From positions 1 through 49,920 of the forward strand of contig BJGJ01000009.1 in the NCBI GenBank assembly GCA_014190435.1: a DNA stretch of 49,920 nt. Direction: 5' to 3'. The stretch is from Methylocystaceae bacterium (GTDB taxonomy: Bacteria; Pseudomonadota; Alphaproteobacteria; Rhizobiales; Beijerinckiaceae). A model generated the notes under the pieces. The model saw only the letters and a program-made list of their open reading frames with translations. It was not told where the DNA came from and ran no database searches. The translations under genes and the position numbers were made by a program. This document shows, in pieces, positions 1-49,920 of this stretch (within the stretch, counting starts at the first letter, position 1; the number at the start of each line of letters is the position of its first letter).

Positions 1-111
1 TAATGAAATCCTATGTGACAGACTCTACCTAAAAGCGATGACAGCGCTCACAGCTTTTGTAGTCCGAGTGTAGATTAAGATTATTAACAAGCAAAAAGAG
101 ACAACAAAACA

Positions 112-175
112 GGCTCCCTAGGATGCGTGATCCCAGCTTAAACACAGGCTGTGGGATATAAGCGCCTAAGGAACC
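112..175 (-). terminator. Imperfect long hairpin, candidate terminator
   Basis: The arms at 112-122 and 165-175 pair over 11 bp when read as minus-strand RNA, with G-U wobbles. A second inner pairing lies around 131-156. The minus-strand copy is followed by a T-rich stretch (TGTTTTGTT). It sits just downstream of the minus-strand repeat gene, so a terminator is the simplest reading. The rest of 1-207 shows no gene. Confidence 0.4.
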
Positions 176-207
176 TTAATCTATATCCAGTCAACACTAT
201 AACTGAT

Positions 208-756
208 TTACAGACTATTCATCACAACAGCCTGGAAAAGAAGAACAAGTCCAGTAAATCCAACCGCCAATGAAGCGGCGATGTGTTGAGGATAAAACTG
301 CTGAGGCTTTTTCCGGAATTTAACGACACTATCATTGAAACGCACGAGCCGGTCAGCCTGTTCTTTTTCTAATCTGGATTGAGGCAGAACACCTCGATAA
401 TAGCTCCAGACCCAGCCCATGGGTATAGGATAGGCATTCAATGCAATACGCTCCGCATCCGATTGAGACAATCTGTCATGATATGCAACCCAAACCCAGG
501 CAGATGGCCTCGGCGTCACTGTCAGCCATTTTTCTTCACTTGTTTGAGGAAATTCAGCACGATAATGACACCATACCCATGCCATAGGGATGGAGGGTTT
601 ATATAACTGAGCAAGCTCGGCTTTTGTTTGTGTATGCTGAGCTTGATATTCTTCCCACACCCAAGCCTGCGGGTATGACGGCAAGGCGGCCTCACGCCGC
701 CGCATAAACCCCAAAAAAGTAAAAAAACGCTCCATCTTAAGCATGATACAACTCAC
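208..756 (-). CDS. WVW-repeat protein with C-terminal membrane anchor, unknown function
   Basis: I do not recognise this family. The protein (182 aa from the GTG at 756) carries four near-regular repeats with WVW at about residues 32, 60, 87 and 115, so the period is 27-28 residues. Each repeat follows the pattern WVW-x2-Y-x5-Q-[ST]-x2-E (last position E in all four), usually preceded by Pro and a small residue. After the repeats comes a basic linker (about 140-155) and one hydrophobic segment (about 158-178) close to the C terminus, which suggests a tail-anchored protein with the repeats in the cytoplasm. There is no signal peptide. The start is unsure: in-frame ATGs follow at 744 and 735 and no strong ribosome binding site separates them. 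It stands alone, with no obvious operon partner. Confidence 0.75.
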   Translation of the reverse strand: MSCIMLKMERFFTFLGFMRRREAALPSYPQAWVWEEYQAQHTQTKAELAQLYKPSIPMAWVWCHYRAEFPQTSEEKWLTVTPRPSAWVWVAYHDRLSQSDAERIALNAYPIPMGWVWSYYRGVLPQSRLEKEQADRLVRFNDSVVKFRKKPQQFYPQHIAASLAVGFTGLVLLFQAVVMNSL

Positions 757-1365
757 TTACGCTACTAGGAACAAAATCGCTTATTTGGCGCAAGCGCCAA
801 TAAACAACCACGTTGAATTAGATCCCATAAACCTTTCACAATAGTTGCCTACTTCAAGAAGTTTGAATTAACTGCTCCTTGAAAAATTGTGGCAATAATA
901 AGATTTATGTATTCAGAAATTTTAAACACTGTTTGTAAATAAACTCTACCGTTAGTGTTCAAACTATAATTTTTACTAAGCCTTAGAAGTGGCAGGAAAA
1001 CGCTGCTGACGCTTAAATATGCATTGATATAAATGAACCAATAAAAATTGGAAAATTCAAAAGGCAGGACTTTGATCAACAATCTACTTATATTTTTACC
1101 GATGATTTTTTATGGCATTTTTCTTTCATAGAAATGTCAATCTACTACAGTAAAGGCAGAGTTAGTAATTCTGGAAGCAAAAAGGCTTGTCGACTATTTT
1201 TAAGACATAGGCGCATTTTAAAAAATTGAATATATTGATGGACGCTTTGTCACATAGACAAAACCTGATGCTAAAATGTAATTACTGTGCGCGTAAATCT
1301 ATTCGAAACAAATAAATAAAAATCAAAGATCATCTTGATCTCATAAACCCGTTCAGATTGAAAAA
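757..1365. other. AT-rich intergenic stretch without a convincing gene
   Basis: About 600 bases between the WVW-repeat gene and the SRPBCC pseudogene. A 77-codon open frame on the minus strand (849-1082) has no ribosome binding site and low-complexity AT-rich composition, so I do not call it. No tRNA, repeat array or clear terminator is visible. Confidence 0.5.
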
Positions 1366-2036
1366 ATGACAGGCGTATTTCTAGTACTTCTCTATTTTTT
1401 TCTGGCGGCTGTCGCAGAGCTTGTAATTTTGCAGCCAGAGAGATTTCTGGTGCAAAGATCTACAGTTATCAATGCGCCGCCAAAAAAGATTTTTGCTATT
1501 ATTAATGATCTTAAAAAATGGAAAGATTGGTCGCCATGGGCCGAAAGTGATGCTACAGCGCAAATCTCATATTCAAAAATACTGTCGGTGTTGGTGCTAA
1601 AATTCAATGGTCACACAGCAAAAAAGCCGGCACAGGCCCTATGACGCTTATTGAGAGCGCGCCTTATCTACTTATTCGTTTTAATCTTGATCTAATGCAC
1701 CCTTTCAAGAGCAATAATGAAGTCTACTTTTCCTTAAGTCCTGCCGAGAACTCAGGCGATAGAAAAACATTAGTTATCTGGTCTATAACTGGTAGAGATA
1801 CGTTTATCTCTAAATTTTTTAATCTACTGATCTCAAGAGATAAAATGATTGGCAAGCAATTCGAAGAAGGTTTGGCGAACTTAGACCTAATTGTAAAAAA
1901 AATCGCGGATTTAGTTTGCCTTTTAAATAAAGCCATCTTAAAGCGACCTATTATTGAGTTACCGTATCTGGAAAAAATCAATAATGATGGATCCAGTCCA
2001 TTTTTATGGATCCGTCAAAAAGAACTAAGACTTTAA
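1366..2036 (+). pseudogene. SRPBCC-family (polyketide cyclase-like) membrane-anchored protein, frameshifted
   Basis: Two open frames together make one SRPBCC protein. The first (from 1366) has an N-terminal hydrophobic anchor, the ..RSTVINAPP..IF..INDL..W..WSPWAE start typical of this fold, then goes out of frame. The second frame, read back before its first ATG at 1641, continues as VGVGAKIQWSHSKKAGTGPM and ends in a helix-like C terminus. The switch lies near 1570-1583, at a short A-run, and needs a one-base correction. The layout matches the intact homologue at 43068-43607 (same DWSP motif, same GxGA..W and IES blocks). It may be a real pseudogene or a single-base sequence error. Its end lies 1 base from the convergent small membrane protein gene. 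Confidence 0.75.
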
Positions 2037-2037
2037 T

Positions 2038-2235
2038 TTAATTATTTAGATCAACAAGACGTCCAATAGAGAGTGGTTCCTGCTGATGATCCACTACATT
2101 GACATGCGAACTAACTGGCAAGCAGAAGCCCAAGATAAAGGCCGCTAGCACCATGGCGACGATCAAAGCCAAGGAAAGTTTGAATTGACGACGAATTGAA
2201 GCATAATTTGATGTTGCGTCTGAATAGTAGCTCAT
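2038..2235 (-). CDS. Small single-helix membrane protein, paralogue of the one at 45349
   Basis: 65 aa. The start at ATG 2235 is chosen because GAGGGAA lies 6-10 bases upstream, while the alternative ATG at 2250 has no such site. A basic RRQF motif precedes one hydrophobic helix (about residues 19-42) that ends in AAFILGFCLP; the tail ends in GRLVDLNN. The protein at 45349-45576 shares RRQF, the helix ending SAFILGFAMP and the final GRLV motif, so the two are paralogues. By the positive-inside rule the N terminus should be cytoplasmic and the short tail periplasmic. I know no described family. Upstream are two palindromes (2252-2268 and 2287-2304). The gene converges with the SRPBCC pseudogene. 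Confidence 0.75.
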   Translation of the reverse strand: MSYYSDATSNYASIRRQFKLSLALIVAMVLAAFILGFCLPVSSHVNVVDHQQEPLSIGRLVDLNN

Positions 2236-2251
2236 AGCGATTTCCCTCATG

Positions 2252-2268
2252 GTTAAACAAGGTTTAAC
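2252..2268. promoter_or_regulatory. Inverted repeat GTTAAAC-N3-GTTTAAC
   Basis: Perfect 7-bp arms with a 3-base spacer, 17 bases upstream of the small membrane protein start at 2235. Size and position suit an operator for a dimeric regulator or a leader hairpin. No known regulator motif is assigned. Confidence 0.4.
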
Positions 2269-2286
2269 TTAAGGATCTCGCGACTA

Positions 2287-2304
2287 ATGTGCGCTAGCGC
2301 ACAT
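2287..2304. promoter_or_regulatory. Perfect 18-bp palindrome centred on GCTAGC
   Basis: ATGTGCGCTAGCGCACAT is self-complementary without a spacer. It lies about 50 bases upstream of the small membrane protein gene on the minus strand, next to a second inverted repeat. It has no T-run, so an operator is more likely than a terminator. Confidence 0.4.
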
Positions 2305-2699
2305 AGTGGAAGCGCTCTATGTCCCACGCTAAAAAGCGGAGCCGCCCTTACGTTTTATAAATATTGCATATCAATGACTTAACGGTTCTGATGGCTCGCC
2401 ATTTTATCAAGATTAGGCCCCGCCCTTTTGGCTTCAAAGACCAAAAGAGCCGATAGTTTAAAAATAACTGACTTTTGAAACCAACACCACAATGAATAGT
2501 GTTAAGCTGAGGCCATTTACCTGCTCATGGCTTTCATATTCTCTGGCTATAAGGCGCATTACAAAAATGAAGGCTACGCGGGTTCACTCAATTTGAAATG
2601 AACAAAATTACTACGGCTTAACGCTTCATATTAGCTGTAAAAATTAACACACAAGAATATTCATCAAATTAGCAATCACATCAGGGGCGTCAACTAACT
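2305..2699. other. Intergenic stretch, no gene seen
   Basis: No open frame with a ribosome binding site. A loose inverted repeat (CTTTTGG...CCAAAAG, about 2428-2450) is present, with no T-run that would make it a clear terminator. Confidence 0.4.
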
Positions 2700-3344
2700 C
2701 TATTTATGATAATGGCTCTTTTTATGCTTTTCTTTTTTTATTTCCAATTGCTGAGGCTCCGTTTCCTCTGCATCAGACTCTTGCGGATTAGCGGGAAAAA
2801 TAGCTACAAGCAGTCCCGCTTCATCTTTCTCGGGGAATGAACAATCTACATCAATACCTGAAATTTCTTTTTCTGCAGATGTTGTTGATGTGCTCTTGGC
2901 CACAGCTAAACATTTTTTAACAGCTTCGATTATCGCTGCTGGCTGCTTTTTGACAAGCAGATCGCTCGCAGAGCCAATAACATTATACCATTCAGATGTC
3001 GGCACAGTGTCTTTCGATATAAAGGTCAAAGACATTCTTGAGGGATTTGAACAGTCAATTGAAATGGATGATTTAGTCGCGACGTGATCGAGTAAAACCT
3101 CATGCCCCTCCGTCGAAATATGCTGTACTTTTGCCGTTGTTTTATCTTCAATATTTTTAAGCAGCTTTCTGCATTCCGGACTTTTAGGTACCCTCACTGC
3201 CTCAACCATGGACTTAGCCTTATCACCCAGCTTGGACGATTCTAACGTTGTCTCAAGCTTTTGTAGGCTCGAATTATTGCTATTAAAAAATACATAGCCT
3301 GCGATAGCGGTGCCAAAAAGGATCAAGAGCAGAAATATTTTCAT
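2700..3344 (-). CDS. Exported or membrane-anchored protein of unknown function
   Basis: 214 aa. The first 20 residues are a hydrophobic signal or anchor segment with a single Lys before it. The body contains four Cys (near residues 58, 98, 144 and 168), which could form two disulfides in the periplasm. The C terminus is acidic, then strongly Lys/His-rich (KKEKHKKSHYHK). I do not recognise a domain. No close neighbours on the same strand; the H-NS-like gene upstream is separated by its own terminator at 3535-3562. The His-rich end could bind metal, but that is only inference. Confidence 0.7.
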   Translation of the reverse strand: MKIFLLLILFGTAIAGYVFFNSNNSSLQKLETTLESSKLGDKAKSMVEAVRVPKSPECRKLLKNIEDKTTAKVQHISTEGHEVLLDHVATKSSISIDCSNPSRMSLTFISKDTVPTSEWYNVIGSASDLLVKKQPAAIIEAVKKCLAVAKSTSTTSAEKEISGIDVDCSFPEKDEAGLLVAIFPANPQESDAEETEPQQLEIKKEKHKKSHYHK

Positions 3345-3534
3345 ATTGAACTCTTATAATGAAAGATACAGCCTACTTATTACTTTTAACCTAAATTTGG
3401 TCAACACCCTCAAATAAACACTGAATAGAATGACTGTATCAAGTTTTTTGGATAGATCCATTGTCCTGGGTTTCTACGTAATATAATTACCCTCAAACAT
3501 AAGTTTTGATATCAATTACTACTACTTAGTTTAT

Positions 3535-3562
3535 AAAAAACCGGAGAGAACAATCTCTCCGG
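3535..3562 (-). terminator. Rho-independent terminator of the H-NS-like gene
   Basis: Perfect 9-bp stem CCGGAGAGA/TCTCTCCGG with a 4-base loop, followed on the minus strand by six T. It lies about 45 bases past the stop of the H-NS-like gene. Confidence 0.85.
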
Positions 3563-3605
3563 CTTAAAAGTAAGATTTAATTTAATCGGTTGATATAATT
3601 AATAA

Positions 3606-4433
3606 TCAAGCATCATATTCGCCAGATTGCTTAAATTGATCAACTGTCCAGTTTCTCTGCGTCATAATCATTTTAACCCATTGCGGTGGGTGAGCGCCTC
3701 TACCTGACCAGGTGTCTCCGGAGACGTGGTCTTTATACTTAACGATTGAGGCTTTTTCGCCATCATCCAATCTCACCTTACCGGCCTTACGGCCTTTCTT
3801 GGTGGTGTCTGGAAATAAGTCGCCTAGATCAAGCCCAGCTTTTGCAAGTTTAGCTTCAATTTCTGCCCGTAAATTTTCTTTTCCTGCGTCTTTGCGACGC
3901 GCAATTTCACGATGCGCCCTTTCAATCATTGACAAAATTTCTAGGTCAGACAAATTAGAGAATTCTTCACTCACTGCGTAACTCCTGAAATCATCGACAT
4001 AATGAGCCCTTGTAGGACGTAAAGGCCTATTAAGGGTTGAAAGGGCATATTTACTTTTCGGTTGTTTTTTAATCGACTTTGTAACGATTTTAAGCGCCTT
4101 AAAATCCGTCTTGTCTTCAGTCTCCAAACTCTCTGAAGCTTGTGTTTCTAAGAGGCAGGGCAAGATACGACCGCCTGTCGCAGTATCGCTATCATCTCTC
4201 ATGTGACTTAGACGCGACAATTGTTCTGATTTGTTTGTATTAAAGATGGCGTGGGCTTCTTTATGTATCTCACTTGTCCGTCGATCAGAGACAATGCGAT
4301 CCGAAACGCTTCTCGAATCGATTTTTAGCTCCACATTTTCTGTTTGTATGAGGCTTGGATGAAATGGAGCATTCAGTATTTTAGTTGGCCTCGACTTGTA
4401 AGCTCTCGCAAACAACCGATTAGAATTTTTCAT
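3606..4433 (-). CDS. H-NS-like nucleoid protein, long frame with an internal start
   Basis: The C-terminal 120 residues are a normal H-NS family protein: a helical oligomerisation part (SDLEILSMIERAHREIARRK) and the DNA-binding core KYKDHVSGDTWSGRGAHPPQW, a variant of the YRDP..TWSGRGRxPxW signature. H-NS proteins silence AT-rich DNA. The open frame runs about 155 codons further upstream. ATG 4433 (AAGG 9 bases upstream) gives 275 aa; an upstream TTG at 4472 has no site. An internal GTG at 3974 has a perfect AGGAG 7 bases upstream and gives 122 aa, the usual H-NS size. The N-terminal extension is basic and Ser/Thr-rich without a recognised domain. Either the extension is expressed and two forms exist, or only the short form is made. 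Confidence 0.8.
   Translation of the reverse strand: MKNSNRLFARAYKSRPTKILNAPFHPSLIQTENVELKIDSRSVSDRIVSDRRTSEIHKEAHAIFNTNKSEQLSRLSHMRDDSDTATGGRILPCLLETQASESLETEDKTDFKALKIVTKSIKKQPKSKYALSTLNRPLRPTRAHYVDDFRSYAVSEEFSNLSDLEILSMIERAHREIARRKDAGKENLRAEIEAKLAKAGLDLGDLFPDTTKKGRKAGKVRLDDGEKASIVKYKDHVSGDTWSGRGAHPPQWVKMIMTQRNWTVDQFKQSGEYDA
3982..3986 (-). promoter_or_regulatory. Strong internal ribosome binding site (AGGAG) before GTG 3974
   Basis: AGGAG stands 7 bases before an in-frame GTG inside the long H-NS-like frame. Translation from here yields a 122-aa protein of standard H-NS length, so this site decides the start question. Confidence 0.55.
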
Positions 4434-4818
4434 TAGTTTACCTTGGTATTTACCTGAATTAATACGGGGCAAAGTGACGTAGAAAGTAAAAGGTTAATTA
4501 AACGTCAATTTTTAAAAGAAATCTCTAACCCCAATGACTTATCAAATATAATAATAATATAAATTAAACAATAGGAAAAATTAGATAAAATATAAAAAAA
4601 TACTAAGGAGCATCGAGATATCGTCACCAATAGAGCCGGTCACAATGTCAACTTGAAGTCATAACCATATCTTTTAGACTAATAAACCACCGGTGATAAT
4701 TCGCGATCAACGGCACTAGTCAGATTAGAAAAATTACAACGAAAAGCGCTGCAATGATGAAACCGCGCCTATTCTGGTCTGCTGATCTGCTCACAATCTG
4801 TTATTTCATATCTTAGAA
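4434..4818. other. AT-rich intergenic stretch up to the IS element
   Basis: Very AT-rich between 4500 and 4605, with no open frame that has a start and a ribosome binding site. The last 9 bases (4810-4818) are the left copy of the IS target duplication. Confidence 0.5.
4810..4818. repeat. Left target-site duplication of the IS4 element
   Basis: ATCTTAGAA, identical to 6138-6146, directly adjacent to the left inverted repeat. Confidence 0.8.
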
Positions 4819-6137
4819 CACTACTGTCCAACTGGAATCGAATAGATTCAACTGGTTGTAAATAATCTCTTCATTGTTGCTGTCGTCTGCTCCCTCAAGT
4901 GCCTGTAAAATTGAGGCTTTCTCAAATGAGCGGACGGACAAAATTTGTATAAAAAGCGTAGAGCGACACTTTCAGTGAGAGTTCCTTTTTTATGATCGCA
5001 GCGAGCATATAGACACAAACAGCGGTCCAGATTTGCGTCTTAACAGCATTCTCTGAATTCCTAAATAAATGACGTATATGTAAATTCTTTTTTATCCATT
5101 TGAAAAATAATTCAACATGCCATCTTTGCTTATAAAGCTTTGAGATCGTCAAAGCAGGTAGCGTAAAATTGTTTGTTAAAAATATGAGTTTCTTTTTCGT
5201 TTCTGGATCACAAAAGTTAATACGTCTCAAATGTTCACTGTAGTCCTGACGTGCATAAAAGCCATCGAGTATAATACTCTGATCAGAATAAAGTCCCGAT
5301 GTCTTATCGACAGAACACGAACTAATACGATGATAATTCATATTTGTTTTTGCACGTGTAACGAAGAATGCTGCGGCTTGATGTAAAGCATATAGTCTGG
5401 AAAAAAACGATGTAGCCGCGTTGATGGCGCCAGCTTCGATGCCGATTAAATGTAGCGCTTTAGCGTCAGTCATTTTTCCATCAGAAACATGGATAAAACT
5501 AGAGATCTGGCCGCATAAGTCGAGAAGAGTATGCATCTTAACGGCTGCTTTCGTTGAGCGAAAATCAGCCCATGGAAATAATGATAAGCATAAATCAATT
5601 GTCGTGCTGTCTAGTGCATAGGCAGTGTTTTCAACATCTAGTCCGATATCATCATTTACGTAAAGCTTACGAGAGTGTCGTATTAAAATAGCTGCCACAT
5701 CAGCCCATATACGCCAGTCGGGACGATCATTTGCGCCAGCTAACGTAGATTTTGCTATAGGCTTACGTAGTCCCATCGCATAAAGCTTTATTGGCTGGGC
5801 TCGAAGTCACGCTTCTATATCTCGCAAGCTCTCACGATAAGTCATTTGAGCAAAGGTCATAATACGAAATTGCTCGCTGCATCGAAGGCTGCGAACACCT
5901 GCGTCGCCATTGTAGCGTTTCACTATTCGATCAAAGCTTGTCCACGGCACAAAATCCATAATTAGCGAAAACAGTGTTCTGCCAAGCTCCACGGCAGCTC
6001 TCCCTGATCAATAATTCAGGAAAAACTACCCGAAATTTACGTAATGAAATTGAAATCGACACCAAGAAATTTGGTCGTAGATTATTGTTCATAATGGCCT
6101 TACAAGCCTAAGCTATCTGCTCAACCGGACAGTAGTG
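4819..6137 (-). mobile_element. IS4-family insertion sequence, inactive
   Basis: The ends carry matching inverted repeats: CACTACTGTCC at 4819-4829 and its complement GGACAGTAGTG at 6127-6137. Directly outside both ends is the same 9-mer ATCTTAGAA (4810-4818 and 6138-6146), a perfect target-site duplication. Size (about 1.3 kb), 9-bp duplication and a DDE transposase fit IS4-family elements. The single transposase gene inside is disrupted by an in-frame stop and a frameshift, so the copy cannot move by itself, but the intact duplication shows it was placed by one simple insertion. Confidence 0.85.
4922..5992 (-). pseudogene. IS4-family transposase, broken by a stop and a frameshift
   Basis: Reading starts at GTG 5992. 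After RESLRDIEA an in-frame TGA (5807-5809) replaces what is usually a Cys codon; the same frame then continues as LRAQPIKLYAMGLRKP, so this is one nonsense change. The body has the IS4 DDE features: ALDSTTIDLCLSLFPWADF (first Asp), the YCYxQIxLFFKWIK-type motif (here HVELFFKWIKKNLHI, the Y-(2)-R-(3)-E-(6)-K region with Glu). Near 4948-4951 one extra base shifts the frame, so the frame ends at 4922; the other frame continues to 4813 as SVRSFEKASILQAL...NQLNLFD, the normal C terminus. Both lesions together make it non-functional. Confidence 0.85.
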
Positions 6138-6146
6138 ATCTTAGAA
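6138..6146. repeat. Right target-site duplication of the IS4 element
   Basis: ATCTTAGAA, identical to 4810-4818, directly adjacent to the right inverted repeat. Confidence 0.8.
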
Positions 6147-6603
6147 AAGTATTTTTCTATCTTCGGACCCAATCCACTTATTAGTCTGGTCTTTTGCTTA
6201 ATGCGATCTACGGTCTTTCAAGAATCAGAGAAGAGGAAAAAAAATCTCGCCTCTGGACCTTAAGACGCTTACATTTGACACAGTTGCATCGTCCTAACGC
6301 TAAGTGAGGCGCTTAAATTTAGCGCCATTTAAAATTTATAAATCCCCGCCTATGACCGTCCCGTCTCTCTGAAGGGGGTCGAGCCTTTACCTAATTTCAG
6401 TGAGCGCACCGGCTAGATATACTCAGACTTAAGTCGCCTTTAGAAAACAATCCAAGCAACATAAATTTAAAATAATCAATAATATCAGTAGTTTATATAT
6501 TTTTTATCCTTACGGGAACGCTTTCCAAGTTTAAACGTTAACATTCCATCAGCTAATCCGCGTGAGCGCATCATTGCTCAAACGACTACAGCTCGGGTTC
6601 AAG
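6147..6603. other. Intergenic stretch, no gene seen
   Basis: No open frame with a believable start. No tRNA, repeat array or strong hairpin noticed. Confidence 0.45.
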
Positions 6604-6786
6604 ATGGAAATTTTGGAAAATTCATCAAATATTGACTTCTCCGGATTAATTAAGCGCGGGTTACGTCAGCAGTTCCAAGTGGACACTGATGAACCGGCGC
6701 AATCTGAAATTTTGCGCTTATTAGACAAACTCCACGAGCGTCTGAGCGGTATTGAGCAGCAAGTCTCTCCATCTTCGTCGAAATAG
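6604..6786 (+). CDS. Small hypothetical protein
   Basis: 60 aa from ATG 6604; a GTG at 6562 would add 14 residues that look unlike the rest. The sequence is soluble, with a GLIKRGLRQQF amphipathic stretch and a C-terminal helix (EILRLLDKLHERLSGIEQQ) with heptad-like Leu/Ile spacing, suggesting dimerisation. No family recognised. Ribosome binding site weak. It converges with the glycine-zipper lipoprotein gene. Confidence 0.45.
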   Translation: MEILENSSNIDFSGLIKRGLRQQFQVDTDEPAQSEILRLLDKLHERLSGIEQQVSPSSSK

Positions 6787-6847
6787 CCGCCTATAGAAAA
6801 CTCAAATTAATACTCCTTGGTAAGAGCCCGGCCAAGAAGTCTCTGAT

Positions 6848-7360
6848 TCAATAATAAATTGGTCCGCCATAAATGGGACCATTACTATAGACTGGCGCTG
6901 TATTGACGCCGACGCCAACCTGATGGCCCTTTGCCGACATGCATTGTGCGTAAACCGTATCATAACGAGATTGAATTGAGTTACCCGCAGAGCTCGCACG
7001 TCCTTGTCCGACTGCACTCCCCAACAACAAGCCAGAGCCTGCGCCAATCGCAGCGCCCGTCCCGGGACGATTGCCAGCTGCCGCGCCAATAAGGGCCCCT
7101 GTCGCTGCGCCTAATCCTGTTCCAACAACAGCACTGCCCAAGGCCTCACTATTGCTGGCAACGCCAGGCGATTGTCCTCCAATCGCGTTTTGCGCCGCAT
7201 TTTGACAATATGCGTCATCCTTTTGAAAGACAGCATAGGATTTTCCCTTGCCCGGCATGACGGGTACTTGGGGCATAGCCGGACCCGTTCCTGCGCAGCC
7301 GGAGAGTAAAACACTTACTGAAATTACTGAGGCAATGGCGACATTAAATTTATAAATCAT
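6848..7360 (-). CDS. Glycine-zipper lipoprotein
   Basis: 170 aa. A type II signal peptide ends in the lipobox LLSGC (Cys about residue 22), so the mature protein should be lipid-anchored in the envelope. The middle (about 75-120) is a glycine zipper: alternating Gly/Ala with GALIGAAAG and GAAIGAGSGLLLGSAVG, as in the glycine-zipper families of outer-membrane-associated proteins. Two Cys (about 53 and 139) flank the zipper and could pair. The tail is Gly/Tyr/Pro-rich (NGPIYGGPIYY). Role inferred as envelope structural or stress-related. Monocistronic as far as visible. Confidence 0.8.
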   Translation of the reverse strand: MIYKFNVAIASVISVSVLLSGCAGTGPAMPQVPVMPGKGKSYAVFQKDDAYCQNAAQNAIGGQSPGVASNSEALGSAVVGTGLGAATGALIGAAAGNRPGTGAAIGAGSGLLLGSAVGQGRASSAGNSIQSRYDTVYAQCMSAKGHQVGVGVNTAPVYSNGPIYGGPIYY

Positions 7361-7518
7361 TGTGAAACAACTCCAGAAGCTTCATTCTACCGCTATAAAT
7401 TAAAAAAATATTGATAGAAAAAAGACCAGAAACAGAAATAATTCTCTCCCGACAATGATGGTTAAAAAGGAATTAACCTCGCGCCGTAAAAGATCCTCAC
7501 TTTAGCAGCAGCAATAGC

Positions 7519-8328
7519 TCAAGGGAAAAAAGCAATTACTCGGGTTGGCGCGCCAGAACCTTGCCCAATTTTCATGGGTAAAGCGACAAGGGTCACGCCA
7601 GTTGCTGGAAGTTTGTCTAAGTCAGTCAAGTTTTCAAGCGCTGGCACATTCGCCGCGCCAACAAGACGATGAACTATAAAATCTTGCGATTGACCGTAGT
7701 CAATACTGGCAGTGTCTATGCCAATCATCCGCACGTGCCGATCTTGGATGAGAAACGACACTGCTTCTGAACCATAAGATGGAAAATGTAATTTTGATGC
7801 ATCGCCAGGCGTATCATCGCCAAGATAGGCCTTACGCTCGGGCCATTTTTTACTCCACCCTGTGCGTAGCAAAAATATGGCGTCCAGGGGGATTTTACCG
7901 TGGCTTTTCTCCCAATCAGAAAGGTCTTCACGGGTTAATCGATAGTCAGGGTTACTGGCTGTCTTGTGGGATATGTCTATGACAACCGCCTGTCCAACAA
8001 AGCGCTCAACGGGGATGTCGGAACTCGTCCAATGCCCCTCAGCAAAATGCATTGGTGCATCTAAATGGGTGCCATTGTGCTCAGGCGAACAAAATGTGTT
8101 GGAAAAATAAAAAAATCCGGACTTTGTAATTCCCTTAAACGAAGGCTTGAGTTCAAAGCCAGACTTTTCAGTTGGCCAGGCTATTGTGTTGGCGTCAAAG
8201 GTATGAGTTAGATCGATAATATTGAGCTTATTAAAATCAATTGCATCTCCTGCAATAGTTACAAAAGACATTAGCGGTTGTGATAGAAAAAAAACGAACA
8301 TAATTTTTAATAGCTTATTTTTTTTCAT
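7519..8328 (-). CDS. Secreted cyclase-family (kynurenine formamidase-like) metal hydrolase
   Basis: 269 aa with an N-terminal signal peptide (Lys-rich start, then hydrophobic to about residue 27). ATG 8328 is preferred over 8349 because AAAGGA lies upstream at good spacing. The family signature HNGTHLDAPMHF (HxGTHxDxPxHF) gives the metal ligands of the PF04199 cyclase/formamidase fold; DLTHTFDANTIAWPTE and GIDTASIDYG are further family blocks. Members cleave amide or cyclic bonds (for example N-formylkynurenine) but the export signal argues against the tryptophan pathway here, so the substrate is open. No neighbours on the same strand within 400 bases. Confidence 0.85.
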   Translation of the reverse strand: MKKNKLLKIMFVFFLSQPLMSFVTIAGDAIDFNKLNIIDLTHTFDANTIAWPTEKSGFELKPSFKGITKSGFFYFSNTFCSPEHNGTHLDAPMHFAEGHWTSSDIPVERFVGQAVVIDISHKTASNPDYRLTREDLSDWEKSHGKIPLDAIFLLRTGWSKKWPERKAYLGDDTPGDASKLHFPSYGSEAVSFLIQDRHVRMIGIDTASIDYGQSQDFIVHRLVGAANVPALENLTDLDKLPATGVTLVALPMKIGQGSGAPTRVIAFFP

Positions 8329-8800
8329 CACACATTTTCCTTTGACCATATCAGAATTTCTTAGCTTGCAGGATAAATTATTAGATTAAGGCCTATCAAA
8401 AGCATTAACTCTCCCGCCACCCACAATAGATCGCAAAAAAGAATTGAAAAAATGAACATCCGCAAAAATCACAATATGCATGAAACACGATATCTCAACC
8501 GCTTTTATAATCACACTTAGCTTCTTATTTTAGATTGTCTGTAAAACAACAACTATCTGTGCTCCATGTACATCAAATCCAATAAGGGCTCCAAGTTTTA
8601 CAATTTTTTATTTAAATTAAAGCGCTGCCCTAACTTATTGTCCCTATTATCAGCCCTCTCTTTGGATAAAAAATATAATTTATATTTTTATCCTCGCTAA
8701 TCCAATAAGTTACCCTTTTTGTAGATATTTTTTAATGTGTTTCAGGATCAAATATTTAACATCCTAAAGACACGTCTATTTCAATATCTATTATAGTAAA
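8329..8800. other. AT-rich intergenic stretch with nested inverted repeats
   Basis: No gene seen. Outer arms TAACTTATTG (8631-8640) and CAATAAGTTA (8703-8712) are perfect complements and enclose a second AT-rich inverted repeat (about 8663-8692, GGATAAAAA...TTTTTATCC). A T-run follows the right arm. Confidence 0.5.
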
Positions 8801-9397
8801 TCATAGCGCAGTCTCCCTGAATGATGGCGTCTTAGCCGAAAAAGTCTCCAACCAATCAACAAGAGCAGGCGACGAATAACGCCAGTTACCCTCAAAGCGT
8901 AAGTCGAGATATCCTAGAGCGCAAGCCACGGCGATATGGCCTATGTTTATAGGTCCTTGTGGGGGCAATTTACTAAGAACGCTTATCGCCCGATCAATTT
9001 TTTCTTGCTGATACAATATAAATTCATCGTCACGCAATTGAGGACGGCGCACGGCGATCTCATGTCGAATAATCAATGCAGCATCATTTAAGCCATCTGC
9101 AAGAGACTGATATTTAAGCGCCTCAAATTTAAGATGTGCATCTTGAGGAATGAGCTTTCCACCACCGCTATAACAATCGAGATAATCAATAATTACACGA
9201 CTATCATAGAGCGCTGTTCCATTTTCAAGAATCAGCACAGGTATTTTTCCTAAGGGATTTTCATCCCTTAAACGATTATTTGGATCTTTTGTGTCAGTGT
9301 CTTTGATTGATATTAAATCACTAAGACCGCAAATATCTCCTGCAATGCGAACCTTGCGCGCATAAGGAGAGGCTTTTGAGTATCTAAGCACAAACAT
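8801..9397 (-). CDS. Glutathione S-transferase family protein
   Basis: 198 aa. The N-terminal thioredoxin-like domain has the SPYARKVRI helix start with the likely catalytic Ser, the cis-Pro motif GKIPVLI and the glutathione-binding DSRVIIDYLD motif; a helical C-terminal domain follows. The architecture and the DSR motif are typical of bacterial GSTs of the YibF-like type. Role: cytosolic glutathione transfer or peroxide/electrophile detoxification; substrate unknown. It lies about 145 bases downstream of rlmJ on the same strand and may be transcribed separately. Confidence 0.88.
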   Translation of the reverse strand: MFVLRYSKASPYARKVRIAGDICGLSDLISIKDTDTKDPNNRLRDENPLGKIPVLILENGTALYDSRVIIDYLDCYSGGGKLIPQDAHLKFEALKYQSLADGLNDAALIIRHEIAVRRPQLRDDEFILYQQEKIDRAISVLSKLPPQGPINIGHIAVACALGYLDLRFEGNWRYSSPALVDWLETFSAKTPSFRETAL

Positions 9398-9542
9398 GAT
9401 TTACTCTCATTATTATTCTCTCTAACTTATCAAGCTTTAGGCATGATTGAAAAATTTTAAATGGTTTCTCATTAAATCAAATTGTCAAAATATGAAGTGA
9501 CTTGAAGTCTTATCCAGCGCAGAGCTCGAAGCGATCAAGGCC

Positions 9543-10409
9543 TCAAGACCATCCCCCAATCTTGTCTTCTCTGATCACCCAATCAATTTGATACTCAGCA
9601 TCTTCTCCCTGAGCAAGCACATGAGTCAAAAATGGCAAAAGAATGTGCGCCTCTTCTTCTAATGTAAATGGCGGATTAAAAATTAACAGTCCGGTATTTT
9701 TTAATCCATCTGAGTGACCCCCAACATTCAATGATAAGCGTAGGGTGCGGGAGATATTATGCTTAAAAAATTTTGCGCATAATTTGCGATCAAAATCTAG
9801 GTTTTTAATTGGGTACCATAGGACATATATTCCTGTCGGCCACTTACGATAGGCTGATAAAAACGATGGCCATAATAATGAGATTTCATCTTTCTGTTCA
9901 AAAGAAGGATCAATTAAAACCAGTCCGCGTCTTTCCTTTGGCGGAATAAAAGCGCCAAGTCCAATATAGCCATCAAGATGCAAAGTCTTAACGCGCTTAT
10001 CACGGGCAAATCGGTGTCTAAGCCGACTTGAGGATTCGGGATGTAATTCGCAAAAAATGGCTCGATCCTGCGGACTTATAAGACGCAAAGCGATCATTGG
10101 TGATCCGGGGTAATAAGCTAATGACTGATTTTTATCATCAATCCCAACACAGGCCAGGTAATGCTGGATGAGACTGAGAAGATTTCCATCAATATTTTTG
10201 AGATCGCTTAATCGCCCGATCCCTTCCCACCACTCAAAAGTGCGATTTGCCTCCTCACTATAAAGATCATAAGCGCCTTCGCCGGCATGGGTATCGATCA
10301 CTCGAAATGGCGAGTCTTTCAAGCAAAGATAAAGAAGAATTCGGGCTATAAATATATGCTTAAAGACATCAGTAAAATTACCCGCATGAAAACTATGACG
10401 GTAATTCAT
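9543..10409 (-). CDS. rlmJ: 23S rRNA (adenine2030-N6)-methyltransferase
   Basis: 288 aa, the usual RlmJ length. It begins with MNYRHSFHAGNFTDVFKH, the signature of the family, followed by the SAM-binding DTHAGEGAYDL motif. The catalytic DPPY-type motif appears as IDPSFE, with Ser in place of the second Pro, and the C terminus has the conserved FNPPF. RlmJ methylates A2030 of 23S rRNA. It starts 3 bases after the stop of the RNase T2 gene, so the two are co-transcribed and possibly coupled. Confidence 0.92.
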   Translation of the reverse strand: MNYRHSFHAGNFTDVFKHIFIARILLYLCLKDSPFRVIDTHAGEGAYDLYSEEANRTFEWWEGIGRLSDLKNIDGNLLSLIQHYLACVGIDDKNQSLAYYPGSPMIALRLISPQDRAIFCELHPESSSRLRHRFARDKRVKTLHLDGYIGLGAFIPPKERRGLVLIDPSFEQKDEISLLWPSFLSAYRKWPTGIYVLWYPIKNLDFDRKLCAKFFKHNISRTLRLSLNVGGHSDGLKNTGLLIFNPPFTLEEEAHILLPFLTHVLAQGEDAEYQIDWVIREDKIGGWS

Positions 10410-10412
10410 GAT

Positions 10413-11168
10413 CTAATGAAAAGACGGGATAAAAATATCTGAGGATCTGCAGCTTTGCTCCAGGACTTGAGGACATAATTGATAATGCCGCAGGTTTTGA
10501 GAAATACAAACCCTCACCTCAGTCAATACTCCGCGACGACAGTTTATAGAAAACATACCTGGATAAAGATTGGGATTTATCTTTAAAAAGTCTCCATAGA
10601 GCGCCTGAAGCCTTATGGTTTGATCGGTTTTAGGATCGAGCAATAGGGGCGGAATTTTTACTAATTTTCGCGCTCTCGACACATCCTCTAAATATACATT
10701 GGGAGTTTTTCCGCTACAAACGCCATGCTTGCGCCATTCATAACGAGCAAGTCTCTCTGTAGGAAAATAATCACGCGCTTTCTTTAAAGCGTTTGTGCTT
10801 AGTGTGGCTTCATTTCTACAATAGAGCGGATAACCGTTATAATATTGCGGCCATAAACCGTGCACGACAAATCCTAAATTTTTGTTCCCTACGCATTGTT
10901 TAGATGCGCTCTGGTGTCTTTGACAAAATTCAGCAGACCATGTCAGCGCCAAAACATAAAAATCAAATTGGCCTGGCAGAGAATGATCTATGCTTCCCCT
11001 CATACTTTCGCGTTGTGACGCTCTTTCATAGGACCGACATACTCGTCCTGGACAATAATCAAGGGCCCAGCTTTGCGTTACGCTCAAGATTCCCCCGCCG
11101 CAGAGCAGGGCTAAAAGAAAGAACCTCTGTGCGCCCCAGGAGCGTTTTTTCATAAAACTAATCGACAC
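10413..11168 (-). CDS. Ribonuclease T2 family protein, exported
   Basis: 251 aa with a signal peptide (hydrophobic run about residues 15-35, cleavage near QSWALD). Both active-site blocks are present: FVVHGLWPQY (CAS I, catalytic His) and EWRKHGVC (CAS II, Glu and His). The FYVLALTWSAEFC block and eight or more Cys fit the disulfide-rich T2 fold. It should cleave RNA in the periplasm or outside the cell. The start is GTG 11168; ATG 11153 is an alternative. Overlap-spaced with rlmJ downstream (3 bases), an unusual pairing of secreted nuclease and rRNA methylase. Confidence 0.9.
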   Translation of the reverse strand: MSISFMKKRSWGAQRFFLLALLCGGGILSVTQSWALDYCPGRVCRSYERASQRESMRGSIDHSLPGQFDFYVLALTWSAEFCQRHQSASKQCVGNKNLGFVVHGLWPQYYNGYPLYCRNEATLSTNALKKARDYFPTERLARYEWRKHGVCSGKTPNVYLEDVSRARKLVKIPPLLLDPKTDQTIRLQALYGDFLKINPNLYPGMFSINCRRGVLTEVRVCISQNLRHYQLCPQVLEQSCRSSDIFIPSFH

Positions 11169-11212
11169 CCTTATCTACGGCCTTCACGTCTCTAAAATTA
11201 ATAAAAGGTGCC

Positions 11213-11737
11213 TTAAGGACCTAGAGACCGACAGTTAGGAGTGAAAGCATGATTTCGGTCAATTCCTTGAATGCACCATACTACGCCAGAGCCCAGGCCT
11301 AAGAATGCAGTCGATGCCGAAATATTGAAAACAACATGCCGTCGCGCGCCATCGCTAAACCGCGCTTCCGCCTGACAATATCGACGTGGAATATATGTCT
11401 GCCCATTTAATCGGTAACCAATCTCAGCAATCCTCTCAAAACCGCTAATGGTAAGAGAAGAATTCCAAAATTCCATTTCCCGATGAGCAAAATCGATAGC
11501 GATTTGATCGAGCATGGCCGGATCATCACAAGGCTGCAAAACGCCGGAAAAAGGGGAGATACGCACTTCAGCGGGCGGATCATCCCGGCTCACGCTTTCA
11601 GCCCATCCGGGCGATAGGGCGAACTCCAATCCAGAACATATCGTTAGACTATTCCGTAAGGCCTTAATGATGAATTTTCCTAACGCCCTATACACACTTG
11701 TCTCCGTCCCGGTTATGATAGGATTGGTACGAAACAT
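11213..11737 (-). CDS. Conserved alphaproteobacterial hypothetical protein
   Basis: 174 aa. ATG 11737 has GGGAGG a few bases upstream. The C-terminal half reads like a conserved Rhizobiales protein: Y(R)LNGQTYIPRRYCQAEARFSDG, then HVVFNISASTAFLGLGSGVVWC and a terminal NCRSLGP, with three Cys in this part. No recognised domain name. A hydrophobic stretch near residues 30-45 is not a clear signal peptide. It is divergent from the DUF459 gene with only about 20 bases between the first possible starts, so promoter elements must overlap coding sequence. Confidence 0.65.
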   Translation of the reverse strand: MFRTNPIITGTETSVYRALGKFIIKALRNSLTICSGLEFALSPGWAESVSRDDPPAEVRISPFSGVLQPCDDPAMLDQIAIDFAHREMEFWNSSLTISGFERIAEIGYRLNGQTYIPRRYCQAEARFSDGARRHVVFNISASTAFLGLGSGVVWCIQGIDRNHAFTPNCRSLGP

Positions 11738-11758
11738 CGTCCTCCCGTCAAGGAGGAG

Positions 11759-13069
11759 ATGGTTTCCAGCCAGCCCCTCTCGATATTGGCTTCAATGATC
11801 AAATTTTTTCTTCCCATGCGCTCAAAGTCTAAAAATCTCTTGGTCCTACTGGCCCTCTCAGCTCTCCTGGCGAGTGCGCCTGAAGCATTCGCCGAAGACC
11901 CTTTCTCAGATTTTTTTGGCGGTCTCTTTGGTGGCTCATCCCATTCAAGCGAACATCGCGCAGCGCCAACCTCGCGTATGCGCCGGATCAATCCCCGTCA
12001 AGATAACCGAGCTGTTCAGAAAAAACCCACAGAGGGCATGTCGCCAGAGGATCAAGCCGCCGCGACCACGCCAAAGACCTATTTTGTTGCTGTGCTTGGC
12101 GACGCTATGGGAGACACGCTCGCCGACGGATTGAAGAAAGTATTAACGGACAAGCCAGAAATTGGCGTCCTTAAACTCTCTAAGGTGGATACAGGACTAA
12201 CGCGAACAGACGCCTATGACTGGGTAAAATCATCAAAAGAGATCACCCTAGGTCAACAGAAAGTTGATGTTGCGGTAATCTTCCTTGGCGCAGGTGACCG
12301 TCAGACCTTTATTGGCAATGATCCTGATGAACCGCTTTCCGCCCATTGGCGCGAGCTTTATGCAGCAAAAGTTAATGCATTGACCGCGACGTTTAGAGAA
12401 AAGAAAGTACCAGTTATCTGGGTTGGCCTACCCATAATGAAGAATGAGAATTTTTCATCCTATGCCGCCAAGCTGAATGAAATTATCAAACAACGGGCAA
12501 CAGCGGAGGGCGCAGTCTTCGTTGATCTGTGGGATGCGCTTTCAGACGAAAAGGGGCAATACAACGCCTTTGGGCCAGATATTAAAGGTCAAATCGTTAA
12601 AATAAGGGCGACAGACGGCATTTATCTAACTCCTGCTGGGGGAGTGATCGTTGCGCATTTCGTTGCAGGCGAAATCAGGAAGCTTTATGACGCCAACCAT
12701 CCAAACGCCCCTCTGACAGGAGCGGCGCTTCAGTCTCCAACAACTGACAAGACAAGCAATCTTGCCCCATCGGCGTCGCCTGAAACGCAGCCGGCTGCGC
12801 CGACTCAGGGCCCTGTCGAATTTCGATCACCCGTTCAGCCACAAACGAGCTCCGCGCCGACGCTACCCGAGCGTCCTGTTGTGGGACCGATACAATCTTT
12901 GACATCCCCTCCCGATCCCCCTGGCGCAGAATTAGCCAAGAAATCAACAGATCCAATTCCTCCTGGCGCAGATGAGGCTGCAAAGGCGTTAGCGCGACAC
13001 GTCTTTGTTCAAGGTGGCGATCAACCTATTAGAAAAGATCGCGCAGACGACTACAGCTGGAAACCCTAA
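11759..13069 (+). CDS. SGNH-hydrolase-fold DUF459 family protein, exported
   Basis: 436 aa from ATG 11759. A clean signal peptide begins at the later ATG 11816 (MRSKSKNLLVLLALSALLAS), so the true start may be 11795 or 11816; the GGAGG at 11752 is only 2 bases from the first ATG. The DUF459 domain spans about residues 90-310: block I VAVLGDAMGDTLADGL, then PVIWVGLPIM and the C-terminal DGIYLTPAGG motif holding the Asp. The block I Ser of SGNH hydrolases is Ala here. A Pro-rich tail of about 110 residues follows. Likely envelope polysaccharide or peptidoglycan related, like other family members; catalysis is uncertain. The L,D-transpeptidase gene follows on the same strand. Confidence 0.8.
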   Translation: MVSSQPLSILASMIKFFLPMRSKSKNLLVLLALSALLASAPEAFAEDPFSDFFGGLFGGSSHSSEHRAAPTSRMRRINPRQDNRAVQKKPTEGMSPEDQAAATTPKTYFVAVLGDAMGDTLADGLKKVLTDKPEIGVLKLSKVDTGLTRTDAYDWVKSSKEITLGQQKVDVAVIFLGAGDRQTFIGNDPDEPLSAHWRELYAAKVNALTATFREKKVPVIWVGLPIMKNENFSSYAAKLNEIIKQRATAEGAVFVDLWDALSDEKGQYNAFGPDIKGQIVKIRATDGIYLTPAGGVIVAHFVAGEIRKLYDANHPNAPLTGAALQSPTTDKTSNLAPSASPETQPAAPTQGPVEFRSPVQPQTSSAPTLPERPVVGPIQSLTSPPDPPGAELAKKSTDPIPPGADEAAKALARHVFVQGGDQPIRKDRADDYSWKP

Positions 13070-13201
13070 ACATCAGCGCGAGAGAGGATTGTAAGGGCTC
13101 ATAACTAGCAGTGCCGGCTAGAATGTTTTTTTATCTCGGAACGGAACGAATGAGGACTTCGCGCATTCTTCGCTTAGTGAATACGCTAGGAGCAAGCCTC
13201 G

Positions 13202-13912
13202 ATGTTATCTTTTTCGTTAGTGACGATCAAACCTCACTCACGTCTATTTATTTCTTCACTGGCCATATCAGCGCTTGCCAGCGTGATGTCTTCAGCAAGC
13301 TGTAAGGCTGAAGAGAACCCTCTCTTAGCGCTCTTTAGCGGACAATCCGTAAGCTCAGATCAATATCCTGCTGGCGCAGAGGATATGGTCGCTTCCTATA
13401 ACGACGCCAGAGACACAAATACCGCTCCGCAGGAAGCAACAGAAGTTGCACGCGAAACTCCAACGACAACAAAAGAAATAGTTAACGATCAAACAAATCA
13501 AAAACCTGGAACGATCACTGTCGACACAAAAAACCGTGTTCTGTTCCTCTCTCTCGCTAATGGCCAAGCGGTGCGCTACGGCGTTGGCGTTGGACGTGAA
13601 GGTTTCGCTTGGGCAGGTCGCGTCAGAATTGGACGCAAAGAAGTCTGGCCTGTATGGACTCCTCCGGCCGCCATGCTGAAGCGTCGTCCAGACTTGCCTC
13701 GTCATATGTCTGGCGGCGAAGAAAATCCGCTAGGGGCGCGGGCTATGTATCTCTATTCGGGGGACCGCGACACCATGTTTAGAATCCACGGTTCTAACGA
13801 GCCCTGGACTATTGGAGAAGCCGTATCGTCCGGGTGCATCCGCATGCTCAATGCAGATGTCACCGATCTTTATAACCGCATAAAGGTTGGTGCGCCTGTA
13901 ATCGTTATGTAG
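13202..13912 (+). CDS. L,D-transpeptidase (YkuD domain), exported
   Basis: 236 aa. ATG 13202 has AGGAG 8-9 bases upstream. An N-terminal signal peptide runs to about residue 37. The YkuD domain (about 95-236) ends with the catalytic signature HGSNEPWTIGEAVSSGCIRM (His...SxGCIRM), where Cys is the nucleophile. Family members form 3-3 peptidoglycan cross-links or attach lipoproteins to the wall. The region between signal and domain is polar and Thr-rich, a linker. It follows the DUF459 gene by about 130 bases, suggesting an envelope-related cluster, and ends at a strong terminator. Confidence 0.92.
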   Translation: MLSFSLVTIKPHSRLFISSLAISALASVMSSASCKAEENPLLALFSGQSVSSDQYPAGAEDMVASYNDARDTNTAPQEATEVARETPTTTKEIVNDQTNQKPGTITVDTKNRVLFLSLANGQAVRYGVGVGREGFAWAGRVRIGRKEVWPVWTPPAAMLKRRPDLPRHMSGGEENPLGARAMYLYSGDRDTMFRIHGSNEPWTIGEAVSSGCIRMLNADVTDLYNRIKVGAPVIVM

Positions 13913-13955
13913 AGATATGGATAAATTCGCGATTAGAGAATTTAAACTAATTATA

Positions 13956-13989
13956 AATTAAAGCCCCGTTATGTGACGGGGCTTTAATT
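13956..13989 (+). terminator. Strong terminator after the L,D-transpeptidase gene, likely bidirectional
   Basis: Perfect 14-bp stem AATTAAAGCCCCGT with 6-base loop. A/T tracts on both sides let it serve both the plus-strand L,D-transpeptidase gene and the convergent minus-strand glt operon. Confidence 0.85.
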
Positions 13990-14197
13990 ATTCCATATTA
14001 CAACTGAAAATAAAATTCGTTAAAAATGAAAGAGAGACTTGTATTACTAACCAGACGCCAATCAATATCCAACCAGCTTTTTTACGCTCTCGGCCATATA
14101 AAAATGCGCCGACTAACGGCAGAATCAAGAGAAAAAACTGCCAAGGCTGCCCAACAACATTATCGCAAAACCAAAGGTTTAATTTCTCACTTATCAT
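13988..14197 (-). CDS. Small two-helix membrane protein after gltD
   Basis: 69 aa from ATG 14197, with AGG 8 bases upstream; a GTG at 14206 is the alternative. Two hydrophobic helices (about 18-35 and 43-60) are joined by a basic YGRERKK loop, so the loop should be cytoplasmic and both ends periplasmic. The short FSCNME tail has one Cys. It starts about 20 bases after the gltD stop, so it is probably the last gene of the gltBD operon. No family recognised; a link to nitrogen assimilation is only by position. Confidence 0.6.
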   Translation of the reverse strand: MISEKLNLWFCDNVVGQPWQFFLLILPLVGAFLYGRERKKAGWILIGVWLVIQVSLSFLTNFIFSCNME

Positions 14198-14218
14198 GTT
14201 CGTCACCTATTTTTATTT

Positions 14219-15637
14219 TTATCTGGGTAGTGATGTAGCGCCCATAAGAAATTCATCAACAGCTGCGGCGCATTGGCGACCTTCCCTAATCGCCCAAACC
14301 ACGAGCGACTGTCCACGCCGCATGTCGCCACAAACGAATATCATATCTTTTGAGGTATGATAGGTACGGGTGTCGGCTGAAACATTGCCGCGCCCGTCCA
14401 ACGCCACGCCGGACTGTTCAACCAGGCCTTCATGAACTGGCGAGACAAATCCCATCGCGAGCAAAACAAGATCAGCTTTTAGGACAAAAGAACTATCTGC
14501 TATTGGCTGCATTTTATCATCCACATGAATACAGCGAACGCCTTCAACTTGACCCTCTTTACCAACAAACTCTTTAGTAAGGACAGAAAAATCACGCGCA
14601 GCGCCTTCTTCATGAGAAGATGAGGTACGTAATTTTAACGGCCAATCTGGCCATGTCAGAAGTTTATTTTCTTTTTCAGGCGGCCGCTGCATGATTTCGA
14701 GTTGCGTTACAGATAGCGCTCGATGCCGCACGGATGTTCCAATGCAGTCTGAACCTGTATCTCCCCCTCCTATCACGACTACGTGTTTTCCGGTGGCGAG
14801 TATTGGATCATTGGCGGTCGGCGTTTCCCCAGAGACACGACGATTTTGTTGGGGTAAAAACTCCATGGCAAAATGTACGCCGTGCAATTCGCGACCTGGA
14901 ATCGTTAAATCCCTTGGTTTTTCAGCGCCACCAGCAAGGATAACTGCATCGAAATTTTGAACAAGTCCATCGACAGTTTTATCAAATCCAATATTCTCAT
15001 TGTAATGGAAGCTAACGCCCTCAGCCTCGATCTGCGCAATACGCCGATCGATCAGATTCTTTTCCATTTTAAAATCTGGAATACCATAGCGGAGTAACCC
15101 GCCAGCCTTAGCCAATTTTTCAAATACATGAACATCGTGACCTGCGCGCGCGAGTTGTTGGGCCGCGGCCAGACCACCTGGCCCTGAACCAACAATAGCG
15201 ATTTTCTTTCCCGTTTTATTCTTCGCTATTTCTGGTTTCACCCAACCTTCTTTAAAGCCTCGATCAATGATCGCGCATTCTATAGATTTGATTGTGACAG
15301 GCTGATCTTGAAGGTTGAGCGTACAAGACGCTTCACAAGGCGCAGGACATATCCGCCCTGTAAATTCGGGAAAATTATTTGTCGAATGGAGATTGGTTAG
15401 CGCACGGCGCCACTCACCATGATAGACGAGATCATTCCAGTCGGGAATTTGATTATTGACGGGACATCCATTGTGACAGAAGGGAATGCCACAATCCATA
15501 CACCGAGATGCCTGCCCCCGCGTTGTTTCTTCTGACAGCGGGATTACAAATTCATCATAATGCCGAATACGATCAGCCGCCGGCTTATATTTCCGGTCCT
15601 GACGATCAATTTCGAGAAAGCCGGTTACCTTACCCAT
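14219..15637 (-). CDS. gltD: Glutamate synthase (NADPH) small subunit
   Basis: 472 aa, typical length. The N-terminal [18 protein letters not shown] block (Cys about 46, 49, 54, 58) holds Fe-S cluster ligands. The first dinucleotide motif [14 protein letters not shown] (about 150) binds FAD, and [12 protein letters not shown] binds NADPH. GltD passes electrons from NADPH through FAD and Fe-S clusters to GltB. It follows gltB on the same strand with a 141-base gap. The start ATG has AAGGGG about 13 bases upstream, a rather long spacing. Confidence 0.96.
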
Positions 15638-15778
15638 TGTAAAATCAAACCCCTTGATTCAAGCCATCTCACTCGTTGACTTCTAAGTGAGCCCTTGTAT
15701 TACCTGCCGTCACAACAATTACCGCCATAAAGCACACCTTCCTCGCCATAGATTTAACTATGGAAAGGTCAGGATCTC

Positions 15779-18700
15779 TCACTTCTCGCCAACCGCTTTT
15801 TGCATAGGCGATTGAGTACGTCTGGCGTTCATTTCATTCAAAGCGCGCCGATATTCCACCGGCATCACTTTTACAAATTTAAGTTTATAGTTTTCCCAAT
15901 CGTTGAGAATATCGCGCGCACGTAAGGAACCCGTATATCGGAGATGATTTGTGATGAGTTGATGCAATCTCTCAGCATCAAATCTGGTCATGTCGCTGAG
16001 CAAATCAACACGACCATGCGCAGCAAGATCGGTCGTTTGATGATAAACTTTTTCCATTAGTTTTTCTTCAGCGATAATAGGCTCAAGATCTACCATCGCT
16101 AAATTACATCGACTAGAGAAGGTCTTGTCTTCATCAATAACGTAAGCCACTCCGCCAGACATGCCTGCTGCAAAATTTCGACCTGTTTGGCCAAGCACGA
16201 CGACGACGCCACCAGTCATATATTCACACCCATGATCGCCAACGCCTTCAACAACCGCCATCGCCCCTGAATTTCTAACGGCGAAACGCTCTCCAGCTAC
16301 CCCGCGGAAATAGCATTCTCCGGCAATCGCTCCATAGAGAACCGTGTTGCCTACGATAATGGAATGAGCGGGTTCTATTTTCTGAGCATTCCGTGAGGGG
16401 TAAACAATAATTTTACCGCCTGATATGCCTTTACCGACATAATCATTGGCTTCTCCCTCAAGTCGTAACGTGACGCCGCGAGATAGGAATGCGCCAAAGC
16501 TCTGACCTGCTGTACCGGTAACACGAATATCAATTGTGTCCTCAGGCAAACCTTTGTGACCGTAGATACGCGCCACTTCTCCAGAGAGCATCGCGCCAAC
16601 AGTGCGATTAACGCTGCGAATTGAGGTTTCGATTGATACCTTGGATCCTCTATCCAACGCTGCCTGTGCTTCTGAAATTAATTGATTATCCAACGCTTTG
16701 TGAAGCTCATGATCCTGACGCGCGCTGTGGCGCACCTGCGAACCTTCTCCATATGGTTTTGTGAAGAGCTTGCTGAAATCAAGGCCCTTAGCTTTCCAAT
16801 GCGCTAGGGCCTGATCCTTATCCAGCATCTGCATTTGGCCAATAAGCTCTTCAAATTTGCGGTATCCCATTGCCGCCATCCATTCTCTTACTTCTTCTGC
16901 AACAAAGAAAAAGTAATTGATGACATGCTCAGGCTGCCCAACGAAACGTTTGCGCAAAACAGGATCTTGAGTTGCGACGCCAACTGGGCAAGTATTTAGA
17001 TGACATTTGCGCATCATAATACAGCCTGCCGCGATGAGTGGCGCGGTTGAAAAACCAAATTCATCTGCGCCCAACAACGCGCCGACAATCACATCTCTGC
17101 CAGTTCTTAAACCGCCATCTACCTGAACAGCGATACGAGAACGTAGATTATTCAAGACTAATGTTTGGTGTGTTTCCGCCAGACCAATTTCCCATGGCGA
17201 GCCCGCATGCTTGATAGAAGTTAATGGAGAAGCCCCGGTGCCGCCCTCAAAACCTGAAATTGTGACATGATCAGCACGGCCTTTTGAAACGCCTGCAGCA
17301 ACCGTTCCAACACCAACTTCAGAAACAAGCTTAACTGAAACATCTGCTTTTGGATTCACATTTTTTAGATCATAAATTAGCTGGGCTAGATCTTCGATTG
17401 AGTAAATATCGTGATGTGGCGGCGGCGAAATAAGACCAACGCCGGGCGTGGAGTGACGCACTTTAGCGATGACGGCGTCTACTTTGTCGCCTGGCAATTG
17501 TCCTCCCTCGCCCGGCTTAGCTCCTTGCGCCATTTTAATTTGTATTATGTCAGCATTGACCAAATATTCAGTCGTAACGCCAAAACGTCCCGAGGCGACT
17601 TGCTTAATTGCAGAGCGCTTCAAATCTCCATTAGGCTCTGGCTTAAATCGCTCAGGCTCTTCACCACCTTCACCCGTATTAGATTTACCGCCAATTCTGT
17701 TCATTGCGACGGCAAGCGTTGTATGCGCTTCGCGAGAAATGGAGCCAAATGACATCGCTCCGGTTGCAAAACGTTTAACGATATCCGCTGCTGTCTCTAC
17801 TTCCTCTAGCGACACAGGCTTACGCCCAACTTCTTCCGCGGTTTTAATACGGAATAGGCCGCGTAAATTTAATAGATGCTCACTTTGTTTGTTGAGTATT
17901 TCAGCAAAAGCTCGATATTGTTCGCGCGCATTCCCACGTACTGCATGCTGCAAAAGGGATACTGTCTCCGGCGTCCAGCTATGCGCTTCTCCGCGTAATC
18001 GAAATGCATAGTCTCCGCCAACATCTAAGGCATCTTTATAAATTGGCGCATCGCCAAAAGCGAGCTTGTGCCGGCGAACGGTCTCCATAGCTATTGTGTC
18101 AAGACCAACACCTTCAATTCGCGTCGTCGTACCTCTAAAAAACTCGTCAACGAAATCTTGAGCTAATCCGACAGCGTCAAATATTTGCGCGCCGCAATAG
18201 GACTGATACGTGGAAATGCCCATTTTCGACATCACCTTTAAAAGCCCCTTATCAATTGCCTTGATGTAGCGCTTGATCGCTTCATATGGATTGATCTCGT
18301 CAGGGAGTTCTTTCGCTGAGGCTTCCAGCGTATCAAAGGCAAGATAAGGATTAATCGCCTCGGCTCCATAACCAGCCAAGCATGCAAAATGCTGAACTTC
18401 CCGCGCTTCGCCTGTCTCTAAAACCAGACCAACAGAAGTACGTAAACCCTTACGAATTAAATGATGATGTACAGCTGCTGTCGCAAGCAACGCGGGGATT
18501 GGAATTCGATCCGGCCCCACCATGCGATCTGAGAGAATAATAATGTTATATCGGCCCGATACTGCTTCTTCTGCGCGTTCACACAAACGCTTAAGCGCTT
18601 CACGCATACCATCAGCGCCTTTAGGCGCATCATAAGTCATTTCTAGCGTTTTTGTATCAAAACTATCTTCAACCATACCAATCCAGCGAATTTTTTCTAA

Positions 18701-20494
18701 ATCTTCGTTGGTGAGAATTGGCTGACGAACTTCTAGTCGTTTTTTTCTTGCAGAGCCTTCGTGATCAAGAATATTGGGACGCGGTCCAATAAAAGACACA
18801 AGACTCATCACTAATTCTTCTCTGATCGGATCAATCGGCGGATTAGTGACTTGTGCAAAATTCTGCTTGAAATAGGTGTAGAGTAAAGAAGTCTTGTCAG
18901 ACAATGGCGATATGGGCGTATCAGTACCCATCGACCCAATCGCCTCTTGTCCCGTAACCGCCATTGGATAGACGAGTAGATCTAAATCTTCTTGCGTGTA
19001 TCCGAAGGCCTGCTGTCGATCTAGCAGAGAAACGTCAGCTCGCGCCGGCCGCGCTTCTACCGGCTTTAGATCTTCTAGCTGTATCTGGGTGCGGGCTAGC
19101 CATTCTTTATAGGGATGAGATTGAGAGAGCTGCTGTTTGATCTCATCGTCAGAAACAATACGACCTTGTTCTAAATCAACCAGCAGCATTTTACCTGGTT
19201 GCAAGCGCCATTTCGTAACAATTTTTTCTTCTGGAATCGGCAATACGCCCATTTCTGAAGCCATAACGACTAGGCCGTCGTCGGTAACGAGATAACGGGC
19301 CGGCCGTAATCCGTTTCGATCTAAGGTTGCTCCAATTTGTCGACCGTCTGTAAATGCCATCGCCGCCGGGCCGTCCCATGGCTCCATCAACGCAGCATGA
19401 TATTCATAAAAAGCCCGGCGACTCTCGTCCATTAACGGATTGCCCGCCCAAGCTTCTGGTATCAACATCATCACAGCATGCGCGAGAGGATAACCGCCAC
19501 GCACCAGAAATTCGAGCGCATTATCAAAACAGGCGGTGTCAGATTGGCCCTCATAGGAAATTGGCCAAAGTTTATTGATGTTATCTCCAAATAAAGGCGA
19601 GGCAACAGACGCTTGGCGTGCAGCCATCCAATTCAGATTACCGCGTAATGTGTTTATTTCACCATTGTGCGCGACAAATCGATAGGGGTGAGCCAGTCGC
19701 CAGGAAGGAAATGTGTTAGTTGCGAAGCGTTGATGAACGAGCGCCAGGGCTGAAACAAATCGCGGATCTTTCAAGTCCAGGAAATAGTCGCCAAGCTGGG
19801 ATACGAGCACCATCCCCTTATAAACGATTGTTCGTGTTGAAACGGAAACAGAATATAGCTCCCGACCTTGGGAACCAAAAGTATAAACAATATTGGAAGC
19901 AGCTTTGCGAGCAAGATAAATACGACGCTCAAAATCCTCAGCATCTTTAACATCTGGTCCACGTGCGACAAATATTTGTCGATGAAATGGCTCTACTGCG
20001 CGAACGGCATCACCTAAGTCGCTTGAGTTGACTGGCAAGTCTCGCCAGCCAAGTACGACAAGGCCTTCCTCATGCATCGAGTCGTCAATAACTTTACATG
20101 CGCGCTGACGCACATCTGCGTCACGCGGTAAAAAAAACTGACCAATCGCATAGTCGCCTGAAGCAGGGAGCGTGAAGCCGAGTTTTGCGCATTCTTCCTT
20201 AAAAAAATCATGTGGAATTTGAACAAGGATGCCGCATCCGTCCCCAAGTTTAGGATCTGCGCCAACAGCGCCTCGATGATCAAGATTAAGGAGAATCTGT
20301 AATCCCATTTCAACAATAGCGTGGGTTTTTTCATTGCGCATATTCGCAATAAAACCTACGCCGCAAGAGTCATGCTCTTTTGAGGGGTCGTAAAGACCTT
20401 GCGCTTTTGGCAATAGAGGATCTCGACCAAGATCTGTTAAAGTCTGAGCGCAGGCGTTATTCGCCTTTTGATGCTCTCTCACGACATTCGTCAT
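15779..20494 (-). CDS. gltB: Glutamate synthase (NADPH) large subunit
   Basis: 1571 aa from ATG 20494, chosen because GGGGGAG lies 8 bases upstream (GTG 20503 would be too close). A 43-residue propeptide precedes Cys44 in the HDSCGVGF motif, the N-terminal nucleophile of class II glutamine amidotransferases after processing. The central and FMN domains follow, with [10 protein letters not shown] and the FMN-site [15 protein letters not shown], then the 3Fe-4S motif [15 protein letters not shown], and the C-terminal beta-helix with repeated GG/G motifs ([18 protein letters not shown]). With GltD it makes two glutamates from glutamine and 2-oxoglutarate, the main ammonium assimilation route with glutamine synthetase. 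Confidence 0.97.
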
Positions 20495-21108
20495 TTCGGT
20501 CACTCCCCCTGACGGCGCATCAAAAGCGTCGTCAATTTATCTCTAATGTTTTATGTCCCTGCGCAGAAGCTATTTGCGACGCTTGAAGCGTATAAGCCCT
20601 ACACAAAATTTCCTCTTCGCCTAATAAGCCATCGACTTGGAGGATCTTTTATGAACAGTCCGCCGTCTTTAGTCTTACTGAAAGGCAAATCGCGCGCCAG
20701 CTGCTTTAATCCGCAGCTTGCGCCTATTGCATTATTGCATTCGGTAGAAAGCAGCGGCCCTCCGCTCCTCCAGCACCAAAGGGTCAGTAACACTGACGTA
20801 ATGGCGCTGTAAACCGTGCCAGATTTGCCCTCAGCTTACAAGCACTAGGCAACGGTGTGCGCTGCTTCTTTGCCGGGGGTTACTTTCGGCCTCACGTCGC
20901 TATAAAATAAGGCGATCTAAATTTGTAATATTTTAAAATCAATAAATTACTAAGTTAATGCAGTCCCCGCGCCCGGGGGATCGTTACGCCTGTCTTTTAC
21001 CCTAATGACCCAGCCCTCTCAGGTGCATTGCGGCAGTGGCGCATCCTCCTAATGAGCCGAATGCGAACATCTAATTTAAAACTCAGTAAAGAAGAAAAAG
21101 AGTTGTCC
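20495..21108. other. Long intergenic region upstream of gltB
   Basis: Besides the small candidate gene at 20651-20812 I see no recognised gene. The gltB promoter should lie near its left side; no clear sigma54 (GG-N10-GC type) element was identified with confidence. GC-rich patches at 20870 and 20970 have no assigned function. Confidence 0.4.
20651..20812 (+). CDS. Possible 53-aa small protein
   Basis: ATG 20651 follows a perfect GGAGG with 8-base spacing, which is the best ribosome binding site in this intergenic region. The product is 53 aa, Leu/Ser/Pro-rich, with one Cys and no clear membrane helix. No homologue recognised. It is divergent from gltB. Could be chance; the strong site is the only evidence. 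Confidence 0.3.
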   Translation: MNSPPSLVLLKGKSRASCFNPQLAPIALLHSVESSGPPLLQHQRVSNTDVMAL

Positions 21109-21134
21109 AAAAAAAGGCACCCGAAAGCGCCTTT
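21109..21134 (-). terminator. Terminator of the small heat-shock gene
   Basis: As minus-strand RNA an 8-bp stem AAAGGCGC/GTGCCTTT (one G-U) with loop TTTCGG, followed by four further T. It lies about 25 bases past the hsp20 stop. Confidence 0.8.
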
Positions 21135-21157
21135 TCTTTAATCTGATCCGCTCCCGC

Positions 21158-21622
21158 TTAGGCAGCTTTAAAATGTTCAACCGCTCTTTCGGTGTCTTTT
21201 ACGCCGATTTCAATTCGCCGAGGTTTCTGAGTCTCAGGAAGCTCGCGAACCAAATCTATATGTAAAAGCCCATTAAAGAGGCTTGCGGCCGTTACGACGA
21301 CATGGTCGGCTAGTTGAAACCGACGTTCAAAGGCTCGCGCTGCTATGCCTTGGTGGAGAAGCTCACGACCCTCAGTTTGAGAAAGCTGATCTTTCAATCC
21401 TTTGACTATAAGCGTGTTCTCTTTTGTCTCAATAACGAGATCTTCTAACGCAAAACCAGCCACGGCAAGAGTCACGCGATAAGCGTTCTCGCTCACCCGT
21501 TCAATATTATATGGGGGGTAGCTTGACGCGCTGTCATAAGGACCGCCCTGATCCAACAAGTTAAAGAGCCTATCAAAGCCAACAGTCTGCCGATAAAGTG
21601 GGGCAAAATCGAATTGACGCAT
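21158..21622 (-). CDS. Small heat-shock protein Hsp20 (IbpA-like)
   Basis: 154 aa. The open frame extends further upstream, but ATG 21622 is the start: GGAGG lies 7 bases before it and the protein then begins MRQFDFAPLYRQTVGFDRLF, the standard start of this class. The alpha-crystallin domain spans about 35-130 with YRVTLAVAGF, NTLIVKGLK and the GIAARAFERRFQLADHV block. It holds unfolding proteins for refolding by the DnaK system. The leader upstream forms a ROSE-type thermometer behind a heat-shock promoter, so expression should respond to temperature both in transcription and in translation. Confidence 0.93.
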   Translation of the reverse strand: MRQFDFAPLYRQTVGFDRLFNLLDQGGPYDSASSYPPYNIERVSENAYRVTLAVAGFALEDLVIETKENTLIVKGLKDQLSQTEGRELLHQGIAARAFERRFQLADHVVVTAASLFNGLLHIDLVRELPETQKPRRIEIGVKDTERAVEHFKAA

Positions 21623-21624
21623 AA

Positions 21625-21705
21625 CATATCCTCCGTCTGAAGCGACATGCAGCGCATCATGAGTGATACGCCGATCAGAATGCGTGTCCGTCACGGCCCA
21701 CGCAT
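21625..21705 (-). promoter_or_regulatory. ROSE-type RNA thermometer in the hsp20 leader
   Basis: Three successive hairpins in minus-strand RNA. First: 21680-21705, 7-bp outer stem ATGCGTG/CACGCAT. Second: 21652-21671, 8-bp stem GCGTATCA/TGATGCGC. Third: 21625-21649, which traps the Shine-Dalgarno GGAGG (21630-21634) against TCGCTTC, with an unpaired G opposite; this has the U(U/C)GCU motif of ROSE elements. Heat would open the last hairpin and free the ribosome site. Known class from rhizobial small heat-shock genes; assignment here is by structure and motif. Confidence 0.8.
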
Positions 21706-21712
21706 AGTCTGA

Positions 21713-21740
21713 GTTAGGAACTAAAATTGAACGTTTCAAG
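21713..21740 (-). promoter_or_regulatory. Sigma32-like heat-shock promoter of hsp20
   Basis: On the minus strand CTTGAA (21735-21740) and CCTAAC (21713-21718) are 16 bases apart, close to the heat-shock sigma pattern. The expected start of transcription falls next to the first ROSE hairpin (21705). Confidence 0.55.
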
Positions 21741-21891
21741 ACCAAACAAAAGGACTTTTCATACTCTCTGGTCCTTTTCTACCCCGAGGTCTTACCCTAT
21801 CCAATTTGGAATTCTCATGAGGACGAAAAGACGATAAGGTCACCGGTCGTTAGCCGGCGCGTAAATGTCTGGCGTTAGCTATGGAAATATA

Positions 21892-22836
21892 ATGTTAGAT
21901 CTAATTTCAACTGAGACCAATCAAATTCCAGCAGGCGCAGAAACCTTTACGCTGCAGACCCATGATGGCAGACGCCTCCGCGCAGCGATTTTTCGCGTTC
22001 AAGGTCAGGCGCGCGGCACGATAGCCCTTCTACAAGGACATAATGAATTTATAGAAAAATATTTCGAGACCATCGATGATCTCCGCGCTAGGGGGTTTGA
22101 TGTCGCTACTTTTGACTGGCGCTGCCAGGGGGGATCTGAAAGAGAATTGGACGATCCCCGTAAAGGTCATATTGATGACTTCGCTCTCTATCAAAAAGAC
22201 TTAGAGGCTTTCATTAATCAAGCTCTCGTTAGTTGTACTCAACCCTTTTATGCCCTAGCCCATTCGATGGGAGCCGCTATTGTTCTAGACTCCGCCTACT
22301 CCGCGCGTCCTCCATTCCAGCGCCTCATCCTAACAGCTCCGATGATCGATCTTGCTAATATTCGGTATCCTAACGCCGCACGATGGCTCGCGGACACGCT
22401 GGATATGGTTGGCATGGGCGGACGTTACATTCCCTTAGGAAGCAAACGCTCGATGCTTGAAAAACCATATGAAAGTAATAAACTAACAACTGATCCAGAT
22501 CGCTTTGCGCGCAATGCCTCAATTTTGGAAAAAGCCCCAGCGCTCGTAATTGGTGACCCGACAATTGGTTGGGTGAATGCCGCCTTCCGCCTAATGTCGC
22601 GTTTCGAGTCGCCAGACTACCCGCGCCGCATTAGAACGCCGACTTTAGTTATCTCCTGCGGACAGGAGCAGATTGTTTCTAACAATGCGATTGAACGATT
22701 TGTTGCAAATCTGAATAATGCGGCTCTTGTTCATATTCCGGGCTCTAAACACGAAATTCTCATGGAACGAGACCGTGTACGCGATCAATTCTGGCATGCC
22801 TTTGACGCTTTTGTCCCGGGAGAGACATATCACTAA
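21892..22836 (+). CDS. Alpha/beta hydrolase (lysophospholipase/monoacylglycerol lipase type)
   Basis: 314 aa from ATG 21892, which has GGA upstream; ATG 21865 (323 aa) has no site. The serine hydrolase lid-type features are present: LLQGHNEFIEKY (oxyanion region), the nucleophile elbow AHSMGAA (GxSxG variant with Ala at the outer positions) and the catalytic His in PGSKHEILMERD. The pattern DWRCQGGSER and the HIDDF block are typical of PldB-like lysophospholipases (Hydrolase_4). It should hydrolyse monoacylglycerols or lysophospholipids in the cytoplasm or at the membrane. Single gene, divergent from hsp20. Confidence 0.85.
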   Translation: MLDLISTETNQIPAGAETFTLQTHDGRRLRAAIFRVQGQARGTIALLQGHNEFIEKYFETIDDLRARGFDVATFDWRCQGGSERELDDPRKGHIDDFALYQKDLEAFINQALVSCTQPFYALAHSMGAAIVLDSAYSARPPFQRLILTAPMIDLANIRYPNAARWLADTLDMVGMGGRYIPLGSKRSMLEKPYESNKLTTDPDRFARNASILEKAPALVIGDPTIGWVNAAFRLMSRFESPDYPRRIRTPTLVISCGQEQIVSNNAIERFVANLNNAALVHIPGSKHEILMERDRVRDQFWHAFDAFVPGETYH

Positions 22837-23005
22837 TTTTAAATATTTATGCCGCTGTGTCGCATTGACGAATTAGATCGAGCAAAAAACTTATAAATTT
22901 CCTGCGCCTTAAAATTCACAGCCACAAGCTAAAAGGAAATAAGAAGAACGATCAACTGTTAAATGCTCTCTCATCTTTCGTGATCGTTTCTATGAGTTTA
23001 AATAT

Positions 23006-23818
23006 TTAAATGATTTTTTCCGAGAGCGCTTCGAGCGCCTGATTATGTGTCCGTCGATCGCCCGCAGCAACAATACGTCCGCCATTTGTTGCAGCCTCTC
23101 CCTGCCAAGTCGTAATTATCCCTCCCGCACCTTCAATAATTGGTATGAGTGCGACGATATCATAAGAATTAATTCCTGTTTCAATGATAAGATCAACATA
23201 ACCTGCAGCCAGCGCGCAATATGCATAACAATCGCCGCCATATCTCGACATACGCACTCTTTTTTCAACATTATGAAATACAGGGCGTTGTTCAGGTTCA
23301 ATCAATAATGGCGAAGTCGTCATCAAAATTGCCTGCTCAAGCGATGGACAGGCTCGCACAGAAAGCTTGCGACGCTCCTCAATTCCAGCAGGTGCACGAG
23401 TAGGCCCGCGCCAATAGGCCGCTCGACCATCCCCATAAAACCGCTCACGAATAAAAGGTTGAGACATCATTCCATAACATGCTTGGCCTCGATGCGTCAG
23501 ACCGATCAATGTCCCCCATGTCGGAAATCCGCAGATAAAACTTTTAGTGCCATCGATTGGATCTAATACCCAGACATACTCAGCCTCCGCATTAGAGGAA
23601 CCAAATTCTTCGCCAATAATTCCATGATTAGGAAAACTATCAGATATCAGCTGGCGCATGACTAATTCAGCTGCGCGATCTGCTTCAGTAACGGGGTCAA
23701 ACACACCCCCTAATGACTTATCCTCAGCACTAATGGACGTTTTAAAAAAAGGGAGTATTGCTTCGCCTGAGACATCTGCCAGATGCTCAACAAATTTTTC
23801 AAAATCTATCGCGGTCAT
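23006..23818 (-). CDS. hisN: Histidinol-phosphatase, inositol monophosphatase family
   Basis: 270 aa. Metal-binding motifs: TEADRAAE, IIGEEFG (Glu), WVLDPIDGTKSFICG (Asp-x-Asp-Gly-Thr) and the late Asp in NSYDIVALIPIIEGAGG. The DGTKSFICGFPTWG version with Lys-Ser-Phe-Ile is characteristic of HisN-type histidinol-phosphatases, which complete the next-to-last step of histidine synthesis. It lies 27 bases after the N-formylglutamate amidohydrolase gene, so one operon is likely. A second member of the family (SuhB-like) is at 27107. Confidence 0.88.
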   Translation of the reverse strand: MTAIDFEKFVEHLADVSGEAILPFFKTSISAEDKSLGGVFDPVTEADRAAELVMRQLISDSFPNHGIIGEEFGSSNAEAEYVWVLDPIDGTKSFICGFPTWGTLIGLTHRGQACYGMMSQPFIRERFYGDGRAAYWRGPTRAPAGIEERRKLSVRACPSLEQAILMTTSPLLIEPEQRPVFHNVEKRVRMSRYGGDCYAYCALAAGYVDLIIETGINSYDIVALIPIIEGAGGIITTWQGEAATNGGRIVAAGDRRTHNQALEALSEKII

Positions 23819-23845
23819 TTGTTTTCCATGAGCGCAACAGGCGCC

Positions 23846-24748
23846 CTATTCTGCAGCAGCGCGCTGAGGTGCGCCATACCCATCATAAGCAGAAATGTCA
23901 CAAGATAGTCCTTTGACAAGTTCAGCAATATGCTTGGCAATTTGATTAAATCTTATACTTTTTTCAATTTTCACTTCATCCATATAGAGCGCGCGAGACA
24001 CTTCGATCTGCAGCGCATGCCATCCCAAGCCAGGCTGCCCAAAGTGTTCTGTAATGAACCCGCCAGCATAGGGACGATTGCGTTGTATATGATAGCCGTG
24101 ACGTTTTAGCTGATCCTCGACGCTTAAAACAATGCGTCGATCAGCACTCGCGCCGTATCGATCGCCAATGACAAAATCTATGCGGCGCTTATCTGACTTG
24201 GGATTTTGTTGGTCTTTCGCGCTTATTGAGGGCATTGAGTGGCAATCAATAAGTATCGCAAAACCAAATCTTTCGCGTGCGCGCTCCATCAAACTTCGTA
24301 AAGCGTCATGATATGGATAATAATATAACTCAATGCGGTTTAAAGCTTCCTGCAAGGTCAGTTTGGTTGAATATATTTCACGCGCATCAGAAACAACCCG
24401 TGGTATCGTACCTAATCCCGCAGCAACTCGAAGCGACCGCGTGTTGGCAAAGTCGGGTAGACTGTCGATAAAAAGTTTTGGGTCGAGTTCAAATGGCTCT
24501 CTGTTCAAATCCAAATAAGCTCTGGGAACATGAGCAAGCAATAGCGGCGCGCCAATAGCGCCAACGCTTGAGAAGAGTTCATCAACATAAGCGTCTTCAG
24601 ACCGGCGCAAAGTCGCCAGATCAAGACGGCTCGTAGCTACGAAGCCGCTAGGATAGCACCGACCCGAATGCGGTGAAGAAAAGACCAAAGGCGAGGTCAG
24701 GAGAGGCGGCTCAATAATTTCTAAGGGGATGGGAAACTTCTCCCTCAT
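23846..24748 (-). CDS. N-formylglutamate amidohydrolase family protein
   Basis: 300 aa from ATG 24748 (AGAGG at 9-base spacing); ATG 24778 would give 310 aa and also has a usable GGGG. Family motifs: VFSSPHSGRCYP near the start, DAYVDELF, LDLNREPFELDP, and DCHSMPS (metal/catalytic region). Family members release formate from N-formylglutamate in the histidine breakdown pathway; many alphaproteobacteria carry this homologue next to hisN and cpdR without the other hut genes, so the substrate here may differ. Divergent from cpdR. Confidence 0.88.
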   Translation of the reverse strand: MREKFPIPLEIIEPPLLTSPLVFSSPHSGRCYPSGFVATSRLDLATLRRSEDAYVDELFSSVGAIGAPLLLAHVPRAYLDLNREPFELDPKLFIDSLPDFANTRSLRVAAGLGTIPRVVSDAREIYSTKLTLQEALNRIELYYYPYHDALRSLMERARERFGFAILIDCHSMPSISAKDQQNPKSDKRRIDFVIGDRYGASADRRIVLSVEDQLKRHGYHIQRNRPYAGGFITEHFGQPGLGWHALQIEVSRALYMDEVKIEKSIRFNQIAKHIAELVKGLSCDISAYDGYGAPQRAAAE

Positions 24749-24989
24749 ACCCCCATCCTCTTGCGCTTTAACGTTCATTGATCCCCTAGCCCATCCGTCA
24801 CGAGATCATCTAGTTTTCAACCGACGCCGCCGGAATAACGAAAATTTACCGCGATTTCATAAAGCGGACACCGGCCTCTCGAAAGGATCGCAAATTGAGA
24901 GTAGAACTCAGATTACCCCGTCAGCGCATAATTTTCACCTGATATTTACGAAGCTACGTCTTGATACGGGAAAACGTGAGAGGTTAAAG

Positions 24990-25364
24990 ATGAATGACAA
25001 GCTGACGCCTAAGATCCTGCTAGCCGAGGACGACAATGATATGCGTCGATTCCTTGTCAAAGCGCTTCAACAGGCCGGCTTTGCCGTCGCCTCATTCGAT
25101 AATGGCCTATCGGCTTATGACCAATTACGGGTGGAGCCTTTCGAACTGCTGTTGACGGACATTGTCATGCCAGAGATGGACGGGATTGAACTGGCTCGTC
25201 GGGCTACCGAGCTCGATCCTGACATAAAGGTTATGTTTATTACCGGTTTCGCCGCCGTGGCTCTTAACCCCAATAACCAAGCCCCTCAACAGGCGAAAGT
25301 CCTGTCAAAACCGTTTCATCTGCGTGACCTTGTTAGCGAAGTCCAACGCATGCTCGCTGCTTAG
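24990..25364 (+). CDS. cpdR: Single-domain response regulator CpdR
   Basis: 124 aa, a receiver domain only. The start ATG 24990 follows GAGAGG at 6-base spacing; longer frames upstream are not coding-like. ILLAEDDNDMRRFL has the acidic pair, LLLTDIVMPEMDG the phosphoacceptor Asp, and VMFITGFAAVALN plus VLSKPFHLRDLV the Thr and Lys switch residues; this wording is diagnostic of CpdR. Unphosphorylated CpdR docks on ClpXP and primes degradation of CtrA and other cell-cycle proteins. RcdA, the next adaptor of this system, is encoded 0.5 kb away. Confidence 0.93.
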   Translation: MNDKLTPKILLAEDDNDMRRFLVKALQQAGFAVASFDNGLSAYDQLRVEPFELLLTDIVMPEMDGIELARRATELDPDIKVMFITGFAAVALNPNNQAPQQAKVLSKPFHLRDLVSEVQRMLAA

Positions 25365-25526
25365 AGGACAGTCCAACAGGCCCTTTTGATCCGCGTTTCT
25401 GTTACCGGACTTGCTCCCTTAGCTCTCATGCGCTATGAGCGCGTGAAATCACTCTCAAAGATCAAATGGCCGCGGCGATCAGGCTCAAACGAGCTTTTTA
25501 ACTCGTCGCAATAAGGGTTTAGAACT

Positions 25527-25760
25527 ATGAAAAAAGAAATCCATCCAGATTATCATACGATCAAGGTCGTCATGACGGACGGAACAGAGTATTTGACGCG
25601 CTCGACTTGGGGAAAAGAGGGTGACACTATGAACCTCGATATTGACCCCAAAACACACCCAGCGTGGACGGGCGGCTCTACCCAGCTGCTTGACCGTGGC
25701 GGGCGTCTATCACGCTTTAATTCACGTTTTGGCAATCTTGGCCTAAATAACAAAAAATAA
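25527..25760 (+). CDS. rpmE: 50S ribosomal protein L31
   Basis: 77 aa. [19 protein letters not shown] start and the HPAWTGG...[10 protein letters not shown] end are the L31 signatures. The zinc-binding Cys of the C+ type are missing, so this is the zinc-independent form common in alphaproteobacteria. It has its own terminator right after the gene and stands between cpdR and rcdA, a conserved order in Rhizobiales. Confidence 0.96.
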
Positions 25761-25798
25761 AATTAGCGGCCTTAAAAATCAATCATTCCTTAAGGATC

Positions 25799-25832
25799 AA
25801 GCTGACGAAGAGGCGCTTCGTCAGCTTTTTTT
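25799..25832 (+). terminator. Rho-independent terminator of rpmE
   Basis: 12-bp stem AAGCTGACGAAG/CTTCGTCAGCTT with a 5-base loop and a run of T. Confidence 0.9.
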
Positions 25833-25870
25833 ATTGATAGGCTGCGTATCGCTTGCCATAAATCCAAGTC

Positions 25871-26458
25871 TTAATCTGAGAAGGCGTCGCGAAGCCTGGC
25901 CAATTGCATCAATACCGGGCTAATTGGCGGCTCAAGCTTCTCCGAGATTTCACGCTCCGCATAAAAGAGCTGATCCATTAAAATAATCCGAGCTTGAAGA
26001 CGCAGAGAATCGAGGGAAAGTTCTCTTAACCGACCTGGCAAACACTTGAAGGTTTCCGGTGAAGAGGCGAGTTCTTGTTGTTGTAATTTGACGCGATGGC
26101 GTCCGGCCGTAGATTGGTGACGCGTCATCTCTCCCTGCTGAACAGACCGCTGCAATAACAACCAAGAGGCGATTTGCATTAGTCTTGTTGTAAGTCGCAT
26201 ACTCTCAGCCGAATAAGCGAGTGAACTCTCGCGCGTGAGCGACTTTGCTTCCTCTCTACCCTCGCCATCAAGATAGGCGGCAGCCTCTTCAACAAGTCCC
26301 ATGCCTTCATGATATAAGCTTGCAAAGGCCTCGGATGAAATCAGCTTTTCAATCAAGGAAACAGGAGCTTTATCCTTTCCCAGAAGATCGGGTATGCGCG
26401 ACATAGACAAATCCACAGGCATGCGGAAAAAACGCTCCGCGAAACTGACCAAGAGCAT
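25871..26458 (-). CDS. rcdA: DUF1465 protease adaptor RcdA-like
   Basis: 195 aa. The three-helix DUF1465 core is seen in FASLYHEGMGLVEEAAAYLDGEGR, YSAESMRLTTRLMQIASWLL and the C-terminal LDSLRLQARIILMDQLFYAERE. RcdA links CpdR-primed ClpXP to substrates such as CtrA at the G1-S transition. Start may be at MSRIPDLLGK (internal ATG 26404) or at ATG 26458. Position beside cpdR supports the assignment. Confidence 0.85.
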   Translation of the reverse strand: MLLVSFAERFFRMPVDLSMSRIPDLLGKDKAPVSLIEKLISSEAFASLYHEGMGLVEEAAAYLDGEGREEAKSLTRESSLAYSAESMRLTTRLMQIASWLLLQRSVQQGEMTRHQSTAGRHRVKLQQQELASSPETFKCLPGRLRELSLDSLRLQARIILMDQLFYAEREISEKLEPPISPVLMQLARLRDAFSD

Positions 26459-26683
26459 GCTAGCCTATTGATTGATAAATCGCGCGCCTAAGTAAAATTT
26501 AACCTTAACTCAAAAAAGAAGCTGGGCGGGCGCGAGCGCTTTGAATTTTAAATTGAGCCAGAATAGGCCGTAATATTCTCAATCTAATGAGGATGGGAGC
26601 CCGCAACTTGGGTAAAAATTAAACCAAGAAACGCTCCTAGTTGCGCGTTTCTGTTTTACTGCCTGCCCGCTTCTTAACTAGGC

Positions 26684-26929
26684 CTAGTAAGACTTCGCCG
26701 CCTGATGTCGCGGGCTGGTTGGGTTATATTTTGGGGTCGTCAGCTGAAAAAATCCTAGGCCAAGAATAATAAGTAAAAACATCCGCAAGCATTGACCCAG
26801 GGAAACGCCTGGAAAGCGACGCATCGCTTTGTCCGCCTGGGAGGCTAAAGACGGTAGATTGATATAATCCGCCTCGCATACATCAAGAATGCTTTGCGAT
26901 GCAGATGGGGTCGTATCCTGCAGAGACAT
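26684..26929 (-). CDS. Small single-helix membrane protein
   Basis: 81 aa from ATG 26929 (TTG 26935 possible). One hydrophobic helix (about residues 46-64, LRMFLLIILGLGFFQL), with a soluble acidic N terminus and a short Lys/His-containing tail. No recognised family. No strong ribosome binding site. It lies between rcdA and the SuhB-like gene. Confidence 0.45.
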   Translation of the reverse strand: MSLQDTTPSASQSILDVCEADYINLPSLASQADKAMRRFPGVSLGQCLRMFLLIILGLGFFQLTTPKYNPTSPRHQAAKSY

Positions 26930-27106
26930 TTTCAAGCCAATCGTTAAAAGCTTACACGACGCAATTTACAATCTTCAATCGCCTAAAATGATTTACGCCA
27001 GGTAAAAAACATCCAGGAAACAAGCATAGATGAACGGCTTGACGCTCAGGCGTCGAAAAGGGCATTGGTGTCTCCCTATCTCTTTTGACATAATCGAGGA
27101 CGCTGA

Positions 27107-27898
27107 ATGATACGCTCTGCGCTGATGAATGTGATGACTGGCGCAGCCTTAAAAGCTGGAAGAGGCCTTAAGCGTGATTTCGGCGAAGTTGAGAATCTGC
27201 AAGTATCTGTAAAAGGACCTGGAGATTTCGTAACCGCAGCTGATAAAAAGGCTGAAAAAACTCTTTTTGAAGAATTATCAAAGGCGCGCCCTGGCTATGG
27301 CTTTATCATGGAAGAAGGCGGCGTTGTTGAGGGAAGCGATCAAAGTCATACTTGGCACATTGATCCTCTTGACGGGACGTCAAATTTTCTTCACGGCGTA
27401 CCGATATTCGCCATCTCTATTGCGCTAGAGCGAGAAGGACAGTTAATCGCCGGGGTCGTCTATAACCCTGCGATTGATGAGATGTATATTGCCGAGAAAG
27501 GGCAAGGTGCTTATTTCAACAATCGTCGTATGCGGGTCGCCGCTCGGCGCGGGCTTGCAGAATGCATGGTAGCGTGCGGTATCCCTCCCCTTGCGCGCCA
27601 TAAAGATCATGACGCATTCAAAAAGGAACTCGCTGCAGCCATGAATAAAATCGGCAATATTCGTCGATTAGGCGCTGCTGCAATTGATCTCGCCATGGTC
27701 GCTTGTGGGCGCTTTGACGGTTATTGGGAGCGCGGTGTAAATTCCTGGGACATTGCTGCAGGTATTGTGCTTGTGCGAGAAGCAGGCGGCTTTGTTACCG
27801 ATCTTTCTGGCGCAACCTCCATGCTTGCAAAAGGAGAAATTTGCGCAGGCAATGAAATGGTTCATCGACAATTACTCGAGGTCATGAGGAAATCTTGA
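27107..27898 (+). CDS. suhB: Inositol-1-monophosphatase family protein
   Basis: 263 aa. Start ATG 27107 has GAGG 7 bases upstream. The four metal-binding blocks are complete: TAADKKAEKTL, IMEEGG, WHIDPLDGTSNFLHG and NSWDIAAG. It hydrolyses inositol monophosphate or related sugar phosphates; SuhB also binds ribosomal RNA transcription complexes in some bacteria. It overlaps by a few bases or abuts the GNAT gene, so they form an operon. Confidence 0.92.
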   Translation: MIRSALMNVMTGAALKAGRGLKRDFGEVENLQVSVKGPGDFVTAADKKAEKTLFEELSKARPGYGFIMEEGGVVEGSDQSHTWHIDPLDGTSNFLHGVPIFAISIALEREGQLIAGVVYNPAIDEMYIAEKGQGAYFNNRRMRVAARRGLAECMVACGIPPLARHKDHDAFKKELAAAMNKIGNIRRLGAAAIDLAMVACGRFDGYWERGVNSWDIAAGIVLVREAGGFVTDLSGATSMLAKGEICAGNEMVHRQLLEVMRKS

Positions 27899-27924
27899 GG
27901 ACGGATGTAAGACACCGGAAAGAG

Positions 27925-28350
27925 ATGGACTGGCCTCAAATACTCGATCTCTGGGTTGCTTCCTGGCTGGCCACATTTCCGCAAATTGACTTTAATGCGC
28001 GCCGATCGTGGTTAACACAGCATATTGCTGAATTGGAAAAGAATGGTGCCGTCACTTTATGCCTAACGCTTCAGCCAAATAAGGAGATCGTAGGGTTTGT
28101 TGTAATCAATCCGCACACAGGATGGCTGGATCAAATTTGTGTAGGACCGCAATATTTTGGCCATGGATACGGCGAAGCTTTACTCGACATCGCTAAGAAC
28201 AATGCGCCTAAGCTCATCTTGCTCGATGTGAACGCAGATAATTATCGGGCCATCCGATTTTATGAACGCAACGGTTTTATCCAGGTTGGACAAGGCGCCA
28301 ACACACTCTCAGGACGCCCAACAATCATGTTGGAATGGCGGCAAAGTTAA
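27925..28350 (+). CDS. GNAT-family N-acetyltransferase
   Basis: 141 aa from ATG 27925 with GGAAAGAG directly before; a TTG at 27895 overlapping the suhB stop is the alternative. GNAT motif A is seen as DQICVGPQYFGHGYGEALL (acetyl-CoA pyrophosphate loop) and motif B as NADNYRAIRFYERNGF. Substrate unknown. Translationally close to suhB. Confidence 0.85.
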   Translation: MDWPQILDLWVASWLATFPQIDFNARRSWLTQHIAELEKNGAVTLCLTLQPNKEIVGFVVINPHTGWLDQICVGPQYFGHGYGEALLDIAKNNAPKLILLDVNADNYRAIRFYERNGFIQVGQGANTLSGRPTIMLEWRQS

Positions 28351-28354
28351 TGGC

Positions 28355-29782
28355 TTAAGGCTCTCCGCCAAGATGGGCAATCCGCATCATATTCGTTGCG
28401 CCAGGCGACCCAAAGGGCATGCCAGCAACAATAATTATCCGATCGCCATCCTGACCAAATCCTTCGCTCCGGGAATACTCACAGGCCCTCAAAACCATAT
28501 CTTCAATATCGACGGCATCGCGAGTTTCAAGCGCATGAACGCCCCATACAAGCGCGAGGCGACGAGCCGTGTCTCGCTTTGGCGTGAGAGCTAAAATAGG
28601 CGACTGCGGCCTTTCACGGGCGATCCGTAAAGCTGTTGAGCCTGAAGAAGTCCACGCGCAAATCGCTTTTGAATGCAATGTCTGCGCAACATCTCGCGCA
28701 GCAACCGCTATTGCATCCGCTGAAGTCGGATTTGGAAGTTCGCCACGCTGAGCGTTAATAATAGATCGATATATTGTATCTGTCTCAACCTCTTCAGCAA
28801 TACGACTCATCGTCGCGACAGCATCCTGAGGATATTGTCCAGCCGCGCTTTCAGCAGATAGCATCACTGCATCCGCGCCTTCAAATACAGCTGTTGCGAC
28901 ATCGGAAACTTCTGCTCTTGTCGGCAAAGGCGACAGGATCATGGACTCCAACATCTGCGTGGCAATAACAACGGGTTTGCCCAGTCGTCGCGCAGAACGA
29001 TTAATCCGCTTTTGTAAGCCTGGCACGCGTTCAAGAGGAACTTCAACGCCAAGATCTCCACGCGCAACCATTAGCGCATCGGAAACCTCGATTACCTCTT
29101 CAAGACGCGCGATTGCTTGCGGCTTTTCTATTTTCGCCATGACCAGTGCCCGGCCCTGAGTAATCTGCTTAACCTCCAAGACATCTTCTGGGCGTTGAAC
29201 AAAGGAAATAGCAACCCAGTCGACTCCTTCATCAAGCGCTGCAATTAAATCAGTGCGATCTTTCGGCGTCATCGAGCTAATGGGTATTTCTGTGTCAGGC
29301 AGACTAACGCCTTTTCTATTTGATAGGCGTCCAGCGATATCTACAACAGCATGCGCGCGGTCAGATGCCGTTTCAACAACATGCAATCGCACGCGTCCAT
29401 CATCAATAAGAATACTATCGCCAACCTTTAACGCGGCAAGAATTTCTGGATGTGGCAGTCTTACGCGTGAAGCGTTACCGGGCTCTGGATTGGAGTCAAA
29501 AACAAAGACGTCCCCCTTCCTGAGATGAACAGATCCTTCATCAAAGGCGCCTATACGCAGTTTCGGGCCTTGAAGATCAGCCAAAATGCCAATTGCACGG
29601 GACATTTCCGATTCAATTTCACGGATAATACGCACATAAGATGCAAGAGCCGTGTGATCAGTGTGACTCATATTGATACGAAAAACATCTGCGCCAGCGC
29701 GCACAAGACCTGTGATAATAGCCTTATCAACCGTCGCTGGCCCTAACGTCGCGATAATTTTGACGCGTCGCAACCTTCTCAT
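28355..29782 (-). CDS. pyk: Pyruvate kinase
   Basis: 475 aa from ATG 29782 (AAGG just upstream), matching the usual length; the longer frame adds 15 residues that are not family-like. Motifs: KIIATLGPA at the start, KIEKPQAI (catalytic Lys), VARGDLGVEVP and IATQMLESM (Mg/phosphoenolpyruvate site). It makes pyruvate and ATP from phosphoenolpyruvate; in a serine-cycle methanotroph it competes with PEP carboxylase for PEP. It is downstream of the DUF1036 gene on the same strand, a conserved alphaproteobacterial pair. Confidence 0.96.
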   Translation of the reverse strand: MRRLRRVKIIATLGPATVDKAIITGLVRAGADVFRINMSHTDHTALASYVRIIREIESEMSRAIGILADLQGPKLRIGAFDEGSVHLRKGDVFVFDSNPEPGNASRVRLPHPEILAALKVGDSILIDDGRVRLHVVETASDRAHAVVDIAGRLSNRKGVSLPDTEIPISSMTPKDRTDLIAALDEGVDWVAISFVQRPEDVLEVKQITQGRALVMAKIEKPQAIARLEEVIEVSDALMVARGDLGVEVPLERVPGLQKRINRSARRLGKPVVIATQMLESMILSPLPTRAEVSDVATAVFEGADAVMLSAESAAGQYPQDAVATMSRIAEEVETDTIYRSIINAQRGELPNPTSADAIAVAARDVAQTLHSKAICAWTSSGSTALRIARERPQSPILALTPKRDTARRLALVWGVHALETRDAVDIEDMVLRACEYSRSEGFGQDGDRIIIVAGMPFGSPGATNMMRIAHLGGEP

Positions 29783-29833
29783 GACCTTACCAAATTCCTT
29801 TCCCTCGTCCCATAATAAACGCCCCATGCTTAA

Positions 29834-30271
29834 TTAGGGCGTTGGCGCTGGCGGAGTCGATGCCATTGGGTCTGTAAGCTGTACTGTCCAGCTCTTAGCA
29901 TCCTTGCCTGTATCAATTTCAAAAAAACCTGTCCGATCAAACCCACGGGCGAAACAATCATCGCGACCATCTATGCGGAATTCACGATCTCTTGTGCACA
30001 TGAACGCGCGGCCCTTCCACTCGCCGCCCCGCTCATCCATGGCGTAAACATAATAATATTGAGCCGCAAGCGGCCCCCGCAACAAGGTTTCGCAAGCCGA
30101 GGGTCTCAAATTCCACCATCCCTCAGAAAGCCAATTCCGGCCATCTGTATAGGCCAGCGCTATGCTCACGCGCGTTGTCGTATTATTGCACAAACGAAAA
30201 TCTGCAAATGCGGGAGAGACATATGCGACCCCGCAGACAAAAATTGCTAGTGCAATGGCGCCTCGAAACAT
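29834..30271 (-). CDS. DUF1036 exported protein
   Basis: 145 aa with a signal peptide (cleavage near SPAFA-DFRLCN). The DUF1036 signature is clear: FRLCNNTTTRVSIALAY, EGWWNLRPSACETLL, and YYVYAMDERGGEW, plus a Cys-containing C-terminal part. Function unknown. It lies about 50 bases upstream of pyk and probably shares its transcript. Confidence 0.88.
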   Translation of the reverse strand: MFRGAIALAIFVCGVAYVSPAFADFRLCNNTTTRVSIALAYTDGRNWLSEGWWNLRPSACETLLRGPLAAQYYYVYAMDERGGEWKGRAFMCTRDREFRIDGRDDCFARGFDRTGFFEIDTGKDAKSWTVQLTDPMASTPPAPTP

Positions 30272-30507
30272 CTCTCACACGAAAACATGTTGGATTGGAC
30301 TGCCAACAACATCCAACCTAATAACATTGGGCACCAGACGACACTCGAGGAGGATGCCTCGATGGCCGCAAGACGGCGGTTTCGACCTTAACAGCCAGGT
30401 CAAATCAACCCATGGAAAACGCGTTGCAAGGCAAACCATGCGAGGGGGATTTTGTCTAGCCTTTACGGCCGGTTTCCTGTCTAGCCCTTCGCAACGAGGG
30501 ACCTCGA

Positions 30508-31518
30508 TTAGCTCTGATTGCGCATCAGTCGAGCTGCCTGAACAGAAAAATAGCTGAAGATGCCAGTAGCGCCCGCTCGCTTGAAGCTAAGGAGGCTTTC
30601 CATCATAGCACGCTCGCCCTCTAGCCAACCATTGCGTGCTGCAGCCGTGATCATCGCATATTCGCCCGAGACTTGATAAACAAAAGTCGGTGCCTGGAAT
30701 GTTTCAGCGATCCTTTGCAACACATCTAGATAAGGCATGCCAGGCTTGACCATGACCATATCCGCGCCCTGCTCCAAATCTAAAGCAACTTCTCGCAAAG
30801 CCTCTTTGACATTCGCTGGATCCATTTGATAGGTGCGCTTATCCCCTTGCAAGGTTCGGCTCGTGCCGATCGCTTCACGAAATGGGCCGTAAAAGGCGGA
30901 GGCGTATTTAGCCGCATAACTCATAATCTGAACATTCTGAAAGCCCTCTGCATCCAATGCAGAGCGAATAATCCCGATCCGGCCATCCATCATGTCCGAG
31001 GGTGCGATAATATCGCAACCCGCTTGAGCTTGATTGATGGCCTGGCGAGCGAGTAGCGCAACAGTGGCGTCATTGATGATTTCTTCTCCCACAAGCAATC
31101 CATCATGCCCATGGCTCGTGTAAGGGTCGAGTGCGACATCTGTGATCACGCCAATGTTTGGCGCGACTGATTTAATCACCCGGGTTGCGCGGCAGACCAG
31201 ATTATCTGGATGAGTTGCATTACTTGCTGTTAAATCGCGCAGCTGAGAGTCAATATTTGGAAAAAGCGCAACAGCTGGAATGTCCAAAGAAGCTGCTTCA
31301 CACACAGCCTCGCATGCCAAATCGATTGAATAGCGATAAACGCCTGGCATAGATGAAATTTCCTCGCGCCGATTTTGGCCTTCGATAATAAAAATCGGCC
31401 AGATCAAATCTGAAACGTCTAATCGCGTCTCCGAAACCAAGCGACGCGCCCAGTCAGTTTTACGATTTCTTCTAGGTCTGTGTTTTAGATCCAATGGAGG
31501 CACCGCAGAGGTAGTCAT
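30508..31518 (-). CDS. hemB: Delta-aminolevulinic acid dehydratase (porphobilinogen synthase)
   Basis: 336 aa. Active-site lysines are in SYAAKYASAFYGPFREA and in MVMVKPGMPYLD (Schiff base Lys). The DVALDPYTSHGHDGL block has Asp/Thr/His rather than the Cys-rich zinc site, as in the magnesium-dependent alphaproteobacterial enzymes. It condenses two 5-aminolevulinates to porphobilinogen for haem (and cobalamin) synthesis. Single gene. Confidence 0.96.
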   Translation of the reverse strand: MTTSAVPPLDLKHRPRRNRKTDWARRLVSETRLDVSDLIWPIFIIEGQNRREEISSMPGVYRYSIDLACEAVCEAASLDIPAVALFPNIDSQLRDLTASNATHPDNLVCRATRVIKSVAPNIGVITDVALDPYTSHGHDGLLVGEEIINDATVALLARQAINQAQAGCDIIAPSDMMDGRIGIIRSALDAEGFQNVQIMSYAAKYASAFYGPFREAIGTSRTLQGDKRTYQMDPANVKEALREVALDLEQGADMVMVKPGMPYLDVLQRIAETFQAPTFVYQVSGEYAMITAAARNGWLEGERAMMESLLSFKRAGATGIFSYFSVQAARLMRNQS

Positions 31519-31615
31519 AGTTCTTCTATCGCCTCCAAATAGACCGCAAGAAACTTCTTGACGTTTTCATAGGCCCGAGATCAGCGCCAATCAATGATTT
31601 CGACTTCCGGACTAG

Positions 31616-32161
31616 ATGCGATTATATGAATTTGCGCTGCGCAAAAATGCGGTTAGCTTCATGTCGATCTATTGGACACATCAGGGGATAGGCTTGGTAA
31701 AAGTAAAAAGCGGCCTCATTTTGCTGGTCGCGCTTCACTGCTTTTCAGCTTTGGCGCAGCCTACTCCCCCGCAAGACGTAAAGCAAAAGTCAGTTCCTGC
31801 GGAGCATTTAGCGGTTCAGCCGCTTAAAGCTGTCCCCAAAAATCCCTCTCCTGCGCCAGAAGCAAAATCAATCGCTCCACCGTCAGGGAAAAAAACAGAA
31901 ACATCAAAACCAGCGCAGCCCCCCGCAGCGCTAGCGCCGCTCGCCATCGCTCCGATGCCCGCCACGCCGCTTCCTCCCTTGCCGCCCATCGACACAACTA
32001 AGCCACCCCCCATGCTGCCCCGTGCATCAAGAGAGCAAATGCATGTTTGCGCTGATCAATGGCGTGAATTGAAAATGTCATCGACACAGGATCTACCAAT
32101 GTGGCGTCACTTTGCAGCGCGTTGCTTAAAGCAGGAACCAAAAGCACAAACTGATAAATAA
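31616..32161 (+). CDS. Exported Pro-rich protein with conserved C-terminal Cys motif
   Basis: 181 aa from the first ATG; the signal peptide (SGLILLVALHCFSALAQ) suggests a later start near 31661 or the TTG at about 31694. A long Pro/Ala/Lys linker (about 50-135) leads to a C-terminal block MHVCADQWRELK...WRHFAARCL. That Cys-x3-W...W-x-F-x3-C pattern is seen at the ends of many small exported Rhizobiales proteins. Function unknown; a disulfide between the two Cys is likely. Confidence 0.6.
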   Translation: MRLYEFALRKNAVSFMSIYWTHQGIGLVKVKSGLILLVALHCFSALAQPTPPQDVKQKSVPAEHLAVQPLKAVPKNPSPAPEAKSIAPPSGKKTETSKPAQPPAALAPLAIAPMPATPLPPLPPIDTTKPPPMLPRASREQMHVCADQWRELKMSSTQDLPMWRHFAARCLKQEPKAQTDK

Positions 32162-32212
32162 AACGCCCGAGAAACTGTCGCCAGTTATCTCGAGCGTATT
32201 AGGCTTAAAATA

Positions 32213-32236
32213 GAGCGCAATCCAAAGATTGCGCCT
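32213..32236 (-). terminator. Hairpin after the H1-like gene
   Basis: Perfect 8-bp stem GCGCAATC/GATTGCGC with loop CAAA. The minus-strand side is followed by TATTTTA, a weak T-run; it lies just past the stop of the H1-like gene. Confidence 0.6.
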
Positions 32237-32248
32237 TATAAAGAGGTC

Positions 32249-32551
32249 TTAAGCCGTAGCTGCAGCTTTGGCCTTACGGCCGCCGCGTTTCTTCGCTGGA
32301 CGACGCTTCTTAGCCGGCGACTTCTTAGTAGACGTCTTTTTAACTGCACGACGCTTTTTGGTCGCCGTCTTACGGACAGCCTTGCGAGCTGTCTTTTTAG
32401 CGCCGGCTTTACGAGTGGCCTTGCGGGCTGTCTTCTTTGCACCAGCTTTTTTCGCGCTAGCCTTGCGAGTTGTCTTTCTCACAGCCTTGCGCGCACCTTT
32501 TTTAGCCGCCTTCTTGGCAGGCTTACGCTTTTTTGTAGTAGCTTTCGCCAT
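32249..32551 (-). CDS. Histone H1-like Lys/Ala/Arg-rich DNA-binding protein
   Basis: 100 aa made almost wholly of Lys, Ala, Arg and Thr, with repeats of KKxARKAxRK and AGAKKTARKA. It resembles histone H1 C-terminal tails and bacterial H1-like proteins (AlgP/Hc type). It should bind DNA non-specifically in the nucleoid. There is no globular domain. Start ATG follows a purine stretch (AAGGGGACTTTAGA). Repeated codons make the gene internally repetitive. Confidence 0.85.
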   Translation of the reverse strand: MAKATTKKRKPAKKAAKKGARKAVRKTTRKASAKKAGAKKTARKATRKAGAKKTARKAVRKTATKKRRAVKKTSTKKSPAKKRRPAKKRGGRKAKAAATA

Positions 32552-33210
32552 TCTAAAGTCCCCTTGGTCCGTTTCGTCGGAAATTTGGTCAACCGACTAT
32601 ACGCGTCGATAACGTAACGAGGTTAACCAGAGGTTCAAGCCCTAAGAGACATAAAAACGACAATCAGAGCCACAATGGCCGCTTTCACGCGTGTTGGTTG
32701 CGTAATTTTCACTCGCAATAATTTGCAAGAAATTTCTTAGATTGCACACTCGATTGCATCTCGGCGAGAGGAAAATAAACGCAGCATATTCTTCTCAGCA
32801 CAGACAACGCATTCCTTTTCTTGTTTCGAGTTACGCCGACGCAACAAGCGTGTATTCTCCTGCCGTACTATTTCTCAATTATCTGTTTTTTATAGAATTA
32901 CTGCCGAGGAGCAGAATCATTCTTGTGATTTTCATCGCACTAGCGCTAAAGCGATTTCGGATCAATGATGCGTGAAAATGGGCGTATAAATTTTTGCTTA
33001 AGTGCCTTGCAGTGGTGACTGATGCGCGAGGTGTTTGAGGCGTCAATGCCTTCTGTAACAATGCTCAAAATTTTGCTGTTAACGCTATGAAAAAAAAATT
33101 GTGTTTGAAGCGGAAAAAAACAAAAAAAACGCATTTCAACTAGACGCAAAATGCAAAATCGCGCATCTGCGAAAAAAAACCGATTCGTAGTGAGCTAATT
33201 TTTAGACGAA
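32552..33210. other. AT-rich intergenic region between the H1-like gene and gatB
   Basis: Contains only short frames without good ribosome sites. A-rich runs at 33090-33180 are notable. No tRNA found (one GGTTCAAG word near 32630 lacks matching stems). Confidence 0.45.
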
Positions 33211-34677
33211 TTAGACATCGAGTTTGCGTTTTAAAAGGTCATTTACAGTCTGTGGATTGGCCTTGCCGCCTGTCTGCTTCATGACCTGTCCCACGAACCA
33301 GCCAAGCATCGTCGGCTTAGCCCTCGCCTGCTCAACCTTGTCAGGATTCGCCGCGATGACAGCGTCGACTGCAGCTTCAATCGCGCCAGTGTCAGTGACC
33401 TGCTTCATCCCTCTCGCTTCAACAATCTGGGCTGGGTCGCCGCCTTCACTCCAGACAATCTCAAAGAGATCCTTCGCAATTTTTCCTGAGATTATATTGC
33501 TGGAAATAAGATCTACGATTGCACCTAACGCCGCAGCTGAAACTGGCGACTGAGCGACATCAAAGCCTTCCTTATTCAATCGTCCAAACAATTCATTAAT
33601 CACCCAGTTTGCAGCAAGCTTCGCATCGCGTCCTTTAGCAGTCTGCTCAAAAAAATCTGCGCTCGCTCGTTCCATAACCAGCACGCCAGCATCGTAAGGA
33701 GGTAACGCATATTGCTCTATGAACCGTGCGCGTTTGGCGTCTGGAAGCTCTGGTAATTGCCCTTTCAAGCCATCAACATAGGCTTGATCAAATTCTAACG
33801 GCAACAAATCCGGGTCGGGGAAATAGCGATAATCATGCGCTTCCTCTTTTGAGCGCATGGAACGCGTCTCGCCTTTACCTGGATCAAAGAGACGCGTCTC
33901 TTGGGCAATTTCTCCCCCGTCTTCTAGGATACCAATTTGACGTCGCGCCTCTACTTCGATCGCCTGCCCAATAAAGCGGATTGAATTAACATTTTTGATT
34001 TCACACCGGGTGCCCAATTTTTCACCCGGCCGTCTGACCGATACATTAACGTCAGCCCGCAATGATCCCTGCTCCATGTTCCCGTCACAGGATCCAATGT
34101 AGCGAAGGATAGTACGGAGTTTTGAAACATAGGCTCTTGCCTCTTCAGCTGAGTGCATATCTGGTTTGGAGACGATCTCCATCAAGGCGACGCCGCTACG
34201 ATTTAAATCAACATGGCTCTCAGTGGGAGAAAGATCGTGCAAAGACTTTCCGGCATCTTGCTCCAAATGAAGCCGCTCGATTCCAACTGAAATTCTTTCA
34301 GTAGGTGAGACATCAACGATCACGACACCCTCGCCGACGATCGGATACTTATATTGCGAGATCTGATAGCCTTGAGGCAAATCCGGATAAAAATAGTTCT
34401 TACGGTCAAAGATTGAGCGCAAATTAATTTGCGCCTCTAGCCCAAGCCCGGTACGCACTGCCTGACGGACGCACTCTTCATTTATAACCGGCAGCATCCC
34501 TGGCATTGCAGCGTCAACGAGCGATACATGATCATTTGGAGCTCCGCCATATTCGGCTGATGCGCCAGAAAAAAGCTTAGCCTTACTCGTCACCTGTGCA
34601 TGGATTTCCATGCCAATGACGATTTCCCAGTCGCCTGTCGCGCCTTTAAGGTATTTTGCAGAAGCCTGTTGAGACAC
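33211..34677 (-). CDS. gatB: Asp-tRNA(Asn)/Glu-tRNA(Gln) amidotransferase subunit B
   Basis: 488 aa. Start is GTG 34677 with GAGG 8 bases upstream. Signature blocks: [47 protein letters not shown], and the C-terminal YqeY-like tail domain ending [16 protein letters not shown]. GatB binds the misacylated tRNA and activates its Glu or Asp. It is the last gene of a gatC-gatA-chorismate mutase-gatB operon. Confidence 0.97.
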
Positions 34678-34758
34678 AGATAAATCCTCGAAACAAAAGT
34701 CATACTTTGCAAGTGAAACGCCCCGCAGCGTCCCTGGAAAAATTACTTTAACTTATGA

Positions 34759-35130
34759 TTACTTATCATCGCTATTGGTAGAATGACCGCCCTTTGGTGC
34801 CTTCTCTCCCATCAGGCGTTCTTCATATTGTATCGACCACTCAATGATCATAGTCCATAATTTCATGGCAACCTCGACAGAAAGGCCCTCTCTTCTCGAG
34901 GCGCCCAGCACGCGCGCGATAACTTCATCTACCCGCTCAGGTGCCCGCGCAGGAATGCCTAATCCTGGTTTTACCCGCGCTGCACGCTCAATTTGTCTTT
35001 GTCGTTTTGCGAGTAAGGCCACAAGCTCATCATCTAATTCGTCGATTAATCGCCGGACGTCTGACATCTCATCTTGAAGAGCTTGTAAAGTCGGTTCAGC
35101 GCCATCTTGAGTTGCGGGAGGTGTGCTCAT
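34759..35130 (-). CDS. Chorismate mutase (AroQ type)
   Basis: 123 aa. ATG 35130 follows GAGGACAGAAT. The helical AroQ pattern is seen: RRLIDELDDELVALLAKRQRQIERAARVK, then PARAPERVDEVIARV and a third helix. It converts chorismate to prephenate for Phe/Tyr. It sits between gatA (9 bases) and gatB (about 80 bases) on the same strand. An acidic Ser/Asp-rich C-terminal tail follows the domain. Confidence 0.88.
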   Translation of the reverse strand: MSTPPATQDGAEPTLQALQDEMSDVRRLIDELDDELVALLAKRQRQIERAARVKPGLGIPARAPERVDEVIARVLGASRREGLSVEVAMKLWTMIIEWSIQYEERLMGEKAPKGGHSTNSDDK

Positions 35131-35139
35131 ATTCTGTCC

Positions 35140-36624
35140 TCAAGCCCACCATGGTTTGGGATATTCAATTTTCGGCGCAGCATGTTCAATTGCACTTGCA
35201 AGCGCAAAGAGTGTTTCTTCGTCAAAGGGGCGACCAATCAGTTGCAATCCTAATGGCAAGCCATTTGCCGCACAGCCGCCTGGCACGGCAATGCCCGGCA
35301 ACCCAGCCATATTCACAGTAACAGTGAAAACGTCATTGAGATACATTTCAACAGGATCATTAGACCCCTGCTCGCCTTGAGCGAATGCTGTTGATGGCGT
35401 CGCTGGCGTCAACACAGCATCAACTCCTACTGCAAACGCCAAATCGAAATCTTGTTTAATCAGACTTCTGACTTTTTGAGCCCGCACGTAATATGCATCA
35501 TAATAGCCGGCTGATAATACATAAGTGCCAATCATAATACGTCGACGAACCTCTGAACCAAAGCCCTTTGCTCGTGTTTTTTCATACATATCGGCAATGT
35601 CGCGACCAGCCTGCCTTAGTCCATAGCGAACCCCATCATAACGAGCGAGGTTAGAGGAGGCTTCAGCTGGCGCAATAATGTAATAGGTGGGTAATGCGTA
35701 TTTCGTATGCGGCAATGAGATCTCAACAATTTCTGCGCCGGCATCCTTAAGCCAAGCCACGCCTTGATCCCAAAATTGCAGGATCTCAGGCGACATCCCC
35801 TCAATCCGATATTCTTTTGGGACGCCGATGCGGCGACCTTTAACAGATGAACCAATCGCTTTTTCGTAATCTGGCACAGGAGCGTCAACGCTCGTTGTAT
35901 CTTTCGCGTCGTGACCTGCCATAGATCGCAGCATTATCGCTGCATCTTGCACCGTGCGCGTAATCGGACCAGCCTGATCAAGAGAAGAAGCAAAAGCGAC
36001 GATCCCCCACCGAGAACATCTGCCATAGGTCGGCTTTATTCCCACTGTGCCAGTAAAGGCTGCGGGTTGGCGGATGGAGCCGCCAGTATCGGTGGCTGTC
36101 GCGCCAAGGCAAAGATGCGCCGCCACTGCTGCAGACGACCCACCAGAGGATCCGCCAGGAACAATTTTTGCCGATGGATCGCTGTGACGCCGCCAAGGTG
36201 AAATGACGGGACCAAAGGCGCTCGTCTCATTGGAAGAACCCATTGCGAATTCATCAAGATTTAATTTGCCGAGAGAAATCGCTCCATCTCGCATTAAATT
36301 TGAAGAGACTGTTGATTCATAAGTTGGCGTGAATTGATCCAAAATACGGCTTGCGGCCGTCGTGCGAACGCCCTTTGTGCAATATAGATCTTTCACGCCA
36401 ATTGGCAGACCTTCAAGAGGCCCTGCACTTCCCTGCGTAATGCGGAAGTCGCTTTGTCTTGCTTGCTCTAATGCTAATTCTGGCGTCTCGGTTATATAAC
36501 AATTAAGCAGACGCGCCTTCTCCATAGCGCTGAGGTGCGCTTTCGTTAGTTCAGTTGCTGAAATTTTTTTTGATCGTAACGCATCGCGTGCTTGAGCAAG
36601 GGTGAGGTGTGTTAGTTCGGACAT
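35140..36624 (-). CDS. gatA: Asp-tRNA(Asn)/Glu-tRNA(Gln) amidotransferase subunit A
   Basis: 494 aa. Amidase signature complete: [15 protein letters not shown] (catalytic Lys), [14 protein letters not shown] (cis-Ser and nucleophile Ser region), [11 protein letters not shown]. GatA releases ammonia from glutamine or asparagine for GatB. It follows gatC by about 43 bases and precedes the chorismate mutase gene by 9 bases. Confidence 0.97.
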
Positions 36625-36667
36625 TTGGCTCTTTTAGATAGAGGAAACTACTTCTTTAAGCGGTCAA

Positions 36668-36955
36668 TTATTCGATAACTTTTGGCACGACAAAGTAATG
36701 ATCCTCACGAGCAGGAGCGTTCACTAATATATCATCGACAATACCGCCATCTGTAACAACATCCGGTCGCTTCTTCATCTGCATTGGTAAAACGGATGTG
36801 ATCGGCTCAATACCCTCTACATTGACAGAGCTTAACGTCTCGACAAAAGACAAAATCGCATTGATCTCTCCATTCAATCGAGAGACTTCATTTTCATCGA
36901 CTGCAATACGCGAGAGATGAGCGATACGACGCACCACTGATGGATCGACAGACAT
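36668..36955 (-). CDS. gatC: Asp-tRNA(Asn)/Glu-tRNA(Gln) amidotransferase subunit C
   Basis: 95 aa from ATG 36955, chosen because GGAG lies 7 bases upstream. [21 protein letters not shown] and RPDVVTDGG...[17 protein letters not shown] are family hallmarks. GatC holds GatA and GatB together. First gene of the operon; divergent from ruvX. Confidence 0.95.
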
Positions 36956-37084
36956 ATTCAACTCCGTCAAATTAGGTAAAATGCGCTATAGCGCCTAGGC
37001 TTTCATGGCGCAATGCATGTTGCAAGAGAAAGATAGCTTTCGCCAATACTATCTAAGCGGGCCGGGTCATGATAGCGCAGGCGC

Positions 37085-37576
37085 ATGAGCGAGCTTGTAA
37101 CATCTCTGGATCACTTATCACGCCTTTTGCCAGAAAAAGGGCGGGTCATGGGGCTAGACCTTGGAACTAAAACCATCGGCCTCGCCCTATCGGATGTTGA
37201 AAGACGCTTGGCGAGCCCGCTAGAAACGATAAAACGCGTTAAATTTTCCCAAGACGCGAATTTACTGCTTAAAATGGCGCAAGAACAAGAAGTGCTAGCG
37301 CTCATTTTTGGCCTCCCTTTAAATATGGATGGCTCATCAGGCCCGCGCGCCCAGGCGACACAGGCCTTCCTGAGAAACCTGCGTTTACTGACATCCTTAC
37401 CTTTTGCTCTTTGGGATGAACGTCTTTCTACCGCCGCCGTAACTCGAGATTTAATTGATCAAGATATCTCTCGAGCCAAGCGCGCTCAACTCGTCGATAA
37501 ATTAGCTGCGGCCTATATTCTCCAAGGTGCCCTTGACCGGCTGAATGGGATAAAATCTGGATTAGATCTGATTTGA
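37085..37576 (+). CDS. ruvX: Pre-16S rRNA nuclease / Holliday junction resolvase-like YqgF
   Basis: 163 aa. RNase H-like fold motifs: GLDLGTKTIGLALSD (first Asp), LIFGLPLNMDGS, WDERLSTAAV (Glu) and DKLAAAYILQG (last Asp). YqgF matures the 16S rRNA 5' end in E. coli. Gene order next to gatC is usual in alphaproteobacteria. Confidence 0.93.
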   Translation: MSELVTSLDHLSRLLPEKGRVMGLDLGTKTIGLALSDVERRLASPLETIKRVKFSQDANLLLKMAQEQEVLALIFGLPLNMDGSSGPRAQATQAFLRNLRLLTSLPFALWDERLSTAAVTRDLIDQDISRAKRAQLVDKLAAAYILQGALDRLNGIKSGLDLI

Positions 37577-37844
37577 ATGTATACTCAAGCAGTGATAGGC
37601 GCTATTGCCCATTCGCGTCCTAGCAGCGCGCCAGGAAACAAGCACGCTTCTCATCAACGTCTTCTGCCTTTTTTGCGTCTCTTGTAAAAAATTACCCAAT
37701 AAAGCGTCTGTCTTTCGACTCTCGTCTGTCCTGGCGACACACGCAGCATCTTCGACCTTTTAAAAGAGCGCTTTTCCCATCGCCGCGGCCTCCTTACGCG
37801 TTGTTAAAGCCTACTCAGATCATTCAAATGAACGAAAACTTTGT

Positions 37845-38435
37845 TTATTTTTGCCCGATTTTACTCTCAGTCCCCAATCGCAATCGGTGAATATTTTCTC
37901 GATGCTTATAAAATAAAATCAGCGTCATAGCGGCGACAACACAAGCCGCCTTAAAATCCTGAATGATAAAAAAAGTAAGAGTAGAAACAAAACTTGCACC
38001 CAGTGCGGCCAAAGAAGAATACCGCCAAATCGCCGCCATGCTTAGCCAAATGAAACAAAATAGGAGACCTACTTGCCAGTTAATTGCAAAAAGACATCCT
38101 AGAAATGTTGCAACGCCCTTACCTCCTTTGAACCTCAACCAAATGGGTGCCACATGGCCAACAAAAGCAAAAAAACCCGCGTAAATCGCCCAAGTTGGCG
38201 AGAGAAAGCCCCCCAATATCACAGCCACAGTCCCCTTCAGAGCGTCCAGCAAGAGCGTCGCGGTGGCAAGATCCTTTCTGCCCGTGCGTAATACATTTGT
38301 CGCGCCAATATTACCTGAACCGATGGAACGCAAATCCGCTGTTCCCGCGCGCCAGGTCAATAAAAGTCCAAAAGGAATAGAGCCCAAAAGATAGCCCAGA
38401 GCCAATGCAAGCGCATCAGTAAAGTGCATGAACAT
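37845..38435 (-). CDS. plsY: Acyl-phosphate:glycerol-3-phosphate acyltransferase
   Basis: 196 aa, about five membrane helices. The three conserved cytoplasmic motifs are present: GSIPFGLLL with SIGSGNIGATNVLR, KGTVAV, and KGGKGVATFLG. It transfers acyl from acyl phosphate to glycerol 3-phosphate in the inner membrane, the first step of phospholipid synthesis. Start ATG 38435 or 38429. Confidence 0.94.
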   Translation of the reverse strand: MFMHFTDALALALGYLLGSIPFGLLLTWRAGTADLRSIGSGNIGATNVLRTGRKDLATATLLLDALKGTVAVILGGFLSPTWAIYAGFFAFVGHVAPIWLRFKGGKGVATFLGCLFAINWQVGLLFCFIWLSMAAIWRYSSLAALGASFVSTLTFFIIQDFKAACVVAAMTLILFYKHRENIHRLRLGTESKIGQK

Positions 38436-38679
38436 GAGGGCAACACGAGATTGAGGGAAACGAGCTGATTCAATATGAAAGCTGAACAGCTTCTAAAGGA
38501 GCGATCGCGACCTCGCAACTCCACTTAATAGTTATTTACTCTTCCTATATTATCCCTATTAGAAACAAAGAAATTATAATTAATTAACAAATCAACGCCA
38601 AATCGACATAAAACAGAGATAGCCACAAACCCGCTTTGCTCCTCGCCCGGATGAAGGTGCAGCTAGACTGGGATTCAAT

Positions 38680-39759
38680 ATGTCCAGACCAGAACGCAAA
38701 TCACGCCCTCGCGCCTTTCGACTTAATGGCGATGAAACCATTTCCTCTCAACAAGCAAAAGAAAATGCGCAATCCGATTTTCTTAAAGCGAAAATTATCG
38801 AAACCGAAGAGGATGTCTATGCGCGGGAGGCGATAGAACACGCACGCTTGTCAGGAAATGAAATTGATGTCCCCCCTCAATCATTCTCACACTTTACGCT
38901 CAACAAACTCTTCCTCTCCTGGGGGGGGCTATTTATCTCTGCATTTATTGGTTTGACGTCACTTATCATAAGCGCATGGGCCTGGAGTCTTATTGAAGAA
39001 CTATTTTTACGATCGCATCTATTGGGTGTAATTGGCCTAACTCTCCTTGGCATAATCACGCTGTGCGTCTGCGTATTCCTTGGACGCGAAGTGAGAAGTT
39101 TGCTGAAACAAAATAAAATTACCACATTACACAATGCATTTACTCAAGCATATCAGAGCGATGATGTTAAACAGGCCCGAGCCTGTATAAATGACCTGTG
39201 TAAAATCTACGTCAATCAGCCTGAAACAGCTCGTGCGCGCGCGCTAATGTCAGATTATTGTCAGCAGATCATTAATGGCCGTGATTTAATTGATTTAGCC
39301 GAGCGCAATATTGTAGCGCTATTGGATACTCAAGCTCAGCAAGAAATTGCAACAGCGGCCAAGCGCGTTTCTGTGGTTACAGCCATTAGTCCTCGGGCCA
39401 TTTTTGACGTCTTATTTGTTACGGGACAAGCTGTCATGCTTATGCGCCGAATTGCTGAAATCTACGGCGGCAGACCGGGTCTATTGGGGTTTTTCAAATT
39501 AGCCCGATCAGTTGGCGCTCATCTTGCGGTAACGGGTGCGGTGGCCGTTGGCGATACGCTGATGCAACAAATCGTCGGTCATGGACTAGCCTCACGAGTC
39601 TCTGCAAAATTGGGGGAAGGATTTGTCAATGGTCTTCTCACCGCTCGCGTTGGCCTTTCTGCTATGTTGGTCTGCCGCCCCATGAATTTTACAACCCAAA
39701 AACAGCCAAGCGTCGGAGATGTCGCTCCTTTTTTATTCCGTAATAAAGATAAAAGCTGA
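38680..39759 (+). CDS. TIGR01620/YcjF-like (DUF697-type) membrane protein
   Basis: 359 aa. Polar N-terminal 80 residues, two membrane helices (about 87-110 and 118-140), then a helical domain and the C-terminal block RVSVVTAISPRAIFDVLFVTGQAVMLMRRIAEIYGGRPGLLG... typical of this family (UPF0283, split here for brevity). The usual partner ycjX is not in this window. First gene of a probable operon with xthA and the CBS gene. Function unknown. Confidence 0.85.
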   Translation: MSRPERKSRPRAFRLNGDETISSQQAKENAQSDFLKAKIIETEEDVYAREAIEHARLSGNEIDVPPQSFSHFTLNKLFLSWGGLFISAFIGLTSLIISAWAWSLIEELFLRSHLLGVIGLTLLGIITLCVCVFLGREVRSLLKQNKITTLHNAFTQAYQSDDVKQARACINDLCKIYVNQPETARARALMSDYCQQIINGRDLIDLAERNIVALLDTQAQQEIATAAKRVSVVTAISPRAIFDVLFVTGQAVMLMRRIAEIYGGRPGLLGFFKLARSVGAHLAVTGAVAVGDTLMQQIVGHGLASRVSAKLGEGFVNGLLTARVGLSAMLVCRPMNFTTQKQPSVGDVAPFLFRNKDKS

Positions 39760-39769
39760 AAAGAAAAAA

Positions 39770-40573
39770 ATGCTGAAAGTTTCAACCTGGAATATTAATT
39801 CTGTTCGCTTAAGAATGCCGCTTATTGCTGAATTTCTTAACAGCCGATCGCCCGATGTTTTGTGTTTGCAGGAAACAAAATGCCGAGATGCAGAATTTCC
39901 TCACAAAGATTTTCATGCGCTAGGATATCAGCACATCGCCATCAATGGTCAAAAGGGGTATCATGGCGTAGCAGTCATTTCAAAAAAACCAATAGAATTA
40001 CTGGATAAACGCGACTTTTGCGAAAAGGGCGACGCCCGACATATTTCGGTTCAATTAACCGGTAAAAATACAGCAATCACGATACATAATTTTTATGTTC
40101 CAGCAGGCGGTGACGAACCAGATGTAACCATAAATCCTAAATTTGCCCATAAACTAGATTTTTTAGATGAAATGATTCATTGGGTAAAAAAAAATAAAAT
40201 TACCAAGGTTCCGTCAATCCTTGTTGGCGATTTAAATATTGCTCCGCTAGAAAATGATGTATGGAGCCATAAAGCATTACTAAAAGTCGTTAGCCATACG
40301 CCGATCGAAGTAGACAAACTGAACGCTTTTTTCAAAGCCGGAGAGTGGATCGACGCTTTGCGTCATTTTGTTCCAAAAACCGAAAAATTATACACATGGT
40401 GGAGTTATCGCGCTTCAGACTGGGCAGCGTCCGATCGCGGGCGTCGGCTAGACCACATATTGGTTAACGACTATTTCGGCGATCGTCTTAAAAAAATTGA
40501 GATATTGAAAGAAGCCAGAGGATGGGAACGCCCATCCGATCACGTACCCGTCACGATCGAACTTACAGTTTAA
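39770..40573 (+). CDS. xthA: Exodeoxyribonuclease III
   Basis: 267 aa from ATG 39770; an upstream frame overlaps the previous gene and is not family-like. Catalytic motifs: STWNINSVR, CLQETKC (metal Glu), VGDLNIAP (Asp-x-Asn) and RPSDHVPVTIEL (Asp-His). It repairs abasic sites and trims 3' ends. It starts 10 bases after the upstream gene and is followed after 18 bases by the CBS gene. Confidence 0.94.
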   Translation: MLKVSTWNINSVRLRMPLIAEFLNSRSPDVLCLQETKCRDAEFPHKDFHALGYQHIAINGQKGYHGVAVISKKPIELLDKRDFCEKGDARHISVQLTGKNTAITIHNFYVPAGGDEPDVTINPKFAHKLDFLDEMIHWVKKNKITKVPSILVGDLNIAPLENDVWSHKALLKVVSHTPIEVDKLNAFFKAGEWIDALRHFVPKTEKLYTWWSYRASDWAASDRGRRLDHILVNDYFGDRLKKIEILKEARGWERPSDHVPVTIELTV

Positions 40574-40591
40574 AATAAAAGGCCGCACTCA

Positions 40592-41188
40592 ATGATTGCA
40601 CGCGATTTATTGAATAGCGACGCTCCTTTTGTTAACGCCAATGCTGACATTAATTATGTTGCGCGTCTCTTAGCACAAAGCGCTTGTGGCGCAATTTCTG
40701 TTGTCGACGATAGTCTTGCGCCAATTGGCATCATTACACGGAAAAATATTGAAGCTATTTGCGAAAAAACTAATCCAGAGCTTGGAGCGATCCCAGAGTT
40801 TCTTCTTAAAGGACGAAAACAATTTTTTACAAAAAAGAGTGATTTGACACTCTCTGATGTCATGACGAGTAAACCTGTTTTTGTGTCGGAAGACGCGGCG
40901 CTTATCGATATTGCGCGATTAATGGAACAACACAATCTCAAGAGAATTCCTGTCGTAGATAGAGATCATTTTATTGGACTAGTCTTGAGAAAAAATGTGA
41001 TGCTTGCCTTATCTGATCCAAACAGACAGGACGCAGTTTCAATAGATAACGAAAATTCTATCCTAGAGACGTCCGAGCATCCTCACCTTTATCCCGAGAA
41101 ATTTTCAGCTGAAAATTTTAGGGCTCTAGTCGCGGGCCATGAGCATAAAATGGCGCAAGAGCGCGCAGAGCAGTCTCAAGCCGCGTAA
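40592..41188 (+). CDS. Two-CBS-domain protein
   Basis: 198 aa. CBS 1 at about residues 8-55 (IARDLL...VVDDSLAPIGIITRKNIEA) and CBS 2 at about 88-140 (VMTSKPVFVSEDAALIDIARLM...RIPVVDRDHFIGLVLRKNVM). Such pairs bind adenosyl nucleotides and act as energy sensors. The C terminus is helical and Gln/Glu-rich. It is last or next to last in the xthA operon; the following frame overlaps its end. Confidence 0.85.
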   Translation: MIARDLLNSDAPFVNANADINYVARLLAQSACGAISVVDDSLAPIGIITRKNIEAICEKTNPELGAIPEFLLKGRKQFFTKKSDLTLSDVMTSKPVFVSEDAALIDIARLMEQHNLKRIPVVDRDHFIGLVLRKNVMLALSDPNRQDAVSIDNENSILETSEHPHLYPEKFSAENFRALVAGHEHKMAQERAEQSQAA

Positions 41189-41531
41189 GAAAATCGCGCA
41201 GAGCGTATTCGCGAATTGCAAAAAAAGGCTCACAGATTCTCAATGGCGTCAGATACTCATTAACGCTCGCAACGCCGCGAATGCTGGACTTACGGAATTC
41301 ATGCTTATCCGGTTTCCCTCCCAACTGTGTCGAGATGGCGGTCGCGCGATCAACGCCCCTGATCCAAATTGGCCAGAAACAATGCGTGGAGAATCTGCAG
41401 ACGTGTTTCAACGTTGGCGCAATGAATTACACCCTCAAGGGTTCAAAATCGCTGCACAAATCATCAATTTCCCAGATGGGATGGCGGGTGATGCAGCACT
41501 ATTTCTTATTTGGGGTGGCACGCTGAATTAA
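41139..41531 (+). pseudogene. Conserved alphaproteobacterial hypothetical, probable N-terminal frameshift
   Basis: The open frame gives 130 aa. From residue 30 on it is a coherent protein (LTDSQWRQILINARNAANAG, FMLIRFPSQLCRDGGRAIN, PDPNWPETMRGES, FQRWRNELHPQGFKIAA) like a Rhizobiales conserved protein. Its first 29 residues are an out-of-frame copy of the CBS gene end. In the CBS frame just after the CBS stop the DNA reads ENRAERIRELQKK, a normal helix leading to LTDSQW, and an A7 run at 41220-41226 is where one base too many would break it. Either a frameshift (or sequencing error) or a real overlap with coupled start. Confidence 0.55.
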
Positions 41532-41563
41532 GGAAATAGTGTGCGATCTTTACTGCTTGCCGC

Positions 41564-42133
41564 TTAACGTCTTTTTGCTCCGGTCGCCGCGCGCAAGGCT
41601 GCAAGTGAGGGAAACCGCTGACTGCCCGTTGGTTTTCTAACCTCGACGGAACCATCTGAAAACATAATATAAGTTGAGTCGCCAGCGCTGTAACGGTCGA
41701 CTTCTTCTAGCTCGCCCTGAATGCTAGCCGTCTGCGGCTGCGCTATCGTCTCAGGCGCTGGGGCCAGTTTTGTTGACGGCGGAGGGCTATTCTGACGATC
41801 TGGACTTAACGGTTTAGGGGCTGTCCTGGCGCTACTGGCTTCGACCTTTAGCCCTCCTGAAGAGTCCAATGGCTTAATTGCATCTTCAGATGCGATTGGC
41901 TTATCAACTAATGCCTCCGGAAGAGTTTTGTGGCTAGCCAGCACGGACAAAATCCGGCCGAGCGCAATTGTTATGACTCCCCCAGATAAGGCGACGCTGC
42001 CTGCAATGAATTGGCTCCATCCTCTTTCAAGCTGAATAAGATCCCAGCCTGCCCAAAGACCATAGATCCCGCCCAAGGCGAGCAATAATCCAAAAAAAAT
42101 CACGCCCCAACCAGAAAAATTACGTCTCATCAC
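41564..42133 (-). CDS. Conserved Rhizobiales membrane protein
   Basis: 189 aa. Two membrane helices (about 8-28 and 40-62) with a Pro/Ser-rich linker to a conserved C-terminal block EEVDRYSAGDSTYIMFSDGS...TGSQRFPSLAALRA. I recall this C-terminal pattern from Rhizobiales hypotheticals; no function known. Single gene, convergent with the preceding frame. Confidence 0.65.
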   Translation of the reverse strand: MMRRNFSGWGVIFFGLLLALGGIYGLWAGWDLIQLERGWSQFIAGSVALSGGVITIALGRILSVLASHKTLPEALVDKPIASEDAIKPLDSSGGLKVEASSARTAPKPLSPDRQNSPPPSTKLAPAPETIAQPQTASIQGELEEVDRYSAGDSTYIMFSDGSVEVRKPTGSQRFPSLAALRAATGAKRR

Positions 42134-42400
42134 TGTCTCTCTTCAGCGCCCTCACCCCCCTCTAGCACAAGCATCAGACTTTTGGGGACAGCTGTTTTTG
42201 CAGGGAGACACTTATAGCCCGCGCGCCAAAACTCAGCATATTTTCAAGTCTTCTTGATGATTAAGCCTAAATGAAGGGGAACAATATTTTAGACCTCTAA
42301 AAAGATGAGATTGTAAATCGTCTTACTTATTGCCGTGAACGGTTCTGGGGGCTAGTTATCCGCAAGGATTAATCTCAAATCCTTGCGCCAGGAGTTTTTA

Positions 42401-42997
42401 ATGTCCTTTTCACTCGAAGATCTACCCTACGCTTATGATGCGCTTCAGCCATATCTCTCGCGCGAAAGTTTTGAATATCACCATGACAAACATCATGCGA
42501 CCTATGTCACAAACGCCAACAACCTCATCAAAGGCACAGAATATGAAGGTAAGCCTATCGAGGAGGTGATTGTTTCGGCCTATAATCGAAACACTCCCAT
42601 CTTCAACAATGTGGCGCAGCATTATAATCACCATCACTATTGGAAGTGGATGAAGCCCAACGGCGGCGGCGCTATTCCGGGTAAAGTTGAGAAATTGATT
42701 GTCAACTCATTTGGCTCAGTTGAGAAGTTCAAGGAAGACTTCCAAAAAGAGGGCCTGGCACAATTTGGTTCTGGCTGGATTTGGCTTGAGGCGAAAGATG
42801 GAAAATTAGCCTTGCGGAAAACCGCCAATGCAGAGAATCCCCTCATACATGGAGCCACGCCCTTGCTCGTTGCTGACGTATGGGAACATTCCTATTACAT
42901 CGACTATCGCAATCGTCGTGCGGATTACTTAAAAACCTTCCTCGAACATCTGGTCAATTGGGAACATGTTGAGGAAATGCTGAACACCGCCGCTTAA
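42401..42997 (+). CDS. sodB: Superoxide dismutase, Fe type
   Basis: 198 aa. ATG 42401 follows CAGGAG with 6-base spacing (an upstream in-frame ATG is not used). Metal ligands: His in YHHDKHHATYV, His in QHYNHHHYW, Asp and His in DVWEHSYYIDY. No signal peptide, so cytoplasmic. It removes superoxide, useful beside an oxygenase-based metabolism. Own terminator follows. Confidence 0.95.
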   Translation: MSFSLEDLPYAYDALQPYLSRESFEYHHDKHHATYVTNANNLIKGTEYEGKPIEEVIVSAYNRNTPIFNNVAQHYNHHHYWKWMKPNGGGAIPGKVEKLIVNSFGSVEKFKEDFQKEGLAQFGSGWIWLEAKDGKLALRKTANAENPLIHGATPLLVADVWEHSYYIDYRNRRADYLKTFLEHLVNWEHVEEMLNTAA

Positions 42998-43010
42998 TCA
43001 TAACAAGATG

Positions 43011-43043
43011 AAGAGCGGCGAAGCCTATTGCGCCGCTCTTTTT
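43011..43043 (+). terminator. Terminator of sodB
   Basis: 10-bp perfect stem AAGAGCGGCG/CGCCGCTCTT with a 10-base loop and T5. Confidence 0.88.
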
Positions 43044-43067
43044 GTACTAGATTATTGTGCAACCGGT

Positions 43068-43607
43068 TTAGGCTGATTTTTCAACTTCGCTTTTAAGTCT
43101 CTTCAGACCATCTTCTAAGTCAGAACCTGTCCGGTTTTCCAATCCCTTGAGCAGATTCGCGGCTTTGCCAACAAAGTCCAACCGACGATTCACCTCCCAA
43201 ATAATCTCAGTATGAGCTCCAGATTCTGTAAGATTAAAACTAATATCATCAATTACTTCTAGCGGCTTTTTAATGTGTCGCTTTATGATAACGCGCTCAT
43301 TTTGACTGCTTTCAATGATTTTCATTTTACCCGCGCCAAGGCGCGCATCATCAGCCCATTGGTAGATCGCTCCCGCGCCCAGAGGGGAACCATCAAAAGT
43401 AGTTGAGGCATGTACTGAGGGTGTCGCCAAAGGCGACCAGTCCCCCCATTTATGAAAATCATTAATGAAGGGATAGACGATTTCTGGCCCGCGTTCGATA
43501 ATCACCGAACGGGCTACATGGAACCTGTCCGATTTGAGGGAAATGAAAATCATGATCCCACTGAGAGCGGCAAGCATAAACAGCAAAATAAGTGTCATGT
43601 TCCTCAC
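43068..43607 (-). CDS. SRPBCC-family membrane-anchored protein
   Basis: 179 aa. N-terminal helix anchor (about 3-24), then an SRPBCC (START-like) domain: RSVIIERGPEIVYPFINDFHKWGDWSPL, GAGAIYQWADD, AGKMKIIESS and a long C-terminal helix. Such domains form a hydrophobic ligand cavity; ligand unknown. It is the intact relative of the pseudogene at 1366-2036. It lies downstream of the aspartate aminotransferase gene on the same strand. Confidence 0.85.
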   Translation of the reverse strand: MRNMTLILLFMLAALSGIMIFISLKSDRFHVARSVIIERGPEIVYPFINDFHKWGDWSPLATPSVHASTTFDGSPLGAGAIYQWADDARLGAGKMKIIESSQNERVIIKRHIKKPLEVIDDISFNLTESGAHTEIIWEVNRRLDFVGKAANLLKGLENRTGSDLEDGLKRLKSEVEKSA

Positions 43608-43678
43608 CGCCTAAAGCTCAGCGCCGCTAGCCAATAGCGGCATATTATAGAAGTAGTGCGCGCCCAGCTCGCCGCAAG

Positions 43679-45348
<1,670 letters not shown>

Positions 45349-45576
45349 ATGTCGCTCGTTGATAAGTTCGAAGATCAGCCAGAACCCGTATTTGTCCATA
45401 GTTTTGACCGTGACTCTGCGCGTCGCCAGTTCCGTGTGTCGATCTTCCTCATTGCTGCTATGGCTATCTCGGCTTTCATCCTCGGCTTCGCGATGCCAGT
45501 TGAAAAGACTGCAAAGCCTACCGAAGTTGTTGACAGCGGATCGTTCAGTGGTCGTCTGGTAACCTTCGATCGCTAA
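45349..45576 (+). CDS. Small single-helix membrane protein, paralogue of the one at 2038
   Basis: 75 aa. ATG 45349 is chosen because AAGGA lies 7-8 bases upstream; upstream ATGs lack one. Acidic N terminus (about 24 residues), then RRQFRVS and one helix (about 30-49) ending SAFILGFAMP, and a tail ending SGRLVTFDR. The paralogue at 2038-2235 shares the RRQF-helix-GRLV plan. It converges on the copper chaperone gene, with a strong terminator between. No known family. Confidence 0.8.
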   Translation: MSLVDKFEDQPEPVFVHSFDRDSARRQFRVSIFLIAAMAISAFILGFAMPVEKTAKPTEVVDSGSFSGRLVTFDR

Positions 45577-45609
45577 CCCTTCTCATTTTGCAGAAGAATT
45601 AAAAAAAAT

Positions 45610-45634
45610 GCGCGCCTTTTTGGCGCGCTTTTTT
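45610..45634 (+). terminator. Strong terminator after the small membrane protein gene
   Basis: Perfect 7-bp GC stem GCGCGCC/GGCGCGC, T5 loop and T6 tail; an A9 run on the other side lets it also work in reverse for the pmo accessory genes. Confidence 0.88.
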
Positions 45635-45744
45635 GTGCCTATCGCTTGAAAATTTGTTAGAATTTATCAGTTCTAGCCTTAGGTTAGCTGGCCGAGATTT
45701 TAAAAAAACTTAAGAGCCCGCCACTTTCAAGCGTCCCAAAGCCT

Positions 45745-46323
45745 CTACATCCCATCATGATGGTGCATCTTATGTCCCTCACGACCCTGATGAGCGTCTG
45801 GCTTTGGTCCAGAATTATCCTTCCCATGCGCTTTTTCCCAACGCTCCATCGCCTCAGCGTCATGGGCATGTTGCGCATCTGGTGCATCAATCGCAGCGTC
45901 TAGCGTCACCTCGCCCGCCTTTTCAAAGACAAGCGTCATCTCTAATCCCCACCCTACTTCAAGATGTTTCTTGATATCCAACAGACCAACATAGCCGGCT
46001 CCTGGAGCCAGAGTGATTTTCTGTTTTGGCGGGATGGTTAAAGGCGCTTCGGCTTTTCCATCAGCAAAGATAGTGGCCTTACCAAATTTTTCTGATTTAA
46101 CGCCGATCAATCGATCAGGCGCATCTCCATTATTTTCAATCACCGCATAAAATTGCGCCTTATTCTCTCCATCCTGAGGCGCTCTGAGCCAGGGATGTTG
46201 AACCTTAATTTTTCCCACTTCATATTCATGGGCGAGGGATGACAGATCCATTGAAAAAAGCGCTAAACTTGCGCCTAAAGTTAATAGCGCTCCTGAGGCC
46301 AAAAAACTACGCCGCATCATCAT
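45745..46323 (-). CDS. PCuAC-type periplasmic copper chaperone, pmo-linked (PmoF-like)
   Basis: 192 aa. ATG 46323 is chosen because GGGAG stands 7 bases upstream. A Tat-like or Sec signal peptide (RRSFLASGALLTLG...SLA) is followed directly by His, so cleavage at SLA-HEYEV would leave an N-terminal His, a possible histidine brace with the His in KVQHPW. The PCuAC fold is recognisable (FYAVIENNGDAPDRLIGV, PPKQKITLAPGAGYV), but the normal HxM...HxM copper ligands are absent. A C-terminal His/Met-rich tail (about 45 residues, ending HHHDGM) could bind copper. It begins 53 bases after the CopD fusion, in the same operon. It probably delivers copper for pMMO or cytochrome oxidase. Confidence 0.85.
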   Translation of the reverse strand: MMMRRSFLASGALLTLGASLALFSMDLSSLAHEYEVGKIKVQHPWLRAPQDGENKAQFYAVIENNGDAPDRLIGVKSEKFGKATIFADGKAEAPLTIPPKQKITLAPGAGYVGLLDIKKHLEVGWGLEMTLVFEKAGEVTLDAAIDAPDAQHAHDAEAMERWEKAHGKDNSGPKPDAHQGREGHKMHHHDGM

Positions 46324-46376
46324 GTGGTTTCTCCCTAAAGCGCTGAGGCAGATTGCTGTTGCGCGCACGACTAGAT

Positions 46377-48299
46377 TCAATGTGAGTGTAGGTTTATTTC
46401 AACAATAGGCTCTTGCGCCAAGATGGCAGCCTGAGTGGTAAGTTGGACAACATTATTTTCTTCTGACGCAAAATGTTTGTATCTGGCGCGAATATAGCCA
46501 GAACGATCTATCAGGAAATGGGCTTCCTCAATTTCATCAATGTAAGGGACATTGGGATAGCGATTCATCACTGAATAAGCCCGTTCAACAGCCTTAGGAT
46601 GCAAGGCTTCTAAGGCTTTAGCGCTTTGCGGACAGGTGCCATTAAAAACTGTTACGTGATGAATATTGGCTCTCCTCGCAGCCTCATTGGCTTGCTGCAG
46701 GCTTGAGGCTAATTCAGGGCCTGCGTCGTGCGTTGATGAGCAGCGGGCAAAAGAAAGCAATGTCGGCTTACCTCGCAACTTGAAAAAAGTTGAGAGCTTG
46801 TCGTCTGGGTCAACCAAGGCAAAGTCAGGAGCAATGAGCCACTGGATCATCGCAGCAGGACCAATGAAGCGTGATCTATTCGTGCTCGACAAGACCAGGA
46901 GATAATTGATCATGTCCCAACGGTCATCAACATCAAGTACATGACTGAAACTCGGCATAACGCCGCCTTGACCAAAAGTCAGCCAGTGAAATATGTCGCC
47001 AATCGTGTGCGTCCCAACATGCGGGGCGGTTAAATCAGCCGGTGATACGGCGACACCTTGAGCATTCTTTAGATCTTTGGATAGCGCGCCATTCCCCTCT
47101 CCCATCGGACCATGGCAAGCGATGCAATTGGCCTGAAACGCCTCCATACCGCGCGCCACCGACTCTGCCGTGAAATCTTGAGTTGGGTCATTATAAGTAT
47201 CTGTATAAGCTTCAGTAGAGAACGACACGGCTATACATAATAGCGCAGCGCTCGCGATAGTTGGCGTTACGTAAAGACGGAGCTTGCGCACTGAAGGCGT
47301 CACCCAGGTCAAGAGCGACGCCAAGAATAAAACGCCTCCAGCAATCGCCCACCACCAGATCGCGGATGGGAAAACAGGATTTTGTCCCCAAGTTGCTATG
47401 TAAGATAAGCGAAATGGCAATGGCCAATAAATATCATTTTCATGTGACGCTGGCGTAATGACGGCTATGTAACTCGCGACCGCTAATAGGCTCAGGCCAA
47501 ATCCTGCCTCTATGAGGCCAATCTTTCCGACATAGGATACATTGAATTCGCCAAACTGACGTGAGCGCATGTAGCGAACGATCAATAAAGCACAAAGCAA
47601 AGCTCCGCACAAAAATAAAAGCTTGAGGCTGAGCAAGCGACCATAGGGGGTAGCTAACATATTGGGAATGCTGCCGACATTCTCCCAGGCGATTAACAAC
47701 CCGCTGATCGCAACAATGATCATCGAAATCTTTGCGATAAATGACCATTTTTCAGCAAGCTGCGCGGCAACTTCAGGCGGCTTCGTATGCGCTGTGAACA
47801 TCCACCAAATCAACCCCAACAATCCCCCAAGCCAGCTCAAGCCTGCTGTTGTATGCAAGAAGAAACTCAGCTGCGCCCACTTTGGTAATCCATCGTCAAT
47901 TGCATGGCCCGTCACCGCAACAACTGACAGTAGTAAAAGCCCACTCATGAGGGATGCAAAATCCAAAGCGCGGGAAGTTTTAGTCAATCGCAAGAGGGTT
48001 AGTCCTGCGAATAGGAAAGCGAGCAATTCGCTTACAATCCAAGCCCAGCCAACAGTTGTGCTCAGCGTAAATTCTATGAGTTGGCCGAAACTTATACTAC
48101 GATCGATAGGTATAATCTGACGTAATATTAGGTAGAGGAGGACAAAACCTAGCAGAGCGCGACATGTAGCGAAAACAGCAATGGTCGATTTGAATCTCTT
48201 GCTGTTTTCACCAATAAGTAACGGCATAATCAGCAAACCGACAGCAAAAGCCGACGGCAGACTTTCAAAAAAACGTATTGTCGCTAGAGAAAGATACAT
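46377..48299 (-). CDS. CopD-cytochrome c-thioredoxin-like fusion protein
   Basis: 640 aa from ATG 48299. Residues 1-370 are a CopD-type membrane domain with about nine helices (HTTAGLSWLGGLLGL is the conserved CopD His block; further block ..VITPASHEND). Then a monohaem cytochrome c: CIACH at about 394-398, with the likely axial Met in GGVMPSF near 450. The last 140 residues have a thioredoxin/SCO-like outline (RGKPTLLSFARCSSTHD ... AHFLIDRSGYIRARY) but only single Cys instead of CxxxC. The combination suggests redox-coupled copper transport or insertion at the periplasmic face. It follows copC by 125 bases. Confidence 0.88.
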   Translation of the reverse strand: MYLSLATIRFFESLPSAFAVGLLIMPLLIGENSKRFKSTIAVFATCRALLGFVLLYLILRQIIPIDRSISFGQLIEFTLSTTVGWAWIVSELLAFLFAGLTLLRLTKTSRALDFASLMSGLLLLSVVAVTGHAIDDGLPKWAQLSFFLHTTAGLSWLGGLLGLIWWMFTAHTKPPEVAAQLAEKWSFIAKISMIIVAISGLLIAWENVGSIPNMLATPYGRLLSLKLLFLCGALLCALLIVRYMRSRQFGEFNVSYVGKIGLIEAGFGLSLLAVASYIAVITPASHENDIYWPLPFRLSYIATWGQNPVFPSAIWWWAIAGGVLFLASLLTWVTPSVRKLRLYVTPTIASAALLCIAVSFSTEAYTDTYNDPTQDFTAESVARGMEAFQANCIACHGPMGEGNGALSKDLKNAQGVAVSPADLTAPHVGTHTIGDIFHWLTFGQGGVMPSFSHVLDVDDRWDMINYLLVLSSTNRSRFIGPAAMIQWLIAPDFALVDPDDKLSTFFKLRGKPTLLSFARCSSTHDAGPELASSLQQANEAARRANIHHVTVFNGTCPQSAKALEALHPKAVERAYSVMNRYPNVPYIDEIEEAHFLIDRSGYIRARYKHFASEENNVVQLTTQAAILAQEPIVEINLHSH

Positions 48300-48424
48300 T
48301 CTCAATTTGCCTAATTAATGCTCAAATCCAAGCAACTTATAAGACAGCTAACACACAAGATCTTATTTGCCGCTGACTGGAAAAATAGGAGCGCCTCGTT
48401 TATCAAACAACAGGCTATCTTTTG

Positions 48425-48820
48425 CTATTTGGGATCAACTGTAAATTCATAATTACCTTCAACAATGTGCCCATCCTTGGATAGAACACGATAACGAACG
48501 GTATATTTTCCAGGAGATAATTCTGGCGCATTTACAGAAAGTTCACGATCCTTTTCCGGGACGCCAACAGCCCCCTCAGCCAAGGTCTTTCCATCGGGTC
48601 CTTCAATCGTAAGCTTTGAATAAGCTGGCTCAACACCCCCACCAAATCTTAGTTTCACAAATTTAGGAGAAGCAGCAACGTGATCTTTGGATGAAGGCGT
48701 TGCTTCTACAAGAAATGAGTGAGCGAAAGCAGGGGAACAAAATATTCCTGCCGCGATCGCCACAAAGAAAAAAAGAGAATTTCCTATTTTAAAATGCCGC
48801 ATGAGGAAAGAGTTTGTCAT
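48425..48820 (-). CDS. copC: CopC-type periplasmic copper-binding protein
   Basis: 131 aa. ATG 48820 follows AAGGAAA. Signal peptide ends SPAFA, so the mature protein starts with His (HSFLVEATPSSKDHV), the first Cu(II) ligand. The KDGHIVEGNYEFTV block supplies the Asp and His ligands of the CopC site. It lies between pmoD and copD, as usual in methanotroph pmo clusters, and should carry Cu(II) in the periplasm. Confidence 0.94.
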   Translation of the reverse strand: MTNSFLMRHFKIGNSLFFFVAIAAGIFCSPAFAHSFLVEATPSSKDHVAASPKFVKLRFGGGVEPAYSKLTIEGPDGKTLAEGAVGVPEKDRELSVNAPELSPGKYTVRYRVLSKDGHIVEGNYEFTVDPK

Positions 48821-48887
48821 TTTATTTTCCTTGGTCTTTAGCGCACATGGTTTTTAAAGCATTCGTGGAATCATGATGATTTATTGC

Positions 48888-49493
48888 TTAGCTAGATGCT
48901 TGTGCCTTATCTTTCTTAGGCGTTGTATTTGAATGTTTGAAATAAACAAAGACACACCCAGCAATTAAAATTGTGCCAGCAATTTGCGGCACCCAAGCCC
49001 AAAGCGTCTCTCCAACCATGAATTTATATTGAGACATTTCTTGCTTGCCATCTGGGCGCGTCACCGTCACGAGACCGATATAATGGCCATTGGCTTTAAA
49101 TTCATGCTCAAGCGAAAAAGTCCCTTTGGAGTATTTTTTAGCTGGAATATGAAATTCGGTAATCGACTCGAGATCTGTACCAGAAGAAATGGGCGTTAAT
49201 GGATCGCGCACAAAGCGAACCTCAATCGGCAAATCTCGGTAGGAAGGGTTCTCTATGTCAAAAGAAAAAATTGTTTTGCCTGTTGACGGGATTTCCTCAC
49301 AATATTCACTACGCGACTTTCCAGGTTGATAGGCCGTTATGTGGATCATGTCATAACCAAACATGACCATGCACATATTGCCCATCGACATAGCCTCTGG
49401 ACCTGCTCCGCCCTCAGCAAGAGCGAGCGGTGCCGTAAAAAGAGAGACAAATAAACTTACTGCCGCCGCCAGAGCGATGCGCATTTTACTCAT
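48888..49493 (-). CDS. pmoD: PmoD, copper protein of the particulate methane monooxygenase cluster
   Basis: 201 aa from ATG 49493 (GGGG upstream); ATG 49484 (MRIAL) is the other candidate. Signal peptide to about ALA. The N-terminal MGNMCMVMFGYDMIH and the later SRSEYCEEIP give the Cys/Met ligands of the CuA-like dimer site described for methanotroph PmoD. A beta-sandwich domain follows and a C-terminal helix (LWAWVPQIAGTILIAGCVF) anchors it in the inner membrane, with a Lys-rich cytoplasmic end. It lies 360 bases behind pmoB with a terminator in between. Confidence 0.92.
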   Translation of the reverse strand: MSKMRIALAAAVSLFVSLFTAPLALAEGGAGPEAMSMGNMCMVMFGYDMIHITAYQPGKSRSEYCEEIPSTGKTIFSFDIENPSYRDLPIEVRFVRDPLTPISSGTDLESITEFHIPAKKYSKGTFSLEHEFKANGHYIGLVTVTRPDGKQEMSQYKFMVGETLWAWVPQIAGTILIAGCVFVYFKHSNTTPKKDKAQASS

Positions 49494-49857
49494 TTCCACC
49501 CCATGAAATTTGATTTTTATTTTAGTTAAACAACCAAGCCCTTCGGCATCATTATGCTTACAGCTTATATTTGTCTTGTGCTCTGAAAAACATAGGCTTA
49601 GCGCCAGAAAAAGCTCACGTAAATTTTGCGTCCAATAGACGCACCAATTAGCAAAAGAAGTCTAAAAAGGTCGCTGCAAAAAGGCAGAGAAAATATGAGC
49701 CTTCTGGGCTAATGCCATCAGGGGAAAAATGCTGACGCATTCAATTCCCGCTTTAAAAGTTAAATATTTGAAAAACCATCAATTAAGGAAGAAATAAAAA
49801 AACCGGCCAGAGGATTAACTCTGGCCGGTTCTTAGATTTAGCTATTACGCGTTCGGA
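49494..49857. other. Spacer between pmoB and pmoD
   Basis: No gene seen. Holds the pmoB terminator at its right side; a separate promoter for pmoD-copCD would have to lie in the roughly 300 bases left of it. No promoter is clear enough to mark. Confidence 0.5.
49796..49830 (-). terminator. Strong terminator directly behind pmoB
   Basis: Perfect 12-bp stem AACCGGCCAGAG/CTCTGGCCGGTT with a 6-base loop, then a T-rich tract in minus-strand reading. It lies about 28 bases after the pmoB stop. Confidence 0.9.
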
Positions 49858-49920
49858 TTAAGGCATGTCGCCTGCAACGAACTTCGGAATAACTGGACCG
49901 CCGATTTCAGACGCATAGCG
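49858..49920 (-). CDS. pmoB: Particulate methane monooxygenase subunit B, C-terminal end only
   Basis: Only the last 20 codons and the stop are in the window. They read RYASEIGGPVIPKFVAGDMP, matching the PmoB C terminus (..GGP[IV][IV]P.F) as in methanotroph enzymes. The gene continues beyond the right edge; pmoA and pmoC should follow there. The assignment rests on the short match and on pmoD-copC-copD next to it. Confidence 0.8.
   Translation of the reverse strand, partial: RYASEIGGPVIPKFVAGDMP

Follow-up and report, generated by a model that had tools for sequence, protein, structure and literature searches.

A portable eleven-residue peptide tag on otherwise unrelated membrane proteins of Methylocystis

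On comparison of sequences, the repeat unit of a tail-anchored protein encoded in the window (the whole stretch of Methylocystaceae DNA analyzed here, 49,920 nucleotides) is a short portable peptide tag carried by otherwise unrelated membrane proteins. The consensus spans eleven residues, A-W-V-W-[ST]-x-Y-[RK]-G-x-[LVI], and the first genome searches showed the peptide to recur in further proteins of the window's own genome and of its genus, Methylocystis, in keeping with a first-pass annotation that had assumed a methanotroph. To our knowledge, it is unusual for a peptide tag to be restricted to a single bacterial genus and distributed over membrane proteins that are unrelated to one another, and the occurrence of this one on such proteins in Methylocystis suggests a private docking code. 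On balance we favor its interpretation as a docking or sorting tag that would be read by one shared candidate partner, with the window protein as a putative four-tag scaffold. The features of the window gene and the families of proteins that carry the tag are collected in Table 1.

Table 1. The tag-bearing gene of the window and the families of host proteins.
Feature	Position	Strand	Remarks
Gene for four-tag, tail-anchored protein	208-744	-	178 aa from conserved ATG at 744 (MLK...)
Tag copy 1, AWVWEEYQAQH	634-666	-	
Tag copy 2, AWVWCHYRAEF	550-582	-	
Tag copy 3, AWVWVAYHDRL	469-501	-	
Tag copy 4, GWVWSYYRGVL	385-417	-	Nearest of the four to the canonical tag
C-terminal transmembrane helix	226-282	-	Hydropathy, AlphaFold2 model, alignment
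Family A, argH-locus proteins			Tag 7-15 residues past nearest Met, helix, Pro/Ala-rich part, basic end
Family B, OmpA-domain and small membrane proteins			OmpA E 4.5e-9 (one protein scanned)
Family C			Small proteins with hydrophobic hairpin
Family D			Hydrophobic N-terminus, second helix, tag at extreme C-terminal end
Family E, DUF2865 proteins			Laid out like D; DUF2865 E 3e-26
Family F			About 390-400 aa, two helices, adjoins ftsH-like gene
Family G, window family			Four tags
Family H			Three tags
Family I			Two tags
Additional host outside families A-I			46-aa ORF

The longest open reading frame of the window gene (208-756, minus strand) opens with a GTG at 756 and encodes 182 residues; the ATG at 744 is the start common to this gene and three relatives. 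Four evenly spaced repeats had been noted in the first-pass annotation as too regular for chance, and this description stands: WVW and Tyr are kept in all four copies at spacings of 28, 27 and 28 residues, and 200,000 shufflings of the protein yielded two WxW..[YF] matches in 90 instances and never more, against four in the real sequence. The Gln and Glu included in that description are likewise kept in every window copy, and fall outside the motif in most other tag-bearing proteins. The proposed tail anchor was also borne out, in that hydropathy identifies a hydrophobic C-terminal helix at residues 159-177 of 182, flanked over 20 residues by five Lys or Arg on the tag side and none on the other; the helix stretch GFTGLVLLFQAVV is invariant when the protein is aligned with its homologues (four genomes). 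Database searches, too, linked the repeats to no described family, the window protein lacking any significant match in Pfam, NCBIfam, PHROGs, PADLOC or PDB sequences.

Homologues of the window protein were found in three other genomes (72% identity in G020, 54% in G013 and G008). Relative to the nearest homologue, that of G020, dN is 0.17 and dS 0.85, and the 28 motif-core positions are 93% identical compared with 69% for the other 150; the corresponding values against G013 are 75% for the core and 49% for the rest. Judged by its homologues and its substitutions, the open reading frame is a real gene under purifying selection. Other features of the window include a polyketide-cyclase-like (SRPBCC) gene present as two overlapping ORFs (1366-2036), which at the matching place in G020 is a single ORF of 188 aa; an ORF at 3606-4472 with a match to the H-NS C-terminal domain, under the Pfam cut-off, and a long unusual N-terminal part, again with a like ORF at the matching place in G020; and a transposase (4922-5992) whose DDE_Tnp_1 and DUF4372 matches lie on two separate ORFs.

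Fifty-eight distinct host ORFs were chosen because they bear the tag, a number that is no evidence in itself. With the tag masked, BLAST clustering divides them into 18 clusters, and the tag is in this sense a short peptide conserved across non-homologous proteins. The nine families of Table 1 are our own grouping; the strictest count is six (A/B, C, D, E, F and G/H/I), because an A protein falls into a cluster with B ones and a spacing of 27-28 residues is common to G, H and I. Conservation is at the level of the peptide: over 19 tag copies from 12 loci, third codon positions vary and the residues are fixed. Among the hosts the tag is found near the N-terminus, at the exact C-terminus or in tandem (two to four copies), and in most it is near a terminus. 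Seven of the 58 carry it no more than 20 residues from the stop. Five of these, from two families (four of D, one DUF2865 protein), end exactly at tag position 11, the D genes being whole in G003, G008 and G000 and split over two frames in G013; the last two end at position 14 and are small, nearly identical ORFs from a single type of locus. An upstream Met is present in 46 of the remaining 51 hosts and lies 1-26 residues ahead of the tag in 45, counted with real starts unmapped. The sharp C-terminal boundary is not universal, because the DUF2865 host of locus L056 carries both of its tags inside its C-terminal tail, the last beginning 43 residues before the end.

The DUF2865 proteins also provide a view of homologues that lack the tag. 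With the pattern used, DUF2865 proteins could be read at 13 of 30 loci, where two are tag hosts and 11 have no tag; ten of these 11 are also without the second helix, the protein of locus L165 alone having one. In these proteins the anchor and the tag together have the look of a module that was added. For one family-D host, the part presumed to be periplasmic, which we take to resemble LprI, has no match in Pfam and gave no usable AlphaFold2 model (pLDDT 47). The argH-locus family matches GltJ in NCBIfam (E 6e-6) at 25.6 bits against a cut-off of 450, which may reflect Pro/Ala-rich composition only. One argH-locus tag protein (L128:9898-10407) has a TonB/GltJ-like layout of tag, helix, Pro-rich part and basic end.

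The tag profile A1 was built from 26 segments, and at E<=0.001 it matched 33 of 39 Methylocystis genomes, a count that is not independent because some of the genus genomes supplied segments; absences elsewhere are the test. In a draw of 298 genomes from the family, 22 matched, all Methylocystis; with 25 members of the genus among the genomes listed, none of the 273 others did. In a draw of 385 genomes from the class, the window's own genome alone matched, and none of the 384 others. When 200 genomes were searched with an exact DNA pattern, 25 contained it, each of them one of the 39 Methylocystis genomes, and its reversed control was found in none of the 200. A looser pattern matched nine places in the window's own genome, eight of them inside four host genes and one not a host, compared with two for the reversed control. 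Tagged proteins are present in the laboratory strain M. rosea SV97. Of 27 tag stretches in contigs of named genomes, 22 bear the title Methylocystis or Methylocystaceae, and three titled Alphaproteobacteria or Hyphomicrobiales have host proteins identical to those of Methylocystis genus genomes. One, at the edge of an archaeal contig, is probably due to chance. The tag protein of a further contig, from a Gammaproteobacteria MAG (L062), clusters with Methylocystis ones; the contig is probably misbinned.

Within the genus, G012 (59% complete) and G015 (73% complete) gave weaker profile matches only, and G007, G025, G033 and G034 gave none in the search of 39 genomes. An argH tree of 37 genus genomes and five outgroup genomes (three of eight outgroup candidates, without the anchor pattern, were dropped, and no argH proper was found in G000 or G012) places these four tagless genomes in one clade with support of 99 (SH-aLRT, quick method), and either one loss or one later gain of the tag would therefore fit. 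In the argH stretches fetched from the four, and from G008, G015 and G020, no tag-bearing ORF was found; G008 has its tags on families D, F, G and H, and G020 on G and H, with a D tag in a different frame from the main ORF. A virus or plasmid origin was considered and rejected. Pattern searching located no tag stretch in viral contigs, the window protein as a query against viruses gave two pattern matches and no relative, and there was no phage match, the weak plasmid DotA/TraY matches in 13 Xanthomonas records (E 0.06 or worse) being treated as chance. Family-B hosts are on loci with transposase or plasmid-like genes, as judged by eye.

A membrane helix is predicted by hydropathy in 56 of the 58 hosts, two small proteins being the exceptions. 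Lys and Arg are more numerous on the tag side of this helix in 29 of the 56, equal in 16 and fewer in 11. By family, the basic flanks agree with a cytoplasmic tag in E, F, G and I, in two of four C hosts (with equal counts in the remaining pair) and in one of two H hosts; A and B are variable, and all four D hosts have more basic residues opposite the tag side. Domain content provides a separate guide: an OmpA domain implies that the tag of its host would be cytoplasmic, as do the hydrophobic N-termini of families D and E, read as signal peptides without a signal-peptide program. Wherever domains permit judgement, the tag is most likely cytoplasmic.

Among 20 fetched loci, no neighbor gene is common to all nine host families. 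Response regulators recur at loci of families C, D and G, and small metal-binding proteins at B and E loci (recognized by Pfam in one B protein). Genes for PQQ methanol/ethanol-type dehydrogenases lie within about 6 kb of hosts in three families: near F in both genomes, near H in G008 with a matching N-terminal fragment in G020, and near A in G021 and, via locus L070, in G026. None was found in the other six large A loci, in the fetched loci of the other families or in the window. Several arrangements may be recorded in their own right. The window-gene homologues of G013 and G008 are flanked by two response regulator genes (L125:585-2712). A three-tag gene and a PQQ methanol/ethanol-type dehydrogenase gene stand in divergent orientation (L119:1-1527, L123:9511-10879), the dehydrogenase having an extra N-terminal stretch before its domain, and hosts at L113, L120, L128 and L070 are likewise near genes of this type. 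On a contig of 365 kb, three tag-bearing ORFs are grouped beside a Phasin_2 gene (L126:8669-10823).

In the literature covered, which concerned the motif, Methylocystis membranes and docking motifs of bacteria and lies outside most subscription journals, the tag is undescribed, and its profile has no match among PDB sequences. PEP-CTERM and LPXTG-type signals are C-terminal and are processed by a sortase-type enzyme. They resemble the tag in being found genome-wide, alongside a membrane helix, on proteins unrelated to one another, but the Methylocystis tag stands at either end or in tandem; a sortase-type C-terminal sorting signal was rejected because the tag is not confined to the C-terminus, as the count of seven near-terminal hosts indicates. 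Another comparison is with Caulobacter PbpC, which docks on the bactofilin BacA by a 13-residue terminal peptide; residues 2-13 of the cytoplasmic tail are needed for this recruitment and the conserved peptide is sufficient (PMC12448750). The two systems would share a short and conserved peptide, placed where a single-pass membrane protein ends in the cytoplasm, that recruits the protein to a membrane site, with a Pro-rich part and a basic part ahead of the helix; they differ in that one client protein is reported there (PMC12448750), and in that the distribution of bactofilin does not fit that of the tag. Bactofilin was accordingly rejected as the receptor, being absent from tag-rich G003 (99% complete, five tag matches) and G008 (98% complete, nine). 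Of the 33 genomes with the tag, 27 have bactofilin, and G000, G013, G020 and G029, all less complete, are without it as well; of the tagless genomes, G025 and G033 have it and G007 and G034 do not. We know of no sequence likeness between the tag and the PbpC peptide.

Other interpretations must be weighed against a shared partner. Aromatic peptides could adhere to one another by beta-strand or amyloid-like stacking and so co-cluster their hosts without a receptor. This is unlikely, if credible: the W-x-W...Y pattern is strand-like by inspection, Pro is frequently found two residues ahead of the tag, and multi-copy tag proteins exist, but A, V and S are conserved too, as mostly are R/K and G, and this seems stricter than aggregation needs. 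Bacterial amyloid signaling motifs (BASS) similarly occupy the N- or C-termini of otherwise unrelated proteins; as described, however, they are 20-40 residues long and link neighboring NLR and Bell-domain genes (PMC8086366), whereas the tag has 11 residues and its hosts are scattered membrane proteins. No NLR/Bell-domain gene pair was recognized around them, neighbors being judged by eye. That the tag is an interfacial segment, lying on the bilayer beside the helix and nothing more, would suit its combination of Trp and Tyr with Arg or Lys and the prevalence of membrane helices among the hosts. We consider this distinctly unlikely, in that a fixed sequence, a sharp C-terminal end in five hosts and the lack of any match in the 273 other genomes of the family draw and 384 of the class draw are unexpected for a role with lipid only.

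We regard a processing or degradation signal for a membrane protease as very unlikely: the terminal position would be apt, and one host family adjoins an ftsH-like gene (by eye), but it is the only family to do so, and a degron would not be expected in four copies in tandem. The first-pass annotation had proposed a stacking solenoid that binds an aromatic or sugar ligand. The regular period of 27-28 residues in two-, three- and four-copy proteins speaks for it. The unit itself, however, proved to be an 11-residue peptide, and because single copies sit at the N- or C-termini of unrelated proteins, it is not obliged to stack with neighbors. Moreover, no significant family match was found, and AlphaFold2 confidently modeled only the C-terminal helix of the window protein, giving the repeat region no confident fold (mean pLDDT 41, weak evidence as the input was a single sequence). 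The solenoid is in our estimate highly improbable, and the associated suggestion that the repeats bind a partner is plausible. Lastly, the many unrelated host genes might recall a mobile DNA element inserted in frame, an origin to which we assign a virtually negligible probability, as tag codons differ between hosts and among the four copies of the window gene, whose 66-base units have only 44-67% nucleotide identity.

The docking reading that we favor would proceed as follows. A linear tag of about 11 residues, near the termini of one- or two-pass membrane proteins and on their cytoplasmic side, would be bound by a single common partner, either a protein or an assembly, that most members of the genus possess and that would gather the tagged proteins at one membrane site. 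Single-tag proteins would be clients carrying envelope-facing parts (an OmpA domain, a DUF2865 domain or Pro/Lys-rich tails) to that site, and the window protein, a tail-anchored carrier of four tags, would be a multivalent scaffold or cross-linker. Such a role would explain why window copies 1-3 follow the canonical tag less strictly, and the looser copies in multi-tag proteins fit binding by avidity, we infer. As a tentative extension, possible though on the doubtful side, a membrane compartment of Methylocystis may bear on its cytoplasmic face a dedicated receptor that gathers envelope proteins through AWVWSQYRG, with multi-tag proteins such as that of the window tethering or stacking the membranes; the intracytoplasmic membrane stacks, where methane oxidation is carried, would be an example of a compartment so addressed. 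The proximity of PQQ dehydrogenase genes to some hosts weakly supports this methane-oxidation reading; it was noticed after the fact and without a background rate, and our estimate is unchanged by it.

We know of no makers of internal membranes in methane-oxidizing bacteria. The 11-residue tag would offer a direct bait for finding a hub in these organisms, and it might serve for targeting in engineering.
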